A stretch of DNA of 49,092 nucleotides from assembly GCA_022822085.1 (NCBI GenBank), contig JAJECK010000006.1, positions 1 to 49,092 of the forward strand, read 5' to 3'. Source of the stretch: Candidatus Poribacteria bacterium (GTDB lineage: Bacteria > Poribacteria > WGA-4E > WGA-3G). The translations under genes and the position numbers were made by a program. The notes below the pieces were generated by a model, which made no database searches, was not told where the DNA came from, and saw only the letters and a program-made list of their open reading frames with translations. Positions 1 through 49,092 of the stretch are shown here, piece by piece. Position 1 is the first letter of the stretch. Each line of letters opens with the position of its first letter.

Positions 1-131
1 GCATCGAAAAAGGTCCGAAGGTCGTTGGTATACGGGTCAACCCTTTATACCCCCTCATACACCTTGTTACCACTGCTACAAAGGCACTTTTCAAACCTTA
101 TGAGATACTCGTATTAATGGACAAAATGTAG
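1..131 (+). CDS. C-terminal end of an unidentified protein (runs off the left edge)
   Basis: Reading from base 3 gives 42 uninterrupted residues ending at TAG 129-131, with the C-terminus ...FKPYEILVLMDKM. The other two forward frames also stay open for some distance, so this is chosen for its protein-like composition (VVGIRVNPLYPLIHLV). No domain can be named from so short a piece. The gene is cut by the window edge and its start lies outside. Confidence 0.45.
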   Translation, partial: IEKGPKVVGIRVNPLYPLIHLVTTATKALFKPYEILVLMDKM

Positions 132-184
132 GTAGTTTGGATAATTCTTGTCTCGTGGAAGCTGAGTTTTCAATAGAAAATGTC

Positions 185-250
185 GCACTCCAGCGGAGTG
201 CTATGTCTATAGAAAACGGCTGCACACATTCCTGCACTCCAGCGGAGTGC
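185..250. repeat. Two copies of a short hairpin repeat (GCACTCC-AGC-GGAGTGC)
   Basis: The 17-base perfect hairpin GCACTCCAGCGGAGTGC occurs at 185-201 and 234-250, each followed by TATGT. Each has a 7-bp stem and a 3-base loop. It looks like a REP-type intergenic palindrome. The whole stretch 132-444 has no convincing gene. It holds only these hairpins and further weakly similar GC-rich bits near 283-330. Confidence 0.7.
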
Positions 251-444
251 TATGTGCGGAAATCACGGACCGCTTCGCTGGAACGGATATGTCGGCACAT
301 AATGCGGCTATAAACATATTGCTTCGTTGGAGCAAAGAGGGTTCTGTTTTTTCCGTTGTGTCTTGACTTGGTGAAAAAATTAGTGAACCAAGTCCTTATA
401 CCATTTCTAATATATAATGTCTCTTTTTTGTCCACAAACTGTCT

Positions 445-554
445 GAACATTAAGTTATTAATTCGGTCCTTTCCTATTCTCATGAAGTGTGTGTCCCGCC
501 TGCTGGCGAGGTTTCCTAACCTCGCCACAGGACCGAAATATTTTCTTAATCTTC
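445..554. mobile_element. MITE-like palindromic element, type B, copy 1
   Basis: The left end reads GAACATTAAGTTATTAATTCGG and the right end, reverse-complemented, begins GAAGATTAAG and ends ATTTCGG, so the ends form imperfect terminal inverted repeats. The centre at 505-526 is a perfect hairpin with arms GGCGAGGTT and AACCTCGCC around TCCT. A second copy with the same ends and centre lies at 35193-35338. There is no transposase gene, so it would be non-autonomous. The element sits directly upstream of the HicA-like remnant and may have destroyed that gene. Confidence 0.6.
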
Positions 555-556
555 AT

Positions 557-664
557 TATGATAAAACTAAAAAATTGACTATTCCTGCATGTCGTCCGAT
601 TAAACCCGTGTATATTAGGCAACTTGTGCAGATAATTGAGAACTTAGAGGAAGATGAATCATGA
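557..664 (+). pseudogene. HicA-like toxin remnant (C-terminal piece only)
   Basis: An open frame of about 35 codons reads YDKTKKLTIPACRPIKPVY..., resembling the end of HicA/YcfA toxins, where a beta strand ending in xTIPxH is followed by a basic KPxxxRxL helix. The catalytic His of HicA would lie upstream and is not visible. The open frame continues upstream only through the MITE-like element, with no HicA-like residues. The stop codon overlaps the start of the HicB gene (ATGA, 661-664), the usual coupling in hicAB operons. I infer a toxin truncated by element insertion. The family call rests on about 30 residues. Confidence 0.42.
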
Positions 665-1071
665 ATGAATTAAAATATCCATTTCTTATGAGTGTATTGC
701 CCACAGAAGAAGGAAAAGACTATTTAATCGGATTTCCTAATCTACCGAGATATCCATTTCTTATGAGTGTATTGCCCGCAGAGGAAGGTGGGGGTTACTT
801 AATCGAATTCCCCGATTTACCAGGGTGTATGTCTGATGGGGACACGATCGAAGAGACGATAGAGAATGGAAAAGACGCTATGTTTTGCTGGATAGAAGCA
901 GCGAAACAGTTCGGAGACGAAATCCCTCAACCCGGTTCTGCCGATGTATTCAATGGACAGTGGGCTCAACAGATTCCTGCGTACATCCACATCCAGCTTT
1001 TGCAACGGGCAAAGCAGAAAGGCGTAAGTCTAACTACTCTGGTTACCGAAATGTTATCAGCAGCACTATGA
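661..1071 (+). CDS. hicB: HicB-family antitoxin with internally duplicated N-terminus
   Basis: 136 residues. Residues 6-30 and 31-55 are two successive copies of the HicB N-terminal strand-strand motif (YPFLMSVLPxEEG..YLIxFPxLP). The second copy continues into the canonical HicB body (GCMSDGDTIEETIENGKDAM) that forms the degenerate RNase-H-like fold. The C-terminus (IPAYIHIQLLQRAKQKGVSL) resembles the ribbon-helix-helix DNA-binding tail that lets HicB autorepress. HicB normally neutralises a HicA mRNA interferase, but here the upstream partner is only a remnant. The gene may therefore be an orphan antitoxin acting as a decoy or regulator (inference). The duplication makes it about 25 residues longer than usual. 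Confidence 0.82.
   Translation: MNELKYPFLMSVLPTEEGKDYLIGFPNLPRYPFLMSVLPAEEGGGYLIEFPDLPGCMSDGDTIEETIENGKDAMFCWIEAAKQFGDEIPQPGSADVFNGQWAQQIPAYIHIQLLQRAKQKGVSLTTLVTEMLSAAL
676..825 (+). repeat. 75-bp tandem duplication inside hicB
   Basis: Bases 676-750 and 751-825 are in-frame direct copies. The first 27 bases are identical (TATCCATTTCTTATGAGTGT...), and later positions have diverged mostly at third codon positions. Each unit encodes 25 residues. Divergence is greater towards the 3' half, so the duplication is not brand new. Confidence 0.85.
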
Positions 1072-1146
1072 TTCGGTCATTTATCGCTGTGTAACATCTT
1101 TGTGCTATAAACATCTCCTTTTTCAGATTAAAATAAGTTTCAAAAC

Positions 1147-2064
1147 ATGTCTTATATACACCGTTTTAATGTTAACCACTATAGACCATGTGAAAACCTA
1201 AAGAATCTGTTTGAAGAATTAGTTATACAACCATATAACAATCATCCGCCGACTCAGGCATGGAAAGATGTAGTTAGCAGTAAAGACACGGATTACCACA
1301 GATACACAATTTTGGACCGTGTCAGAACAGATTTTGATGAACCATTTAATGGACTATCTCCAGAAGATAAGGTACTACTCTACTGTGTTCATTACATGCC
1401 TATGCACCTATATAGCAGCTATCATGTTTTTACAAAACATCTCCTTCCACACATAACAGAAAAAGTTGTGTTTATTGATATCGGCTGTGGTCCATTAACT
1501 TCAGGCATCGCATTTTGGGCTGCTGCAAGGCAATGCAACATCACTTGGATAGGTGTTGATAGATCACAAACAATGCTCCATAAAGCAGCGGAAATTAATA
1601 AATATGGACCTGACAACTACAATTATCGATTCTTTAGTAATGAACGATTAATTCGTGAATTCAGCAGATTGCCAGGATTATTAGACAACTATATCACACT
1701 AAATGATCAAACACAAATAATATTCAATTTTTGCTATGTTCTGGCAAGCAGGACACTAAACATTAACGCTTTATCAGATGTATTTTATCAGATAGTGAAT
1801 AAGTATAAGACACATAATATGGTTGTAGTCTACCAAAATCCAAAACCACCAAATAATATAACACCAGAAATGTCTTTTTTACATAAAAAATGGTTCACTT
1901 TGAAACAAAACTTTCAAATGTTCAATAGTCAAGTAACCGAGTCAAATATTGAAACGTTTCGTTACAATGGGTTAAATATGGATTTTGATGTCTACTATGA
2001 TATACTTTACAATATAAATATGACACAATGGAGCACGAAACATGGTACAACTATCACTATTTGA
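1147..2064 (+). CDS. Class I SAM-dependent methyltransferase, partner of AlkB-like gene
   Basis: 305 residues. A Rossmann motif I, FIDIGCGPLTSGIAF (about residues 109-123), follows an N-terminal region of about 105 residues, and GVDRSQTMLHKA about 30 residues later is the acidic motif II segment that binds the SAM ribose. No DPPY/NPPY motif is seen, so it is not an obvious adenine DNA methylase; the substrate is unknown. The last 23 bases overlap the next gene, an AlkB-family dioxygenase, which implies translational coupling. In eukaryotic ALKBH8 an AlkB domain and a methyltransferase share one polypeptide for tRNA wobble modification. That parallel is only an architectural hint. The gene looks intact, and its start lacks a strong Shine-Dalgarno. 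Confidence 0.75.
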   Translation: MSYIHRFNVNHYRPCENLKNLFEELVIQPYNNHPPTQAWKDVVSSKDTDYHRYTILDRVRTDFDEPFNGLSPEDKVLLYCVHYMPMHLYSSYHVFTKHLLPHITEKVVFIDIGCGPLTSGIAFWAAARQCNITWIGVDRSQTMLHKAAEINKYGPDNYNYRFFSNERLIREFSRLPGLLDNYITLNDQTQIIFNFCYVLASRTLNINALSDVFYQIVNKYKTHNMVVVYQNPKPPNNITPEMSFLHKKWFTLKQNFQMFNSQVTESNIETFRYNGLNMDFDVYYDILYNINMTQWSTKHGTTITI

Positions 2065-2680
2065 CCAAGATCAACAATCAACTCAACTACATACTACACC
2101 GGTAAAAGAGGAATCTATTGAGACGATACAAGGGTTAAAATATATAGAAAATTATATAGATAATCTCCAACATATTGATTTATTAGCAGAGATTGACAAA
2201 CATAAATGGCTTGATGATCTAAAACGGAGAGTTCAACATTACGGATATAAGTATGACTACAAAGCACGTAAAGTTAGTCGTGATATGCGAATCGATGATT
2301 TGCCTGAGTGGTTGGAAAAGTTAAGTGAAAAATTACACGAAGATGGACACATGCCGGAAGTAGCCGATCAGGTTATTATCAATGAATATATGCCCGGACA
2401 AGGTATCGCAGCTCACATAGATTGTGAACCGTGTTTTAAGGATACGATTGCCTCTTTGAGTTTAGGATCAGGTTGTGTTATGGATTTCACTAACAAAGAT
2501 GACAAGACAAAAAAAATTCCAGTCTGGTTAGCATCGAGAAGTCTTATCGTCTTGAAAGATGATGCCCGGTATAAATGGTTGCACGGAATTGCCCCGAGGA
2601 AAACGGATAAGCTGGATGGTGAAAGACCAGAACGGGGACGGCGTGTATCGTTAACGTTTAGAAAAGTGATTATAGAATGA
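2042..2680 (+). CDS. AlkB-family Fe(II)/2-oxoglutarate dioxygenase
   Basis: 212 residues, typical of AlkB-like proteins. Visible motifs: N114-x-Y116 (INEYMPGQG), iron ligands H125-x-D127 (AAHID) and H181 (KWLHGIAPR), and the 2-oxoglutarate-binding Arg pair R201/R207 (RVSLTFR). Such enzymes oxidatively remove alkyl groups from nucleic-acid bases or modify RNA or proteins. The first 25 residues, including QLSLFDQDQQS, resemble a flexible lead with a possible clamp-binding QLSLF motif (QxxLxF-type), which would favour a DNA-repair role. That is inference. It overlaps the methyltransferase by 23 bases and is probably co-translated. All catalytic residues are present. Confidence 0.88.
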   Translation: MVQLSLFDQDQQSTQLHTTPVKEESIETIQGLKYIENYIDNLQHIDLLAEIDKHKWLDDLKRRVQHYGYKYDYKARKVSRDMRIDDLPEWLEKLSEKLHEDGHMPEVADQVIINEYMPGQGIAAHIDCEPCFKDTIASLSLGSGCVMDFTNKDDKTKKIPVWLASRSLIVLKDDARYKWLHGIAPRKTDKLDGERPERGRRVSLTFRKVIIE

Positions 2681-2746
2681 TAATGAAAATGCTTTGGTGG
2701 AAATGAGGCACGATCAGGTGACCGCGCCCTATAGAACCAAGGTCAG

Positions 2747-3412
2747 TTAGAAACGATCCGTTTTTACCGATGCCCATTGGGTAGTCAATTTTTCTTTCGC
2801 ATCAACCGAAAACGGTTCATCGCGAGTCAAATCATCTTTCGGTTCGCCCTCAAAATAACGGAAGTTATCCAGCCAGAAATCAACATCAGATTGAGCTATT
2901 GCTAAGCCTACCCACATTTTTCTTTCAACTGTATCCTTTGCAACGAAGGTAATAGAATATTCTTCCCACTCCGGACCTGTAAGATCAATGTCTCCACCTT
3001 GCCAGAATGTCCACGGGTCTTGTTGTTCCTGGATGTTTAAACTCACTTGTCGCGGTTTTTCTGAACGTGCCCAGAAGATGACAGTGTAAGTTTCACCTTT
3101 TCTCATAGAGACATCCTGCTGTTTCACCTTAGCATGCCAAGCCGTCCCTGTCGCTTTGATACCGATGACTTTCAGACATTTATTCCCGTGCTGTGGGTTT
3201 TTCGTGTCAATTTCCCACTTATACTCTCCACCCCGGTTGCCGCCCGTACCATCTTCTAAAGTCCAAGCAGCTAAATCATCTTCAAAACTATGGTTCTCAA
3301 GAAGCAGTTCTCCCTTTTCCCATTTTCCTAACTCTTGGACAGTACCTGCAAAAACACTAAACCCTATTAACATAGTCATTAAGAATACATTTATAACGAT
3401 GATTCTGTTCAA
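2747..3412 (-). CDS. Secreted protein with carbohydrate-binding (CBM4/9-like) domain
   Basis: 221 residues. It begins with a signal peptide (MNRIIVINVFLMTMLIGFSVFA), followed by a jelly-roll-like domain. Typical CBM4/9 features are LLLENHSFEDDLAAWTLED near the start, GKCLK-like and GETYTVIFWARSE strands in the middle, and VDFWLDNFRYFEG at the end. No catalytic domain is attached, so the protein probably binds polysaccharide at the cell surface or outside. The gene stands alone on the reverse strand, tail-to-tail with the alkB pair. A ligand cannot be inferred. Confidence 0.75.
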   Translation of the reverse strand: MNRIIVINVFLMTMLIGFSVFAGTVQELGKWEKGELLLENHSFEDDLAAWTLEDGTGGNRGGEYKWEIDTKNPQHGNKCLKVIGIKATGTAWHAKVKQQDVSMRKGETYTVIFWARSEKPRQVSLNIQEQQDPWTFWQGGDIDLTGPEWEEYSITFVAKDTVERKMWVGLAIAQSDVDFWLDNFRYFEGEPKDDLTRDEPFSVDAKEKLTTQWASVKTDRF

Positions 3413-3453
3413 CCTAATACTCCTTTGCGCGCTTTACATGCACGCTTATATGA

Positions 3454-3822
3454 TTAACTTTCTCCACGCATGAGAGATTCTATCTCAGGCAATATTTGCA
3501 CCACCGATGCTTGGTCTACCTGTTCAGCGATGCTGGCATAACCCGCAGTGTTTATCATCTCTGCGAGATTGTGTCCAAGTTGTTCGATTGTCCATGCAAT
3601 CGAATCTGGCACTTCAGTTTTATCAAGATTCCGATGGTCGTTCTTTCCAGAAGGATCGTAATGATAGTGTGGGTTTTTGCGGAAGCAGTCAAAACGTAGC
3701 AGTTGAATATTGTTACCATCTGCTTCTCCAAAAACGCGTACGGAGGGACCGCCATCTTCACCGAAATTGCGATTGTCCACGTGGAATTCAACACTACCCG
3801 CGTGGAATACTTTTTCTTCCAT
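3454..3822 (-). CDS. Conserved small protein of unknown function
   Basis: 122 residues, no signal peptide or membrane segment. The central block LLRFDCFRKNPHYHYDP is rich in His, Tyr and Phe and looks like a conserved core, followed by a helical tail. From memory it resembles a domain of unknown function found in poribacterial and actinobacterial proteins (possibly DUF7700), but I cannot verify this. It lies 41 bases upstream of the secreted CBM gene on the same strand, so co-transcription is possible. The upstream region holds AGATGGAGAAATATC before the ATG, which contains a usable GGAG ribosome site. Confidence 0.7.
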   Translation of the reverse strand: MEEKVFHAGSVEFHVDNRNFGEDGGPSVRVFGEADGNNIQLLRFDCFRKNPHYHYDPSGKNDHRNLDKTEVPDSIAWTIEQLGHNLAEMINTAGYASIAEQVDQASVVQILPEIESLMRGES

Positions 3823-3930
3823 GATATTTCTCCATCTTTTTGAGATATGATGGAATTATACTCTAAGTCTCTGTTTATGTCAATTGAAAATGGCTACGTG
3901 TGGAGAATACATACGGGATAATCTTGCCAA

Positions 3931-3964
3931 AATCTTTTTTATAGTAAATACTATATAAAAGATT
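3931..3964. promoter_or_regulatory. 34-base near-perfect palindrome upstream of moaA (possible operator)
   Basis: Left arm AATCTTTTTTATAGTA, a 2-base centre, and right arm TACTATATAAAAGATT pair with a single mismatch over 16 positions. The palindrome ends at the first base of the moaA promoter -35 box, an ideal place for a repressor or activator. It does not match a Moco-riboswitch arrangement. It could also be a fragment of an AT-rich inverted-repeat element, since TTATAGTA recurs in the MITE-A ends. Confidence 0.55.
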
Positions 3965-3992
3965 TGCATATCTGACAAGTATATGCTATACT
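3964..3992 (+). promoter_or_regulatory. Sigma-70-type promoter for moaA
   Basis: TTGCAT (3964-3969), a 17-base spacer and TATACT (3987-3992) give near-consensus -35 and -10 boxes. Transcription would start near 3999, leaving a leader of about 24 bases before the moaA ATG. Confidence 0.65.
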
Positions 3993-4022
3993 ATCATTAA
4001 AATAAAATCGGTTTATTTAACG

Positions 4023-5018
4023 ATGAAACAGCAATTGCTTGACAGTTTTGGACGTGTCCATACAAACCTAAGAATCTCCGTCACAGATGTGTGTAATTTT
4101 CGGTGCATCTACTGTATGCCTGAAGATATGGTATTCATGCCAGATTCTGCACTGATGACTTATGACGAGATTCTGCATTTCACACGCATTTTTGTTGGGT
4201 TGGGAGTGAGCAAAATTCGGATTACAGGTGGTGAACCGCTTGTCCGTCCCGGTGTCCCGCAACTCATAGAACAACTTGGACAGATAGATGCGTTGAAAGA
4301 CATTAGTTTGACGACTAACGGTATCGGACTCGTCACCCAAGCAAAACCACTTTACGATGCCGGATTGAGACGTATCAATGTCAGTTTGGACACGCTTAAC
4401 GAAGAGAAGTTTGAGCAGATGACAAGACGCAAAGTGCTTTCGCGCGTGATTGAAGGACTCAAAGCAGCACACGATTGCGGATTCAATCCGATTAAGGTCA
4501 ATGCCGTTGCAATGCGCGGGTTTACCGATGATGAAATCGTGGATTTAGCCACTTTCGCACGAGAAAATAACTACCACATGCGTTTCATAGAGTTTATGCC
4601 ACTTGATGCCGATGATATTTGGGGACGCAACATGTTCATCCCCGGAAAAGAGATTATTGATAAAATTAGCAATGTTTATCCACTGGAGCGGTTAACGCTA
4701 AATGGAGATTCGAAAAGTGATACTGCACAACGCTTCCGCTTTGCTGATAACGGTGCTGAGGTCGGTGTGATACCTTCTGTCAGTGAACCGTTTTGTGACA
4801 ACTGCAACCGCATTCGTCTTACTGCTGATGGAAAGTTCCGAACATGTCTTTTTTCTATTACAGAGACTGACTTACTAACACCCTTACGTGAAGGTGCGGA
4901 CGATGAAGTGATAGAAGCGTTAATAATTGATGCTGTTGCGAAAAAAGAGGCTGGACATAAAATTAATGCTGCAGACTTTATCAAACCTGAACGGAATATG
5001 TCAAGGATTGGCGGGTAA
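4023..5018 (+). CDS. moaA: GTP 3',8-cyclase MoaA (molybdenum cofactor biosynthesis)
   Basis: 331 residues, the family's normal length. It is a radical-SAM enzyme that converts GTP to (8S)-3',8-cyclo-GTP, the first step of molybdopterin synthesis. The radical-SAM cluster motif is C24-x3-C28-x2-C31 (DVCNFRCIYC). GGEPLVR is the SAM-binding GGE motif. The C-terminal second 4Fe-4S cluster is shown by FCDNCNRIRLT and FRTCLF. The protein ends in the conserved Gly-Gly (MSRIGG). No other cofactor genes are nearby, so moaA is detached from the rest of its pathway. It has its own promoter and a palindrome upstream. It uses two Fe-S clusters, so a position beside the suf locus is sensible but may be coincidental. 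Confidence 0.95.
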   Translation: MKQQLLDSFGRVHTNLRISVTDVCNFRCIYCMPEDMVFMPDSALMTYDEILHFTRIFVGLGVSKIRITGGEPLVRPGVPQLIEQLGQIDALKDISLTTNGIGLVTQAKPLYDAGLRRINVSLDTLNEEKFEQMTRRKVLSRVIEGLKAAHDCGFNPIKVNAVAMRGFTDDEIVDLATFARENNYHMRFIEFMPLDADDIWGRNMFIPGKEIIDKISNVYPLERLTLNGDSKSDTAQRFRFADNGAEVGVIPSVSEPFCDNCNRIRLTADGKFRTCLFSITETDLLTPLREGADDEVIEALIIDAVAKKEAGHKINAADFIKPERNMSRIGG

Positions 5019-5056
5019 ACATTAAAGAGAAAATTGCGTGAGATACATTGAGAAAA

Positions 5057-5428
5057 ATGAGAACATGGCGCGAATGTCTTATTGAACAAATTAGTGACAG
5101 GAAAAGTGCAATCGCTTATCTGCAGGCGATTCTTGAAGACTATCAAATTTACAAAAATCCTGCTGTCCTTCAAAGATCGCTCCGAACCGTCGTTGAAGCA
5201 CAAGGTGGAGTATCTGAACTTGCAAAGCAGATAGATATGAACCCACAAATTCTTTCAAAAATGATCTCTAATGAGGATGTCCCTTTGATTGACGCACTCG
5301 GAATTGTTCTTAAGGCACTTGGACATCAACTCTCAATTCAACCAATAAAATTGGAAAACCGTACCCCTGACACGTATACCGATGCGTTAGATCGGCAAAA
5401 CACATCGGCACAGGTTGCGGAAAATTAA
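5057..5428 (+). CDS. HTH antidote-like DNA-binding protein (HI1420/HigA-type)
   Basis: 123 residues from ATG 5057; a TTG at 5048 would add three residues. The N-terminal segment (LQAILEDYQIYKNPAVLQRSLR) and the helix-turn-helix GGVSELAKQIDMNPQILSKMIS match the layout of HI1420-family addiction-module antidotes, where an AYLNxAL-like lead precedes a Cro-type HTH, followed by LGIVLKALGHQLSI. No RelE/HigB-like toxin is adjacent, so it is an orphan or a stand-alone regulator. It sits 38 bases after moaA and 40 bases before sufC, so it could be transcribed with either and might regulate the suf genes (inference). Confidence 0.75.
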   Translation: MRTWRECLIEQISDRKSAIAYLQAILEDYQIYKNPAVLQRSLRTVVEAQGGVSELAKQIDMNPQILSKMISNEDVPLIDALGIVLKALGHQLSIQPIKLENRTPDTYTDALDRQNTSAQVAEN

Positions 5429-5468
5429 ATCGATTAACAACAATAAATAAGGAGTCCGAAGTCAAGAG

Positions 5469-6278
5469 ATGAGCAATGAGTTGGTAATAAAAGATTTACA
5501 CATCAGCGTACAAGGAAATGAGATCATCAAAGGATTAGATATAACCGTTAAACCGGGAGAAGTACATGCACTTATGGGACCGAATGGGTCCGGTAAAAGT
5601 ACACTCGCCTACGGATTGATGGGACACCCTTCTTATGAAATAGACTCTGGTGAAGTAATCTTCAATGGTGTTGATGTGTTGGAGTTGGAACCGAATGAAC
5701 GCGCGAAATTAGGATTATTTCTCGCTTTTCAATATCCGACAGTAATCCCTGGTGTCAGTTTAGCGAATTTCCTTCGAACCGCAGTCAGTGCTGTCCGTTC
5801 ATCGGAAACGAACGGTTCTGAAAACCCCGAACTAATTCCGATGCGTGAATTCCGTAAAGAACTGCGCGAAAAGATGACACAACTTGATATGGATGAGTCC
5901 TTCGCAAGACGGTATCTCAACGATGGATTCTCTGGCGGTGAGAAAAAACGTGCCGAAATCCTGCAGATGGCGATGCTTGAACCCAAAATCGCTGTGCTTG
6001 ACGAAACCGACTCCGGGCTTGATATTGACGCTGTCCGTATTGTCGGTGAAAGCGTGAATAGTTTGGTTGGACCTGAACTCGGTGTCTTGATTATCACACA
6101 CTATCCGAGGTTGTTAGACTACATTCGTCCGCAGCATGTACATATTCTACTTGATGGTAGGATTGTTGAATCGGGTGGATATGAACTTACACAGGTGTTA
6201 GAAGCAGAAGGCTACGATCCAATTCGTGAAAAACATGGCATTGAAGAAACTAGTCAAATTGAAGAAGCCGTTCAATAA
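5469..6278 (+). CDS. sufC: Fe-S cluster assembly ATPase SufC
   Basis: 269 residues. ABC-type ATPase of the SufBCD scaffold, which builds Fe-S clusters in the cytoplasm. Walker A is GPNGSGKST (37-45). The signature motif is FSGGEKKRAE, Walker B is IAVLDETDSGLD, and the H-loop is LIITHYPR. The region between Walker A and the signature (LFLAFQYPTVIPGVSLANFLR) is characteristic of SufC. It is the first gene of the suf locus here, but its partner sufB lies 6.3 kb downstream behind three WD40 genes. The 3' end of the gene (from about base 6061) is present a second time at 11921-12096. Confidence 0.95.
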   Translation: MSNELVIKDLHISVQGNEIIKGLDITVKPGEVHALMGPNGSGKSTLAYGLMGHPSYEIDSGEVIFNGVDVLELEPNERAKLGLFLAFQYPTVIPGVSLANFLRTAVSAVRSSETNGSENPELIPMREFRKELREKMTQLDMDESFARRYLNDGFSGGEKKRAEILQMAMLEPKIAVLDETDSGLDIDAVRIVGESVNSLVGPELGVLIITHYPRLLDYIRPQHVHILLDGRIVESGGYELTQVLEAEGYDPIREKHGIEETSQIEEAVQ

Positions 6279-6417
6279 GTTTACAGTAAAGTCTAAAATA
6301 CCTGGACATTTTCTTTTAGTTTTGTAATGTTTGTAGTTGCGCAATTCATTTTACGCTCTAGATAGACCCAGAATGCATTGACATGACTTGTACCAAACTA
6401 TAGCCAGGAAGTACTAC

Positions 6418-8451
6418 ATGAAAAAGGCGTTGTTTAAGGTCACTTTACTTATCTGCTTAGCATTCATTGTTTGGCAGCTGCGTATTGCCTCAAATTTAGA
6501 TCTGAGTTATTCGGAGTCTGTTATTCATGATTCTCCACAAGTACATCTGCCTGAAGGTGTGAAATTTCGGCTTGGTAAAGGCAAGATGCAACAGATAGCA
6601 CATTCTCCTAACGGCTCTTTGTTAGCAGTCGCGACTCCAATTGGTGTGTGGATTTATGATATAACCAATACTGATAAAAATTCTCTATTACTACCGCATA
6701 CATCAAGCATTGAATGCATTGCGTTCAGTCCAGATGGACAGACAATCGCAAGCGGAAGTGAGGACAATATTATTCGCTTATGGAGTGTTGACACTGGCAC
6801 GCAAAAGCAAACTTTTATAGGTCATATCCATGAAATATATACTATGGTATTCAGTCCGGATGGGGAAACACTCGCAAGTGCCAGTATCCATGAGATAAAT
6901 CTGTGGGATATGAACACGGGGACACACAAACAAACATTCCGACAGAATGCACGATCTATTTCTCGTATGATGTTCAACACGAATGGGTTGACACTGGCAA
7001 GTGTCAACGGGGATATCATTCAGCTGACCGATATTGTTACTGGAAAGCAGAAACACACTCTCAAAGGACATACAGAATCAGTTAGAAGGGTGTCATTTAG
7101 TCCTGATGGAAATACCTTTGCGAGTGTAGCTATGGACAAAGGAATCCATTTGTGGGATGTCAACACTGGTGAACAAAAGAGAACACTTAAAGGATATAAA
7201 AATATAATTAAAGACATTACATTCAGCCCAGATGGAAAAACAGTCGCTGCCGGAAGTTGGGATGATAACATCTATATTTGGGATGTTGAAACTGGAAGAC
7301 ATAAGAGAACATTAAAAGGACATAAGTCATCTGTTTATCATTTGTCTTTCAGTGCAGATGGAAAAACGCTCGCAAGTGGGAGTACAGATGGGACTATTCG
7401 TTTGTGGGATGTCAACTCAGACGAGTATAAAACAGTGTCTACAGGACATATTCAAAATGCTCAACAAATATGGTTTAGTCCAGACAGCAAAACACTCGTT
7501 AGTCGGAGTTTTGGAGAAATACACTTGTGGGATGTCAACTCAGGAAAACATAAGAAAACACTTGAAGGACATAAGAAACGTGTTGCTGGTTTTGCGTTTA
7601 GTCCAGATGGAAAAACTTTCGCTACTGGAAGTGACGACAAAACAATTCATATATGGGACGCAGATTCGAGCTTATCCAAAAAGGTTCTTGTAGGACATAC
7701 GGAGGGGATTTATTTCCTAACCTATAGTCCAAACGGGAAAATACTCTTGAGTTTGAGCGGGGACAAAACAATCCGTCTATGGGATGCAGACACGGGTGCA
7801 CATAAACATACCCTTATAGGACATACTGAATCTATTAGAAGTGTTTCGTTTAGTCCAGATGGAAACACCATTGCCAGTGGGAGTTACGATAAAACTGTTC
7901 GGTTATGGGATGTTGAAACTGGCACTCACAAGCAAACCTTCACAGGACACACGTCTGATGTTAGGAGCATATCATTCAGTCCAGATGGAAACATCTTGGC
8001 AAGTGGATCAAAGGACAGTGTCATCCGCTTGTGGAATGTCAACACGGGGCAATCCACACAAATACTTACGGATGATAAGAATAGTTATTTTAGTGTGATG
8101 TTTAGTCCAGGTGGAAAAACACTTGCAAGTTACAATAAGACTGATGTTCAATTGTGGGATGCTATTACGTGGAAACCCAAAAACACGCTCAAAGGACATA
8201 CATATAATGTTGATGGCATTGTATTTAGTCCAGATGGAAACATGCTTGTCAGTGCCAGTTGGGATAGAACCATACGCCTATGGGACGTTAAAACCGGAAC
8301 GCTCATGAAAGTTCTGGAAGGACACAGGTCTATCGTTGACGATATAACGTTTAGTCCGGATGGACAGACCCTTGCAAGTGCAAGTGCGGACGGCACAGTG
8401 CTTTTGTGGAACCTAATGTCTACATCAGATGCTACAAACAGTAATTATTAG
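6418..8451 (+). CDS. WD40-repeat protein 1, membrane-anchored or secreted (15 repeats)
   Basis: 677 residues from ATG 6418, chosen for the AGGAAG ribosome site 7 bases upstream and because the protein then starts MKKALFK. An upstream TTG at 6388 is open but poorer. The N-terminus is a hydrophobic signal anchor (VTLLICLAFIVWQL). About fifteen WD40 repeats follow, each ending in LWDV/IWDA and containing FSPDGKTLASGS, enough for two seven- to eight-bladed propellers. There is no catalytic domain. It probably acts as an extracytoplasmic protein-binding scaffold. It is inserted between sufC and sufB and has no evident link to Fe-S assembly. The first repeat (AVATPIGVWIYDI) is the same cap seen in the next two genes. 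Confidence 0.88.
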   Translation: MKKALFKVTLLICLAFIVWQLRIASNLDLSYSESVIHDSPQVHLPEGVKFRLGKGKMQQIAHSPNGSLLAVATPIGVWIYDITNTDKNSLLLPHTSSIECIAFSPDGQTIASGSEDNIIRLWSVDTGTQKQTFIGHIHEIYTMVFSPDGETLASASIHEINLWDMNTGTHKQTFRQNARSISRMMFNTNGLTLASVNGDIIQLTDIVTGKQKHTLKGHTESVRRVSFSPDGNTFASVAMDKGIHLWDVNTGEQKRTLKGYKNIIKDITFSPDGKTVAAGSWDDNIYIWDVETGRHKRTLKGHKSSVYHLSFSADGKTLASGSTDGTIRLWDVNSDEYKTVSTGHIQNAQQIWFSPDSKTLVSRSFGEIHLWDVNSGKHKKTLEGHKKRVAGFAFSPDGKTFATGSDDKTIHIWDADSSLSKKVLVGHTEGIYFLTYSPNGKILLSLSGDKTIRLWDADTGAHKHTLIGHTESIRSVSFSPDGNTIASGSYDKTVRLWDVETGTHKQTFTGHTSDVRSISFSPDGNILASGSKDSVIRLWNVNTGQSTQILTDDKNSYFSVMFSPGGKTLASYNKTDVQLWDAITWKPKNTLKGHTYNVDGIVFSPDGNMLVSASWDRTIRLWDVKTGTLMKVLEGHRSIVDDITFSPDGQTLASASADGTVLLWNLMSTSDATNSNY

Positions 8452-8543
8452 GATAGATAGAATGGACAATTAATAAATGTACTTTACTTACTGACACAAA
8501 ACCGTACTGCTACACTATGAATATTTCAACTGGTGCTCTTCAC

Positions 8544-10814
8544 ATGAAAAAAGTGTTGTTTTTGATCTTTGTATTTTCAATGGTATATATACCACCCAAT
8601 TTTGCCCAGGACTACACCCAATGGGAGTTGCCAGAGGATGCCATTGCGCGGCTGGGTAAAGGACGTATCAATGCTATGAAGTATTCTCCGGATGGTACTG
8701 TGTTTGCAGTAGCGACAACAATCGGTATTTGGTTATATGATACCGATACCTATCAGGAGACAGCATTACTTGCACGGAATAATAATGGAGTTGTGAGAAT
8801 AGTATTTAACCCTGAAGGAAGTATCCTATCCAGTGGGGAACATTATAATGGCATAACACTATGGGATGTTAGTGCACAGAAGTTGATGAAGACATTTCAA
8901 AAGGGTTCTGCTATGTACCACGGTATGTATTTCAGTTCAGATGGACAAACATTTGCCCATGCAAGCCATAAAGAGATATATCTATATGATATAGTTACAG
9001 GAGAGGACAAACATATTCTCAAAGGGGATCAGGATTTTATCACCAGTATATCGTTCAGTCCTGATGGTCAAACCCTCGCGAGTGGTAGTATGGACAAGAC
9101 AATCTATCTATGGGATGTTGACACAGGAGCACACAAGCAAACCCTAAAAGGACATTCAGAGGAAGTTACCAGTGTTTCATTCAGTCCAAATGGAAACACG
9201 CTCATAAGTATTAGCAAAGATATGACCATCTATTATTGGGATATATCTACAGGAGAACGAAAAAAGACACTTGCAGACAATGGTCTAATTACCGATCAGC
9301 TTGATAAACCAGAAACAGTAGAAAGAGTATCTTTTAGTCCGGATGACAACATACTTGCAACTATAAGATTCAACAATACGATTCGCTTATGGGATACAAC
9401 TACCGGAACACTCATCCAAACTTTTCTCAGTCAGGATACAGATAAACAAGAAAAAGACTATTCGAAAAACATAAAAGGCGTGTTTTTTAGTTCTGACAAT
9501 CGGACAGTTGTAGGTTTAACTGGTGGAGGGAATGTTCGTATATGGGATGTTGCCTCAGGTCAGCGAAAAAGCCTACTTGAAGATCCTGGTTATGTCAGAA
9601 ATGTATACTTTTCTCCAGATGGGAAGACACTTGCGACAGGTATATATGGAGGAATAATCCATTTATGGGACGTTGACACGGGTAAACACAAGAAGACAAT
9701 TTCCAATCTAAGTACAAGTTATTATAGAATGTACGAACACGATTTCAAACCGTTTAGTCCAGATGGAAAAAAGTGCGTTTTTGGAAATACTTCCGGGACC
9801 GTTTACTTATGGGATGTAGTCACAAAACAGGAACTGTCACTTTCAGGAATGAACTATAACTCTAAAGAATTTCCGTATAATACACGTGCTATAATCAGTC
9901 CTGATAGCCAAACATTAGCAAGTTGGCAAACACACGAAGATATGAATATTCGTCTCTGGGATATCGCCTCTGGCAAACACAAGCGAACCCTTAGAGGACA
10001 TAAGGCACGTGTCAAGACTGTTATTTTCAGTACGGATAGTAGCATGATGGCAAGTTGGAGTGCGGAAGGTGATACAACTATTCGGTTATGGGATGTTGTA
10101 ACTGGTAGGCATAAACGAACTCTAAAAGGACATACAAATTGGGTTGAAGATGTCTCATTCAGTCCGAATGGGAAAACACTCGCAAGTGGAGGATTAGATG
10201 GAATAATCCGTATATGGAATACGGAGACAGGCAAACAGGGACAGGCTTTCATGGAAAATAGTTTTGCTAACGATCTGGCCGCGCAGTCTGCAGCGGTTAC
10301 CGTTGTAATGTTTAACTCTGATGGGAATGTGCTTGTGAGTGGTCATAAAAACGGTTCTATCCGACTATGGGATATGATGGACACAGGGAAAGTTATACAA
10401 ACGCTCAGAGGACATGCGGATGCTGTTTCTTCTATATCCTTCAGTCCTGATGGGAAAACCTTAGCAAGCACGAGTAAAGATGCTACTGCACGATTGTGGG
10501 ATGTTGACTCAGGTGAACAGATATATGCCCTTGCTGGATATGATAGGACTACGTGGCGTGTGTTCTTTTATCCTAATGGTTTACCTTTAGCAACTGGGTT
10601 TCAACATCTGAGCAGCCATGATCATGATAAGGACATACGCCTATGGGATTTGCGTACAGGACATCTTATTAAAACACTTACCGGACACACAGCGTGGGTG
10701 GTAAATAGTGGCTTTAGTGGTGATGGAAATACCCTTACAAGTCTAAGTTTTGATGACACAGTCCTTCTATGGGACCTAACACCAACAATTAATGCATTAG
10801 ATATTTCAGAATAA
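8544..10814 (+). CDS. WD40-repeat protein 2, secreted (about 16 repeats)
   Basis: 756 residues from ATG 8544. This start gives a clean signal peptide (MKKVLFLIFVFSMVYIPPNFA); an ATG at 8517 would add nine residues. The mature protein opens with the same cap as its neighbours (AVATTIGIWLYDT) and carries about sixteen WD40 repeats. Several are irregular, with insertions between blades (for example around LSSHDHDKDIRLWDL near the end). It belongs to a tandem family with WD40 genes 1 and 3, in the same direction and separated by 92 and 64 bases. Its binding partners are unknown. Confidence 0.87.
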   Translation: MKKVLFLIFVFSMVYIPPNFAQDYTQWELPEDAIARLGKGRINAMKYSPDGTVFAVATTIGIWLYDTDTYQETALLARNNNGVVRIVFNPEGSILSSGEHYNGITLWDVSAQKLMKTFQKGSAMYHGMYFSSDGQTFAHASHKEIYLYDIVTGEDKHILKGDQDFITSISFSPDGQTLASGSMDKTIYLWDVDTGAHKQTLKGHSEEVTSVSFSPNGNTLISISKDMTIYYWDISTGERKKTLADNGLITDQLDKPETVERVSFSPDDNILATIRFNNTIRLWDTTTGTLIQTFLSQDTDKQEKDYSKNIKGVFFSSDNRTVVGLTGGGNVRIWDVASGQRKSLLEDPGYVRNVYFSPDGKTLATGIYGGIIHLWDVDTGKHKKTISNLSTSYYRMYEHDFKPFSPDGKKCVFGNTSGTVYLWDVVTKQELSLSGMNYNSKEFPYNTRAIISPDSQTLASWQTHEDMNIRLWDIASGKHKRTLRGHKARVKTVIFSTDSSMMASWSAEGDTTIRLWDVVTGRHKRTLKGHTNWVEDVSFSPNGKTLASGGLDGIIRIWNTETGKQGQAFMENSFANDLAAQSAAVTVVMFNSDGNVLVSGHKNGSIRLWDMMDTGKVIQTLRGHADAVSSISFSPDGKTLASTSKDATARLWDVDSGEQIYALAGYDRTTWRVFFYPNGLPLATGFQHLSSHDHDKDIRLWDLRTGHLIKTLTGHTAWVVNSGFSGDGNTLTSLSFDDTVLLWDLTPTINALDISE

Positions 10815-10878
10815 ACTGTGTGGAGGACACAATGTCTCTGGTCTATTTTTTATATAGACATCAAGGGAGAATAGTTAG

Positions 10879-12096
10879 GTGAAATTCAATAAACGCACAT
10901 TATTCATAATTCTTGGAGCAATATTTGTTATGCTCTGTATATTTTTTTGGCTAAGCGTTGTTAGAACTGTTTATCAACGCGAGAGAAGCCTTCACGAATC
11001 ACAGCAGAAACACCCCCCAGAGGATAGTGTCAAAGATTTAGAATTCTCTCCAGATGGGAGAGTATTAGCAGTTGCGACTCCTATTGGGATTTGGCTCTAT
11101 GATACGTCTTCGTATGAAACTATTGAGTTGTTGACAGGGGATAAGTATGGTATCTCAAGTATCTCGTTTAGTCCGGATGGGAAAACGCTTGCGGGAGGTG
11201 GTTCAGATAAAATCGTCTACTTATGGGATTTCCGGACAGGTAAGCGTAAGCAGTCATTTATAGGACATAAGGGAAACATATTTAATGTGTCGTTCAGTTA
11301 TAATGGAAAAACACTTGCAAGTGCCAGTATACATGAAACCAATCTGTGGGATACTACTTCTGGTATACACAAGAAAATGTATAATGGATATACTGATAGG
11401 AGATCTACGTTATGGCTCAATAACGATGAAATGATCCATGCATCTGCAAATGGAACAATGGCTCTCTTGTCAGACCTTATGACAAGAGTGGTAAAGATGG
11501 GGCTTGGTGGACATAAGAAAAGTGTGAAAAGTATATCATTCAGTCCTGATGGAAAGACCATGGCGAGTGGAAGTTATGATACAACTATACGGTTGTGGAA
11601 TCTTCCCAAGGGATTATATAAGAAAACGTTCAAAGGACATAAGAAAAGTATCAATAGCATGGATTTTAGTGCAGATGGTAAGTTACTTGCGAGTGCCAGT
11701 CGTGATGATACCGCTCGCGTATGGGATGTTGAAACAGGCAAACTCAAGCGAACATTTAAAGAACATACTGCTGATGTTCAGCACGTAGCACTCAGTCCTG
11801 ACGGGAAAACACTTGCAAGTTGGGGTTTAGATCATATTCTTTATATATGGGATGTTGAGACAGGCAAACTCAAGAAATCTATCACAGAACATATCGCCCC
11901 TATCGGTCATATATCATTCAGTTCGGTTGAACCTGAACTCGGTGTCCTGATTATTACGCACTATCCGCAGTTTGTGCATGTTCTACTTGATGGTAGGATT
12001 GTTGAATCGGGTGGGTGGGAACCCACACAGATGTTAGAAGCAGAAGGTTATGATTCAATTCGTGAAAAACCTGGCATTGCTGAAGCTGTTGAGTAA
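10879..12096 (+). CDS. WD40-repeat protein 3, truncated and fused to a SufC C-terminal tail
   Basis: 405 residues from GTG 10879, with ribosome site AAGGGAG 9 bases upstream. An N-terminal membrane anchor (LFIILGAIFVMLCIFFWL) is followed by seven WD40 repeats. The eighth stops after HIAPIGHISFSS. The reading frame then runs without break into VEPELGVLIITHYP and about 55 residues that match the end of SufC (LLDGRIVESGG, LEAEGYDxIREKxGI). The tail lacks the ATPase Walker A and signature motifs, so it cannot hydrolyse ATP. About eight residues of the SufC tail after THYP are deleted. An incomplete propeller plus an ATPase fragment suggests a recombination relic. Whether the protein folds is unclear. 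Confidence 0.85.
   Translation: MKFNKRTLFIILGAIFVMLCIFFWLSVVRTVYQRERSLHESQQKHPPEDSVKDLEFSPDGRVLAVATPIGIWLYDTSSYETIELLTGDKYGISSISFSPDGKTLAGGGSDKIVYLWDFRTGKRKQSFIGHKGNIFNVSFSYNGKTLASASIHETNLWDTTSGIHKKMYNGYTDRRSTLWLNNDEMIHASANGTMALLSDLMTRVVKMGLGGHKKSVKSISFSPDGKTMASGSYDTTIRLWNLPKGLYKKTFKGHKKSINSMDFSADGKLLASASRDDTARVWDVETGKLKRTFKEHTADVQHVALSPDGKTLASWGLDHILYIWDVETGKLKKSITEHIAPIGHISFSSVEPELGVLIITHYPQFVHVLLDGRIVESGGWEPTQMLEAEGYDSIREKPGIAEAVE
11921..12096 (+). repeat. Second copy of the sufC 3' end (fusion tail)
   Basis: This stretch aligns with 6061-6278 of sufC. It shares, for example, the identical run TTGATGGTAGGATTGTTGAA and its flanks, with scattered substitutions and two in-frame gaps. Copy 1 ends the true sufC and copy 2 ends WD40 gene 3, so the three WD40 genes are bracketed by a direct repeat of the sufC tail. 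Confidence 0.9.
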
Positions 12097-12163
12097 ATAA
12101 TATAAGAGTAGGAATACAAAATAGCAACTCCTAAAACGCACAAGAGCTAAAAGGAGATACACA

Positions 12164-12546
12164 ATGAAAACTATCCTATTTCTCTCAGTCATCTTTTGTG
12201 CAATCGCGTTACCAGTTTTTGGTGACTTAACAGATACTGATCTCAACAGAATTCGATTGATTATCAATGAGGAGATTGGGAGGCAATTAAGCCGATAAAA
12301 GCCGATATCGTAACCCTACAAACAGATGTTGCATGGATACAAGGCAAACTTGAAAACGTTGGTAAACAGATCACACATTTAACCTATATCACTTATTTCC
12401 TGTTCACACTCATAGTGGCAGCTATAGTAATCCCGCAAATATTAACCTTATGGCGAAGCGTAACGGATAATTCATTAGAAAAACGAGTTAAAACGCTGGC
12501 ACAGGAAATAGAAACGCTAAAGCAACAACGAATTGTTAACCCTTGA
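12164..12546 (+). pseudogene. Frameshifted small secreted/membrane coiled-coil protein
   Basis: ATG 12164 has a good ribosome site (AAGGAG) and encodes a signal peptide (MKTILFLSVIFCAIALPVFG) followed by LTDTDLNRIRLIINEE, stopping at TAA 12296-12298 after 44 codons. From about 12289, in the -1 frame, an open frame continues as KPIKADIVTLQTDVAWIQGK, a membrane segment (YFLFTLIVAAIVIPQIL) and a C-terminal coiled coil, ending at TGA 12544-12546. The two halves join into one sensible protein of about 126 residues: export signal, coiled coil, TM helix, coiled coil. I infer a single gene broken by a small indel in GATTGGGAGG. An assembly error cannot be excluded. It lies between the WD40 fusion gene and sufB. 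Confidence 0.7.
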
Positions 12547-12584
12547 AAATCACAACTATAAATATTCTGAAGGAGGAATACAAA

Positions 12585-14003
12585 ATGGCAACCCCAGAAA
12601 CGCAACAACTTGACGATATGGGAATCAGTAAAGACTACAAATACGGATTCCACGATGATGTAAAGCCAACGTTCAAATCCCGAAAAGGTTTGGACGAAGA
12701 GGTCATCAATCAGATGTGCGACATCAAAGAAGAACCCGATTGGATGCGCGAGTATAGACTTAAGGCTTACGAAATCTTTAAACAGAAACCCATGACGAAA
12801 TGGGGTGGCGATCTATCGCAACTCGATTTTGACGACATCTATTATTATGTTAAGGCATCTGACCGAAGCGAACGGAGTTGGGACGATGTGCCGGAAGACA
12901 TCAAGAAAACCTTTGACCGCCTCGGTATACCGGAAGCCGAACGTAAGTTCCTTGCTGGTGTCGGCGCACAATACGATTCCGAAGTCGTCTATCACAACCT
13001 CGTTGAAGAATTGGACAAAATTGGCGTCGTTTTCGTTGATACGGATACTGCTGTCAAAGAATATCCTGACCTCATGAAAAAATACTTCGGAACGATTATT
13101 CCGTCTGCAGATAACCAATTCGCTGCACTGAATAGTGCTGTCTGGAGTGGTGGCAGTTTCATTTATGTCCCTCCCGGTGTGAAGGTTGACTATCCGTTGC
13201 AGGCATATTTCCGAATCAACAGTGAAAACATGGGACAGTTTGAACGCACGCTTATTATTGCAGACGAAGGTTCACAGGTGCATTATGTTGAAGGTTGCAC
13301 TGCACCAACGTTCAGCAGCGAATCCTTGCATAGTGCCGTTGTGGAAATTATCTGCATGAAAGGTTCACGGGTGCGATACACAACTATCCAGAACTGGGCG
13401 GGGAATGTCTACAATCTCGTTACCAAACGTGCAGTTGCTTATGAAGACGCACAGATGGAATGGGTTGATGGTAATCTCGGCAGTAAGTTGACGATGAAGT
13501 ATCCCAGTGTCTATATGATGGAACCGGGTGCCCGCGGAGAAATTCTCTCCATTGCGTTTGCAAGCAAAGGACAGCATCAGGATGCAGGTGCTAAAGTTTA
13601 CCATTGCGCGCCACACACCACCTCACAGATTACGTCGAAGTCCATCAGTAAAGATGGCGGACGTTCCAGTTATCGAGGTTGGGTTGATGTCGCAAAAGGC
13701 GCGAAGGGATGCAAATCTCACGTCGTTTGTGATGCGCTCCTGCTTGACAAGGAATCGCGTTCAGATACCTATCCTGTCATTGAAATCAATGAAAACGATA
13801 CCAACATTGAACATGAAGCGCGTGTCAGCAAAATCGGTGAAGAGCAACTCTTCTATCTGATGAGTCGTGGATTGTCCGAAGAAGAAGCATCCACTATGAT
13901 TGTCAACGGGTTTATTGAGCCACTTGTCAAAGAACTTCCGATGGAATATGCTGTTGAGATGAACCGACTCATCCAACTTCAGATGGAAGGTTCAATCGGA
14001 TAG
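12585..14003 (+). CDS. sufB: Fe-S cluster scaffold protein SufB
   Basis: 472 residues from ATG 12585, which follows an excellent AAGGAGGAATAC ribosome site; a TTG at 12543 is open but unlikely. SufB is the cluster-building scaffold of the SufBC2D complex. Family hallmarks are the N-terminal [26 protein letters not shown], the beta-helix core with [19 protein letters not shown] and [19 protein letters not shown], and the C-terminal [20 protein letters not shown]. It is 13 bases from sufD, forming a tight pair. Core residues look intact despite the rearranged upstream region. Confidence 0.96.
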
Positions 14004-14016
14004 GAGAGAACGCAAA

Positions 14017-15366
14017 TTGCAAACAAGTGATTTTTCAAAAGACTATGTTGAACATACAGCACGCGATGAACCGCAGTGGATGCGTGATAGACGGTTAGAA
14101 GCATATTCGCTTTACGAATCGTTGCCGATGCCACATACAACTGAAGATGATTTGTGGCGGCGCACTGTAGATATGCGTACACAGGATTACTGGCGGCGAA
14201 CACGTCGGTACCTTCGAGGATTTGCTATAGAAAATTATCAGACCACCGCAAATGGCAACGGTGACACATCGGTTCAGGTAGATGAGGGGGAAAGTGTTTA
14301 TGTCCAAGTTGATGGAACACCGCAGCACACCTACTTGTCACCCGAATTAGAAAAAAAGGATATCTACTTCGCTGATCTACACACTGCAATTAAGGAACGT
14401 GGCGATCTAATTCGTGACTATTTCATGACGAAGGCGGTCACGTTAGAAACATCCTTAAAAAGTGGGAATTTTGCGAGTCGTAACGCATTTGACGCACTGC
14501 ACGGGGCATTTTGGAATGGCGGATACGTAATCCACATCCCGAAAGGTGTCAGGATAGAAGACCCGGTCCGTGTGTTTATTGAACTTTCTGAAGACCAACA
14601 AGCAGATATGTCACATGTTCTCCTCATCGCTGAAGAGGATAGTCAAGTTGTTATTATAGAAGATAATTCATCTGCAAAACCGGATTCAAATGGTTTGCAC
14701 TGTGGTGCAGTTGAGGTATTTGCCGGACAGAATGCCAATGTTACTTATGTCCAGGTGCAACACTGGAATCGTCAGGTATGGAATTTCGCATCACAACGTG
14801 CCGTTGTTAGCAAAGATGCGCAGCTCACATGGGTAACCGCTACTTTCGGAGGACGATTAAGTAAACTAAACCAAGCGATTGTGTTAGATGGTACTGGCAG
14901 TACTGCACAATTATTAGGGTTGGCTTTCACCGATGCACGGCAACACTTAGATGTTAGCACTGCACAGGAACATTTGTCTCCCTACACATCTAGTGATCTG
15001 CTCTATAGGACTGTGCTTAAGGATAGATCACAAACCGCTTGGGGTGGTAACATATATGTGTATCCCGGTGCTAACTACACCGATGCGTATCAGAAGAATG
15101 ATAATTTGTTACTGAGTGAACGCGCACATGCGGATACACTGCCCGGATTAGAAATTGAAGCACATGAAGTTCGCTGTACACACGGTGCAACTGCCGGTCA
15201 GATTGATGCTGATCAAGTCTTCTATTTGATGAGTCGTGGTATCCCATACGATTTAGCAGAAAAGTTGATAGTTGACGGATTTTTTGAGCCTGTCATGGAA
15301 CGTATACCTATGCAGGCAGTCAGAGAAGAAATGCAAGAATTTGTCTCAAGTAAACTTGCAAAGTAG
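14017..15366 (+). CDS. sufD: Fe-S cluster assembly protein SufD
   Basis: 449 residues, starting at TTG 14017 behind AGGAGAG; the first internal Met is at residue 22, so the TTG start is favoured. SufD is the SufB paralogue that completes the SufBC2D complex and helps iron entry. Motifs: DEPQWMRDRRLEAYSLYESL at the N-terminus, HGAFWNGGYVIHIPKGVRIE, ARQHLDV, CTHGATAGQIDADQVFYLMSRGI and the C-terminal helical AEKLIVDGFFEPVMERIP. The stop codon is the first part of a tandem hairpin array, so the 3' end of this mRNA is highly structured. Confidence 0.95.
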   Translation: MQTSDFSKDYVEHTARDEPQWMRDRRLEAYSLYESLPMPHTTEDDLWRRTVDMRTQDYWRRTRRYLRGFAIENYQTTANGNGDTSVQVDEGESVYVQVDGTPQHTYLSPELEKKDIYFADLHTAIKERGDLIRDYFMTKAVTLETSLKSGNFASRNAFDALHGAFWNGGYVIHIPKGVRIEDPVRVFIELSEDQQADMSHVLLIAEEDSQVVIIEDNSSAKPDSNGLHCGAVEVFAGQNANVTYVQVQHWNRQVWNFASQRAVVSKDAQLTWVTATFGGRLSKLNQAIVLDGTGSTAQLLGLAFTDARQHLDVSTAQEHLSPYTSSDLLYRTVLKDRSQTAWGGNIYVYPGANYTDAYQKNDNLLLSERAHADTLPGLEIEAHEVRCTHGATAGQIDADQVFYLMSRGIPYDLAEKLIVDGFFEPVMERIPMQAVREEMQEFVSSKLAK

Positions 15367-15525
15367 TAGGCACACTCCGTGTGCCGTCAAACAGAAGTAG
15401 TAGGCACACTCCGTGTGCCGTAACAGAAGTAGTAGGCACACTCCGTGTGCCGTAACAGAAGTAGTAGGCACACTCCGTGTGCCGTAACAGAAGTAGTAGG
15501 CACACTTCGTGTGCCGTTAAACAGA
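15362..15525. repeat. Five-unit tandem array of a 32-34 bp hairpin repeat behind sufD
   Basis: Five head-to-tail units start at 15362, 15396, 15428, 15460 and 15492. Units 2-4 are identical 32-mers; units 1 and 5 are 34 bases because of extra bases before ACAGA. Each unit contains the perfect hairpin GGCACAC-TCC-GTGTGCC (loop TTC in unit 5), followed by GT(C/T)AA and AACAGA. The first unit overlaps the sufD stop codon. This is not a CRISPR: there are no unique spacers. Likely effects are transcript stabilisation or partial termination between sufD and glutaredoxin (inference). Confidence 0.92.
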
Positions 15526-15574
15526 AAAAGACACACGTCATAAGACGTTAACCAAAAAGAAAGGAGTTACAACA

Positions 15575-15916
15575 ATGAACCAACCGAAAATAATCGCCTA
15601 TATGAAACCTGTCTGTGGCTGGAGTAATGGTGTCCGTGCCATTTTCGCCAAATACAAATTGGAATATGAAGACAGAGATATTATTAACGACGAGAACAAC
15701 TATCGTGAAATGGTGCAGAAGACACGGCAACCTTACCAACCTTGCGTCCAAATTGACGATGTAATGCTTGCCGATGTCAGCGGAGATGAAGTGGAAGCAT
15801 ATCTGCTCGAGGAAGGCATTGTCGCACAAAACGATGCTGAAACCGATGTGCCGACTGATCAAGCATGTGAGAGTCACGGTCCGTCTCCTGTCAATATCGG
15901 TTTCCCGAGTAGGTAA
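15575..15916 (+). CDS. Monothiol glutaredoxin-like protein (CGWS)
   Basis: 113 residues. Thioredoxin-fold protein with active site C14-G-W-S17 (MKPVCGWSNGVR), a variant of the CGFS site of class II glutaredoxins that bind and transfer a 2Fe-2S cluster with glutathione. The cis-Pro segment is QPYQPCVQID. The usual GG glutathione-binding motif is replaced by SGDEVE. About 25 extra residues at the C-terminus are polar and probably disordered. A good ribosome site (AAAGGAG) precedes the ATG. Its place between sufD and sufS fits a role as Fe-S carrier. Confidence 0.85.
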   Translation: MNQPKIIAYMKPVCGWSNGVRAIFAKYKLEYEDRDIINDENNYREMVQKTRQPYQPCVQIDDVMLADVSGDEVEAYLLEEGIVAQNDAETDVPTDQACESHGPSPVNIGFPSR

Positions 15917-15930
15917 TTCTATCTACTATA

Positions 15931-15952
15931 GGCGAGGCGTTGATGCCTCGCC
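15931..15952. repeat. Perfect hairpin GGCGAGGC-GTTGAT-GCCTCGCC
   Basis: An 8-bp perfect stem with a 6-base loop lies 15 bases after the glutaredoxin stop. It could act as a weak terminator (no T-tract follows) or be a REP-like unit related to the GGCGAGG hairpins elsewhere in the window. It marks the boundary between suf genes and the accessory block. Confidence 0.6.
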
Positions 15953-15984
15953 ATGACTAATGTGAATGCGCTTGAAGATGGTTT

Positions 15985-16584
15985 ATGCCGATATTCTATC
16001 GTGGGGCAGGTATTGATACATATTGGTATCTTAATAATCCAGTAGAGATAGGTTTTGTAGCTAGAGCACCTGGCGTTGCACCTACAACAGCACGACTGAT
16101 GCAGCATATTTCAAGAGGAACTAACAACAGTCCTTTTATTTCGTTAACACTCTCATACGCGGTAGCTCGTGACTATGCGCTATTAAGTAGTCCAGAGATT
16201 CCGACACCGAGCAAACCTGCTTATGTCTATGAAATAGAGTTTCAGGATCCGTTACCTTCTGGACTCAAAGTGTTAGATCCGGTTAAGGAAGTGGTACAGA
16301 CATTACCGTCTCCACCTACTATTGGGCCCGCTTACCAGCACGACGGATCCTAAGAATTCCTGTTAGGTGTTGTAAATCCAAGAAATATGGGGCATTTTCT
16401 GGTGCGGCATTCGCCGCAGCCTCCATTGAGTGAAGGCACACCTCGTCCACCTAACTTATCTCTTGAATTGGAAACATTTGTCAGAGCCTTACGAGATGCC
16501 GAAATTCTTGCTTATGGAGCGATTCCCGCAACTTGTGTCGTGAACTGTTTTGATGTCTATGTTGATATGCCTTTTTCACAATAA
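15985..16584 (+). pseudogene. Toxin-like gene (possible ADP-ribosyltransferase fold) interrupted by in-frame TAA
   Basis: From ATG 15985 the frame encodes FYRGAGIDTYWYLNN...SRGTNNSPFISLTLSYAVARDYA and ends at TAA 16351-16353. The same frame then continues without another stop for 76 codons (EFLLGVVNPRNMGHFLVRHS...) to TAA 16582-16584. A single C-to-T change (CAA to TAA) would explain the break, giving a protein of about 199 residues. The YRG start, SPFISLT strand and QEFL-like position are reminiscent of ADP-ribosyltransferase-type or DUF7587-like toxins, but this is a weak pattern match. The next gene starts 15 bases later with a strong ribosome site and may be its antitoxin partner. Confidence 0.62.
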
Positions 16585-16599
16585 ATAAGGAGCCCTTCC

Positions 16600-16908
16600 A
16601 TGAAACATATAGTTGATAATGTCAATAAACTTGAACTCACATTCAAAACCATAGACTTAGAAGGGCACATCCCCGCTACTGACTCAATCGAGTTTTTAAG
16701 TGTGGAAGAACCTTATCGGGAAGGTCGTAGATATAGTCCATTTGTGCGTGTCCGTTATGCCTTAAACGGTGTAAAACAGCACAAGGCTTTTCCATTAGAT
16801 GTAGATAAAGGTATATTCCTTTCTATTGATGATGATGTCCTAGAAGAAAGACTACGACCGATTGCTCCCAAGATTGTCGAGATTCTTCAGGAACATGCTG
16901 CACAATAG
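16600..16908 (+). CDS. Small protein of unknown function, possible antitoxin partner
   Basis: 102 residues. It is preceded by AAGGAGCCCTTCC, a strong ribosome site, 15 bases after the interrupted toxin-like gene, so the two form an operon. I do not recognise the family. The protein is acidic, with a predicted beta-rich N-terminal half (KLELTFKTIDLEG, YSPFVRVRYAL) and a C-terminal amphipathic helix (LRPIAPKIVEILQEH). There is no DNA-binding motif. A fragment similar to its first 40 bases occurs at 18138-18180, so the gene belongs to a small repeated family. Confidence 0.65.
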   Translation: MKHIVDNVNKLELTFKTIDLEGHIPATDSIEFLSVEEPYREGRRYSPFVRVRYALNGVKQHKAFPLDVDKGIFLSIDDDVLEERLRPIAPKIVEILQEHAAQ

Positions 16909-16918
16909 GATGAAGAAT

Positions 16919-17003
16919 CGTAGGTTGGGTTGAGTTTGCGAAACCCAACAATTAACATGAATCTGAAAAGCGTTGGGTTTCACGTTGTTCAATCCAACCT
17001 ACG
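16919..17003. repeat. Large nested inverted repeat (REP-like)
   Basis: Outer arms CGTAGGTTGGGTTGA and TCAATCCAACCTACG pair with one G-T mismatch. Inside, GAAACCCAAC and GTTGGGTTTC form a second perfect 10-base pair. The CGTAGGTTGGGTT...AACCCAACCTACG type is a widespread intergenic palindrome in bacteria. It follows the small gene and may act as a bidirectional terminator. Confidence 0.8.
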
Positions 17004-17075
17004 CGTTGTTATGGATTATTATGTACACTTTTCAAGGAGGGTATTAGGGTAGAATAGGAGGTATAAAGTATAAGA

Positions 17076-18110
17076 ATGACACTTAAGGAACACATTGACG
17101 ACATACGAAAACGTTTAGAGCATAAGGAATTTACAAGTGAGGCTGCAGTTCGCCAAGGTATTATAGATAGACTACTCGGTGCCTTGGAGTGGCCAACGTA
17201 TGATATTAAGATTGTTTTTCCGGAATATGGAGTTGACAGAGGAAACGTAGACTATGCTCTTTGTCACCCAGCATCCACACCACGTGTCTTCATTGAAGTA
17301 AAGCGGGTTGGAAACATAGATAAAGGAACCGAACAACTCTTTGACTATGCCTATCGTATAGGTGTAACTATTCTCATACTTACTGATGGTCAGAAATGGC
17401 GATTTTACCATCCTGCGGGGGAAGGTTCTTATGAAGACCGTAAGGTAGCAGAATTAGACCTCATTGTAGGAAATAGTGAGGAAAGTGCCAAACGCCTTGA
17501 CAGATACCTGAATTACGAATCGGTAAAGACAGGCAAAGCTGCTAAGGTTATCGCAGAAGATTATCGAAATATTGTCAATCAGAGACAGATTGAGGAGAGA
17601 TTGCCAGAGGTGTGGATCGAATTGGTACAGGAGAAAAATGAATATCTGCTACTTGCTGTGATGGATAAAGCAAAAGACAAGGTCGGACATGAGCCGACAG
17701 AAGACCAAGTACTAACCTTTCTGAAGAACATTTCTGTTCCACCAATAAAGCCAAAACCTGTCACTAAAAAAGTTAACGAAAAATCACTTCAAGGTAAGAA
17801 GAAATTATCACCTCCTAAACGTCTACGAGTTAAAATATCCGATAAAGAAGTTGTTGAACATGAAAACGGGATTGATACCTTTGTTGATGTTATTGAAAAG
17901 TTAGGAATAGAACTCGTAAGAGATCTTGGCATAACGCGTAATTCTATTCCACTTATATCAACTACTAAAGACTCTGAACGCGCACAACACCAACGTGGGC
18001 AATATTATATAGTATCGGGACTATCTTCAAAGAATCAAGAACGAACCCTTAAACAAATTGTTAAAGAATTAAAGGCTGACATGGAAGTAGAACTTGTGGA
18101 TAAAGTATGA
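17076..18110 (+). CDS. HSDR_N-type nuclease-domain protein (stand-alone)
   Basis: 344 residues. The N-terminal domain (about 15-150) matches the type I restriction R-subunit N-terminal nuclease family. EFTSEAAVRQGIIDRLLGALEW is followed by a PD-(D/E)xK core: E50 (VFPEYG), D59 (VDYAL) and E74-x-K76 (VFIEVKRV), then DYAYRIGVTILILTDGQKWRFY. The helicase/motor domains of a real HsdR are absent. The C-terminal region (about 245-344, KLGIELVRDLGIT...GQYYIVSGLSSKNQERTL) is a separate unrecognised domain after a Lys/Pro-rich linker. It could be a specificity, sensor or DNA-binding module. No methylase or specificity gene is adjacent. Interpretation: a solitary predicted nuclease of possible defence type. 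All three core catalytic residues appear present. Confidence 0.78.
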   Translation: MTLKEHIDDIRKRLEHKEFTSEAAVRQGIIDRLLGALEWPTYDIKIVFPEYGVDRGNVDYALCHPASTPRVFIEVKRVGNIDKGTEQLFDYAYRIGVTILILTDGQKWRFYHPAGEGSYEDRKVAELDLIVGNSEESAKRLDRYLNYESVKTGKAAKVIAEDYRNIVNQRQIEERLPEVWIELVQEKNEYLLLAVMDKAKDKVGHEPTEDQVLTFLKNISVPPIKPKPVTKKVNEKSLQGKKKLSPPKRLRVKISDKEVVEHENGIDTFVDVIEKLGIELVRDLGITRNSIPLISTTKDSERAQHQRGQYYIVSGLSSKNQERTLKQIVKELKADMEVELVDKV

Positions 18111-18137
18111 GAGTAGTTGTGAAGAAATCTATTCATA

Positions 18138-18180
18138 GAACATATTGTTGATACTGTCAATAACATGGACTTACATTGAA
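18138..18180 (+). pseudogene. Fragment related to the 5' end of the 16600 gene
   Basis: About 43 bases here (GAACATATTGTTGATACTGT...) resemble the start of the gene at 16600 (AAACATATAGTTGATAATGT...) with a handful of substitutions. There is no start codon and the frame stops shortly after. It appears to be a decayed second copy, suggesting the HSDR_N gene lies inside a duplicated module. Confidence 0.5.
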
Positions 18181-18227
18181 TAGGAACACTCTCAAAATCT
18201 TGTTGAATTGAGATTAAGGAACGTCCT

Positions 18228-18737
18228 ATGAAGTTATCAGAAAATCCCACAATCGTCCAGACTCTCAAGCGAATTCTGAAAGATTATAATTATCTGGAAT
18301 ACGATGAAAATCATTCCAAGGGCGATGTGCTGTCTGTCCAAGTGACCGCTCCCGACACTGAACATGATTTTGAGATCTGTGAGAATGTCCGCGATAAATT
18401 AGAAAAGTCTACTAACTTGAGTCTTTTTGTGCCTGGCAGTGTCTATTCAGAGGGTGTTGATTTGGCAAAAGCGCGGACCCATTTCACCTTGAGACCGAGA
18501 ATAACTTCTAATCCAGAACAGTGTGGCGGCAGACCTTGCGTCCGAGGAATGCGAATTCGGGTGACAGATGTGTTAGACTTACTTGCAAGCGGACTATCAT
18601 TTAAAGAGATCCTTGAGGAAATGCCAGACCTTAATGCCGAGGATATTATTGCATGCCTCAAATTTGCCTCGCGTGAAATTGATCCGCCGGTGATTCGTCC
18701 AACTGATCACCCGGTAATTTTGGCAGCACTTCCATGA
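18228..18737 (+). CDS. DUF433 antitoxin-type protein with extra N-terminal domain
   Basis: 169 residues. The C-terminal half (about 88-152) is a DUF433 domain: RITSNPEQCGGRPCVRGMRI, then VTDVLDLLASGLSFKEILEE and DIIACLKFASREID. DUF433 proteins are usually about 75 residues and act as antitoxins next to DUF5615 PIN-like toxins. Here an unrecognised N-terminal domain of about 85 residues precedes it. No toxin gene follows. However, the stop codon overlaps an ATG (ATGA, 18734-18737) that begins MNILL, like the start of DUF5615 toxins, before running into the next gene. I infer a lost toxin. Confidence 0.8.
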   Translation: MKLSENPTIVQTLKRILKDYNYLEYDENHSKGDVLSVQVTAPDTEHDFEICENVRDKLEKSTNLSLFVPGSVYSEGVDLAKARTHFTLRPRITSNPEQCGGRPCVRGMRIRVTDVLDLLASGLSFKEILEEMPDLNAEDIIACLKFASREIDPPVIRPTDHPVILAALP

Positions 18738-18770
18738 ACATATTATTGACGCCAGCAAACGGAGAAAATC

Positions 18771-19538
18771 ATGAATACCATAACAGACTTTCAATTCAAA
18801 CAACGAAAATATATGCCAATCTTTCCAAAAGCAAATGGCAAAACGACTGTCTATATTGAAGGGTATCCGGGTGAAGACGACGAACCGATGGCTGCCACAG
18901 GATTTCACGGTGTGCAGATAACCACGCTATACGACCAACTCAAACGATACTTTGAAATCAACGATCTGGTTCGCGTTGGTGTTGACAGTTTTATCTATTA
19001 TAGCGAAGGTGACATCACAAAACGTGCTGCCCCTGATATTCACATCGTGTTTGGCGTTGAGAAATATCCCCTACGGCACAGTTTCTATACGTGGGCAGAA
19101 GGTGCAGTGCCCGTTGCTGTATTTCAATTTCTCACCGATACAACAGAACATCAAGATCAGCATGAAATGGTTGCGTTATATTTGAATGAAATCGGTGTTC
19201 AGGAATACTTTGCACATCAACCAGAACTGAAAAAACCTACAGAATTCTTAGCTTGGAAACGAGGTTCATCTGGAAACATCGTTGAAATGGAAATGGAAGT
19301 AGATGGCAGCATATTCAGCAGAGCGTTAAATCTACAGTTTCGATATGAGGAACAGCCACATATCGAGGTCAGACTATTACGTCCGTATCTGCCTGACGGC
19401 ACTCCGATCACAACTTCTTTGGAAGAACAACATCTTAAAGAGGCAGCAGAGGCACGTTTAGAAGAAGAAGTGCAACGGAAACAGGAATTAGAAGCAGAAA
19501 TTGAACAACTCCGATCTCAACTTGAAAAACACAAATAG
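18771..19538 (+). CDS. Uma2-family (DUF820) putative nuclease with C-terminal coiled coil
   Basis: 255 residues. The body (40-190) has the PD-(D/E)xK-like Uma2 layout, with the strand AAPDIHIVFGVE supplying the conserved Asp, and VPVAVFQFLTDTTEHQD and LYLNEIGVQEYFAHQPE following as in the family. In many members the second acidic strand reads EV-S-T; here VFQFLTDTT has Gln-Phe instead of a Glu-Val, so activity is uncertain. The last 45 residues (EEQHLKEAAEARLEEEVQRK) form a charged coiled coil. Uma2 genes are abundant in cyanobacteria and Poribacteria; their role is unclear. It ends 25 bases before the sufS start. Confidence 0.83.
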   Translation: MNTITDFQFKQRKYMPIFPKANGKTTVYIEGYPGEDDEPMAATGFHGVQITTLYDQLKRYFEINDLVRVGVDSFIYYSEGDITKRAAPDIHIVFGVEKYPLRHSFYTWAEGAVPVAVFQFLTDTTEHQDQHEMVALYLNEIGVQEYFAHQPELKKPTEFLAWKRGSSGNIVEMEMEVDGSIFSRALNLQFRYEEQPHIEVRLLRPYLPDGTPITTSLEEQHLKEAAEARLEEEVQRKQELEAEIEQLRSQLEKHK

Positions 19539-19563
19539 ATATATTGAATCCATTAGGGAAAAT

Positions 19564-20820
19564 ATGACACAAAAAACAATGCACACCTCCGATTTTCGAC
19601 CACTTGATGTTGAGGCAATCCGCGGAGATTTCCCAATTTTCGCAGACATACCACCGTTAGCATTTCTTGATAGTGCTGCGTCAACACAAACCCCGCGCCC
19701 TGTCGTAGAAGCGATGGACGCTTATTATGACACTTATCGTTCCAATATCCACCGTGGCATCTATCGTATATCAGAAGAAGCGACAGACCAATACGAAAAA
19801 GCGCGGCAGAAAGTCGCACAACTCATTAACGCACCGCGCACATCACAAATTGTTTTCACGCGGAATACTACAGAGTCAATCAACCTTATCGCTTATAGTT
19901 GGGGGAGTATGAATATCGGTCAAGGTGATGAGATTGTTCTCACTGACCTTGAGCACCATAGCAACCTTGTTCCGTGGCAGATGCTTGCACAACGGACTGG
20001 GGCAACACTCCGATATCTGGAGATAACCGATCAAGGTTTGCTTGACTTCACACAACTACAAGACATACTTTCTGAGAAAACAAAGTTAGTCGCTATAACA
20101 CATGTTTCAAACGTCTTAGGGACAATAAATCCAATTCAGTCTGTTATAGATGCTGCTCACGCTGCGGGGGCAAAAGTCATCGTGGACGCAGCGCAATCGG
20201 TACCACATTTTCATGTTGATGTGCAGCAGTTAAATTGTGATTTCCTTGCATTTTCTGGACATAAGATGTGCGGTCCTACAGGTGTCGGTGTGTTATACGG
20301 CAAATTGGATCTACTTGAGGAGATGCCGCCTTTTCTCGGCGGCGGTTCAATGATTCGTTCTGTTGAACGTGACATCTCAACTTATGCAGATGTGCCCGCA
20401 AAGTTTGAGGCGGGTACACCCAGTATCGCGGAAGCGATTGGACTCGGTGCTGCCGTAGATTACATTTCGGAAGCAGGATTAGCATCAATACATGTGCATG
20501 AACAGGAACTCCTTAAATATGCACATGATCGTTTACAAGATATTGAAGGCATCACAATCTATGGACCAGCACCGCATCAGAAATCAGGTGTCATTTCTTT
20601 TGACTTGGATGGTGTTCATCCACATGATATCGCCGGAATATTGGATACGTATAATGTCGCTATCAGAGCAGGACATCACTGCGCGCAACCGTTGATGAAA
20701 AAATTAGATGTTATCGCAACTGCTCGTGCTAGTTTCTACCTATACAACACACTTGAAGATGTAGATCGTTTGAACGAAGCACTCCAGAAGGCACAAGCAC
20801 TTATGGGACGGAGAAAATAA
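19564..20820 (+). CDS. sufS: Cysteine desulfurase SufS
   Basis: 418 residues from ATG 19564; the longer open frame to 19501 overlaps the Uma2 gene and is not used. A PLP enzyme that removes sulfur from cysteine as a persulfide for cluster assembly. The PLP lysine is K234 in AFSGHKMCGPTG and the catalytic cysteine is C373 in RAGHHCAQP, the class II (SufS) context. Other hallmarks are the N-terminal FLDSAASTQTPRPV and NIHRGIYRISEEAT, and the TDLEHHSNLVPW segment that stacks on PLP. It overlaps sufU (TAATG), so the desulfurase and its acceptor are translationally coupled. Confidence 0.96.
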   Translation: MTQKTMHTSDFRPLDVEAIRGDFPIFADIPPLAFLDSAASTQTPRPVVEAMDAYYDTYRSNIHRGIYRISEEATDQYEKARQKVAQLINAPRTSQIVFTRNTTESINLIAYSWGSMNIGQGDEIVLTDLEHHSNLVPWQMLAQRTGATLRYLEITDQGLLDFTQLQDILSEKTKLVAITHVSNVLGTINPIQSVIDAAHAAGAKVIVDAAQSVPHFHVDVQQLNCDFLAFSGHKMCGPTGVGVLYGKLDLLEEMPPFLGGGSMIRSVERDISTYADVPAKFEAGTPSIAEAIGLGAAVDYISEAGLASIHVHEQELLKYAHDRLQDIEGITIYGPAPHQKSGVISFDLDGVHPHDIAGILDTYNVAIRAGHHCAQPLMKKLDVIATARASFYLYNTLEDVDRLNEALQKAQALMGRRK

Positions 20821-21209
20821 TGAACATATACCAGGAAGAACTGTTAGACCACTACGAAAATCCCTGCAACTACGGGACACTCCCAAACCCAGATATTTCA
20901 CACGAAGAGGATAACCCACTGTGCGGGGACAAGATTCGGATGGACCTGCTTATTGAGGATGATACAATCAAAGATGTGCGGTTTTGTGGACACGGCTGCA
21001 CAATCAGTTTAGCCGCTGCCTCTATGCTGACCGAAAAGATTAAAGGTAAGACACTCACAGAAGTTAAAAATCTCTCCAGAGACGATATTATGGATATGGT
21101 CGGCATTCCGTTGGGACCTGTCCGTGTGAAATGTGCTTTGTTGGCACTCAAAGTTCTCAAAGCGGGTGCTTACGGTATTAAAGGATGGCCTGGTGAAGAA
21201 GATGGATAA
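20820..21209 (+). CDS. sufU: SufU/IscU-type sulfur acceptor or scaffold
   Basis: 129 residues. IscU-like fold with the three ligand cysteines C35 (PLCGDKI, with D37), C60 (FCGHGCTIS) and C105 (RVKCALLAL). SufU in Gram-positives takes persulfide from SufS through a zinc-bound Cys exchange. Its family usually carries a roughly 20-residue insert before the third Cys. Here that region is short (DMVGIPLGPVRVKC), which makes the split between zinc-type SufU and IscU-like scaffold uncertain. It starts at the sufS stop codon, which supports a SufS partner role. Confidence 0.92.
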   Translation: MNIYQEELLDHYENPCNYGTLPNPDISHEEDNPLCGDKIRMDLLIEDDTIKDVRFCGHGCTISLAAASMLTEKIKGKTLTEVKNLSRDDIMDMVGIPLGPVRVKCALLALKVLKAGAYGIKGWPGEEDG

Positions 21210-21304
21210 GGAATCTCCACTTTATGAAGATATGGAGATATTCTTGAACGCAAAAAAGCAGACCAATTAACATTTTATACACATGAGGAAATTTGGAAGA
21301 AATA

Positions 21305-21616
21305 ATGCCAGAATTTTACAAAGTTGCAAAAGTTGGTGAAGTGCCTGAAGGCACAAAAAAATTAGTTGAAGTAGATTTCGTTCCTGTGCTACTCTTTAAC
21401 ATTGACGGTGAGTACTTTGCAATGGAGGATGTTTGCACACATGATGGTGGACCTCTCGGTGAAGGCTTTTTGGAAGGTGATGAGATAGAATGTCCCCGAC
21501 ACGGAGCACGATTTTGTGTCAAAACCGGAAAAGCTCTCTGCATGCCTGCTGTTGAAGACATTGAATGTTTTCCTGTCAAAATTGAGGATGATGAAATACT
21601 GGTTTGTGTCGATTAA
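21305..21616 (+). CDS. Rieske-type 2Fe-2S ferredoxin
   Basis: 103 residues from ATG 21305; a TTG at 21293 is less likely. Rieske cluster ligands are C44-x-H46 (VCTHDGGPLGEG) and C63-x2-H66 (ECPRHGARF). The short stand-alone form, without the disulfide cysteines of bc1-type proteins, matches the soluble BphF/NirD-like ferredoxins. These pass electrons in oxygenases or in Suf operons of several phyla, where a Rieske gene commonly follows sufU. Co-location with sufSU suggests it supplies electrons for cluster assembly (inference). Confidence 0.93.
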   Translation: MPEFYKVAKVGEVPEGTKKLVEVDFVPVLLFNIDGEYFAMEDVCTHDGGPLGEGFLEGDEIECPRHGARFCVKTGKALCMPAVEDIECFPVKIEDDEILVCVD

Positions 21617-21648
21617 TAAGAGCATGAAATAAAAACACTACTATTTTC

Positions 21649-21677
21649 TTGACAAACCCATTAGTGTGCTTTAGAAT
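21649..21677 (+). promoter_or_regulatory. Consensus sigma-70 promoter
   Basis: TTGACA (21649-21654), exactly 17 bases, TAGAAT (21672-21677). It is placed 39 bases before the ATG of the interrupted membrane gene at 21717 and indicates a separate transcript from the suf genes upstream. Confidence 0.75.
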
Positions 21678-21716
21678 TCATACAAGTTTCAATCGGTTTT
21701 GAGTGAGGAAAAACAC

Positions 21717-22199
21717 ATGAATAAAAAAGTTAAACTCATTGTGTTTGGGATAATTGCTATTCTACTTTTGGCTGTTTTTTACAATAAAATTACAGAAAAC
21801 AAATCTCTTTCAACAGAAAAACTTCTTGAGAAAATAGATCAAAATAGTCAGGATAAGGAACCTTTGACAGAGGAAAAAGAACAGCCCGAGAACGTTAAAC
21901 AATATCTTTCTGTCAAGGAAGGATTACCAAATGCTAAACTCTTTTTTAACATGAAAGAAGATATTACATATTACGCGAAAGTTCGCAAGAATCCATTAGA
22001 ATATACAAAGTTAGTTGATGATGATAGAATATATGATTTAGAAGAAGCCAAATTGCTCTATTAATATCATTTTCACAAGTTTTTTAATCTGGGATCAGCA
22101 ATAGACGATTACAAGTGTGATTTTTTAGGGGCTTTCTTAAGGGAATATCATAAATTAAGTGATAAACAAAGAGATGATCTTATTGAAGCAGTTGATTAG
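21717..22199 (+). pseudogene. Membrane-anchored protein of unknown function with in-frame TAA
   Basis: ATG 21717 follows GAGTGAGGAAAAAC and a strong promoter. The first part encodes a Lys-rich lead and a TM anchor (KLIVFGIIAILLLAVFY), then a charged region, ending at TAA 22062-22064 (115 codons). The same frame continues for 44 codons after this stop (YHFHKFFNLGSAIDDYKCDF...DDLIEAVD) to TAG 22197-22199, with protein-like composition. A one-base change would restore a 160-residue protein. Alternatively the 115-residue form is real and the rest is relic. The family is not recognised. Confidence 0.6.
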
Positions 22200-22297
22200 T
22201 TTACATTCAGGACACGGCACCTAACCCATTCCCAAAATAATTTAAATCTTGTCCAAGTTTTTTTACAACTCTACCTGAAAATAATAAAGGCTACTTA

Positions 22298-22326
22298 TTG
22301 ACAATGGCGAAAAGAAATGTGAGAAT
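22298..22326 (+). promoter_or_regulatory. Possible promoter for the 22374 gene
   Basis: TTGACA at 22298-22303 is followed after 17 bases by GAGAAT (4 of 6 consensus). It lies in the otherwise featureless 22200-22373 interval and is placed 48 bases before the next start codon. Confidence 0.4.
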
Positions 22327-22373
22327 GTATACATCTTGGCAAAATGACCCTTCAAACGCTGGAGGAAAGTAAA

Positions 22374-22589
22374 ATGACAATTGAAGAGTTATACGACCTT
22401 ATGACAAAAGGCTTTGATGAAATGAAGACCACATTAACAAGCATTGATGAGCGACTGCGGAACGTTGAAATGGATGTCGCAGAGCTACGCGGACGTAAAT
22501 TAGGGTTTTCAATTCTAAAGGTTTGGATAGTTGCTATCTGTGCAGTGGCAGCACTGATTGTTTCAATTATCGCGCTAACCAACAATTAA
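22374..22589 (+). CDS. Small coiled-coil protein with C-terminal membrane helix
   Basis: 71 residues from ATG 22374, which follows a good GGAGGAAAG site; an upstream ATG at 22344 is open but lacks one. Residues 1-42 (LMTKGFDEMKTTLTSIDERL) form a heptad-rich coiled coil and residues 47-69 (FSILKVWIVAICAVAALIVS) a TM helix, so it is a tail-anchored small membrane protein. The layout resembles the second half of the broken gene at 12164. Function unknown. It sits between the interrupted membrane gene and sufT. Confidence 0.7.
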   Translation: MTIEELYDLMTKGFDEMKTTLTSIDERLRNVEMDVAELRGRKLGFSILKVWIVAICAVAALIVSIIALTNN

Positions 22590-22614
22590 TTACATTTCAT
22601 AGGAGGAACCTATA

Positions 22615-22914
22615 ATGGTAACAGAAGAATCTGTATACGAAGCTATCAAAGAAATTATTGACCCAGAAATTGGAATTAACATCGTTGACATGGGACTTAT
22701 CTATGATGTTGATATTAACGACACAACTATTGATATTACGATGACCTTAACAAGCCCTGGATGTCCAGCTGGCGGGCAGCTTGTCAACGGGACGCAGCAC
22801 GTCACACAGCAGCTGGATGGTGTTGAAGAAGTTAATGTAAGTGTTGTTTGGACTCCACGGTGGACACCCGAAATGATGAGCGAAGATGCGAAAGACGAAC
22901 TCGGTATCTTTTAA
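22615..22914 (+). CDS. sufT: SufT/MIP18-family (DUF59) Fe-S assembly protein
   Basis: 99 residues, DUF59 only. Diagnostic motifs are IDPEIGINIVDMGLIYDV, the TSPGCPAG loop with conserved C50, and a C-terminal VVWTPRWTPEMMSEDAKDEL. Stand-alone DUF59 proteins (SufT) help mature Fe-S proteins and are commonly encoded in suf operons. It has an ideal AGGAGG ribosome site. Its separation from sufU by accessory genes continues the pattern of an interrupted suf locus. Confidence 0.9.
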   Translation: MVTEESVYEAIKEIIDPEIGINIVDMGLIYDVDINDTTIDITMTLTSPGCPAGGQLVNGTQHVTQQLDGVEEVNVSVVWTPRWTPEMMSEDAKDELGIF

Positions 22915-22929
22915 GTTTGGAGGGTTCTG

Positions 22930-23175
22930 ATGGAATACAAAATACCCCTTGTTTTGACACCACAACCTGAAGGTGGATATACAGTGACTTCTCCACTGTT
23001 GCCTGAGTTGGTTACTGAGGGTGATTCGTTAGACGAGTCATTAGAAAATGTCAAAGACGCTTTTAAGGCAGTCATGGAACTCTATCAAGAATTAGGACGT
23101 TCATTCCCGGAAAACACCCAGATTCCTAATGAGAAAAGTCCTGTTTGGTTAGAAACAGTAGTGTCTGCCTCGTGA
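22930..23175 (+). CDS. hicB: HicB-family antitoxin
   Basis: 81 residues. The compact HicB core is IPLVLTPQPEGGYTVTSPLLPELVTEGDSLDESLENVKDAF, a degenerate RNase-H fold that covers the toxin. There is no obvious C-terminal ribbon-helix-helix, so autoregulation may be weak or may depend on the tail. A GGAGG site lies 6 bases before the ATG, and the gene starts 15 bases after sufT. The stop codon overlaps the toxin start (GTGA). The antitoxin-first order ensures HicB is made before HicA. Confidence 0.88.
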   Translation: MEYKIPLVLTPQPEGGYTVTSPLLPELVTEGDSLDESLENVKDAFKAVMELYQELGRSFPENTQIPNEKSPVWLETVVSAS

Positions 23176-23384
23176 AATATAGAGATGTTTCTCAAAAATT
23201 AACGATTCTCGGTTGTGAGGAATTAAAGAGAAGAAAAGGCGGATCGCATCGAAAATGGTTTAATCCCAATAACCAACAAGGTACTGTTGTACCTGATTGG
23301 GGAAGTCGTGACCTAAAATTAGGAACAATACGTGCTGCTGTTCGCCAATTAGGAATCAATTGGAAAGATTTCCAAGATGCTTAG
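23172..23384 (+). CDS. hicA: HicA-family mRNA interferase toxin
   Basis: 70 residues from GTG 23172, which overlaps the hicB stop by three bases. HicA has a double-stranded-RNA-binding-like fold and cleaves mRNA. The catalytic His is in GGSHRKWFNP, and the C-terminal GTIRAAVRQLGI helix is typical. The opening YRDVSQKLTILGCEELKRRK is the usual substrate-groove helix. With hicB it makes a complete type II pair inserted between sufT and the DUF971 gene. Confidence 0.9.
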   Translation: MKYRDVSQKLTILGCEELKRRKGGSHRKWFNPNNQQGTVVPDWGSRDLKLGTIRAAVRQLGINWKDFQDA

Positions 23385-23415
23385 AATTGTTTAATTATTC
23401 TTCAGCCATGTGATT

Positions 23416-23778
23416 ATGAATTTGGTTAGCAAAACCCCCCAACTACTCAAAAAACACGACAACGCCTTCCAGATTGAATGGAAGGATGGACATGAAAGTT
23501 GGTACCCATACCGCTATCTCAGGCAGATGTGTCCGTGTGCTGAATGTGCCATCATCCGACATGAAGGTAAAGATGTTCACTCCCTCTTTTCCCCACAAGG
23601 CGACGGAGATATAACACTGATTGAAGTTCCTGAGGATATTCAGCCAATTGATATACAGTTGGTTGGTCGTTACGCACTCCAGTTTAGCTGGGATGATGGA
23701 CATAATACTGGGATTTATCCGTTTGAAATCTTGCGTGAGACATGTCCGTGTACAGAATGTGCACCATTACCACTTTAA
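23416..23778 (+). CDS. DUF971-domain protein (Fe-S/GBBH N-domain-like)
   Basis: 120 residues from ATG 23416; a GTG at 23410 is equally open. DUF971 features are QIEWKDGHESWYPYRYLRQMCPCAEC, then LVGRYALQFSWDDGHNTGIYPFEILRE and CPCTEC. This domain is also the N-terminal part of gamma-butyrobetaine hydroxylases, where its cysteines bind zinc. In bacteria it is often fused to or located with ApbC/Mrp Fe-S carriers, which fits this neighbourhood. Both CPCxEC motifs are present. Confidence 0.85.
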   Translation: MNLVSKTPQLLKKHDNAFQIEWKDGHESWYPYRYLRQMCPCAECAIIRHEGKDVHSLFSPQGDGDITLIEVPEDIQPIDIQLVGRYALQFSWDDGHNTGIYPFEILRETCPCTECAPLPL

Positions 23779-23801
23779 CATATTGAGGAAATACCCAAAT
23801 A

Positions 23802-24137
23802 ATGCAGACGAGAACATCACTTCCTGAAATATCACCACAGGAACTAAAACAGAAACTTGATGAAAACGACACGGTGTTTTTGCTGGATGTACGTGAGCAG
23901 AACGAATACGACATTGTGCACCTTGACGATGCACAGTTGATCCCGCTCAATACGTTGCCCCACAATATAGACAGTCTTCCGACTGATCAAGAGATTATTG
24001 TCTACTGCCATCATGGACAACGTAGTCTTTATGCTACTGCCTTCTTACATCAAAATGGATTTACTGAAGCGAAGAACCTGATGGGTGGAATTGACCAATG
24101 GGCAGCAGAAATTGACACAACATTAAGGAGATATTAA
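23802..24137 (+). CDS. Rhodanese-domain sulfurtransferase
   Basis: 111 residues, a single rhodanese domain. The active-site loop is C69-HHGQRS, where Cys carries the persulfide. Conserved LLDVREQNEYDIVHL and the C-terminal LMGGIDQWAAEI are diagnostic. It likely moves sulfane sulfur and plausibly supports cysteine-desulfurase chemistry (inference from position). It has a GAGGAAA site before the ATG and is followed 4 bases later by a small zinc-ribbon gene. Confidence 0.92.
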   Translation: MQTRTSLPEISPQELKQKLDENDTVFLLDVREQNEYDIVHLDDAQLIPLNTLPHNIDSLPTDQEIIVYCHHGQRSLYATAFLHQNGFTEAKNLMGGIDQWAAEIDTTLRRY

Positions 24138-24141
24138 TAAC

Positions 24142-24333
24142 ATGCTCGTAGAATTTGAAAACCGCGCTGGCGAAATGGAGCAGGCAGAAATGGAAATTGA
24201 TGAACCTTGTCCAACATGTTGTGGTATGCTTTTTCCTGTTGTGGCATCTAAACCTGAGAGTGGATACCGATGTAGCAGCTGCGGACTCGTCTTCAAACCT
24301 GTAGAGGAAGAGTCAAAGGTCATTACCGATTAA
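24142..24333 (+). CDS. Small zinc-ribbon protein
   Basis: 63 residues with two cysteine knuckles, CPTCC and CSSCG, about 22 residues apart, the pattern of a zinc ribbon. It has an AAGGAG ribosome site overlapping the end of the rhodanese gene. Its stop codon shares the sequence TTAA with the stop of the opposite-strand oxidoreductase, so the genes are tail-to-tail with a 4-base overlap. No function can be assigned. It is the last gene on the suf-side transcript. Confidence 0.75.
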   Translation: MLVEFENRAGEMEQAEMEIDEPCPTCCGMLFPVVASKPESGYRCSSCGLVFKPVEEESKVITD

Positions 24334-25418
24334 TCAATCTTCCGAAAATCTGGAACTTCCATCGGTGCTCCGCCATTTGCAATAGATTGCTCAGAAACTA
24401 ACCCAGGGACCGTGTAATCCATTGCTGTATAGACATCAATCGGTGGGTTAGTATCCTCCAGGACACTATCAACAAAATCGCGCACCTTAAAATACTCGCC
24501 AAGGTCACCAACATCTTGTGCTTCCGCAGGAGGGTTTATCCAACGTTCAGGTAAGAGATCGTCAAATTGAGATAAGGGTCGCCACTGTTCGCTTATGCCG
24601 AACTCACTTAACCATATCTTTGGTGCAGCACCCAACCCACGTGAACTCTCATAACATCCCATTGTGCCTTGTAGACTGAAATAGGAATTGGCAGGACGAT
24701 TTGAGAGCATATCTATCCTAATCTTGATTAATCCGCCGCTTTCCGTTTTACACAGCATCATCACAGTATCTTCCATTGCATGTTCTGGATCGGTCCTAAC
24801 ACCAGTACCGAGGCAGCACACATTCACAACGCGTTCACCAAACCACTGTAGCACGGGACCGAGACTGTGTGTGGCATAGTTGCACCGATTTATCCCCACC
24901 TGCCAATAGTAACGCCAGGTTGGATTACCACTTGCATCGTGATGTAGTGATTTGATGTTGTGTAAATACTCTCCCTCACCAAAATACAAATCTCCGAACA
25001 ATCCTTTTTCCACCATATTACGTATGAGTACATTGTGTTTGGAATAACACGTATTTTCTGCCATTGTCCACTTTGCAGAGGACTTACGGACTGCCCTAAC
25101 AAGGTCATAGCATTCATCTAACTTAACTGCAGCTGTTACTTCACTGATAACATGTTTACCAGCATTTAACGCCTCAATTGACTGAGGGACATGCAGGTTT
25201 TCAGGTGTGGCAAGGACGACGAGGTCAACTACATCCAACATTTCTGTGTAATCTGTAAATTGATGTGGGACATTAAACCGCTCTGCAAGGTTCTGAAGTG
25301 ATGTCGCATTGATGTCGCAAACAGCGACGACATCTGTTTCGCGAATTGTATCAAATTGGTGGAAATATGAACTCCCTCTGTTTGCTCCGACAATTCCCAC
25401 TTTTAGTTTTTTTGCCAT
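24330..25418 (-). CDS. Gfo/Idh/MocA-family oxidoreductase
   Basis: 362 residues. NAD(P)-dependent sugar or inositol dehydrogenase type. The N-terminal Rossmann motif is KVGIVGANRGSSYFHQF, followed by VVAVCDINATSL. The AGKHVISEVTAAVKLDE segment is where the family's EKP catalytic lysine motif sits; here it reads SEVTAAVK, so the usual EKP is altered. The C-terminal alpha/beta domain contains the conserved HSLGPVLQWFGE. The substrate cannot be predicted. It has a strong AGGAGG site and is divergent from the sugar transferase downstream. Confidence 0.9.
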   Translation of the reverse strand: MAKKLKVGIVGANRGSSYFHQFDTIRETDVVAVCDINATSLQNLAERFNVPHQFTDYTEMLDVVDLVVLATPENLHVPQSIEALNAGKHVISEVTAAVKLDECYDLVRAVRKSSAKWTMAENTCYSKHNVLIRNMVEKGLFGDLYFGEGEYLHNIKSLHHDASGNPTWRYYWQVGINRCNYATHSLGPVLQWFGERVVNVCCLGTGVRTDPEHAMEDTVMMLCKTESGGLIKIRIDMLSNRPANSYFSLQGTMGCYESSRGLGAAPKIWLSEFGISEQWRPLSQFDDLLPERWINPPAEAQDVGDLGEYFKVRDFVDSVLEDTNPPIDVYTAMDYTVPGLVSEQSIANGGAPMEVPDFRKID

Positions 25419-25520
25419 ATAAGTTTCCTCCTAATTAGTAATAGCATAACACATCGCGATGTAATTGTCAGCAATGTTTACTGGAAAAGTTTGGTGAGAT
25501 GATATTGTAATACACTCTTG

Positions 25521-25549
25521 TTGAAATTTGAAGTCAGACGGTGTATAAT
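25521..25549 (+). promoter_or_regulatory. Promoter of the sugar-transferase gene
   Basis: TTGAAA (25521-25526), a 17-base spacer and a perfect TATAAT (25544-25549) lie in the intergenic region between divergent genes. The predicted start near 25556 leaves a leader of about 43 bases. Confidence 0.75.
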
Positions 25550-25598
25550 AATAAATCATTCAACGCGTTAAAATAGATAGGATTTGCGGTTTCCATTC

Positions 25599-27011
25599 AT
25601 GAGCAAAAAGACACTTGACCATCTATTAATTGCACTCATAGTCCTATGCGATCTCTGTTTCATCGCTACTGCAATTGTTGTTGCATATTGGGTTCGATTT
25701 GAATCAGGTTGGCTTGATACTTTGTCGTTACATAAAGGCGGCTCTCCCCCTTTCAATGACTACCTCCGACTAATTCCAGTGACAGCAATTATCTGGTTAG
25801 TGACGTTGAAGGGGTTTAAGTTATATCGTCCAGATAAATATGGGACATCAGCGGTATTTTGGAACTTATGCAAGACATCTGTTATTGCCTTAATCGGCAC
25901 ATTAGCTACACTCTTTTTTATCTATCACCATGTTGCGTATTCCCGGTGGGTAATGCTTCTTGCGACTGGTTTCAACCTTGTCTTTTTATCAATATGTCGT
26001 CTGGTATTTCACCGATTTCGTCAGTCTGTACAGGCACAAGGTGTAGGTGTGAGCCGTGTGGCAGTCGTTGGTTATGATGACCGTAGCAGACAATTCATCA
26101 ATGTTTTGAATTCTGAATCAAACAGTGGACACAAATTAGTCGGGGTGATTGATGCTGAAGAAATCACAGATATATCTCATACCGATAGTTCAGATATAAA
26201 ATTACTCGGTAATTGCGATGAGATACTTGAGATAGTGAATAGGTGCAAACTTGATATTCTATTTATTACATCGCCAGTAGTTGCAAATCACACGATACTG
26301 CATATCCTTCATGCATGCGAAGGGATTCCTATTCAGATTTATGTTCTACCTGAACTTTCGGAATTCATCAAAGGTGGAACAGCGGTTACGGACTTTGAAG
26401 GATTACCTGTCCTTAAACTCCGTGACACACCGATGCAAGGGGTAAGTGGAATCATAAAACGTTTGATAGACATTGTGTTTAGTCTGTTTGCTTTGATAGT
26501 ATTGTGTCCTCTGATGCTAATAATAACCGTAGCTGTTCGGATGAATTCTCCAGGCAAAGCAATTTTCACACAGGAACGTGTTAGTAGAGCGGGTAAACGG
26601 TTCAACATCTATAAATTCCGATCTATGCGTGCGGATGCAGAATATGACGTTGGACATGTGTGGGCAAAAACCGATGATCCACGTCAGACTAATCTTGGCA
26701 GGTTTCTGAGACGCTGGAGTTTGGACGAATTACCGCAATTTTTTAATGTTCTCAAAGGTGATATGAGCCTTGTCGGCCCGCGTCCTGAGATGTCTGGTTT
26801 AATTGGGACATTCCAAGAAACAATCCCACACTACCTTGCACGGCAGCGCGTCAAATCTGGGATGACAGGCTGGGCACAAGTTAACGGATTGCGCGGGAAT
26901 ACGCCTCTTGAAGATCGCGTGAACTATGATCGCTATTATATCGAGAACTGGTCAATCGTTTTGGATATAAAGATCATCTTGAGAACGGTTTGGGCAATCA
27001 TAAAGGGGTAG
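25599..27011 (+). CDS. Polyprenyl-phosphate hexose-1-phosphate transferase (WbaP/WcaJ type)
   Basis: 470 residues from ATG 25599; a TTG at 25584 is also open. It transfers a sugar-1-phosphate to undecaprenyl phosphate, starting exopolysaccharide or O-antigen repeat units at the inner membrane. The N-terminus has several TM helices (LLIALIVLCDLCFIATAIVV). The middle is a CoA-binding/Rossmann-like domain (RVAVVGYDDRSRQFINVL). The C-terminal catalytic domain shows KRLIDIVFSLFALIVLCPL, KFRSMRADAE, DELPQFFNVLKGDMSLVGPR and a final membrane-associated helix. It may supply the polysaccharide acted on by the O-acetylation genes at 42.8-48.7 kb, though they are 16 kb apart. Confidence 0.92.
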   Translation: MSKKTLDHLLIALIVLCDLCFIATAIVVAYWVRFESGWLDTLSLHKGGSPPFNDYLRLIPVTAIIWLVTLKGFKLYRPDKYGTSAVFWNLCKTSVIALIGTLATLFFIYHHVAYSRWVMLLATGFNLVFLSICRLVFHRFRQSVQAQGVGVSRVAVVGYDDRSRQFINVLNSESNSGHKLVGVIDAEEITDISHTDSSDIKLLGNCDEILEIVNRCKLDILFITSPVVANHTILHILHACEGIPIQIYVLPELSEFIKGGTAVTDFEGLPVLKLRDTPMQGVSGIIKRLIDIVFSLFALIVLCPLMLIITVAVRMNSPGKAIFTQERVSRAGKRFNIYKFRSMRADAEYDVGHVWAKTDDPRQTNLGRFLRRWSLDELPQFFNVLKGDMSLVGPRPEMSGLIGTFQETIPHYLARQRVKSGMTGWAQVNGLRGNTPLEDRVNYDRYYIENWSIVLDIKIILRTVWAIIKG

Positions 27012-27029
27012 GTCTCTTACGGATTATTC

Positions 27030-28058
27030 TTAGAAAAATCGGTTAACAAACTTCCATGCCGCTGCTTTGTAATACCGATGTCCGCCATCTCCAATGAATA
27101 ACTCACACTGATCTTCAACGCCAGCGACGGTGTAAATTTCTTTCAGTCGTTCATAAGCGAACTTTACATGATCTATCGGAAAAATTGGATCATCTCGTCC
27201 GGCAATTGCACAGAACGGACGCGGCGCGATTAACCCAGCTACATCGAACATCTCACCTAATCGCATTACGCCGGGAACATAATTACATTCGCAATGCCGA
27301 ATTGTTCCGATGCTCCCTTCAAATGTACAATAATAGCAACTCGGTACTGCCACTGCAATGCGGGTTTCACAAGCAGCTGCAAATAGTGACACAGTGCCTC
27401 CCCCAGAATTTCCAGTAATTGCAATGCGGTCAGGATCAATAGGAAGATTATCTATTGCCCAATCAATCAGGCGTGACATATCCCACACCCTCTCACCGAT
27501 AGGTGTGCGTCCAACAAGTATGCTATGGACTAATTGATGTCGACAAGAATGTGTAGCATTATTTTTTTTGTCCGCATCTGTTCGTGTTTCTCCAAATGCG
27601 CGTGTTGTAGGTGCGATGGCGATATAACCTTCTTCAACAGCAGCTTGCCGTGCAATGTCCCGTTCACCTTCAATCATCTCCTGCTCCTCTTTCTCAGAGT
27701 GAGCAATTCCTGCATAGATGTGCGGGTGGTTATGTCCGTGCGGGGTAAGAATTAGCGGTCCTTTCCCATCAATACTTTTTGGTCGCAGCAAATAAAATGG
27801 CAACGGTACTGTCGGTTCCACCCAGAGATACCAACTTTCTCGGATATGGTCATCCAGATCTAAAACATCCAGTTGTTCTGCTTTTGGGACATAACCTGCC
27901 AAGTCAGATTCCATGTTATCTAATCCGAGAATATCGCGTAATTCTGGACGAAAATTAGCTTGCCAGGATATTAGACCTTCATGAGTCGTTTCATTGAACT
28001 CGAATTTTCTTGGGACAGTCGCGTATAAGGTTTGGAAATGTTCTACAGCGTTATACAT
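27030..28058 (-). CDS. Alpha/beta hydrolase (acetyl-xylan-esterase/dienelactone-like)
   Basis: 342 residues, cytoplasmic. The nucleophile elbow is GNSGGG (DRIAITGNSGGGTVSLFAA), the acid is in AIAGRDDPIFP and the His in IGDGGHRYYKAAA. These are the catalytic triad of the alpha/beta-hydrolase fold, with a long N-terminal cap of about 90 residues. GPLILTPHGHNHPH supplies the oxyanion-hole strand. The family includes large poribacterial/planctomycete esterases annotated as acetylxylan esterase-like or abhydrolase 7. The substrate is unknown, possibly acetylated sugars. A GGAGGAG site precedes the ATG. Confidence 0.85.
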   Translation of the reverse strand: MYNAVEHFQTLYATVPRKFEFNETTHEGLISWQANFRPELRDILGLDNMESDLAGYVPKAEQLDVLDLDDHIRESWYLWVEPTVPLPFYLLRPKSIDGKGPLILTPHGHNHPHIYAGIAHSEKEEQEMIEGERDIARQAAVEEGYIAIAPTTRAFGETRTDADKKNNATHSCRHQLVHSILVGRTPIGERVWDMSRLIDWAIDNLPIDPDRIAITGNSGGGTVSLFAAACETRIAVAVPSCYYCTFEGSIGTIRHCECNYVPGVMRLGEMFDVAGLIAPRPFCAIAGRDDPIFPIDHVKFAYERLKEIYTVAGVEDQCELFIGDGGHRYYKAAAWKFVNRFF

Positions 28059-28232
28059 TACAGTGTTCTCCTCCCACAGATTAAAATAAGATATAAATAA
28101 GACTGACTCTATATTCTGTGTTAGATTATATCCTATATCCAGCTTCTTGTGGCAATTATCTGTGTCATTTCATTGGACATATAACACTATCTCATGTTAT
28201 TATATAAAAAACTGATGAAGGAGATGACCAAA

Positions 28233-29093
28233 ATGACAAAATCTGTAACTTTTCGTTGTTTGTTTATTCTTATGCTCATCACGGTAGTTGCGACCTTACC
28301 TGCATATTCGGTGGACGTAACTGTTGGGCTGTTAGCAGGCAATAACGACCTTGGGGAAGTTGAGGAAGCAGCCTATAATTGGGCAGAAGATAACTATCAA
28401 GCGACAGTCCTTATAGCTGGTAACGATGGCACATTCAAGAATAGTAGTGGTAATGCTCAAAATTTGGATCAATTTGCGATGTTGTGGTTCTTTTATACAG
28501 AAACGAACACCTTGCCAGCTGCTTTTCTTGAAAATTCCACAAAGAAGTCTATTCTTGATTATGTAGAAGCGGGTGGTGGATTGTTTCTCTCAGCACTTTC
28601 TCTCCGATATGTAGCAGACATAGGAGTTGAAGAGGGTGGAATCCCACGCCGTATTTCACCGTTAAGTAAAGGTAACGGACAGATCGGTGTTATACCGACA
28701 GATGATGCAAAAAAGCATCCAGTATACAAGGGGTTTGATACGAGTAAACCTGTTTTTATAACAATTATGGCACAGCCAGGATTCAGCGCAGATTTCCACA
28801 ATTTCAAGGCTGCACCACCATCCGGTTTAATTCTCGGTACCAAAACACTCAAAGGCGGTGCTGGTGCTGGTGAACGTCCGTTTGTTGAATATGATGTTGA
28901 AGATGGTAAGATCATCACGCTTGGGCATCATAATGGAGTCTATACTGATACGAAGTCACCAGAGAGCGATAATTTAAGAACGTTGACGACAAACGTCATC
29001 AATTACCTTGGTGAAAATTCCGCATTCTTTGCAGTTGATCCTAACGGAAAACTCGCCACTACTTGGGGCAATATAAAGTCTACAAAAAAATAA
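28233..29093 (+). CDS. Secreted protein with glutamine-amidotransferase-like (ThuA/DUF4960-like) fold
   Basis: 286 residues from ATG 28233, 9 bases after AAGGAG. This gives a classical signal peptide (SVTFRCLFILMLITVVATLPAYS). The mature part starts as a Rossmann-like flavodoxin layout (VDVTVGLLAGNNDLGEVEEA, then MLWFFYTETNTLP, ILDYVEAGGGLFLSALSLRY). It resembles the secreted ThuA-like or class I amidotransferase-like domains seen in planctomycetes and Poribacteria. The catalytic Cys of true amidotransferases is absent (GLFLSAL). Function unknown. The MITE-A element begins 10 bases after the stop. Confidence 0.75.
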   Translation: MTKSVTFRCLFILMLITVVATLPAYSVDVTVGLLAGNNDLGEVEEAAYNWAEDNYQATVLIAGNDGTFKNSSGNAQNLDQFAMLWFFYTETNTLPAAFLENSTKKSILDYVEAGGGLFLSALSLRYVADIGVEEGGIPRRISPLSKGNGQIGVIPTDDAKKHPVYKGFDTSKPVFITIMAQPGFSADFHNFKAAPPSGLILGTKTLKGGAGAGERPFVEYDVEDGKIITLGHHNGVYTDTKSPESDNLRTLTTNVINYLGENSAFFAVDPNGKLATTWGNIKSTKK

Positions 29094-29103
29094 ATCCTAC
29101 CAC

Positions 29104-29220
29104 ATTATAGTAAAATCCGAAAATATGTTCATATTTCAATGAACAACAATCCCCACACACTCGTGCTGGCGAGGTTTCCTAACCTCGCCAATGTAAAGGT
29201 AATTGTGATTTTACTATAAT
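29104..29220. mobile_element. MITE-like element, type A, copy 1 (117 bp)
   Basis: Perfect 14-base terminal inverted repeats ATTATAGTAAAATC / GATTTTACTATAAT enclose a 117-bp segment. Its centre carries the hairpin GGCGAGGTT-TCCT-AACCTCGCC (29168-29189). A second copy with near-identical layout lies at 48838-48955. The TA at each end suits a TA-targeting (IS630/Tc1-like) transposase supplied in trans (inference). Confidence 0.82.
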
Positions 29221-29284
29221 TGTAGTGTGAATAACCTGTAACATCATTTTGTTACAGGTTTTCTATTTGAAATACAATATATGA

Positions 29285-29575
29285 TCACAGCATGGGTTCT
29301 TTATATGTTTCTTTTGAAGTTATTGATTTTGAGGGATTCAGTGTTGAATGATGCAAAATCCAATAAATAGCAGCAACCAAAACGCCGCCAAGGATAGTTG
29401 CAAATAACCACATCGCTGGATTGACCAATATCGTTGTTTTGAAGGTTCTTCGCAATTTCAATGCATCTGAGTAGACACCAAAAGCAAAAAACATGTGCAC
29501 TATAACAATTAACAGAATAATTACGGTTCCCCAGAATATAAAAATAAACGGTGGAATGAAATTGAAAAATGTCAT
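29285..29575 (-). CDS. Small integral membrane protein, unknown function
   Basis: 96 residues with two to three hydrophobic segments: FIFIFWGTVIILLIVIVHMFF near the N-terminus and MWLFATILGGVLVAAIYWIL in the second half, linked by a basic loop (DALKLRRTFKTT). The C-terminus is polar. The layout resembles a small DUF2628-like or superinfection-type membrane protein, but no family can be named. The gene is isolated; downstream lies the MITE-A element. Confidence 0.65.
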   Translation of the reverse strand: MTFFNFIPPFIFIFWGTVIILLIVIVHMFFAFGVYSDALKLRRTFKTTILVNPAMWLFATILGGVLVAAIYWILHHSTLNPSKSITSKETYKEPML

Positions 29576-29898
29576 TTTAATATCTCCATAATAAGATTTG
29601 TTTTCTGTTATTATAGCATGTGTATATTTGCGGGTTGTGTAAATTTTTCGCTTAGAGGTTTAAATTTGTAAGAGGTCAGTCGTGTTATTTACAGTAGGAC
29701 AGGTCTGTGTCCAGCATTTGTCTGAGATATCTAACAATAGGGGGCACAGAGACCAGCTCCTACAATAAAGAGGTGATAGATCATGCAAAAAACTTACATA
29801 CCCTTAGAGGACACTTAGATTTGACACCATCTAATTCTTTTGCTAATATAATGACCAGATTTCAAAACAATTACTATTCTTCAACAGAATAACACATT
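29576..29898. other. Intergenic region with an imperfect inverted repeat
   Basis: No gene is supported here; a 61-codon open frame (29707-29892) has unnatural composition. The region contains an imperfect inverted repeat with arms GTAGGACAGGTCTGTG (29694-29709) and CACAGAGACCAGCTCCTAC (29745-29763), of the GTAGGAgctGGTCTCTGTG type that recurs in degraded form near 35460-35515. Confidence 0.55.
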
Positions 29899-31080
29899 AT
29901 GAAAATATCTGAAATTCAAACGCTATTATCAACATTAGATATTGAAGCTTGGTTACTGTATGACTTCCGAGGTATTAACCCGATTTCACAAAATGTGGCA
30001 GGTTTTGCAGGGAAAAATATCACAAGACGCTGGTTCTGTCTTATATCCAAAGAAGGTGAACCACGATGGTTAATTCATCGTATTGAGACGTCAAACTTTA
30101 CAAACGTACCTGGCTCGGTATCTCTTTATGCAGGTTGGCAGGAGCTTAACGATGAGATGTCAAAACTTCTCGCTGGCATTAGGTCGGTAGCGATGGAGTA
30201 TTCCCCTAACGGCTCAATACCTTACGTCTCACGTGTGGATGCTGGAACGTTGGAGTGGGTGCGTAGTTATGGCATTGAGATCGTATCTTCGGGGGAACTT
30301 GCACAACACGTGGAAGCACGACTGACCAATGCTCAGTATGAAGGACATGTGAAATCTGCTCATCAGGTTCTTCAAGCAAAAGATTATGCATTTTCTTGGA
30401 TTGGTGACAAACTCAAAACTGGTAGGACAATCACTGAATATGATGTTCAGCAACAGATACTCAAACAATTTGATGAGATGAACCTGATTGCTGATCATCC
30501 ACCCATTGTTGCTGTCAATGCAAACAGTGGTGACCCTCATTATGCTCCTACATCAGATAGGACACAACAGATTAAAAAGGGTGATTTTATCCTCATAGAT
30601 CTGTGGGCGAAGCAGAAAGCCCCGGATGCGGTATTTGCGGATACGACTTGGGTTGCTTATGCTGGTTCTACTGTCCCTGACAAATATGTGAAGATATTTG
30701 AGATTGTTAGGGAAGCACGGGATAGAGCAGTAGCGTTCATAAGAGAAAAATGGGCAGCAAATGAACCGATACCTGGTTATACGGTTGATGATTGTGTTAG
30801 AGGGTATATCACAGAAAAAGGTTATGGACAATACTTTATTCACCGTACGGGACATAACATTGGGACGGTAATACACGGTAATGGTGCAAATTTAGACAAT
30901 CTGGAAACACAAGATTCCCGTCTACTTATCCCAGGCATCTGTTTTTCTATTGAACCTGGTATCTATCTTACCGATTTCGGCGTGAGGACTGAAATTGACG
31001 TCTTTCTAACTGGACCAGGGAGAGACGGCGTAGAATTGACAACCGCGCCCGTTCAAAATCAGGTATTGCCTCTGCCGTAA
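29899..31080 (+). CDS. M24-family (Xaa-Pro peptidase/creatinase-like) metallopeptidase
   Basis: 393 residues. The N-terminal creatinase-like domain (1-145) is followed by the pita-bread catalytic domain. The five metal ligands are all visible: D234 (FILIDLW), D248 (VFADTTW), H319 (HRTGHNIG), E352 (SIEPGIY) and E365 (RTEIDVF). It probably cleaves N-terminal residues before proline, though creatinase-type C-N hydrolases share this fold and cannot be excluded. There is no signal peptide. The final 113 bases overlap the end of the reverse-strand gene (30968-31819) tail-to-tail. Confidence 0.92.
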   Translation: MKISEIQTLLSTLDIEAWLLYDFRGINPISQNVAGFAGKNITRRWFCLISKEGEPRWLIHRIETSNFTNVPGSVSLYAGWQELNDEMSKLLAGIRSVAMEYSPNGSIPYVSRVDAGTLEWVRSYGIEIVSSGELAQHVEARLTNAQYEGHVKSAHQVLQAKDYAFSWIGDKLKTGRTITEYDVQQQILKQFDEMNLIADHPPIVAVNANSGDPHYAPTSDRTQQIKKGDFILIDLWAKQKAPDAVFADTTWVAYAGSTVPDKYVKIFEIVREARDRAVAFIREKWAANEPIPGYTVDDCVRGYITEKGYGQYFIHRTGHNIGTVIHGNGANLDNLETQDSRLLIPGICFSIEPGIYLTDFGVRTEIDVFLTGPGRDGVELTTAPVQNQVLPLP

Positions 31081-31819
31081 TCTTGTAATTCCGCTGCTTA
31101 AGATCCTTTAATATATGCGCAAAGTATATCCGTGTGTTAAGGATCCACTGTTCAGAATATGCAGTAGCGAGCATCGGGAGGGCAATGGATAAACGTGGTG
31201 CGTTTAGGAGCCACTGTTCGGCATAGGCTGCGAAGTCTGTTTCAACCAATCCCTGGCACCCAAGCGTATAAACTACAAACCGTTTGTCTTCGCGTTGTTC
31301 TTCGCGTACATCCAGTTCCGTGTTGAGAGACATTTTCCTTTCACCATCAATTTCAAAAACCCAGAAGAAGTAATCTTCGTTATGTGCAAGGTAACCGATT
31401 TCCACTTCAAGGCGATGGTGTTGTTCAGTATGTATCGGGTTAGCTGCCATATCACGCTTAATTAATATCGGATATAGGGCTGTGAAGAAAATCTGTTCGT
31501 ACCCAATGGGATGTTCAACAGTGTTGAGTATATTCAATAGAACCTCTTGATCTTTCTGTTGTCGGACTTCCAGACAGCATTTTGAAAACACTTCTTCGCG
31601 AAGAGCGTGCATTTCAGGTGGTGCGTCTTCGACAAGTGGATTAAGTTCCCGAATTAATCTGAGAATACGACGACGTTTTGGTGTCATACGCCAAAAACAC
31701 CAACGTACAATTGCTACATAAGTTTCCTTTTCTCGTATTAACGCAAACAGTCCTTGTATGACGTTGGATATTCGTTGAAATATGCTCTCTGATGCCAGAC
31801 CTCTCTGTTGTCTTGCCAT
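30968..31819 (-). CDS. Unknown protein, convergent overlap with the M24 peptidase gene
   Basis: 283 residues, no signal peptide. An AAAGGA site precedes the ATG. Features are an Arg-rich N-terminal region (RMTPKRRRILRLIREL), a central segment with YEQIFFTALYPILIKRD and YLAHNEDYFFWVFEIDG, and a basic helical C-terminus (RARLSILRRLSLVQLERRQ). That tail is encoded in the overlap with the M24 gene, so part of it may be a read-on extension caused by loss of an earlier stop. I do not recognise the family. Confidence 0.68.
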   Translation of the reverse strand: MARQQRGLASESIFQRISNVIQGLFALIREKETYVAIVRWCFWRMTPKRRRILRLIRELNPLVEDAPPEMHALREEVFSKCCLEVRQQKDQEVLLNILNTVEHPIGYEQIFFTALYPILIKRDMAANPIHTEQHHRLEVEIGYLAHNEDYFFWVFEIDGERKMSLNTELDVREEQREDKRFVVYTLGCQGLVETDFAAYAEQWLLNAPRLSIALPMLATAYSEQWILNTRIYFAHILKDLKQRNYKITAEAIPDFERARLSILRRLSLVQLERRQFQSSRRNR

Positions 31820-31930
31820 GATATTGCAATCCTTTGGAATTATTGAGACGATTTACTATACAATACTCTCAGAAAAAAGATAATACTTGAGAACTAAACA
31901 TGATAGGACTTACGCAAATTCAGGATTTTT

Positions 31931-32338
31931 TCAACGATTATTGCAACAATGGAGTATTTTATAGTATTTTGTGTTTGTTGCCTGCGTTTCGGGTATAGGT
32001 AGCGGTTCAGTGAATTTATCTCCGCGTGCTTCAGCTTCCTTTTTACGCTGTTCCCAAGCCTTTAATTGGCGAATACCTCGGCTTTCCCTTCAGCATAAAC
32101 TCTATCCCTAAACATCTTTGCATATCCTAACATGATACCCTCCCATATATGTGATATTATGAAAAACCAACCGACGATCAAGGTCATCAGGACTGACATT
32201 CGTATTAATATTGTCCCACCAAGTAGTTTCCATTCCCAACTTGTTAGTAATTCAAGTAATGTGTTTGTGATGATAAGCGTTAAGAAAATCCCAACAAACA
32301 CCTGAAACCATCTACGGGGAATTCTAATTAACGAACAT
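31931..32338 (-). pseudogene. Frameshifted small membrane protein gene
   Basis: From GTG 32301 one frame reads VFVGIFLTLIITNTLLELLTSWEW, then a second membrane segment and AKMFRDRVYAEGKAEVFAN, stopping at 32062. In another frame, coding continues from around 32080 as RQLKAWEQRKKEAEARGDKF and TEPLPIPETQ to a stop at 31931-31933. Upstream of the GTG the same frame reads RIPRRWFQ with no start codon, while an ATG at 32336-32338 is out of frame. The parts form one protein of the type two-TM plus acidic coiled tail, seen in many poribacterial genomes as I recall. It carries a frameshift near 32062-32085 and probably another near the start. Confidence 0.65.
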
Positions 32339-32435
32339 AGTCATTATTCTCTTGATTTTAAATCATAATAACTAATTATACAAGGAAGATATATGTTTTT
32401 TCAAGTTAAACCGTGCGTCGTATTGCCTAAAATTA

Positions 32436-32464
32436 TTGACATTTCTCTTCAAATATGTTATATT
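32436..32464 (+). promoter_or_regulatory. Extended sigma-70 promoter for tRNA-Leu
   Basis: TTGACA (32436-32441), a 17-base spacer and TATATT (32459-32464), with a TGn extension (TGTTATATT). Transcription would start around 32471, about 53 bases ahead of the tRNA 5' end, a normal precursor length. Confidence 0.78.
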
Positions 32465-32523
32465 ATTCAAATATCATGGTTTGATAATGATATCTTTGTT
32501 AGAAAGCATTCAATACTTATTGT

Positions 32524-32608
32524 GCCGGAGTGGTGAAACTGGTAGACGCACTGGATTCAAAATCCAGCGGACCCTAGGTCCATGTCGGTTCGAGTCCGAC
32601 CTCCGGCA
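32524..32608 (+). tRNA. tRNA-Leu (anticodon CAA)
   Basis: 85 bases. The acceptor stem GCCGGAG pairs with CTCCGGC, followed by discriminator A. The anticodon arm CTGGA-TTCAAAA-TCCAG gives anticodon CAA, reading the UUG codon. A long variable arm (CGGACCCTAGGTCCATG) is typical of class II leucine tRNAs. The T-arm is TCGG-TTCGAGT-CCGA. CCA is not encoded. Confidence 0.97.
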
Positions 32609-32647
32609 TAAGGCGATGGTTTATAGACCCGTCGCCTCTCTTTGCTA

Positions 32648-33439
32648 CTACATTGCGATGATTTTCCGCATCCGTTTAGCCAAATCAATTTGTGCTTCCC
32701 TATCTCCACCGACTTCGTGAACGACGTATCCATCATATCCGACAGAACGGAATGCCTCCATAACGGCTGCCCAATCTGTGTCTCCATCTAATAAATTAAC
32801 AAAGCGGTGTGAACCGCGTGAGAAATCCTTAAAGTGTACACGTTTGATACGGTGTCCAAGTTCTCTTATCCAATGTTCAGGATAACCGTAAGCCATCATG
32901 TTAGCTGTATCAAGATATGTACCGACCCAGTCACTGCCAATTTCGTCAACAATTTCGCGCATCTCCTTCGGACTAAGGAGGAATTTGTTCCATACATTTT
33001 CCAAACCGATTGCGACCTCATGTTTTGCTGCTGAAGGTGCAAGGTCTTTTAGAATGTTAACAAGGTTATCCCATACCTGTTGGTAAGTGCCTTCCACGCT
33101 GAGTTGTCCAGGGTGAAGTAATATTCCGCCAACACCGAGTGCCCCTGCAACCTCTAAACCTCTGGCAAGCGATTTCACACCGTTGTTACGTGTTTCTTCG
33201 TCAGTGCTGAGTAAATTACCACGATTTGCATAACCTGCTGTGATGCTTGCGATTTCAACTCCAGCGGATTCACACTTTGCAGCGATACCTCTTAGTTCAG
33301 TATCACTCATATTGATGTCGGTGTCCTTTCCTTCTCCAAAGGTGAGTTCAACTGCATCATAACCTGCATCTTGGCAGAGTGAGAGTGTGTCATCCAATGA
33401 CATATTTCCGAGTATAATTTGGGTGACGCCTATTTTCAT
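32648..33439 (-). CDS. Sugar-phosphate isomerase/epimerase (xylose-isomerase-like TIM barrel)
   Basis: 263 residues. AP-endonuclease/xylose-isomerase-like TIM barrel. Features are MKIGVTQIILGNMSLDDTL and YDAVELTFGEG, the metal-binding GIGLENVWNKF-like strand (VAIGLENVWN, Glu), VGTYLDTANMMAYG (Asp), IKRVHFKDFSRGSHRF (His) and YVVHEVGGD (Glu). These ligands bind a divalent metal in sugar isomerases. The exact substrate is unknown. It starts 4 bases after the upstream zinc-ribbon gene and is probably in the hflX operon. Confidence 0.9.
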   Translation of the reverse strand: MKIGVTQIILGNMSLDDTLSLCQDAGYDAVELTFGEGKDTDINMSDTELRGIAAKCESAGVEIASITAGYANRGNLLSTDEETRNNGVKSLARGLEVAGALGVGGILLHPGQLSVEGTYQQVWDNLVNILKDLAPSAAKHEVAIGLENVWNKFLLSPKEMREIVDEIGSDWVGTYLDTANMMAYGYPEHWIRELGHRIKRVHFKDFSRGSHRFVNLLDGDTDWAAVMEAFRSVGYDGYVVHEVGGDREAQIDLAKRMRKIIAM

Positions 33440-33443
33440 CTTA

Positions 33444-33689
33444 CTATTGTTTCTCCTTTTCTGTGTGGAACTGTAAGGGTGTCAATGACTGAAGGCAAAG
33501 GTGGCGTGTTTCAAGGCATTGTGGACACCGTAGTTCTACATAGTATGCATCGTTAAATACATTATCAATCCAGTTTGTCAGTCTGTTGTCTGTATCTCCT
33601 AAAAATTGGTCAAGGACCTCGTATTCACGAGCACAATCTGGGCAGATTTGTAAATCATGTCCAATATCAAGATTGTCTAACCATCCCAT
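33444..33689 (-). CDS. Small cysteine-knuckle protein, unknown function
   Basis: 81 residues with two CxxC pairs, ICPDCAREYE and LRCPQCLETRHLCLQ, suggesting a single zinc-binding site. The rest is acidic (VLDQFLGDTDNRLTNWIDNVF). A ribosome site AAGGAA lies upstream. Its stop is 5 bases before the epimerase start, so the two are probably co-expressed. No family recognised. Confidence 0.72.
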   Translation of the reverse strand: MGWLDNLDIGHDLQICPDCAREYEVLDQFLGDTDNRLTNWIDNVFNDAYYVELRCPQCLETRHLCLQSLTPLQFHTEKEKQ

Positions 33690-33734
33690 TGTAAATGTTA
33701 TTCCTTCAAATTTAATGAACTTTTTCCATTTTAA

Positions 33735-35042
33735 CTATAGAGTCGGATTCTGGTTTGGGACAGTAAATTGCGAAACTGATTTGAGATGGCGACTGGGAAC
33801 ACGTGCTTTTACAAGAACCGCTTCATCAACATATTCTGTATCAAGCACTGTTCCGTGCTTATATAGAAGGTCTAAAACTTTACCGTGTTTATATGGAATA
33901 CGTAAATCAATAGTGGCACCCTGTGTTGCAAATCGATCTGCTAACATCTCCAGTAATTGTGGAATACCGTCGCCACGCTGAGCTGAAATAGGAATAACCT
34001 CTGGATAACGGGGACGAAGTAATTGTAATTGGTCTTCTGATTCGAGTTGGTCAATTTTATTGAAAACCATAAAAGTGGGTATCTCATCCGCGTCTATTTC
34101 GGTCAGGACTTTATCCACAGCAGCAATTTGTGCTTCCGCTTCTGGGTGACTTATGTCAACGACATGTAGTAGCAAATCTGCTTCTGTAACCTCTTCCAAC
34201 GTTGCTTTGAAGGCTGCTACCAGTTGATGTGGTAACTTCTTAATAAATCCGACGGTATCGCTTAATAGAATGGTTTGATTTTGGTTTAGACTCACTCGTC
34301 TTGTAGTTGAATCTAAAGTAGCGAATAGTTTATCTTCCGCAAGGACATTTTCACCTGTTACGGTGTTAAACAGTGTTGATTTGCCTGCGTTCGTATAACC
34401 TACGAGTGATACTTTTATTTTTTCAGATCGATTTTGTCGTTGTATTTGTCTACGTTTTTCTACTGTTGCTAATTCCTTTTTGACATGTGAGATATGTTTG
34501 CGAATCCAACGTCTGTCCATTTCAAGCTGCGTCTCACCTGGACCACGTAGTGCTCCACTTCCGCTTCCAGCACTGGTAGCCATTCGTGAAAGGTGTGTCC
34601 ACATACGTGTGAGTCGTGGAAGTGCGTATTCTAATTGTGCCAAAGTGACTTGCAAGCGGGCCTCGCTTGTCAAGGCCCGTTGTGCGAATACTTGTAGGAT
34701 GAGACCCGTTCTGTCAACGGTGGCGACATCAAGAGTGTTTTCAATATTACGGGTTTGTGCGGGGGATAGTTCTTCGTCAAAGATGATCACATCCGCTTCA
34801 AGCTCTTCAACGATTGATTTTAGTTCTTCAACTTTACCCTCTCCTATAAAATAGGTTGGATTTGGTACATTTCGGGCTTGTATGGTTTCACATACAACAT
34901 CAATTCCTGCAGTTTCGGTTAGTTGTCGTAGTTCCTGCATAGATTCCTCAACCTCATGGAGCAGGTTATCACGTAAGTTTACGCCAACAAGTATTGCACG
35001 TGATGGTGGATTGGGTGCTTGTGTATCGTAAAGTTGTTGCAT
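33735..35042 (-). CDS. hflX: Ribosome-associated GTPase HflX
   Basis: 435 residues from ATG 35042, placed behind GAGG; an upstream ATG at 35102 has no clear site. HflX splits and rescues stalled ribosomes. The N-terminal HflX domain contains PSRAILVGVNLRD and NPTYFIGEGKVEELKSIVEE, followed by the helical linker (ARLQVTLAQLEYALPRL, GPGETQLEMDRRW). The G domain has Walker A GYTNAGKST, switch II DTVGFIKKLP and G4 NKID. The C-terminal domain of about 60 residues is normal. Neighbouring trans-translation genes (smpB, ssrA) lie on the other strand, all concerned with ribosome rescue. Confidence 0.95.
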   Translation of the reverse strand: MQQLYDTQAPNPPSRAILVGVNLRDNLLHEVEESMQELRQLTETAGIDVVCETIQARNVPNPTYFIGEGKVEELKSIVEELEADVIIFDEELSPAQTRNIENTLDVATVDRTGLILQVFAQRALTSEARLQVTLAQLEYALPRLTRMWTHLSRMATSAGSGSGALRGPGETQLEMDRRWIRKHISHVKKELATVEKRRQIQRQNRSEKIKVSLVGYTNAGKSTLFNTVTGENVLAEDKLFATLDSTTRRVSLNQNQTILLSDTVGFIKKLPHQLVAAFKATLEEVTEADLLLHVVDISHPEAEAQIAAVDKVLTEIDADEIPTFMVFNKIDQLESEDQLQLLRPRYPEVIPISAQRGDGIPQLLEMLADRFATQGATIDLRIPYKHGKVLDLLYKHGTVLDTEYVDEAVLVKARVPSRHLKSVSQFTVPNQNPTL

Positions 35043-35192
35043 ATTACCTCTACATAAGATATAGAATTTAGTTTTTTCTATTTCTAATTTTATCAGATTC
35101 ATTTGTGGTTTTCAACCTAAACTTTTGGGATATTTAGAGTGTGTCTCATAAGTCATTTGGTTATTCGGGTTATCCGCTCTTTAGTCCTGTCC

Positions 35193-35338
35193 GAAGATTA
35201 ACTTATTAATTGGGTCCTTTTCCTTCTGGGTGAGGGCAGTTGTACTTCTGCTGGCGAGGCGGGGAATGCCTAAATGGCATTCATACCGTTGATTTCTTCC
35301 TAACCTCGCCACATTACCGAAATTATTTTTTAATCTTC
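35193..35338. mobile_element. MITE-like palindromic element, type B, copy 2 with nested hairpin
   Basis: The ends GAAGATTAACTTATTAATTGGG and, reverse-complemented, GAAGATTAAAAAATAATTTCGG match copy 1 at 445-554. The GGCGAGG/CCTAACCTCGCC central arms (35253-35259 and 35302-35310) are split by an insert that itself forms a perfect hairpin, GAATGCC-TAAAT-GGCATTC (35264-35282). The whole 35103-35562 interval is non-coding. Confidence 0.68.
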
Positions 35339-35340
35339 AT

Positions 35341-35446
35341 TAGGGACGATATGTTTATCTAATATCTTTGTTGAACAGATATCGTCCCTACGGGCTGAGA
35401 GCATTATTCAAAATCAAAATTCCTTAACAAAATCAAAATTCCTTAA
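35341..35446. repeat. Inverted repeat and direct repeat in the hflX-smpB intergenic region
   Basis: 35341-35390 is an inverted repeat with arms TAGGGACGATATGTT and AACAGATATCGTCCCTA. 35409-35427 and 35428-35446 are two adjacent identical 19-mers (CAAAATCAAAATTCCTTAA). Nothing here looks coding. The inverted repeat begins 3 bases after the MITE-B element. Confidence 0.75.
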
Positions 35447-35523
35447 ATTGACACCTATGGGGAGATGTCTCTGTGGACGACCTGTCTCTAATATGTGGAA
35501 ATCATGGGGGCACAGAAATTTCC

Positions 35524-35552
35524 TTGCATACTTAAAATTTATGTGTTACAAT
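35524..35552 (+). promoter_or_regulatory. Promoter just ahead of smpB
   Basis: TTGCAT (35524-35529), 17 bases, TACAAT (35547-35552), with an extended TGn (TGTTACAAT). The predicted start near 35559 is only about 4 bases before the GTG start codon, so this transcript would be essentially leaderless. Confidence 0.55.
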
Positions 35553-35562
35553 AAAGGTTATT

Positions 35563-36024
35563 GTGAAAAAGAAGAAGAATTCCTCGCAGAATGGCACGAT
35601 TACAGTCAATCGGAAAGCGCGGTATGATTATCACCTGCGCGACCGATATGAAGTTGGTATTGTTCTGCAGGGAACTGAAGTTAAAGCCATTAGAAATGGT
35701 CATTTTAACCTAACAGATAGTTATGCACAGATAACGGATGGAGAGGTGTTTTTGGTTGATGCGTTCATCGGTTTGTATGATCAAGGGAATAGGATGAATC
35801 ATGAACCGAAGCGCACTCGTAAACTGTTGTTACATCGGAGTGAAATAAGAAAGTTGGAACGGTCAGTTCATTCTAAGGGGATGACGTTAGTGCCGACACG
35901 TGCATACTTTGCCGGTGGTAGGGTTAAATTAGAGTTAGCAGTAGCACAAGGGAAACGGCTTCACGACAAACGTGATAAAATAGATCGCGATCAAGCAGAT
36001 CGTGAGTTACGTTCATATTCATAG
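35563..36024 (+). CDS. smpB: SsrA-binding protein SmpB
   Basis: 153 residues from GTG 35563, with AAAGG 5 bases upstream. SmpB is the tmRNA partner protein, which guides tmRNA into stalled ribosomes. Hallmarks are NRKARYDYHLRDRYEVGIVLQGTEVKAIR (OB-fold core), the strand DAFIGLYDQGNRMNHEPKRTRKLLLH, MTLVPTRAYFAGGRVKLELAVAQGK, and the basic tail KRLHDKRDKIDRDQADRELR that enters the mRNA channel. It lies 18 bases upstream of ssrA, the usual linkage. Confidence 0.97.
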   Translation: MKKKKNSSQNGTITVNRKARYDYHLRDRYEVGIVLQGTEVKAIRNGHFNLTDSYAQITDGEVFLVDAFIGLYDQGNRMNHEPKRTRKLLLHRSEIRKLERSVHSKGMTLVPTRAYFAGGRVKLELAVAQGKRLHDKRDKIDRDQADRELRSYS

Positions 36025-36042
36025 ACCTACGAGATATATTCT

Positions 36043-36393
36043 GGGGGTGACACAGGTTTCGACGGAGGTAATTGCGATACAGGTTGCATGTCGAGGTCTC
36101 CGCAGGCCTCGTAAAATAGGCGGAACAACTATAATTGCTGATGAAGAATTAGCATTAGCTGCTTAAGCAGCTACGCTTTGCTGACTTGCCGCCCGTCAGG
36201 AAGGTAAAAGCGTCGCAATACGGGCTAGCAGTTTGGTTGTTCTCAAGGGACATTCTGTGAATCTAAACTTGAGATAGTCATTCATGAATCCTGCACAGGG
36301 GAGTCTGAATGGCGAAACTTCAAACCTGTGATAAGCATGTAGTAGCCTCTATCAATATGCTTTCGGACGCGGGTTCAATTCCCGCCACCTCCA
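36043..36393 (+). ncRNA. ssrA: Transfer-messenger RNA (tmRNA)
   Basis: 351 bases. The 5' end GGGGGTGACACAGGTTTCGACGG and the 3' end CGGGTTCAATTCCCG-CCACCTCC-A form the tRNA-like domain; the acceptor pairs GGGGGTG with CACCTCC, including one G-U. No CCA is encoded. The tag frame at 36119-36166 reads GGTTIIADEELALAA followed by TAA, ending in the LAA-type degradation signal. The resume codon would be GGC (Gly) rather than the usual GCA (Ala). It is paired with smpB directly upstream. Confidence 0.96.
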
Positions 36394-36395
36394 TC

Positions 36396-36435
36396 ACAAT
36401 ACAAGGCACACAAGACGTTGTGTGCCTTGTATTGT
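36396..36435 (+). terminator. Long perfect hairpin after ssrA, probable terminator
   Basis: Arms ACAATACAAGGCACACAA and TTGTGTGCCTTGTATTGT form an 18-bp perfect stem with loop GACG, three bases after the tmRNA 3' end. No T-tract follows (TAACAATTG), so it may work as a processing barrier or a non-canonical terminator. The perfect symmetry also suits a bidirectional element. Confidence 0.75.
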
Positions 36436-36512
36436 TAACAATTGTCATAATCAAATCTAACGAAATTGCTATCATTCCTCGTGTTTATTGCAAAATAAGA
36501 GGACGAAGCACG

Positions 36513-36899
36513 ATGGCTGATTTTGAAAATCTACCCATACGCATTCAACGGATTGCTAAGGCAGAACTCAAACAGGATGAGCAAATCTGTCTATGTGTGC
36601 TCGGGCGTTCCTCGTTATTACGCCCCGATTTTGTTCTTATTACCTCGTTGCGCGTGCTTGTCTTAGATGAAAAGTTCATGGGAAGTCTCACCATCTCTTA
36701 TGCAAATATTCGTTGTAATTTGTTGTTTAGTGAAATTCGTTCAATTAAACTTGATCGTCTGTTGAAGCATCGGCTTTTTGGTCAAGCACGACTTGAAATA
36801 TATGTCAAACGTCATATATACTGTATAGACAACATGAGTTACCGTGAAGCGATGGACGCTCATCAATTTATCACCGAACACATAGGGAGGAATAACTAA
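36513..36899 (+). CDS. PH-domain-like small protein (bPH type)
   Basis: 128 residues from ATG 36513, behind AGAGGACGAAGC; longer open frames run back into the tmRNA and are not used. The sequence [53 protein letters not shown] and [17 protein letters not shown] fits the bacterial pleckstrin-homology (bPH_2/YokE-like) fold, in which a membrane or lipid-facing beta barrel precedes a helix. The stop overlaps the next start by one base (TAATG), so it is coupled to the YqiJ-like and flotillin genes. Confidence 0.7.
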
Positions 36900-37681
36900 T
36901 GGGGGCATTTTGGGACTATCTTGTAGTACCGTATAATGTGTGGTTTACTGCACCGCTCGCTGTCGTTTTCTTATTTGCCATTTTTCGGTTAGTACTCGGT
37001 GGATTGGATTTCGGAGATGCTGATGCGGACGCTGATGTGGATGCCGACTTTGACGTTGATGCGGATGTAGACTTTGATGTAGATGCGGATGTGGACTTTG
37101 ATGTGGATGCGGATGTAGATTTAGATGTGGATGCTGACGTTGATGTGGATGTTGACGCAGATGTGGATGCTGATACTGAGATAAGCACGGATTCCGGTGC
37201 AGGTGGAAACGTCTTTGCTGATGTATTCGGTTTCTTGAACATGGGCAGAGTACCGTTTATGATAGTCGTTATGACGATGTTTACGACCTGGAGTTTCACA
37301 GGGTTAATCGTCAATAAAATACTGAATGTTAATGCTGCACTGAGTCTATTCTTTTTGATATCTTGTTCGGCAGCACTTGTATGCAGTGTGTTGGGGACAC
37401 GATATTTGTCATTGACGCTTTCAAAGTTATTCCCTGAAAGCGATCCAGCGACAAAAGATCTGCATTTACTCGGGTTGCGCGGTAGAGTGATCAGTGGACA
37501 AGTTACGACTACTTTTGGAACAGCACGGGTCGTTGTACCGAATGGGGATACTCTAACAGTGAGATGTCGTGTGAAACCTGATGAAACGAAGCCAGTAAAA
37601 GGGGATACCGTAATTCTTATCAACTATGATTCTGATAAACGGATTTTTGATGTGAAACCGGTAGAAATGGAACTACAGTAA
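36899..37681 (+). CDS. YqiJ-like OB-fold membrane protein with Asp-Val repeat
   Basis: 260 residues. An N-terminal TM segment ([18 protein letters not shown]) leads into about 55 residues made almost only of D, V, A and F (units DVDADVDF, residues 39-92). Two to three TM helices follow ([37 protein letters not shown]) and a C-terminal OB-fold domain ([34 protein letters not shown]). The FLNMGRVP motif and the layout match the YqiJ (DUF1449) family, the usual partner of flotillin YqiK. The acidic repeat is not part of that family. The gene is coupled to the PH gene and lies 49 bases before the flotillin. Confidence 0.83.
37015..37176 (+). repeat. Asp-Val-Asp-Ala coding repeat in the YqiJ-like gene
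   Basis: Roughly 160 bases of imperfect 6- and 24-base units (GATGTGGATGCGGATGTAGA types) encode repeated DVDADV and DVDADVDF. Codon usage varies between units (gat/gac, gta/gtg/gtt), so selection maintains the protein pattern rather than recent slippage alone. Confidence 0.9.
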
Positions 37682-37730
37682 ATACAAATTTCTAATAATA
37701 ATATGATTGCTATATTCAAGGAGAAATGAA

Positions 37731-39584
37731 ATGGAACAACTTTTTATCCTAATTGTTGGTGGTCTGATTGCGTTGTTCGTAATCTTCGTGTTAATCTATA
37801 AATCATTCTATAAAAAAGCCCCCGCAGATGCCGCTTTGGTGATTTCAGGTGGTAGTAAGAAACGTGTTGTATTTGGGGGCACGCTTGTCAACCCGATCAC
37901 AAATGTGACGCAAACTATCTCACTAAATACATTACAACTCCCTGTTGAACGGGAAGGTCAAGCGGCACTGATTACAAAGGATAGTTTGCGTGTGGACATC
38001 CAGGCAGAATTCTATGTTAAAATTGAACCGAATGAACAAGATGTTTTAAAAGCCGTTGCAAGTCTTGGAGATAAAACCTTAACCCCAGAAGCAGTGAATA
38101 CTTTGCTGGAAGGTAAACTTGTAGGTGTTTTGCGAAGTGTTGCTGCAACCATGGAACTTCAGGAACTCCATGAAAAACGTCAAGAATTTTCTGACCAAGT
38201 GCAAGAAGCCTGCCTTGAAGATCTTGAGCAGAACGGATTCAAACTTGAAACTGTTGCTGTTACGAACCTTGATCAAACTCCACTCGATTCACTTGATGAA
38301 AACAACCGTTTTGATGTGGTTGCAATCCAGACGATCAAGCAGGAAGTTGAAGAGAAACAGACTGCCACCGCTAAAATAGAACACGAAAATAAAGTAAAAC
38401 GTGAAGAGGACCGGCTCAAAGCGGAACTTGAAATCAAGATGCGTGAAGAAGAAACAGAGACTGAAGGTTTAGAGGTGGAAAGACGGCTTGAGTTTGCACA
38501 AGAAGAACAAAGAAAGGAAATTGCTACCAACAAAGCTGAGCAGGAACGCGCGGTTGAAGCACATAAGTTTGAACAATTGCAAGCGGTTGAAGAAGCCCGA
38601 ATTTTACAGGAACAGGCTGTGAAATCCGCTGAAATCCTACAAACACAGAAAATAGAGATGGAACGGATTGAACAGGAACGTCAAGTCCAAGAAAGTGAAA
38701 TTACACAAAAGCAAGTAGTTGAACTCGCAAAAGTGCAACAAATGCAAGCGGTTGAGGAAGCAGAAATCCAGCGTAACCTTACTATTGAAAAGGCTAAGAT
38801 TGAACAAGAGGCAACGGTCAAAGAAACAGAAATTGAACGTAGAATTGTTCTGATTGAAAAGGAACGTGAAGAAAAAGAAGCAGATGCAGAAAACGCAATT
38901 CTTGTTTCTCTGAAGGAGAAGGAGCGTGAGAGTGCCTTAATTGATTTGTTATCGGTATCTGCTGAAAAAGCCCGCGCTGAAGCCGCCGTTGAAACTGCTG
39001 AAGCAATAGAAAAGGCAGAACGTGAAAGCAAGATAGAACTGATTCGTGCCGAACAGGAAGCAGACGAGGAAAGAATTGCTAAGGAGAAGATGGCTGACGC
39101 TGAAGCATATACGATAGTTGAAACAGCTAAAGCGGAACTGGAAGCAGCGCAAGTCAAGGCTGAGGCAACAAGAATTCTCTCCGAGGCATTGCTGGTTGAA
39201 GCGAGGGCTGAGGCTGATGGCGAAGAAGCCTTAATTATTGCCAAAAACCAAGCTGAACCTCAGGTGCTTGTTAGTGATGCTGTGCATGCGCTCGTTGAAT
39301 CCTTGCCTCAAGTTACGGGTGAGTTGATGAAACCCGCAGAACGGATTGAAAGTATCCGAGTGCTTGACTTAGGTGGAAACAGTGGTGGCAACGGAGGTCC
39401 AGGCGGGATGAACCGCATCCTCGGTTCCATTATCAATGCGGGTGCTGCTATGCCGCTTCTGAAAGAACTCGTTAACTTCAGCGGGATTGATACCGCAAAA
39501 ATTGGGCAGACGATTCAAGATTATGCTAACGGACTTAAACAGAATTCTGAGACAGGTTCTGATTCCGAACCCACTAATGAATAA
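37731..39584 (+). CDS. Flotillin / YqiK-family membrane scaffold protein
   Basis: 617 residues from ATG 37731, behind AAGGAG; the open frame from 37707 is not used. An N-terminal TM anchor (LFILIVGGLIALFVIFVLIY) is followed by an SPFH/Band-7 domain (PADAALVISGGSKKRVVFGG, TLQLPVEREGQAALITKDSL). A very long charged coiled coil follows (roughly 210-500, rich in E/K/A heptads such as EQERAVEAHKFEQLQAVEEA), then a short Gly-rich tail. Flotillins organise membrane microdomains and recruit partner proteins. Standing behind the YqiJ-like gene, it repeats the E. coli yqiJ-yqiK layout. Confidence 0.9.
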   Translation: MEQLFILIVGGLIALFVIFVLIYKSFYKKAPADAALVISGGSKKRVVFGGTLVNPITNVTQTISLNTLQLPVEREGQAALITKDSLRVDIQAEFYVKIEPNEQDVLKAVASLGDKTLTPEAVNTLLEGKLVGVLRSVAATMELQELHEKRQEFSDQVQEACLEDLEQNGFKLETVAVTNLDQTPLDSLDENNRFDVVAIQTIKQEVEEKQTATAKIEHENKVKREEDRLKAELEIKMREEETETEGLEVERRLEFAQEEQRKEIATNKAEQERAVEAHKFEQLQAVEEARILQEQAVKSAEILQTQKIEMERIEQERQVQESEITQKQVVELAKVQQMQAVEEAEIQRNLTIEKAKIEQEATVKETEIERRIVLIEKEREEKEADAENAILVSLKEKERESALIDLLSVSAEKARAEAAVETAEAIEKAERESKIELIRAEQEADEERIAKEKMADAEAYTIVETAKAELEAAQVKAEATRILSEALLVEARAEADGEEALIIAKNQAEPQVLVSDAVHALVESLPQVTGELMKPAERIESIRVLDLGGNSGGNGGPGGMNRILGSIINAGAAMPLLKELVNFSGIDTAKIGQTIQDYANGLKQNSETGSDSEPTNE

Positions 39585-39639
39585 GATGGACAACTTCAAC
39601 TGTTGAAGTTTGATAGATCATCCAAAACTGACAGACATA

Positions 39640-39676
39640 ATATCTTCGGTTTATACCCTTAGCCGAAGATATTTTT
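39640..39676 (+). terminator. Rho-independent terminator after flotillin
   Basis: Arms ATATCTTCGG (39640-39649) and CCGAAGATAT (39663-39672) with a 13-base loop are followed by TTTTT. It separates the PH/YqiJ/flotillin unit from the DUF151 pair. A smaller palindrome, AACTTCAACTGTTGAAGTT, lies just upstream of it. Confidence 0.85.
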
Positions 39677-39694
39677 AAACGTTGGAGTAGCACA

Positions 39695-40117
39695 ATGGTT
39701 GAGGTAAAAGTCGACTATATCTCTACAGATAAGAATACTGGCACACAAGTAGTTATTCTTGAACAGATATGCGGTGATCCTATACACAGATTAATGATAT
39801 GGATCGGAGAATCTGAAGCGGCAGCAATTAGTACGTTTTTAGATAAGAAATCTACTCCGCGTCCAATGACTCACGATCTGCTCAAGAATATTGTTGATAC
39901 TCTTTCAACCACTGTAAATGCTGTCCATATCACTAAAGTTGAAGAGTCAACCTTTTATGCAAAGATGAGTCTAAAAACAGACACACAAGAAATCTCCATA
40001 GATTCGCGTCCAAGTGATGCAATTGCTGTTGCTATTCGATGTAATGCCCCAATTTATGTAGATGATGATGTTTTAGAAAATCACGGCTTCCTTGAAAAGG
40101 AGAATCAAGATGGTTGA
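39695..40117 (+). CDS. Bifunctional nuclease (BFN/DUF151) family protein 1
   Basis: 140 residues with one DUF151 domain. Hallmarks are LMIWIGESEAAAISTFLD, PRPMTHDLLKNIVDTL and the terminal SRPSDAIAVAIRCNAPIYVDDDVLE. Members of this family have been reported to degrade DNA and RNA, and some act in plant and mycobacterial regulation. A GGAG site lies 9 bases before the ATG. Its last eight bases overlap the second copy, so the two are translationally coupled paralogues from a tandem duplication. Confidence 0.9.
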   Translation: MVEVKVDYISTDKNTGTQVVILEQICGDPIHRLMIWIGESEAAAISTFLDKKSTPRPMTHDLLKNIVDTLSTTVNAVHITKVEESTFYAKMSLKTDTQEISIDSRPSDAIAVAIRCNAPIYVDDDVLENHGFLEKENQDG

Positions 40118-40604
40118 AGTAAATATTGAATTTGTCACTATTGATCGAAACTCGCGCACCCCCCTCGTTGTATTGAAAGAAAAGAAAGGCGATTCAAAAC
40201 GGATATTGCTGATTTGGATTGGTGAATCCGAAGCGTGGGCAATAGAAAACCAACTGAAAAAGTTATCGCCACCCCGTCCCATCACGCATGATCTACTGAA
40301 AAATGTGATTGACACATTTTCTGGTAAGGTGAATTCTGTTTGTATTACTGCCATTGAAGATTCTACTTTCTATGCAGAGGTGACTCTTGAATTGAATGGA
40401 AAGACATACGAATTAGATTCTCGGCCGAGTGATGCACTTGCGCTTGCAGTCCGATGTGAAGTGCCAATTTATGTTGAGGAAAAGGTGATAGAAGAAAACG
40501 GATTTCTTGAAGCGGAAGTGAAAAAAGAAAAACCCACGAAACGCGATGCTAAAGATGTGTTGGAAAATCTGGACGATGATATTGCTAAACATTATACTGT
40601 TTAG
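40110..40604 (+). CDS. Bifunctional nuclease (BFN/DUF151) family protein 2
   Basis: 164 residues from ATG 40110, behind AAAGGAG; an in-frame upstream extension to 40092 is less likely. The DUF151 core matches its neighbour: LLIWIGESEAWAIENQLK, PRPITHDLLKNVIDTF, SRPSDALALAVRCEVPIYVEE. The C-terminal tail (KKEKPTKRDAKDVLENLDDD) is charged and extends beyond the domain. The pair suggests a heteromeric complex, since DUF151 proteins are multimers (inference). Confidence 0.9.
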   Translation: MVEVNIEFVTIDRNSRTPLVVLKEKKGDSKRILLIWIGESEAWAIENQLKKLSPPRPITHDLLKNVIDTFSGKVNSVCITAIEDSTFYAEVTLELNGKTYELDSRPSDALALAVRCEVPIYVEEKVIEENGFLEAEVKKEKPTKRDAKDVLENLDDDIAKHYTV

Positions 40605-40634
40605 TTGGAGAGTTGAAATACGTTTCTATATGAA

Positions 40635-41552
40635 ATGGATATCATCATGCCAAAAACAATCTACAAAGACTGTATCGTGATCCAGGATAATTGCACATTA
40701 ACTTTGGATTCATCTAACTTCTCATCAAGAGTAGATCTTTCCTTTCTTGACCCACCCTTTAATCAGGATAAAGCTTATAATGAGTGGAATGATAACCTGC
40801 CATCAGAGAGGTATTGGGAATGGATGCGAGAAGTTTGTGCCAAAATATACGCATTGACTTCGGATGGTGGTGCTATCTATTTCATGCAACGCGAAAAAAA
40901 TGCTGAATTCGTTTTGCAATGTTTACGCGATTCAGGATGGACTTTCCAAAATCTGATTGTATGGAAAAAGAAAACTTCAGCAGTTCCAGGAACAAAACGT
41001 TTTGGAAAACACTATCAAATAATTGGGTTTGCAACGAAAGGCAAAACCCCTCGTGTATTCAATCGGCTACGTATTGATCCGCCTTTGCCATCAGATTACA
41101 AATACGTCCGTGAAAACGGTATGTTCGTAACTGATGTCTGGGATGATATTCGTGAATTGACATCAGGATACTTTGCTGGCGATGAAGCACTACGTGATGA
41201 GGATGGTAATCGCTTGCACAAACAACAAACTCCCATTCAACTTCTCTTACGCATAATCCTCTCCTCCACAAATCCAGGTGATGTTGTTCTTGATCCGTTT
41301 GCAGGTTCCGGGACAACATTAGTTGTGTCTGAACAATTAGGACGCAAATCTGTTGGTATAGAACTTGATTCGTTCAACATAGGGATCATTCAAAACAGAC
41401 TGGCACAACAGAGAAAAGCAGATGATGTATCTCGTTTCTTCAAGGATTATTCGTGCACTGAAGGTTTAGGGGTAATTTGGGGAAATGCAGAATATGAGTT
41501 AGCTTGTTCAGGTGTTCCCATTCAAGAAAACTTTTTTGAGGTAAATCTGTAA
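40635..41552 (+). CDS. DNA methyltransferase, beta-class motif order (N6_N4_Mtase)
   Basis: 305 residues. Catalytic motif IV DPPF at 39-42 (LSFLDPPFNQD) comes first, and the SAM motif I FAGSGTT at 222-228 (DPFAGSGTTLVV) comes last; this order defines the beta class. QQTPIQLLLRIILSSTNPGD between them is the usual motif X-like segment. It methylates adenine N6 or cytosine N4 in a site that cannot be guessed. A second methylase follows after 33 bases. No restriction endonuclease gene is evident on either side. An alternative start is ATG 40647. Confidence 0.9.
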   Translation: MDIIMPKTIYKDCIVIQDNCTLTLDSSNFSSRVDLSFLDPPFNQDKAYNEWNDNLPSERYWEWMREVCAKIYALTSDGGAIYFMQREKNAEFVLQCLRDSGWTFQNLIVWKKKTSAVPGTKRFGKHYQIIGFATKGKTPRVFNRLRIDPPLPSDYKYVRENGMFVTDVWDDIRELTSGYFAGDEALRDEDGNRLHKQQTPIQLLLRIILSSTNPGDVVLDPFAGSGTTLVVSEQLGRKSVGIELDSFNIGIIQNRLAQQRKADDVSRFFKDYSCTEGLGVIWGNAEYELACSGVPIQENFFEVNL

Positions 41553-41585
41553 TCACATATTGGCATAAAACCTATCCTAATTTTG

Positions 41586-42752
41586 ATGCTGCTTATGTCT
41601 ACGGTGCAATTAGCCTTTGACTTCAACCGTCCCGATAGTTATACTGTCTACGTCCCCGCTGAAGTAGACGAATTTTGGACAGCAAAACAACGTGCAGGAC
41701 ACTCTATCCACGAGATTTCATACCGCGCCTGTTACAAACCACAATTACCTGCATATTTCATCCAAAAGTTTTGTAAAGCGGACTCTGTGGTCTACGATCC
41801 GTTTATGGGACGCGGGACTACTCTGATTGAGGCACAACTTCGCGGACATAAAGGCATCGGCAATGACATAAATCCGCTTTCATTAGTTCTGACATCTCCA
41901 CGACTTAACCCACCGACTTTAGGGGATATTGAGGCAAGGTTGTCTGAGATAGACCTTTCATACAATGCAGAAATAGATTCTGACCTATTAGTCTTTTTCC
42001 ATGAGGGGACACTCAGGGAAATCTACGGTTGGCGTTCATACTTTCAAAATAGACAGCTTGACCCAGTAGATGCATGGTTACAGATGGTTGCATGTAGTCG
42101 TCTGACCGGACATTCAACAGGGTTTTTCTCAGTATTCACATTGCCCCCGAATCTTGCGGCATCAATAACTTCGCAGCGGAAAATCAATGAAAAACGCAAT
42201 CAAACCCCCGAATACCGTAACACAAAGGAATTGATAATCCGAAAATCAAAGCAGTTGTTACGACACAACATCCCTGACAATTATTGGCGTGATGATGCAG
42301 TTCTTCTAACAGAGTCCGCAGATACTACACCGCAAATTGCAGACGAATCTGTGGATTTAGTTGTTACCTCTCCACCGTTTCTTGATACCGTAGACTATGA
42401 ACAGGACAATTGGCTCAGGATGTGGTTCTGTGATATTGTTATTGAAGCAGGCAAAATTTGGCAAATAAAATCTCTGGAGGATTGGGTTGCACGGATGACG
42501 GATGTTTTTGTTGAGTTACATCGGGTCCTCAAACCTACAGGAATAATTGCCTTTGAAGTGGGAGAGGTGCGTAAAGGGGAAGTTTATTTAGAAAATGCTG
42601 TTGCTAAGGCTTCGCTTGATGCCGGATTTATTCCTGAAAGACTAATGATTAACACTCAGGATTTCACGAAGACAGCAAATTGCTGGGGTGTAGCAAACAA
42701 CAGCAAAGGTACGAACAGCAATCGTATTGTGATATTGAAGAAGGATAGTTAA
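41586..42752 (+). CDS. DNA methyltransferase, SAM motif first, TSPPF (probably N4-cytosine)
   Basis: 388 residues from ATG 41586; ATG 41595 is an alternative. SAM motif I DPFMGRGTT at 71-79 precedes catalytic motif IV TSPPF at 261-265, the opposite order to the neighbour. TSPPF-type motifs are typical of N4-cytosine enzymes. The 180-residue insert between the two motifs may hold the target-recognition region. The C-terminus contains HRVLKPTGIIAFEVGEVR. It could be an orphan or one half of a two-enzyme modification unit. No nuclease partner is visible; the next gene is secreted. Confidence 0.88.
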   Translation: MLLMSTVQLAFDFNRPDSYTVYVPAEVDEFWTAKQRAGHSIHEISYRACYKPQLPAYFIQKFCKADSVVYDPFMGRGTTLIEAQLRGHKGIGNDINPLSLVLTSPRLNPPTLGDIEARLSEIDLSYNAEIDSDLLVFFHEGTLREIYGWRSYFQNRQLDPVDAWLQMVACSRLTGHSTGFFSVFTLPPNLAASITSQRKINEKRNQTPEYRNTKELIIRKSKQLLRHNIPDNYWRDDAVLLTESADTTPQIADESVDLVVTSPPFLDTVDYEQDNWLRMWFCDIVIEAGKIWQIKSLEDWVARMTDVFVELHRVLKPTGIIAFEVGEVRKGEVYLENAVAKASLDAGFIPERLMINTQDFTKTANCWGVANNSKGTNSNRIVILKKDS

Positions 42753-42772
42753 CAACTGCGGAGGATTACTTT

Positions 42773-44476
42773 ATGAAGAAACACCGGAATTGGACACATC
42801 TTCAACTATTTTGTATCGTAATAGTATTGATCTTGAGCTGCATTGATGGATTCTCTAAAGACATAGAGTTCGAGGAGTTACCTAAAGCCATTCAGAAAAT
42901 CGTTATTCGTGAAATTGGTGATGTGCCGATTGACGATATTGACAGAGAAGAAGATGACGGTGAGATTAAATATGATGTAGAAGCGGAAAATGATAACATT
43001 AGAATTGAGTTAGAGATTTCGGAAGATGGAACATTTCTGCAACGGGACATAACAGAAGAAATTTCATTCGCTGAACTCCCTAAACCTGTTCAAGATACGG
43101 TTCGTCGCCACGTTGGATCTTTGGAAATTGATGATATAGAAAGGAAATCAGAACTCGGAAAAGATGTATTTTATGATGTAGAAGCAGACGATATGGGGAT
43201 AGAGATAGATCTTGAAATTGCACAAGATGGGACACTGATTGATATAGACGTGAGTGATCCGATTGAACTTCGGGTGGAGTTAGTTGCGAAATCTAAACTG
43301 CCGACGCTTGAAGATATATCACCTTATCGTGAAGCACTTGTGTTTTATGAGTATAAGCTGAAGAAGCGGTTGGATGGTGAGTTCAAAGGGAAAAAACTTC
43401 GGGTTGCACATTGGGCAATTTATGATAATCAACCGCAGTCCATTGGTCCAACAAAAATTGGATCGTCAATGACTTTAGAACTTTATCCATACCAACAATA
43501 TGTTGAATTGGAAAGCATTTATACAAGTGATACACTTGAATTAGACATAGACATCCCACTATATCACGATATTGGACAGAAAATACTTGAAGATCATTCT
43601 ATTGATGATCGCTTTGACTATGACTCCATTCTCTCCGAAAAGATGCCAGTCTTTTGGCAATTGAAGGATCAACTCAAACTTGTTGCTTTGGGAGACTCGC
43701 GTTGTGAATGCGGCGTCCGTACAGGTTTATTTTACGGTAAGGAGAATCAGAAGACACCTGTAGCGTACAACCTCGCGATTTCAGGGGGTTCATTAGAGGT
43801 ACAGAAACTTGTTGTAGATGAATATCTACTGAAACTTCCCAACTTAGAGTGGGTGGTTTATCAGATGTCACCGCGTGTCGTCAACAGACATTTTGAAAAG
43901 TCGTCTGAAAGAGTGTTACGAAGAAGTGATGGGTTTGAATTCGATCAGAAATATGCTGAAACGCTCTGGAAACCATCCGATGGTAGTTATAAGAAAAAGA
44001 CAGTAGATGAAATCTCCGTCCTCCATTATGTCGGTGCTTATTGGTCTGAACGTCCATGGGGATGGGAATACAAAAACGAAGTTTGGCAAGATCCCGAAAA
44101 AGACGATTTTGATGAGGAATGGGAAATATCAGATAAGAGATGGAACCGTCTTAAAGATATGATCGATTCATTACAGGTACGTGATGTTAAGATGTTGCTA
44201 TATCTCTCCCCTTTTCATCCGATTATGCGTGGAGAATCTGTGGTGGATGATGATGGAACAACACAGGAAGGATATCGTGAATTGGTTAATAAATTACGAA
44301 AGTTAGAGAAACAGTTTGCAAACTTCGTGTTTGTTGACTTAATGCAGGGAGGAAATCACGATTTCACATCTGAAATGTTTAAAGACCTTGACCATCTGAA
44401 TGCACACGGTGCAACAAAATTGACACAAGAATTAGAGAAAGTTAGGCAACGCAGTCCTAAGAAACGGCGTAAATGA
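42773..44476 (+). CDS. Exported protein: two PepSY-like domains plus SGNH-type domain
   Basis: 567 residues, with a GGAGG site ahead of the ATG. A signal peptide (FCIVIVLILSCIDGFSK) is followed by two tandem PepSY-like repeats, residues 30-90 and 96-160, each beginning FEELPKAIQ or FAELPKPVQ and ending in ISEDGTFLQRD or IAQDGTLIDID. A C-terminal SGNH/GDSL-like domain shows VALGDSRCE (S309) as block I and DLDHLNAHG (D538, H541) as block V. SGNH proteins in such clusters deliver or move acetyl groups on polysaccharides. The PepSY part may inhibit or dock to a partner. This fusion is unusual to me, and it leads the O-acetylation cluster. Confidence 0.85.
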   Translation: MKKHRNWTHLQLFCIVIVLILSCIDGFSKDIEFEELPKAIQKIVIREIGDVPIDDIDREEDDGEIKYDVEAENDNIRIELEISEDGTFLQRDITEEISFAELPKPVQDTVRRHVGSLEIDDIERKSELGKDVFYDVEADDMGIEIDLEIAQDGTLIDIDVSDPIELRVELVAKSKLPTLEDISPYREALVFYEYKLKKRLDGEFKGKKLRVAHWAIYDNQPQSIGPTKIGSSMTLELYPYQQYVELESIYTSDTLELDIDIPLYHDIGQKILEDHSIDDRFDYDSILSEKMPVFWQLKDQLKLVALGDSRCECGVRTGLFYGKENQKTPVAYNLAISGGSLEVQKLVVDEYLLKLPNLEWVVYQMSPRVVNRHFEKSSERVLRRSDGFEFDQKYAETLWKPSDGSYKKKTVDEISVLHYVGAYWSERPWGWEYKNEVWQDPEKDDFDEEWEISDKRWNRLKDMIDSLQVRDVKMLLYLSPFHPIMRGESVVDDDGTTQEGYRELVNKLRKLEKQFANFVFVDLMQGGNHDFTSEMFKDLDHLNAHGATKLTQELEKVRQRSPKKRRK

Positions 44477-44536
44477 AGATAATCTACAAGAACGTGAGTT
44501 TGATAATAAGGCAGGATGGATGCCTTCCTCTTAAAG

Positions 44537-44617
44537 TCCCCCTTGATAAGGGGGATTTAGGGGGTTAAACACTGAAATAGCCACTTCTAACCCCCCTAAC
44601 CCCCTTATCAAGGGGGA
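44537..44617. repeat. Large inverted repeat of CCCCCTTGATAAGGGGG type
   Basis: Left arm TCCCCCTTGATAAGGGGGAT (44537 onward) and right arm ending TTATCAAGGGGGA (44588-44617) pair over about 30 bases. The two arms also contain inner CCCCC/GGGGG hairpins. This is a common intergenic palindrome in cyanobacterial and poribacterial-type genomes. It sits between the PepSY-SGNH and MBOAT genes and may attenuate transcription. Confidence 0.85.
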
Positions 44618-44678
44618 ATGCGTCTGTCCTATCAAAATTGAATTCTTTTATCAAGCTGGCGTTACAAGAGAATTTACT

Positions 44679-46082
44679 ATGGTTTTTAGTTCTCATATCT
44701 TCGTCTACTACTTCCTACCGATTGCATTGTTAAGTTATTATCTACTGCCTCGACCAGCGAAACATTTTGGCCTCACACTATTAAGTTATTTCTTTTACGG
44801 TTGGGCAAACCCACCATTTGTTTTGTTGATGTTTGCTTCAACGGTGGTTGACTATACGTGCGGACGTGTCATCTCTGGAACAGAATATCATCGCAACCGA
44901 AAACTTGCCTTGACAATATCCATCTGTTCAAACCTTACGCTCTTAGGATTCTTCAAATACTTCAACTTTGGTATATCCAATTATAATACACTTCTGGGAT
45001 GGTTAGGGTTGCCGATATGGGAGAGTGTACTTCAGGTAGTCCTACCTCTCGGTATCAGTTTCTATACCTTCCAGTCAATGAGTTATACGATAGACGTGTA
45101 TCGTGGAGATGCAAAGCCAATTCGTAATTTTGTTGATTTTGCATGCTATGTGTCAATGTTTCCGCAACTCGTTGCTGGTCCGATAATTCGGTTTTCTGAG
45201 GTCGCAGAACAACTTAAACAAAGAACGCACACATTAGAGAAGTTCGTCCGTGGGATTGCATTTTTCTCATTGGGGATGGCGAAAAAGATACTCTTAGCTA
45301 ATCCTTGTGGTAAATGCGCGGACACAGTGTTTGACGCGGGTATCATCAGCATACTTGATGCATGGTACGGTGTAATTGCTTATGCTTTTCAAATCTATTA
45401 TGACTTTAGTGGTTATTCTGATATGGCAATAGGGTTGGGGTTGATGTTAGGGTTTACTTTTCCCAAAAACTTTGATGCACCTTATAAATCGGAGTCTATC
45501 ACTGATTTTTGGCGAACATGGCACATATCGCTCTCCAGTTGGTTGCGCGACTATCTCTATATTCCATTGGGTGGGAATCGAAAAGGTCAGACACGAACAT
45601 ATATCAATTTAGCACTTGTGATGTTGCTTGGCGGGTTATGGCACGGTGCTTCGTGGAATTTTGTTATATGGGGAGGAATACACGGTGGTATGCTTGCCAT
45701 TGAACGAAATAGAGGAAAGATAAGTTACTATGGAGCCCTACCGAGACAATTACGAATTGGTCTTACGTTCATGCTTGTGCTTATCACTTGGGTTTTCTTT
45801 CGATCGAGTGATTTGACACATGCATTAATCTACTTGAAATGTATGTTTAGCAGTGTTAATATACCACCAACTTCTGATATAATTTCAGGAATTCTATATC
45901 AGCCTTATTACCTTATGACAATGTGCATTGCAGGAATTGTTGTCTGGTTTTTTCCGCAGACATGGGATTGGACACAACGATTGACACCAATCCGTATGGG
46001 TGTCTGTCTTACTTTACTGTTAGTCTCACTTGTAGTGATGTCAACACAAGCATATAACCCTTTTATCTACTTCATTTTTTAG
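44679..46082 (+). CDS. MBOAT O-acyltransferase (AlgI-like)
   Basis: 467 residues with about 10-12 membrane helices. Membrane-bound O-acyltransferase that moves acetyl groups from a cytoplasmic donor across the membrane for polysaccharide acetylation. Key features are FQSMSYTIDVYRGDAKP, SMFPQLVAGPIIRFSE, FQIYYDFSGYSDMAIGLG, DFWRTWHISLSSWLRDYLYI, and the catalytic-His segment LLGGLWHGASWNF with H322. The length and motifs match AlgI/DltB relatives. The export partner genes are directly downstream. Confidence 0.95.
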   Translation: MVFSSHIFVYYFLPIALLSYYLLPRPAKHFGLTLLSYFFYGWANPPFVLLMFASTVVDYTCGRVISGTEYHRNRKLALTISICSNLTLLGFFKYFNFGISNYNTLLGWLGLPIWESVLQVVLPLGISFYTFQSMSYTIDVYRGDAKPIRNFVDFACYVSMFPQLVAGPIIRFSEVAEQLKQRTHTLEKFVRGIAFFSLGMAKKILLANPCGKCADTVFDAGIISILDAWYGVIAYAFQIYYDFSGYSDMAIGLGLMLGFTFPKNFDAPYKSESITDFWRTWHISLSSWLRDYLYIPLGGNRKGQTRTYINLALVMLLGGLWHGASWNFVIWGGIHGGMLAIERNRGKISYYGALPRQLRIGLTFMLVLITWVFFRSSDLTHALIYLKCMFSSVNIPPTSDIISGILYQPYYLMTMCIAGIVVWFFPQTWDWTQRLTPIRMGVCLTLLLVSLVVMSTQAYNPFIYFIF

Positions 46083-46084
46083 AG

Positions 46085-47659
46085 ATGCGAAACTTAGCTG
46101 AAGAACGCCGGGAAACAGCCATCAAAGACCTCGGTAACACAAATGTGAAGATGGGTGTATGTCTATTTGGATTAATAGTCTTTAGTGTTGTGTTGCTTTC
46201 AGTCCCTTTTTGTCAGATTGTAACCGAAATTAGTCGTGGTAAGTTACCACAGGTATTGCGCGTAGTTGAACTTTTTTCAAATCCAAAACGTGAGGTTTAT
46301 GAGAAATATGAAGATACGTTAGAGGAAGAATCTGTGCTTACAGATTGGTTGTTGCCAAGTGTCCAGACAGTATTTGCACGCCTCTTCAGAATCGGAAACG
46401 AACAAGCCTATATCGGGCGAGAAGGGTGGTTATTTTACCGAGATGATATTGATTCGCTTATTGCTAAAGGGACTAATTCTTCATATCTCACACAGAAAGA
46501 GGAGAAATTTCACAATGCTGTAGATGCAATTGTAGATTTAAGACATCAGTTAGCTGAACGGAATATCAAGCTTATTGTAATGCCGACACCTGTTAAACCT
46601 TCTATACATCCGGATAAGTTTACCTCCCGTCTACAAAATATTGTTTCTCCTATACAAAATCCAGCATATAAAAAAATAGTTTCAAAACTTAGACAACAAG
46701 GTGTCGTGGTATACGACCCATCAAATTTTATATTTGCAGCTGCACAAGAGAATGTCCAGTATCTTAAAACCGACACACATTGGAAGCCAGAGACAATGGA
46801 AAGTGTGGCAAAACAACTTGCAGCCTACATATCTGAGAATGTGGAATTTCTCAATAGTCCTAATTCTGGCTACACCAAAACCGCAACGAAAATTACGAAC
46901 ATAGGTGATGTAGCAAAAATGCTGAATCTGCAGGAGAACCAAAACTTTTTACCTAAAGAACACGTTATAATACGTGTTGTTCAATCTGCATCCGGGGAAC
47001 TGTGGCAATCTGAGCGAAAGGCAGAAATACTTTTGCTCGGTGATAGTTTCAGCAATATCTATTCGTTTGTGGATATGGGATGGGGAGAAGCTGCCGGTTT
47101 CGCTGAACAGCTGAGTGCGGAACTGTCGCGTCCAATTGATAAGATTGTCATTAATGATGGTGGTTCACTCACAACTCGACAAACACTTGTCAAGGAACCG
47201 GAACGGCTCATTGGGAAACGAGTGGTTGTATACCAATTTGCAGCGCGTGAACTATTCTCAGGTGACTGGAAACTACTACAGATTCCTGAAATTCAATCTA
47301 AATCAAAGGATGAGCAAGTAGAAACACATCAGATTAACAATAAGATAACCGTTACAGCTATTGTCAGAGACAAAACAGAGCCGCCTTCTCCTGGAAGTGT
47401 GCCATATTCAGAATGCATTATTGCTCTTCACCTTGAGCCAATAGATTCATCTGAATTTCCAGATGAACTGACTGTGTTTGTATGGGGTATGCGTGAGAAT
47501 AGATGGACAAAAGCCACTTCCCTTAAAATCGGACAACAGGTGAAATTACGGATCCTGCCTTGGGCAGCTGTACAAACTGAATACGAGAGTTACAATCGTA
47601 TAGAATTGGAAAATGTAGAGACGCTGTTATTGGATGTCTATTGGGGAGAATTACCGTGA
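46085..47659 (+). CDS. AlgJ/AlgX-like SGNH O-acetyltransferase, copy 1
   Basis: 524 residues, starting 2 bases after the MBOAT stop. An N-terminal TM anchor (GVCLFGLIVFSVVLLSVPF) is followed by GREGWLFYRDD, the AlgX/AlgJ entry motif. The catalytic Asp-His pair D230-x-H232 is in KTDTHWKPETM and the nucleophile S321 in LLLGDSFSNIYS. A C-terminal beta-rich extension (about 410-524) is additional and may bind polysaccharide. It probably receives acetyl from the MBOAT protein and places it on a periplasmic polymer. Confidence 0.9.
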   Translation: MRNLAEERRETAIKDLGNTNVKMGVCLFGLIVFSVVLLSVPFCQIVTEISRGKLPQVLRVVELFSNPKREVYEKYEDTLEEESVLTDWLLPSVQTVFARLFRIGNEQAYIGREGWLFYRDDIDSLIAKGTNSSYLTQKEEKFHNAVDAIVDLRHQLAERNIKLIVMPTPVKPSIHPDKFTSRLQNIVSPIQNPAYKKIVSKLRQQGVVVYDPSNFIFAAAQENVQYLKTDTHWKPETMESVAKQLAAYISENVEFLNSPNSGYTKTATKITNIGDVAKMLNLQENQNFLPKEHVIIRVVQSASGELWQSERKAEILLLGDSFSNIYSFVDMGWGEAAGFAEQLSAELSRPIDKIVINDGGSLTTRQTLVKEPERLIGKRVVVYQFAARELFSGDWKLLQIPEIQSKSKDEQVETHQINNKITVTAIVRDKTEPPSPGSVPYSECIIALHLEPIDSSEFPDELTVFVWGMRENRWTKATSLKIGQQVKLRILPWAAVQTEYESYNRIELENVETLLLDVYWGELP

Positions 47660-48720
47660 TTATGCCAAACACGATTAGAGCTTTTATATTTGTTCTTACA
47701 CTTCTGCTGATAACATGTGAATATGTAGAAGGCGGTCCAGAATTAGTAGAGCACAGTTTATTCTTACAATCGTTAACTGAAAAAGTGAATCAAGCAGATG
47801 ATCAAAACACATCAGTGGTTACAGGTTTAAAGGATTGGTTGTTTTTTATTCCTGAATTACTGCATTTACTTTCTGGGGAATTTTGGGGTGAGGAAGCAAA
47901 GAAAGTGAGTAAAGTATCAAATCCGATGTTTGCGGATCCACTTCCTGCAATACTGGATTTTAAAGCACAATTGGATAGCGTTGGAATAGAACTTATATTC
48001 GTTCCTATACCTGCAAAAACTACCATTTATCCTGAGATGATTTCGGAATATACTAAGACCATACGGACTGACATACATCATATTAGTTTCTATCACATCT
48101 TACGGGAACACGATGTAAATGTGTTGGATCTAACTGATCTTTTTCTAAAGAATTGTTATACCGATTCTGGTTTACTGTATTGCAAACAGGATACGCACTG
48201 GTCTGGACAAGCGTGTGTATTAGCAGCGGAAGCGATTGCTAAAACTATCGGAATTCCATCTTGGATGGGGGACATTCCAAAACGGAAATCTCAAATAGAA
48301 AAACGGACTGTTGAAATAACCGGAGACCTGTGGAGAGAGTTAGGCAATAAGGATTTACAGAAGGAACAGATGATCCTTAGTTTTGTCCAAGCAGCTGAAC
48401 AATCTAATGGAAAAACTCAACAATTCGGTGCGTCTTGGCGTGGAAGTCCAGTTGTTTTATTGGGGGATAGTCACAATCTTGTTTTTCATGGGGGTGGAGA
48501 TATGCATGCAAAGGGTGCTGGTTTGGCAGACCATCTCGCGCATCATTTTGGGTTTGCTGTTGATGTGGTAGCAGTTCGCGGTTCGGGAGCAACACCATCA
48601 CGATTGAATCTGTTTCGTAGACGTGATAATATGAAGGGAAAACGAGTTGTAATATGGTGTTTAAGTGTTCGTGAGTTTACGCAGGGACAAGGGTGGCGTA
48701 AAGTTCCTGTAATAAAGTGA
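47656..48720 (+). CDS. AlgJ/AlgX-like SGNH O-acetyltransferase, copy 2
   Basis: 354 residues from GTG 47656, which overlaps the previous stop (GTGA) and has GGGGAG 7 bases upstream; ATG 47662 is also possible. A signal peptide (IFVLTLLLITCEYVEG) is followed by VTGLKDWLFFIPELL, D179-x-H181 (CKQDTHWSGQ) and the nucleophile S272 (LLGDSHNLVFHGG). It is shorter than copy 1 and lacks the C-terminal extension. The pair may act on different positions or substrates, as AlgJ and AlgX do in Pseudomonas (comparison only). Confidence 0.88.
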   Translation: MIMPNTIRAFIFVLTLLLITCEYVEGGPELVEHSLFLQSLTEKVNQADDQNTSVVTGLKDWLFFIPELLHLLSGEFWGEEAKKVSKVSNPMFADPLPAILDFKAQLDSVGIELIFVPIPAKTTIYPEMISEYTKTIRTDIHHISFYHILREHDVNVLDLTDLFLKNCYTDSGLLYCKQDTHWSGQACVLAAEAIAKTIGIPSWMGDIPKRKSQIEKRTVEITGDLWRELGNKDLQKEQMILSFVQAAEQSNGKTQQFGASWRGSPVVLLGDSHNLVFHGGGDMHAKGAGLADHLAHHFGFAVDVVAVRGSGATPSRLNLFRRRDNMKGKRVVIWCLSVREFTQGQGWRKVPVIK

Positions 48721-48763
48721 TTGAGATGGAACTGTAATCTCCTTGTCTCAACATCTCAGTGAC

Positions 48764-48794
48764 CATTGTAGGACGGAGGTTCCGCCCTACAATG
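48764..48794. repeat. Short inverted repeat after the O-acetylation cluster
   Basis: Arms CATTGTAGG (48764-48772) and CCTACAATG (48786-48794) with an inner GGAGGTTCC-type symmetry. It probably serves as a terminator-like structure, though no T-tract follows. The surrounding 48721-48837 contains no gene. Confidence 0.65.
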
Positions 48795-48837
48795 TGTCAA
48801 AATATTGATACCGATGAATATCGGTATGTTCATACCC

Positions 48838-48955
48838 ATTATAGTAATATCTAAAAATATGTTCACACTTCAATGTACAACTTATCTCACCACCCACTGC
48901 TGGCGAGGTTTCCTAACCTCGCCAATGTCCAGGTAATTGTTGACTTTACTATAAT
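48838..48955. mobile_element. MITE-like element, type A, copy 2 (118 bp)
   Basis: Ends ATTATAGTAATATC and GACTTTACTATAAT match copy 1 at 29104-29220 with a few substitutions, and the interior shares AAATATGTTCA, TTCAATG and the central hairpin GGCGAGGTT-TCCT-AACCTCGCC (48902-48923). It has no coding capacity. Confidence 0.82.
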
Positions 48956-49009
48956 AACGACTTGTGCCAGTTAACTTTTTGTAAAGTATTTAATATCGTT
49001 TTAGTTTCA

Positions 49010-49092
49010 TTATGCGTAAACAACGTCTTTGAGTGCCATTAGCGAGCGTCCTAAACATTGGTTCAAGAAAACACCGAGTGCAAAACCACCAA
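49010..49092 (-). CDS. C-terminal end of a reverse-strand gene (cut by the right edge)
   Basis: On the reverse strand a frame open at the window edge reads GGFALGVFLNQCLGRSLMAL followed by KDVVYA and stops at TAA (49012-49010). The hydrophobic composition suggests the end of a membrane protein or a packed helix. The other two frames are less plausible (Trp/Arg-rich). Only 26 residues are visible, so identity is unknown. Confidence 0.4.
   Translation of the reverse strand, partial: GGFALGVFLNQCLGRSLMALKDVVYA

What the first reader, a model, noticed from the sequence alone, without database searches (positions are those of the whole stretch)
1147..2680. Overlapping methyltransferase-AlkB gene pair
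A SAM methyltransferase with an N-terminal region of about 105 residues overlaps by 23 bases an AlkB-like dioxygenase with all Fe/2-OG residues. Methyl addition and oxidative removal or modification encoded together recall ALKBH8. The AlkB protein also carries an N-terminal QLSLF that could bind the sliding clamp. A coupled nucleic-acid modification or repair unit is possible.
Basis: partly seen in the sequence, partly recalled or inferred. Interest (0 to 1): 0.5.

Follow-up and report, generated by a model that had tools for sequence, protein, structure and literature searches.

The report
Mobile methyltransferase paired with ALKBH8-like oxygenase
Two overlapping bacterial genes, an unclassified methyl-adding enzyme and an oxygen-adding enzyme closely related to human ALKBH8, occur together in distant bacterial groups and probably modify the same nucleic acid, which gives a direct way to look for the unknown target of bacterial ALKBH8 proteins.

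Summary
In detail: a 305-aa class I methyltransferase (MT, 1147-2064) overlaps by 23 nt a 212-aa AlkB (2042-2680) with intact iron and RX5R residues, in a Poribacteria genome. The AlkB is ALKBH8-like; the substrate of bacterial ALKBH8s is recorded as unknown (PMC4051686). The MT is an orphan family (PADLOC C3a159); its nearest solved fold is METTL17/Rsm22; kinship to Trm9 was not shown. The pair is a real unit: outside one Poribacteria paralogue clade, 24 of 24 examined MTs have an ALKBH8-like AlkB just downstream, fused, or one gene away (12 of 12 relatives fetched by MT alone). At the thresholds used, 386 cyanobacteria hold both genes in the same 3 genomes and neither elsewhere; of 302 other genomes outside the phylum, one (the same) holds both. 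Two loci carry both in one reading frame. A clamp-binding-like QLxLF tail motif is conserved (27 of 32; 0 of 19 ALKBH8-like AlkBs elsewhere). Most likely both enzymes act on one nucleic acid; RNA or DNA is undecided. Relative RD repairs DNA in vitro and does not hydroxylate mcm5U tRNA. On Picosynechococcus plasmids the pair adjoins type III-B CRISPR or retron genes.

The parts
1147..2064 (+). Orphan class I SAM methyltransferase, PADLOC C3a159 family (type I, the AlkB-paired branch)
   Evidence: ORF; PDLC01079 E 1.7e-23; weak generic methyltransferase Pfam hits under their cut-offs only; AlphaFold model mean pLDDT 71.7, pTM 0.78; fold nearest METTL17 Z 17.0; place in tree
1483..1500 (+). SAM-binding motif GCGPLT (residues 113-118)
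   Evidence: G, C, G, P and T invariant in 14 diverse rows
2042..2680 (+). ALKBH8-like Fe(II)/2-oxoglutarate oxygenase (AlkB superfamily)
   Evidence: PF13532 4.3e-26; profile hits human ALKBH8 3thp E 3.6e-40, best E. coli AlkB entry 8.4e-08; model pLDDT 87.2; fold ALKBH6 Z 24.3 and ALKBH8 Z 23.2
2042..2064 (+). 23-nt overlap of the two reading frames
2048..2062 (+). QLSLF, sliding-clamp-binding-like motif in the AlkB N-terminal tail
   Evidence: pattern in 27 of 32 AlkBs with an MT or MT remnant in the locus, 7 of 7 Poribacteria AlkBs without adjacent MT, 0 of 19 ALKBH8-like AlkBs elsewhere (11 of those 19 tails are 4 residues or shorter); shuffled tails mean 0.8, max 5 of 32; residues 1-4 and 6-20 have pLDDT under 50
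2414..2422 (+). Fe ligands H125 and D127 of AlkB
2582..2584 (+). Fe ligand H181 of AlkB
2642..2662 (+). RX5R motif (R201, R207) of AlkB
661..1071 (+). Neighbour, not part of the module: HicB-like antitoxin, a variable cargo gene of the same site
   Evidence: PF15919 3.5e-13; cluster c19 in 11 loci

Best explanation
The two genes form a mobile two-enzyme nucleic-acid modification module, a split counterpart of eukaryotic ALKBH8. The MT uses SAM to methylate a nucleic acid and the ALKBH8-like oxygenase, probably made by coupled translation, oxidises the same site (hydroxylating the product or removing a misplaced methyl group). Shown: catalytic motifs, ALKBH8-group membership of the AlkB, strict pairing of this MT branch, inheritance as a unit, two single-frame loci, conserved QLxLF tail.
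For: Pairing: 24 of 24 type I MTs of at least 255 aa in the loci examined have an ALKBH8-like AlkB downstream: 20 within 150 nt, one at 306 nt, two in one frame with it, one with a helicase gene between. Cyanobacteria: the same 3 of 386 genomes for both genes (Fisher p 1e-7). Outside the phylum: of 302 genomes the one true MT genome is the one ALKBH8-like AlkB genome (p 0.003). Home phylum, all MT types: both 27, AlkB only 14, MT only 12, neither 31 (p 0.0005). MT and AlkB distances correlate, r 0.90 over 18 loci, 0 of 2000 permutations. The AlkB is closest to human ALKBH8 by sequence, which in mammals is fused to a tRNA methyltransferase (PMC4051686, introduction read). The authors of PMC4051686 favour an unidentified RNA substrate for canonical bacterial ALKBH8s (discussion read).
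Against: The substrate is untested. QLxLF points to DNA and the replication clamp. Bacterial ALKBH8 RD repairs m3C and etheno lesions in DNA in vitro but showed no mcm5U activity on tRNA, and loss of the A. tumefaciens protein left tRNA-Gly(UCC) unchanged (PMC4051686). 24 of 27 type II MTs have no full AlkB within 310 nt downstream (three of these have one about 700-750 nt away), and 12 genomes, all with type II MTs, have a long MT but no full-length AlkB match. ALKBH8-like AlkBs on other plasmids and viral contigs have no such MT in the fetched flanks. The distance correlation is also expected from plain co-inheritance. The single frames come from draft genomes and could be sequencing errors.
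Confidence: 0.5

Rival explanations
1. Replication-coupled DNA dealkylation: the AlkB is tethered to the sliding clamp by QLxLF and repairs methyl or etheno adducts at forks; the MT is a DNA-acting or unrelated partner in the same operon.
For: QLxLF conserved in an otherwise variable, disordered tail in Poribacteria and three cyanobacterial genera. The Roseobacter pTB4 protein, 53.6% identical over 84% of the window AlkB, has the species and length (195 aa) of protein RD, which repairs m3C and etheno-C in vitro (PMC4051686, Table 1). A Latescibacterota pair lies near a polA gene.
Against: Gives the MT no role although this MT branch is always paired. The clamp contact is untested. RD itself lacks the motif. 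In vivo phage-DNA tests of RD were negative (PMC4051686, Table 1).
Confidence: 0.22
2. Defence accessory: the pair belongs to anti-phage islands, for example protecting or repairing host RNA when CARF-HEPN or retron effectors fire.
For: PADLOC lists the MT as C3a159. On Picosynechococcus plasmids the pair follows a kinase-WYL gene near type III-B cmr genes (pAQ6, with a CARF-HEPN gene, and the PCC 7003 plasmid) or a retron-type reverse transcriptase (pAQ5). G353 has an SF1 helicase between the genes. G673 has an Mrr-like gene and a weak HEC-01B match downstream. At G722 a gene two places from the pair matches PADLOC PDC-S03, E 5.1e-26.
Against: cmr or retron genes were seen only in Picosynechococcus; neighbours elsewhere were scanned only in part. 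In Poribacteria the flanks are a carbohydrate-binding-module gene, a DUF7700 gene and genes that I read by eye as moaA-, sufC- and sufB-like.
Confidence: 0.15
3. Toxin-antidote pair: the MT puts harmful base methylation on nucleic acid and the AlkB removes it.
For: Overlapping small bicistron, accessory spread, plasmid carriage, HicB-like gene nearby.
Against: 12 genomes of the phylum keep a long MT without a full-length ALKBH8-like AlkB match (one, G048, has a partial one), among them single-contig G023 and G043. All 12 MTs are type II, so type I is not directly excluded.
Confidence: 0.08

Closest known systems
Human ALKBH8 (RRM-AlkB-ZnF-Trm9-like MT; mcm5U to mchm5U in tRNA)
   Same: AlkB domain closest by profile (3thp E 3.6e-40) and 44% identical over 162 residues in the fold alignment; oxygenase linked to a methyltransferase
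   Different: Separate genes, MT first; the MT is not shown to be Trm9-like; no RRM detected; N-terminal QLxLF tail
Bacterial ALKBH8-like AlkBs (R. etli, A. tumefaciens, Roseobacter RD; PMC4051686)
   Same: Same sequence group; RD-type protein 53.6% identical over 84% of the query
   Different: The 19 examined outside the paired set (17 viral contigs, Roseobacter, Streptomyces) have no match to the MT profile in the fetched flanks (up to 6 kb, often less) and no QLxLF tail
Rsm22/METTL17 (mitochondrial small-subunit assembly, methyltransferase-like)
   Same: Best fold match: METTL17 Z 17.0 over 247 residues, Rsm22 Z 13.6 over 241, next entry 12.5 over 204
   Different: Lacks the APCPH..CP..WCHF cluster seen in the bacterial Rsm22 proteins read; the profile is closer to a generic methyltransferase alignment (97.6%) than to Rsm22 (84.6%)
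PADLOC C3a159 (PDLC01079)
   Same: Window MT E 1.7e-23; two cyanobacterial MTs E 1.6e-22 and 9.7e-22; G353 MT 2.9e-09
   Different: No cas genes were noticed at the Poribacteria loci, which were not fully scanned; that 'C3a' means type III accessory is recalled, not read

Membership tests
ALKBH8-like AlkB group | Closest to ALKBH8 among ALKBHs by sequence | tested here: met
   ALKBH8 140.7 bits, next NMAD-1 76.4, ALKBH6 71.8, E. coli AlkB 34.9 (by fold ALKBH6 and ALKBH8 are about level)
ALKBH8-like AlkB group | HxD...H iron triad and RX5R | tested here: met
ALKBH8-like AlkB group | Wobble-uridine hydroxylation or etheno/methyl dealkylation activity | not testable with these tools
   none
Eukaryotic ALKBH8 | Trm9-like methyltransferase partner | tested here: inconclusive
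   no entry named Trm9 among the 9 at E <= 10 by profile nor among the 50 fold rows shown; a missing row does not exclude it
Eukaryotic ALKBH8 | RRM domain | tested here: not met
   no RRM among Pfam matches at E <= 1 in window AlkB or MT
Rsm22/METTL17 | Pfam Rsm22 (PF09243) | tested here: not met
   not among the 11 families matched by the 15 MTs at E <= 10; 0 of 58 genomes of the phylum match at E <= 0.001
Rsm22/METTL17 | Metal-binding cysteine cluster after the core | tested here: not met
   only two columns hold cysteine in 10 or more of the 14 rows, one of them in the SAM motif
Rsm22/METTL17 | Fold including the N-terminal helices | tested here: met
   Z 17.0, rmsd 4.0, 247 aligned, model residues 10-305
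Sliding-clamp client | QL(S/D)LF-type motif in a flexible region | tested here: met
Sliding-clamp client | Binding to DnaN | not tested
   no complex prediction was available
Type III CRISPR accessory | Regular association with type III loci | tested here: inconclusive
   cmr genes seen at Picosynechococcus pAQ6 and the PCC 7003 plasmid only; most other loci were not scanned for cas genes

The most novel reading that the evidence does not exclude
Bacteria carry a split, horizontally moving ALKBH8: an orphan SAM methyltransferase and an ALKBH8-type oxygenase that install a two-step (methylate, then hydroxylate) modification not yet described in bacteria, on tRNA or on clamp-associated DNA. The pair would identify the missing substrate of bacterial ALKBH8 proteins and may serve to shield host nucleic acid during defence.
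Probability: 0.2. Interest if true: 0.85.

Novelty: new variant of a known kind. Interest (0 to 1): 0.58.

Why it matters
The physiological substrate of bacterial ALKBH8 proteins is stated as unknown (PMC4051686, discussion). A dedicated methyltransferase partner, present in the cultured cyanobacterium PCC 7002 (which I recall to be genetically workable), makes that question directly testable: delete or express the pair and look for the nucleoside that changes. It would also show how a methyltransferase-oxygenase couple like human ALKBH8 can exist as separate, mobile genes.

Tried and rejected
Trm9-like MT: not found by profile or in the fold rows; left inconclusive. Rsm22 membership: suggested by the fold, hhalign 83.8% and profile hits to Rsm22 proteins L164 and L165; a control showed that generic methyltransferases score as well or better and the Pfam model does not match, so only a fold resemblance is claimed. 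Phage origin: no MT match at E 1e-3 and no AlkB match at E 1e-10 in 50,697 phage records and no MT relative in viral contigs, but 18 viral contigs do carry an ALKBH8-like AlkB. Independent second pairing in G353: its AlkB falls outside the paired clade in the tree, but the AU test does not reject one clade (p 0.28). Toxin-antidote: weighed and marked low. Literature: the searches showed no paper on this gene pair among the rows listed (lists are capped, for example 15 of 225; 'C3a159' gave 0 papers). Read: PMC4051686 abstract and sections 3, 17, 24; passages only of PMC11139829, PMC13254535 and PMC8171064; all others were seen in listings.

Results against the reading: 19 of 47 long MT matches have no AlkB match within 1 kb and 21 of 55 full AlkB matches have no MT match within 1 kb. 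Five of 32 paired AlkBs lack the strict QLxLF pattern and only 10 have canonical QL[SD]LF. L104, a viral contig in the cyanobacterial AlkB clade, has neither a clear MT (best trace E 0.88) nor the motif. RD is inactive on mcm5U tRNA (PMC4051686).

Limits and dropped rows: multi-genome searches scored at most 6 or 7 first-look candidates a genome. The 302 genomes outside the phylum are 386 less the 84. One search took MT ORFs of at least 255 aa from listed loci, duplicates once; L034-L044, L046, L048, L051 and L197 were not in its list and shorter matches were not classified. The 24-of-24 count includes loci fetched because of AlkB (L082-L099); the 12-of-12 set (L004, L005, L006, L015, L033, L045, L047, L049, L050, L163, L195, L196) is my selection of loci fetched by MT queries. 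The 32 'paired' AlkBs include some not directly adjacent (L012, L021, L024, L029) and one with an MT remnant (L092); the fused L082 and L084, L163 and frame-broken L115 were left out. L031, L091 and L089b were left out of the AlkB tree.

Full report
Observation. The window holds a 305-aa methyltransferase (1147-2064) and a 212-aa AlkB (2042-2680) on the same strand, overlapping by 23 nt. The AlkB has the iron ligands H125, D127, H181 and RX5R. The window begins at the first base of its contig. Records with MT relatives are labelled Candidatus Poribacteria (14) and Candidatus Latescibacterota (2).

The AlkB. A profile of 16 relatives (A3) finds human ALKBH8 at E 3.6e-40 (140.7 bits), then NMAD-1 at 76.4 bits, ALKBH6 at 71.8 and E. 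coli AlkB at 34.9. Its model (pLDDT 87.2) matches ALKBH6 (Z 24.3, 182 aligned, rmsd 2.3) and ALKBH8 (Z 23.2, 162 aligned, rmsd 2.1) about equally, ALKBH8 with the highest identity, 44%. It is therefore of the bacterial ALKBH8-like group. PMC4051686 (abstract and three sections read) tested such proteins: the purified ones all repair some DNA lesions in vitro; two protozoan ones also hydroxylate wobble uridine; the bacterial RD does not; an A. tumefaciens mutant had unchanged tRNA-Gly(UCC); and the authors favour an unknown RNA substrate. The Roseobacter plasmid protein, 53.6% identical over 84% of the window AlkB, has the species and length of their protein RD.

The methyltransferase. No Pfam family passes its cut-off for the window protein. 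PADLOC family C3a159 matches at 1.7e-23. The model (pLDDT 71.7, pTM 0.78, 18 sequences) has five N-terminal helices before a Rossmann core; its best solved matches are METTL17 (Z 17.0, 247 aligned, rmsd 4.0) and yeast Rsm22 (Z 13.6, 241 aligned, rmsd 4.6), against 12.5 (204 aligned) for the next entry (the molecule names of chains 8csp_7 and 8d8j_0 are). Sequence profiles do not separate Rsm22 from generic methyltransferases, so this is a resemblance of fold only.

Pairing. Of 51 distinct MT ORFs of at least 255 aa, 27 form one clade (support 100/99), a Poribacteria paralogue that I call type II; 3 of these 27 have a full AlkB within 310 nt downstream, and three more have one about 700-750 nt away. 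The other 24 (type I, window included) all have one: 20 within 150 nt, one at 306 nt, two in a single reading frame (531 and 633 aa), and one (G353) with a helicase gene between. For loci fetched with MT queries alone the count is 12 of 12. Over raw matches in the phylum, 34 of 55 full-length AlkB matches and 28 of 47 long MT matches have the other gene within 1 kb on the same strand; much of the remainder is type II MTs and, judging by score, a second AlkB branch to which the window genome's other copy (contig 44) belongs. By genome in the phylum: both 27, AlkB only 14, MT only 12, neither 31 (Fisher p 0.0005).

Co-occurrence in distant groups. In 386 cyanobacteria, 25 genomes have an MT-profile match at E 0.001; three are strong (E 9e-67 or better, the next is 1.3e-6) and those followed among the weak ones are short generic methyltransferase matches. 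ALKBH8-like AlkBs of E 1e-30 or better occur in the same 3 genomes and in no other, adjacent each time; Fisher p 1e-7. In 302 genomes outside the home phylum, five had an MT-model match at E 0.001 or better: G353 is a true member, two are Rsm22 proteins, and two gave no match to MT profile A2 at E 1. G353 is also the only one of the 302 with an ALKBH8-like AlkB at E 1e-30, in the same locus. At most 6 or 7 candidates a genome were scored in these searches. Over 18 paired loci MT and AlkB distances correlate at r 0.90 (0 of 2000 permutations). The genes therefore seem to spread and persist as a unit.

The clamp-like motif. Q[LPIMV]x[LF][FL] stands in the N-terminal tail of 27 of 32 AlkBs with an MT or MT remnant in the locus and 7 of 7 Poribacteria AlkBs without adjacent MT, but in 0 of 19 ALKBH8-like AlkBs elsewhere, 11 of which have a tail of 4 residues or less; shuffled tails give 0.8 on average, at most 5 of 32. 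The tail is otherwise variable and disordered in the model. The motif marks the Poribacteria-cyanobacteria clade, not pairing as such; it fits a sliding-clamp ligand, untested. In the passages seen of two papers on the bacterial clamp, AlkB is mentioned only for the human ALKBH2 APIM motif.

Neighbourhoods. In Poribacteria the genes are cargo of a conserved site: variable cargo, then a carbohydrate-binding-module gene and a DUF7700 gene and genes that I read by eye as moaA-, sufC- and sufB-like. GC is 0.34 (MT) and 0.38 (AlkB), against 0.43-0.45 for the next four genes measured, 0.41 for a WD40-repeat gene, and 0.37 and 0.44 for the two small upstream ORFs. On Picosynechococcus plasmids the order is kinase-WYL gene, MT, AlkB, near type III-B cmr genes (pAQ6, with a CARF-HEPN protein, and the PCC 7003 plasmid) or a retron-type reverse transcriptase (pAQ5). 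G353 has MT, SF1 helicase, and a 729-aa protein ending in the AlkB. G673 has an Mrr-like gene downstream. G722 has a PDC-S03 match two genes away.

Reading. The most economical account is a two-enzyme modification module acting on one nucleic acid, a split analogue of ALKBH8. ALKBH8-group membership argues for RNA; the clamp-like tail and the in vitro activities of RD argue for DNA. Loss of AlkB beside type II MTs argues against that MT being a toxin held in check by this AlkB. Novelty: the AlkB group and the MT model were known; the pairing was not found in the rows shown by the paper searches.

Noticed in passing
window 661-1071 (and ORF 356-664): HicB-like antitoxin whose first about 30 residues are a near-tandem duplicate of the next stretch; the small upstream ORF recurs before it in other Poribacteria but was not identified.
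   Followed up: partly
L095:1179-2144, L096:5313-6278, L097:5780-6766: AlkB with a C-terminal extension of about 105 residues; in L097 the extension has no Pfam match at E 0.1.
   Followed up: partly
L050:2831-6905 (plasmid pAQ5): Retron-type reverse transcriptase, a 301-aa protein without a Pfam or PADLOC match and a P-loop kinase-WYL protein directly upstream of the MT-AlkB pair.
   Followed up: partly
L163:8395-10584: 729-aa protein with about 530 residues without a Pfam match fused to an ALKBH8-like AlkB, after an SF1 helicase similar to helicases of reverse-transcriptase defence systems.
   Followed up: partly
L104:4980-5576: ALKBH8-like AlkB on a viral contig that groups with cyanobacterial ones but has no clear MT and no QLxLF tail.
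   Followed up: partly
L086, L087, L089, L090: Second AlkB copies beside the pair or in tandem; MT copies split over frames in L087 and L090 beside an intact AlkB; in L089 (G003) no MT and one of two AlkBs interrupted.
   Followed up: no
L049:8584-9789 (plasmid pAQ6): 401-aa protein after the AlkB matches PADLOC C3a124 (E 1.4e-162), unknown function.
   Followed up: no

What the first reader, a model, noticed from the sequence alone, without database searches (positions are those of the whole stretch)
11921..12096. WD40 protein fused in frame to a duplicated SufC tail; WD40 block bracketed by a direct repeat of the sufC 3' end
The last of three WD40 genes stops mid-blade and continues in frame into about 55 residues of the SufC C-terminus. 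The true sufC ends just before the first WD40 gene. The block is therefore flanked by about 175-218 bp direct repeats, as if a circle or duplicated segment carrying WD40 genes integrated by homologous recombination at the sufC tail, or a tandem duplication occurred there. It created a chimeric open frame with an ATPase tail lacking ATP-binding motifs.
Basis: seen in the sequence. Interest (0 to 1): 0.72.

Follow-up and report, generated by a model that had tools for sequence, protein, structure and literature searches.

The report
WD40 block scar inside suf operon
In a sponge-associated Poribacteria genome, a block of WD40 (beta-propeller) genes has moved into the middle of the iron-sulfur-cluster (suf) operon and left a duplicated stump of the sufC gene joined in frame to the last WD40 gene; it is a real and old recombination scar seen in two species, not a new functional protein domain.

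Summary
Window 11920-12096 is a second, in-frame copy of the sufC 3' end, fused after codon 348 of the third WD40 gene. The true sufC tail (6060-6278) lies just before the first WD40 gene. The genome is Candidatus Poribacteria. The fusion is not an assembly accident: a second species (G014, contig C136) has it at the same junction. In related species wdA-wdB-wdC form a cluster elsewhere, between a Gfo/Idh-type and a TIM-barrel gene, and wdC ends in a normal last repeat. In the window genome those flanks hold no WD40 genes.

The join shows imperfect microhomology (AGTTYGGWTGGAC, 11 of 13 bases). Copy 2 and what follows it (a sufB-start remnant, a small pseudogene, sufB) match the resident arrangement of relatives without WD40 there. 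Copy 1's extended C-terminus plus a 70-bp miniature-transposon fragment are shared only with the two other species carrying WD40 genes at suf. The fused tail is decaying and is predicted to lie outside a complete seven-bladed propeller. I read it as a relocation scar at sufC. The exact route (circle or allele recombination versus one-step insertion) is unresolved.

The parts
5469..6278 (+). sufC, complete; its last part 6060-6278 is repeat copy 1, with an extended C-terminus (EETSQIEEAVQ)
6282..6350 (+). fragment of an interspersed miniature inverted-repeat element (full copies about 144 bp), directly after the sufC stop
   Evidence: repeats in many genus genomes with a fixed end; aligned copies; inverted ends
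6388..8451 (+). wdA, WD40 protein with N-terminal membrane segment or signal (ATG start more likely at 6418)
   Evidence: orthologs in G009, G015, G014, G016
8517..10814 (+). wdB, WD40 protein
10879..12096 (+). wdC::sufC-tail chimera: residues 1-348 WD40, 349-405 SufC-derived
11918..11935 (+). junction with imperfect microhomology AGTTYGGWTGGAC shared by native wdC and sufC
11926..12096 (+). repeat copy 2 of the sufC tail, 24-bp in-frame deletion at about 11967/11968
12107..12140 (+). broken copy of the sufB ribosome-binding site and start (ATG to ATA)
   Evidence: similar remnant in G017
12164..12546 (+). small-gene pseudogene (stop and frameshift); intact 127-aa relatives lie between sufC and sufB in other species
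12588..14003 (+). sufB, complete

Best explanation
This is a recombination scar. The segment wdA-wdB-wdC(1-348), which in related species belongs to a WD40 cluster between a Gfo/Idh-type dehydrogenase gene and a TIM-barrel gene, was relocated into the sufC-sufB interval of an ancestor. Its right end was joined to the sufC coding sequence at an imperfect 13-bp microhomology, giving wdC::sufC-tail in frame. In the window the block sits between two sufC tails: copy 1 completes sufC and carries the block-type C-terminus and the miniature-element fragment; copy 2 is the resident sufC end, cut off from its gene and still followed by the resident sufB-side sequence. This is the layout that crossover in the sufC tail would give, whether the block came as a circle or as a foreign allele. 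The chimeric frame arose by accident: the propeller is predicted complete without the tail, and the tail is decaying. Shown: the repeat, the junction in two species, the alternative location of the cluster, resident-type sequence after copy 2, the changes in the tail. Inferred: the order of events and the crossover route.
For: Repeat and junction. Same junction in G014. Native cluster elsewhere with intact wdC end. Flanks of the native site hold no WD40 genes in the window genome. Block absent at suf in most of the genus. Microhomology 11/13 in codon phase. Copy 2 end GIAEAVE and its downstream sequence are resident-type (G001, G017), while copy 1's extension and element fragment are shared with G014 and G016. 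Copy 2 has 5 unique altering and 0 unique silent changes plus a deletion, against 9 and 18 in sufC genes together; G014's tail is cut elsewhere. Tail pLDDT under 50, seven full blades without it.
Against: Tail trees do not reject copies 1 and 2 as sisters (p-AU 0.32), and dS between them is low (0.28), which would fit a duplication within one lineage. No circle and no empty-site sister strain was seen. The species order is poorly resolved. The native cluster may have been lost from the window genome independently, and contig gaps there could hide genes.
Confidence: 0.72

Rival explanations
1. One-step insertion with target duplication in one lineage (template switching): DNA synthesis left sufC, copied wdA-wdB-wdC', then jumped back into sufC at the microhomology and re-copied the tail. 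Both tails were identical at birth and differ now only by later change, copy 1 gaining its extension later.
For: Needs only two novel joins; microhomology at one of them; dS between the copies is the lowest for either copy; sister copies not rejected.
Against: Copy 2's C-terminus matches another species' sufC (G001) and copy 1's matches G014/G016, so the two look like different alleles; the best tail tree pairs copy 1 with the G014 chimera (88/79) and copy 2 with G001 (70/41).
Confidence: 0.35
2. Tandem duplication of sufC-tail-wdA-wdB-wdC' after the WD40 genes were already at suf, the second unit later lost in the window and partly kept in G014.
For: G014 has sufC, wdB, wdC::tail, wdA, wdB, sufB, as expected from a partly deleted tandem array; an exact sufC-tail tandem repeat exists in G020.
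Against: In the wdB tree the G014 copies and G016 group together apart from the window copy (100/100), so the duplication looks younger than the chimera, unless copies were homogenised; the window keeps no second wdA.
Confidence: 0.2
3. A functional fusion: the SufC tail is a useful new end of a WD40 protein or couples it to the Suf machinery.
For: Frame open in two species; the WD40 part is under constraint (dN/dS 0.32).
Against: No Walker A, signature or Walker B in the tail; radical changes and no silent ones unique to copy 2; different truncation in G014; disordered in the model; one other genome of 58.
Confidence: 0.04
4. Assembly artefact joining two repeats.
For: The genomes are draft assemblies, WD40 genes are repetitive, and no reads could be mapped here.
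Against: The two copies differ by 12-14%, and another species shows the same junction in its own contig.
Confidence: 0.02

Closest known systems
Campbell-type integration or allele exchange by homologous recombination at a gene's 3' end
   Same: The interrupted gene keeps a complete 3' end and a second, displaced 3' end lies at the far border of the inserted block.
   Different: No circle or donor seen; the displaced end is fused in frame to a cargo gene; later decay and rearrangement blur the event.
Integrase-driven islands that insert in gene 3' ends and restore the gene (general knowledge)
   Same: Gene end restored, displaced end at the other border.
   Different: The block holds only wdA, wdB and wdC, no integrase; the repeat is about 170-220 bp of coding sequence, not a short att core.
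Microhomology-mediated duplication or insertion joins
   Same: Imperfect 13-bp shared sequence at the join.
   Different: Two tail types in the window suggest an added homologous step.
Poribacterial WD40 repeat proteins (PMC3909097)
   Same: WD40 (pfam00400) is reported as highly abundant in Poribacteria; wdA, wdB and wdC are ordinary members.
   Different: The passages of that paper read here do not describe WD40 genes inside the suf operon or fused to SufC.

Membership tests
WD40 beta-propeller protein (wdC part) | WD40 repeats by profile | tested here: met
   PF00400, 169 bits, four stretches passing
WD40 beta-propeller protein (wdC part) | Closed propeller fold | tested here: met
   Seven four-stranded blades, residues 53-335, in a model from a shallow alignment; best PDB match a 7-bladed propeller, 7bie
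SufC ABC ATPase (chimera tail) | Walker A, ABC signature and Walker B | tested here: not met
   Copy 2 starts after them (at SufC VGPELG...); the PF00005 match of the true SufC, residues 21-180, lies wholly before the tail
SufC ABC ATPase (chimera tail) | Sequence constraint typical of SufC | tested here: not met
   5 altering and 0 silent unique changes and an 8-residue deletion in copy 2
Integrase-driven island at a gene 3' end | Site-specific recombinase in the block | tested here: not met
   The block encodes three WD40 proteins only
Insertion by homologous recombination in the sufC tail | Two alleles of the tail, donor-type and resident-type | tested here: inconclusive
   C-terminal types differ and match different relatives, but tail trees are not decisive
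Insertion by homologous recombination in the sufC tail | Empty sister site or a circular form | not testable with these tools
   No strain-level or read data held
Microhomology-mediated join | Short shared sequence at the breakpoint | tested here: met
   AGTTYGGWTGGAC, 11 of 13 bases, same codon phase

The most novel reading that the evidence does not exclude
The sufC-sufB interval is a preferred landing site in this genus: WD40 genes and other small genes of sponge symbionts enter a conserved operon there and are exchanged between species by recombination in the sufC tail and in repeats of the sufB start, a homology-driven cassette site without an integrase.
Probability: 0.12. Interest if true: 0.5.

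Novelty: new member of a known kind. Interest (0 to 1): 0.27.

Why it matters
It is a well-preserved example of how a chimeric reading frame arises and begins to decay: native parents, junction, a second species and rearranged relatives are all visible. It warns annotators that a 'WD40-SufC' architecture here is a scar, not a domain combination. The sufC-sufB interval as a recurrent insertion site in sponge-associated Poribacteria is a testable side lead.

Tried and rejected
Chance similarity: rejected. Assembly error: unlikely, same junction in G014. A conserved domain family: 58 other family genomes searched, one chimera. Phage or plasmid origin of wdC: no phage match, only WD40 matches under 60% identity in plasmids. 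A general habit of displaced gene tails: a scan of 849 kb, including WD40 loci from many of the genomes, for gene tails duplicated without their gene gave clear cases only at the suf loci of the window and G014; the other six hits were shorter or weaker (35-71% identity), some of them adjacent paralogs; this scan covers a small part of the genomes. The apparent match to residue 386 in the complete chromosome OX639973.1 is WD40 sequence, not a SufC tail. Tail phylogeny to decide donor versus resident: inconclusive. No paper on poribacterial miniature elements was found.

Full report
WHAT IS THERE. The window is a contig of a Candidatus Poribacteria genome (relatives named). The suf region reads sufC (5469-6278), then three co-directional WD40 genes wdA, wdB and wdC, then sufB (12588-14003) and sufD. 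wdC (10879-12096) runs in frame from WD40 repeats into 57 residues of the SufC C-terminus. The two sufC tails are 86-87% identical in two gap-free blocks separated by a 24-bp deletion in copy 2, and a BLASTN search of the genome finds no third copy.

WHAT FOLLOWS THE SECOND COPY. Directly after copy 2 there is a damaged copy of the sufB ribosome-binding site and start (12107-12140; its ATG is ATA), then a small gene broken by a stop and a frameshift (12164-12546), then sufB. In G017 sufC is followed by the same kind of sufB-start remnant and an intact small gene; G001, G004, G006, G009 and G010 also have members of this gene family between sufC and sufB. Copy 2's last residues, GIAEAVE, equal those of sufC in G001. 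So copy 2 and everything to its right look like the resident suf locus.

WHAT FOLLOWS THE FIRST COPY. The complete sufC ends in an extended C-terminus (EETSQIEEAVQ) matched closely by G014 and G016 (EETGQVEETVQ); G012 has an ending of the same length but different sequence. Directly after its stop lie about 70 bp (6282-6350) that recur dozens of times in other genomes of the genus and nearly always end at the same base. Aligned copies show a miniature inverted-repeat element of about 144 bp with ends TATAGTRAAA...TTTCACTATA. The window, G014 and G016 share this fragment at this place.

WHERE THE WD40 GENES COME FROM. In G015 wdA-wdB-wdC are followed by two more WD40 genes and lie between a Gfo/Idh-type gene and a TIM-barrel gene (gene names by resemblance). 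G009 has the same three genes in the same order, and G011 and G002 show wdB-wdC. In G009 and G015 wdC finishes its last repeat (FSSDGLMLASADGTVLFWD) and stops at 377 aa. In the window genome the Gfo/Idh gene and the TIM-barrel gene lie on other contigs with no WD40 gene near them in the sequence fetched. Most species of the genus have no wdA-wdB-wdC at suf. The block at suf is therefore most simply derived.

A SECOND SPECIES HAS THE SAME JOIN. G014 contig C136 carries complete sufC, wdB, wdC::sufC-tail with the identical join, then wdA up to the contig end. Contig C95 appears to continue with the rest of wdA, then wdB and sufB. There the tail runs about 30 residues and passes into the wdA leader. 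G016 has sufC, wdA, wdB, sufB. In the wdB tree the suf-located copies form one clade (96/99), with G014's two copies and G016 nested together (100/100). The wdB-sufB join of G014 and G016 abuts a sufB leader of the small-gene type, so these two look derived from a window-like form by duplication and deletion. That last step is inference.

THE JOIN. Native wdC reads TTCAGTTCGGATGGACTT and sufC AATAGTTTGGTTGGACCT; the chimera reads TTCAGTTCGGTTG(A/G)ACCT. Eleven of 13 bases are shared and the codon phase agrees, so the open frame needs no selection to explain it.

IS THE TAIL A DOMAIN? Probably not. Of the changes unique to copy 2 against 18 sufC genes of the genus, five alter an amino acid and none is silent, whereas the sufC genes together show 18 silent and 9 altering unique changes. 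Eight residues were lost, and G014's tail is cut at another point. AlphaFold2 on a shallow seven-row alignment gives seven complete blades (residues 53-335), with residues 340-405 under pLDDT 50. The WD40 part is still constrained (dN/dS 0.32 between the two chimeras). The protein probably still works as a membrane-anchored propeller, like its relatives, with an inert tail; what these propellers bind is not known.

MECHANISM. The best-supported account is relocation of a WD40 segment to the sufC tail, with one join at microhomology, and a window layout in which the block lies between a block-type and a resident sufC tail, as crossover in that tail would give. A one-step insertion with target duplication is a serious rival. 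Tail trees lean towards two tail types (copy 1 with the G014 chimera, 88/79; copy 2 with G001, 70/41) but do not reject a common origin (p-AU 0.32), and dS between the copies is low (0.28). Independently, G020, in another family of the order, has an exact 389-bp tandem repeat of the sufC 3' end without any insert, so duplications at this point recur, if that assembly is right.

HOW SPECIAL IS IT? A scan of 849 kb for gene tails duplicated apart from their gene found clear cases only at these suf loci. The chimera occurs in one other genome out of 58 of the family. WD40 proteins are known to be abundant in Poribacteria (PMC3909097).

VERDICT. A real, well-documented recombination scar of a known kind.

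Noticed in passing
window 6282-6350; further pieces at 48924-48953 and 48840-48859: Interspersed miniature inverted-repeat element, about 144 bp with about 28-bp inverted ends; at least 40 copies in G017 and 23 in G005, few in the window genome. Its transposase was not sought.
   Followed up: partly
sufC-sufB interval in L019, L022, L024, L027, L028, L035 and window 12164-12546: Recurrent insertion of a small-gene family (127 aa, LKQQRIVNP end) and of other genes between sufC and sufB, in the window and G017 with a broken repeat of the sufB start before it.
   Followed up: partly
L037 (G020), sufC 3' end: Exact 389-bp tandem repeat of the sufC 3' end with a possible CAACGA microhomology at its join.
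   Followed up: partly
L048 (G011) and L049 (G002), wdC: The relocated gene's native orthologs in two species carry a TGA stop near codons 344-349, close to where the chimera joins SufC, so the end of wdC may be dispensable or prone to change.
   Followed up: no
window 39695-40114 and 40290-40517: Two adjacent related coding stretches (55% identical), perhaps tandem bifunctional-nuclease-like genes; name from memory, not tested.
   Followed up: no
window 5048-5428: Short gene between moaA and sufC with a weak, below-cutoff match to an addiction-module antidote family (PF21716), present in several relatives and missing or reduced in others.
   Followed up: no
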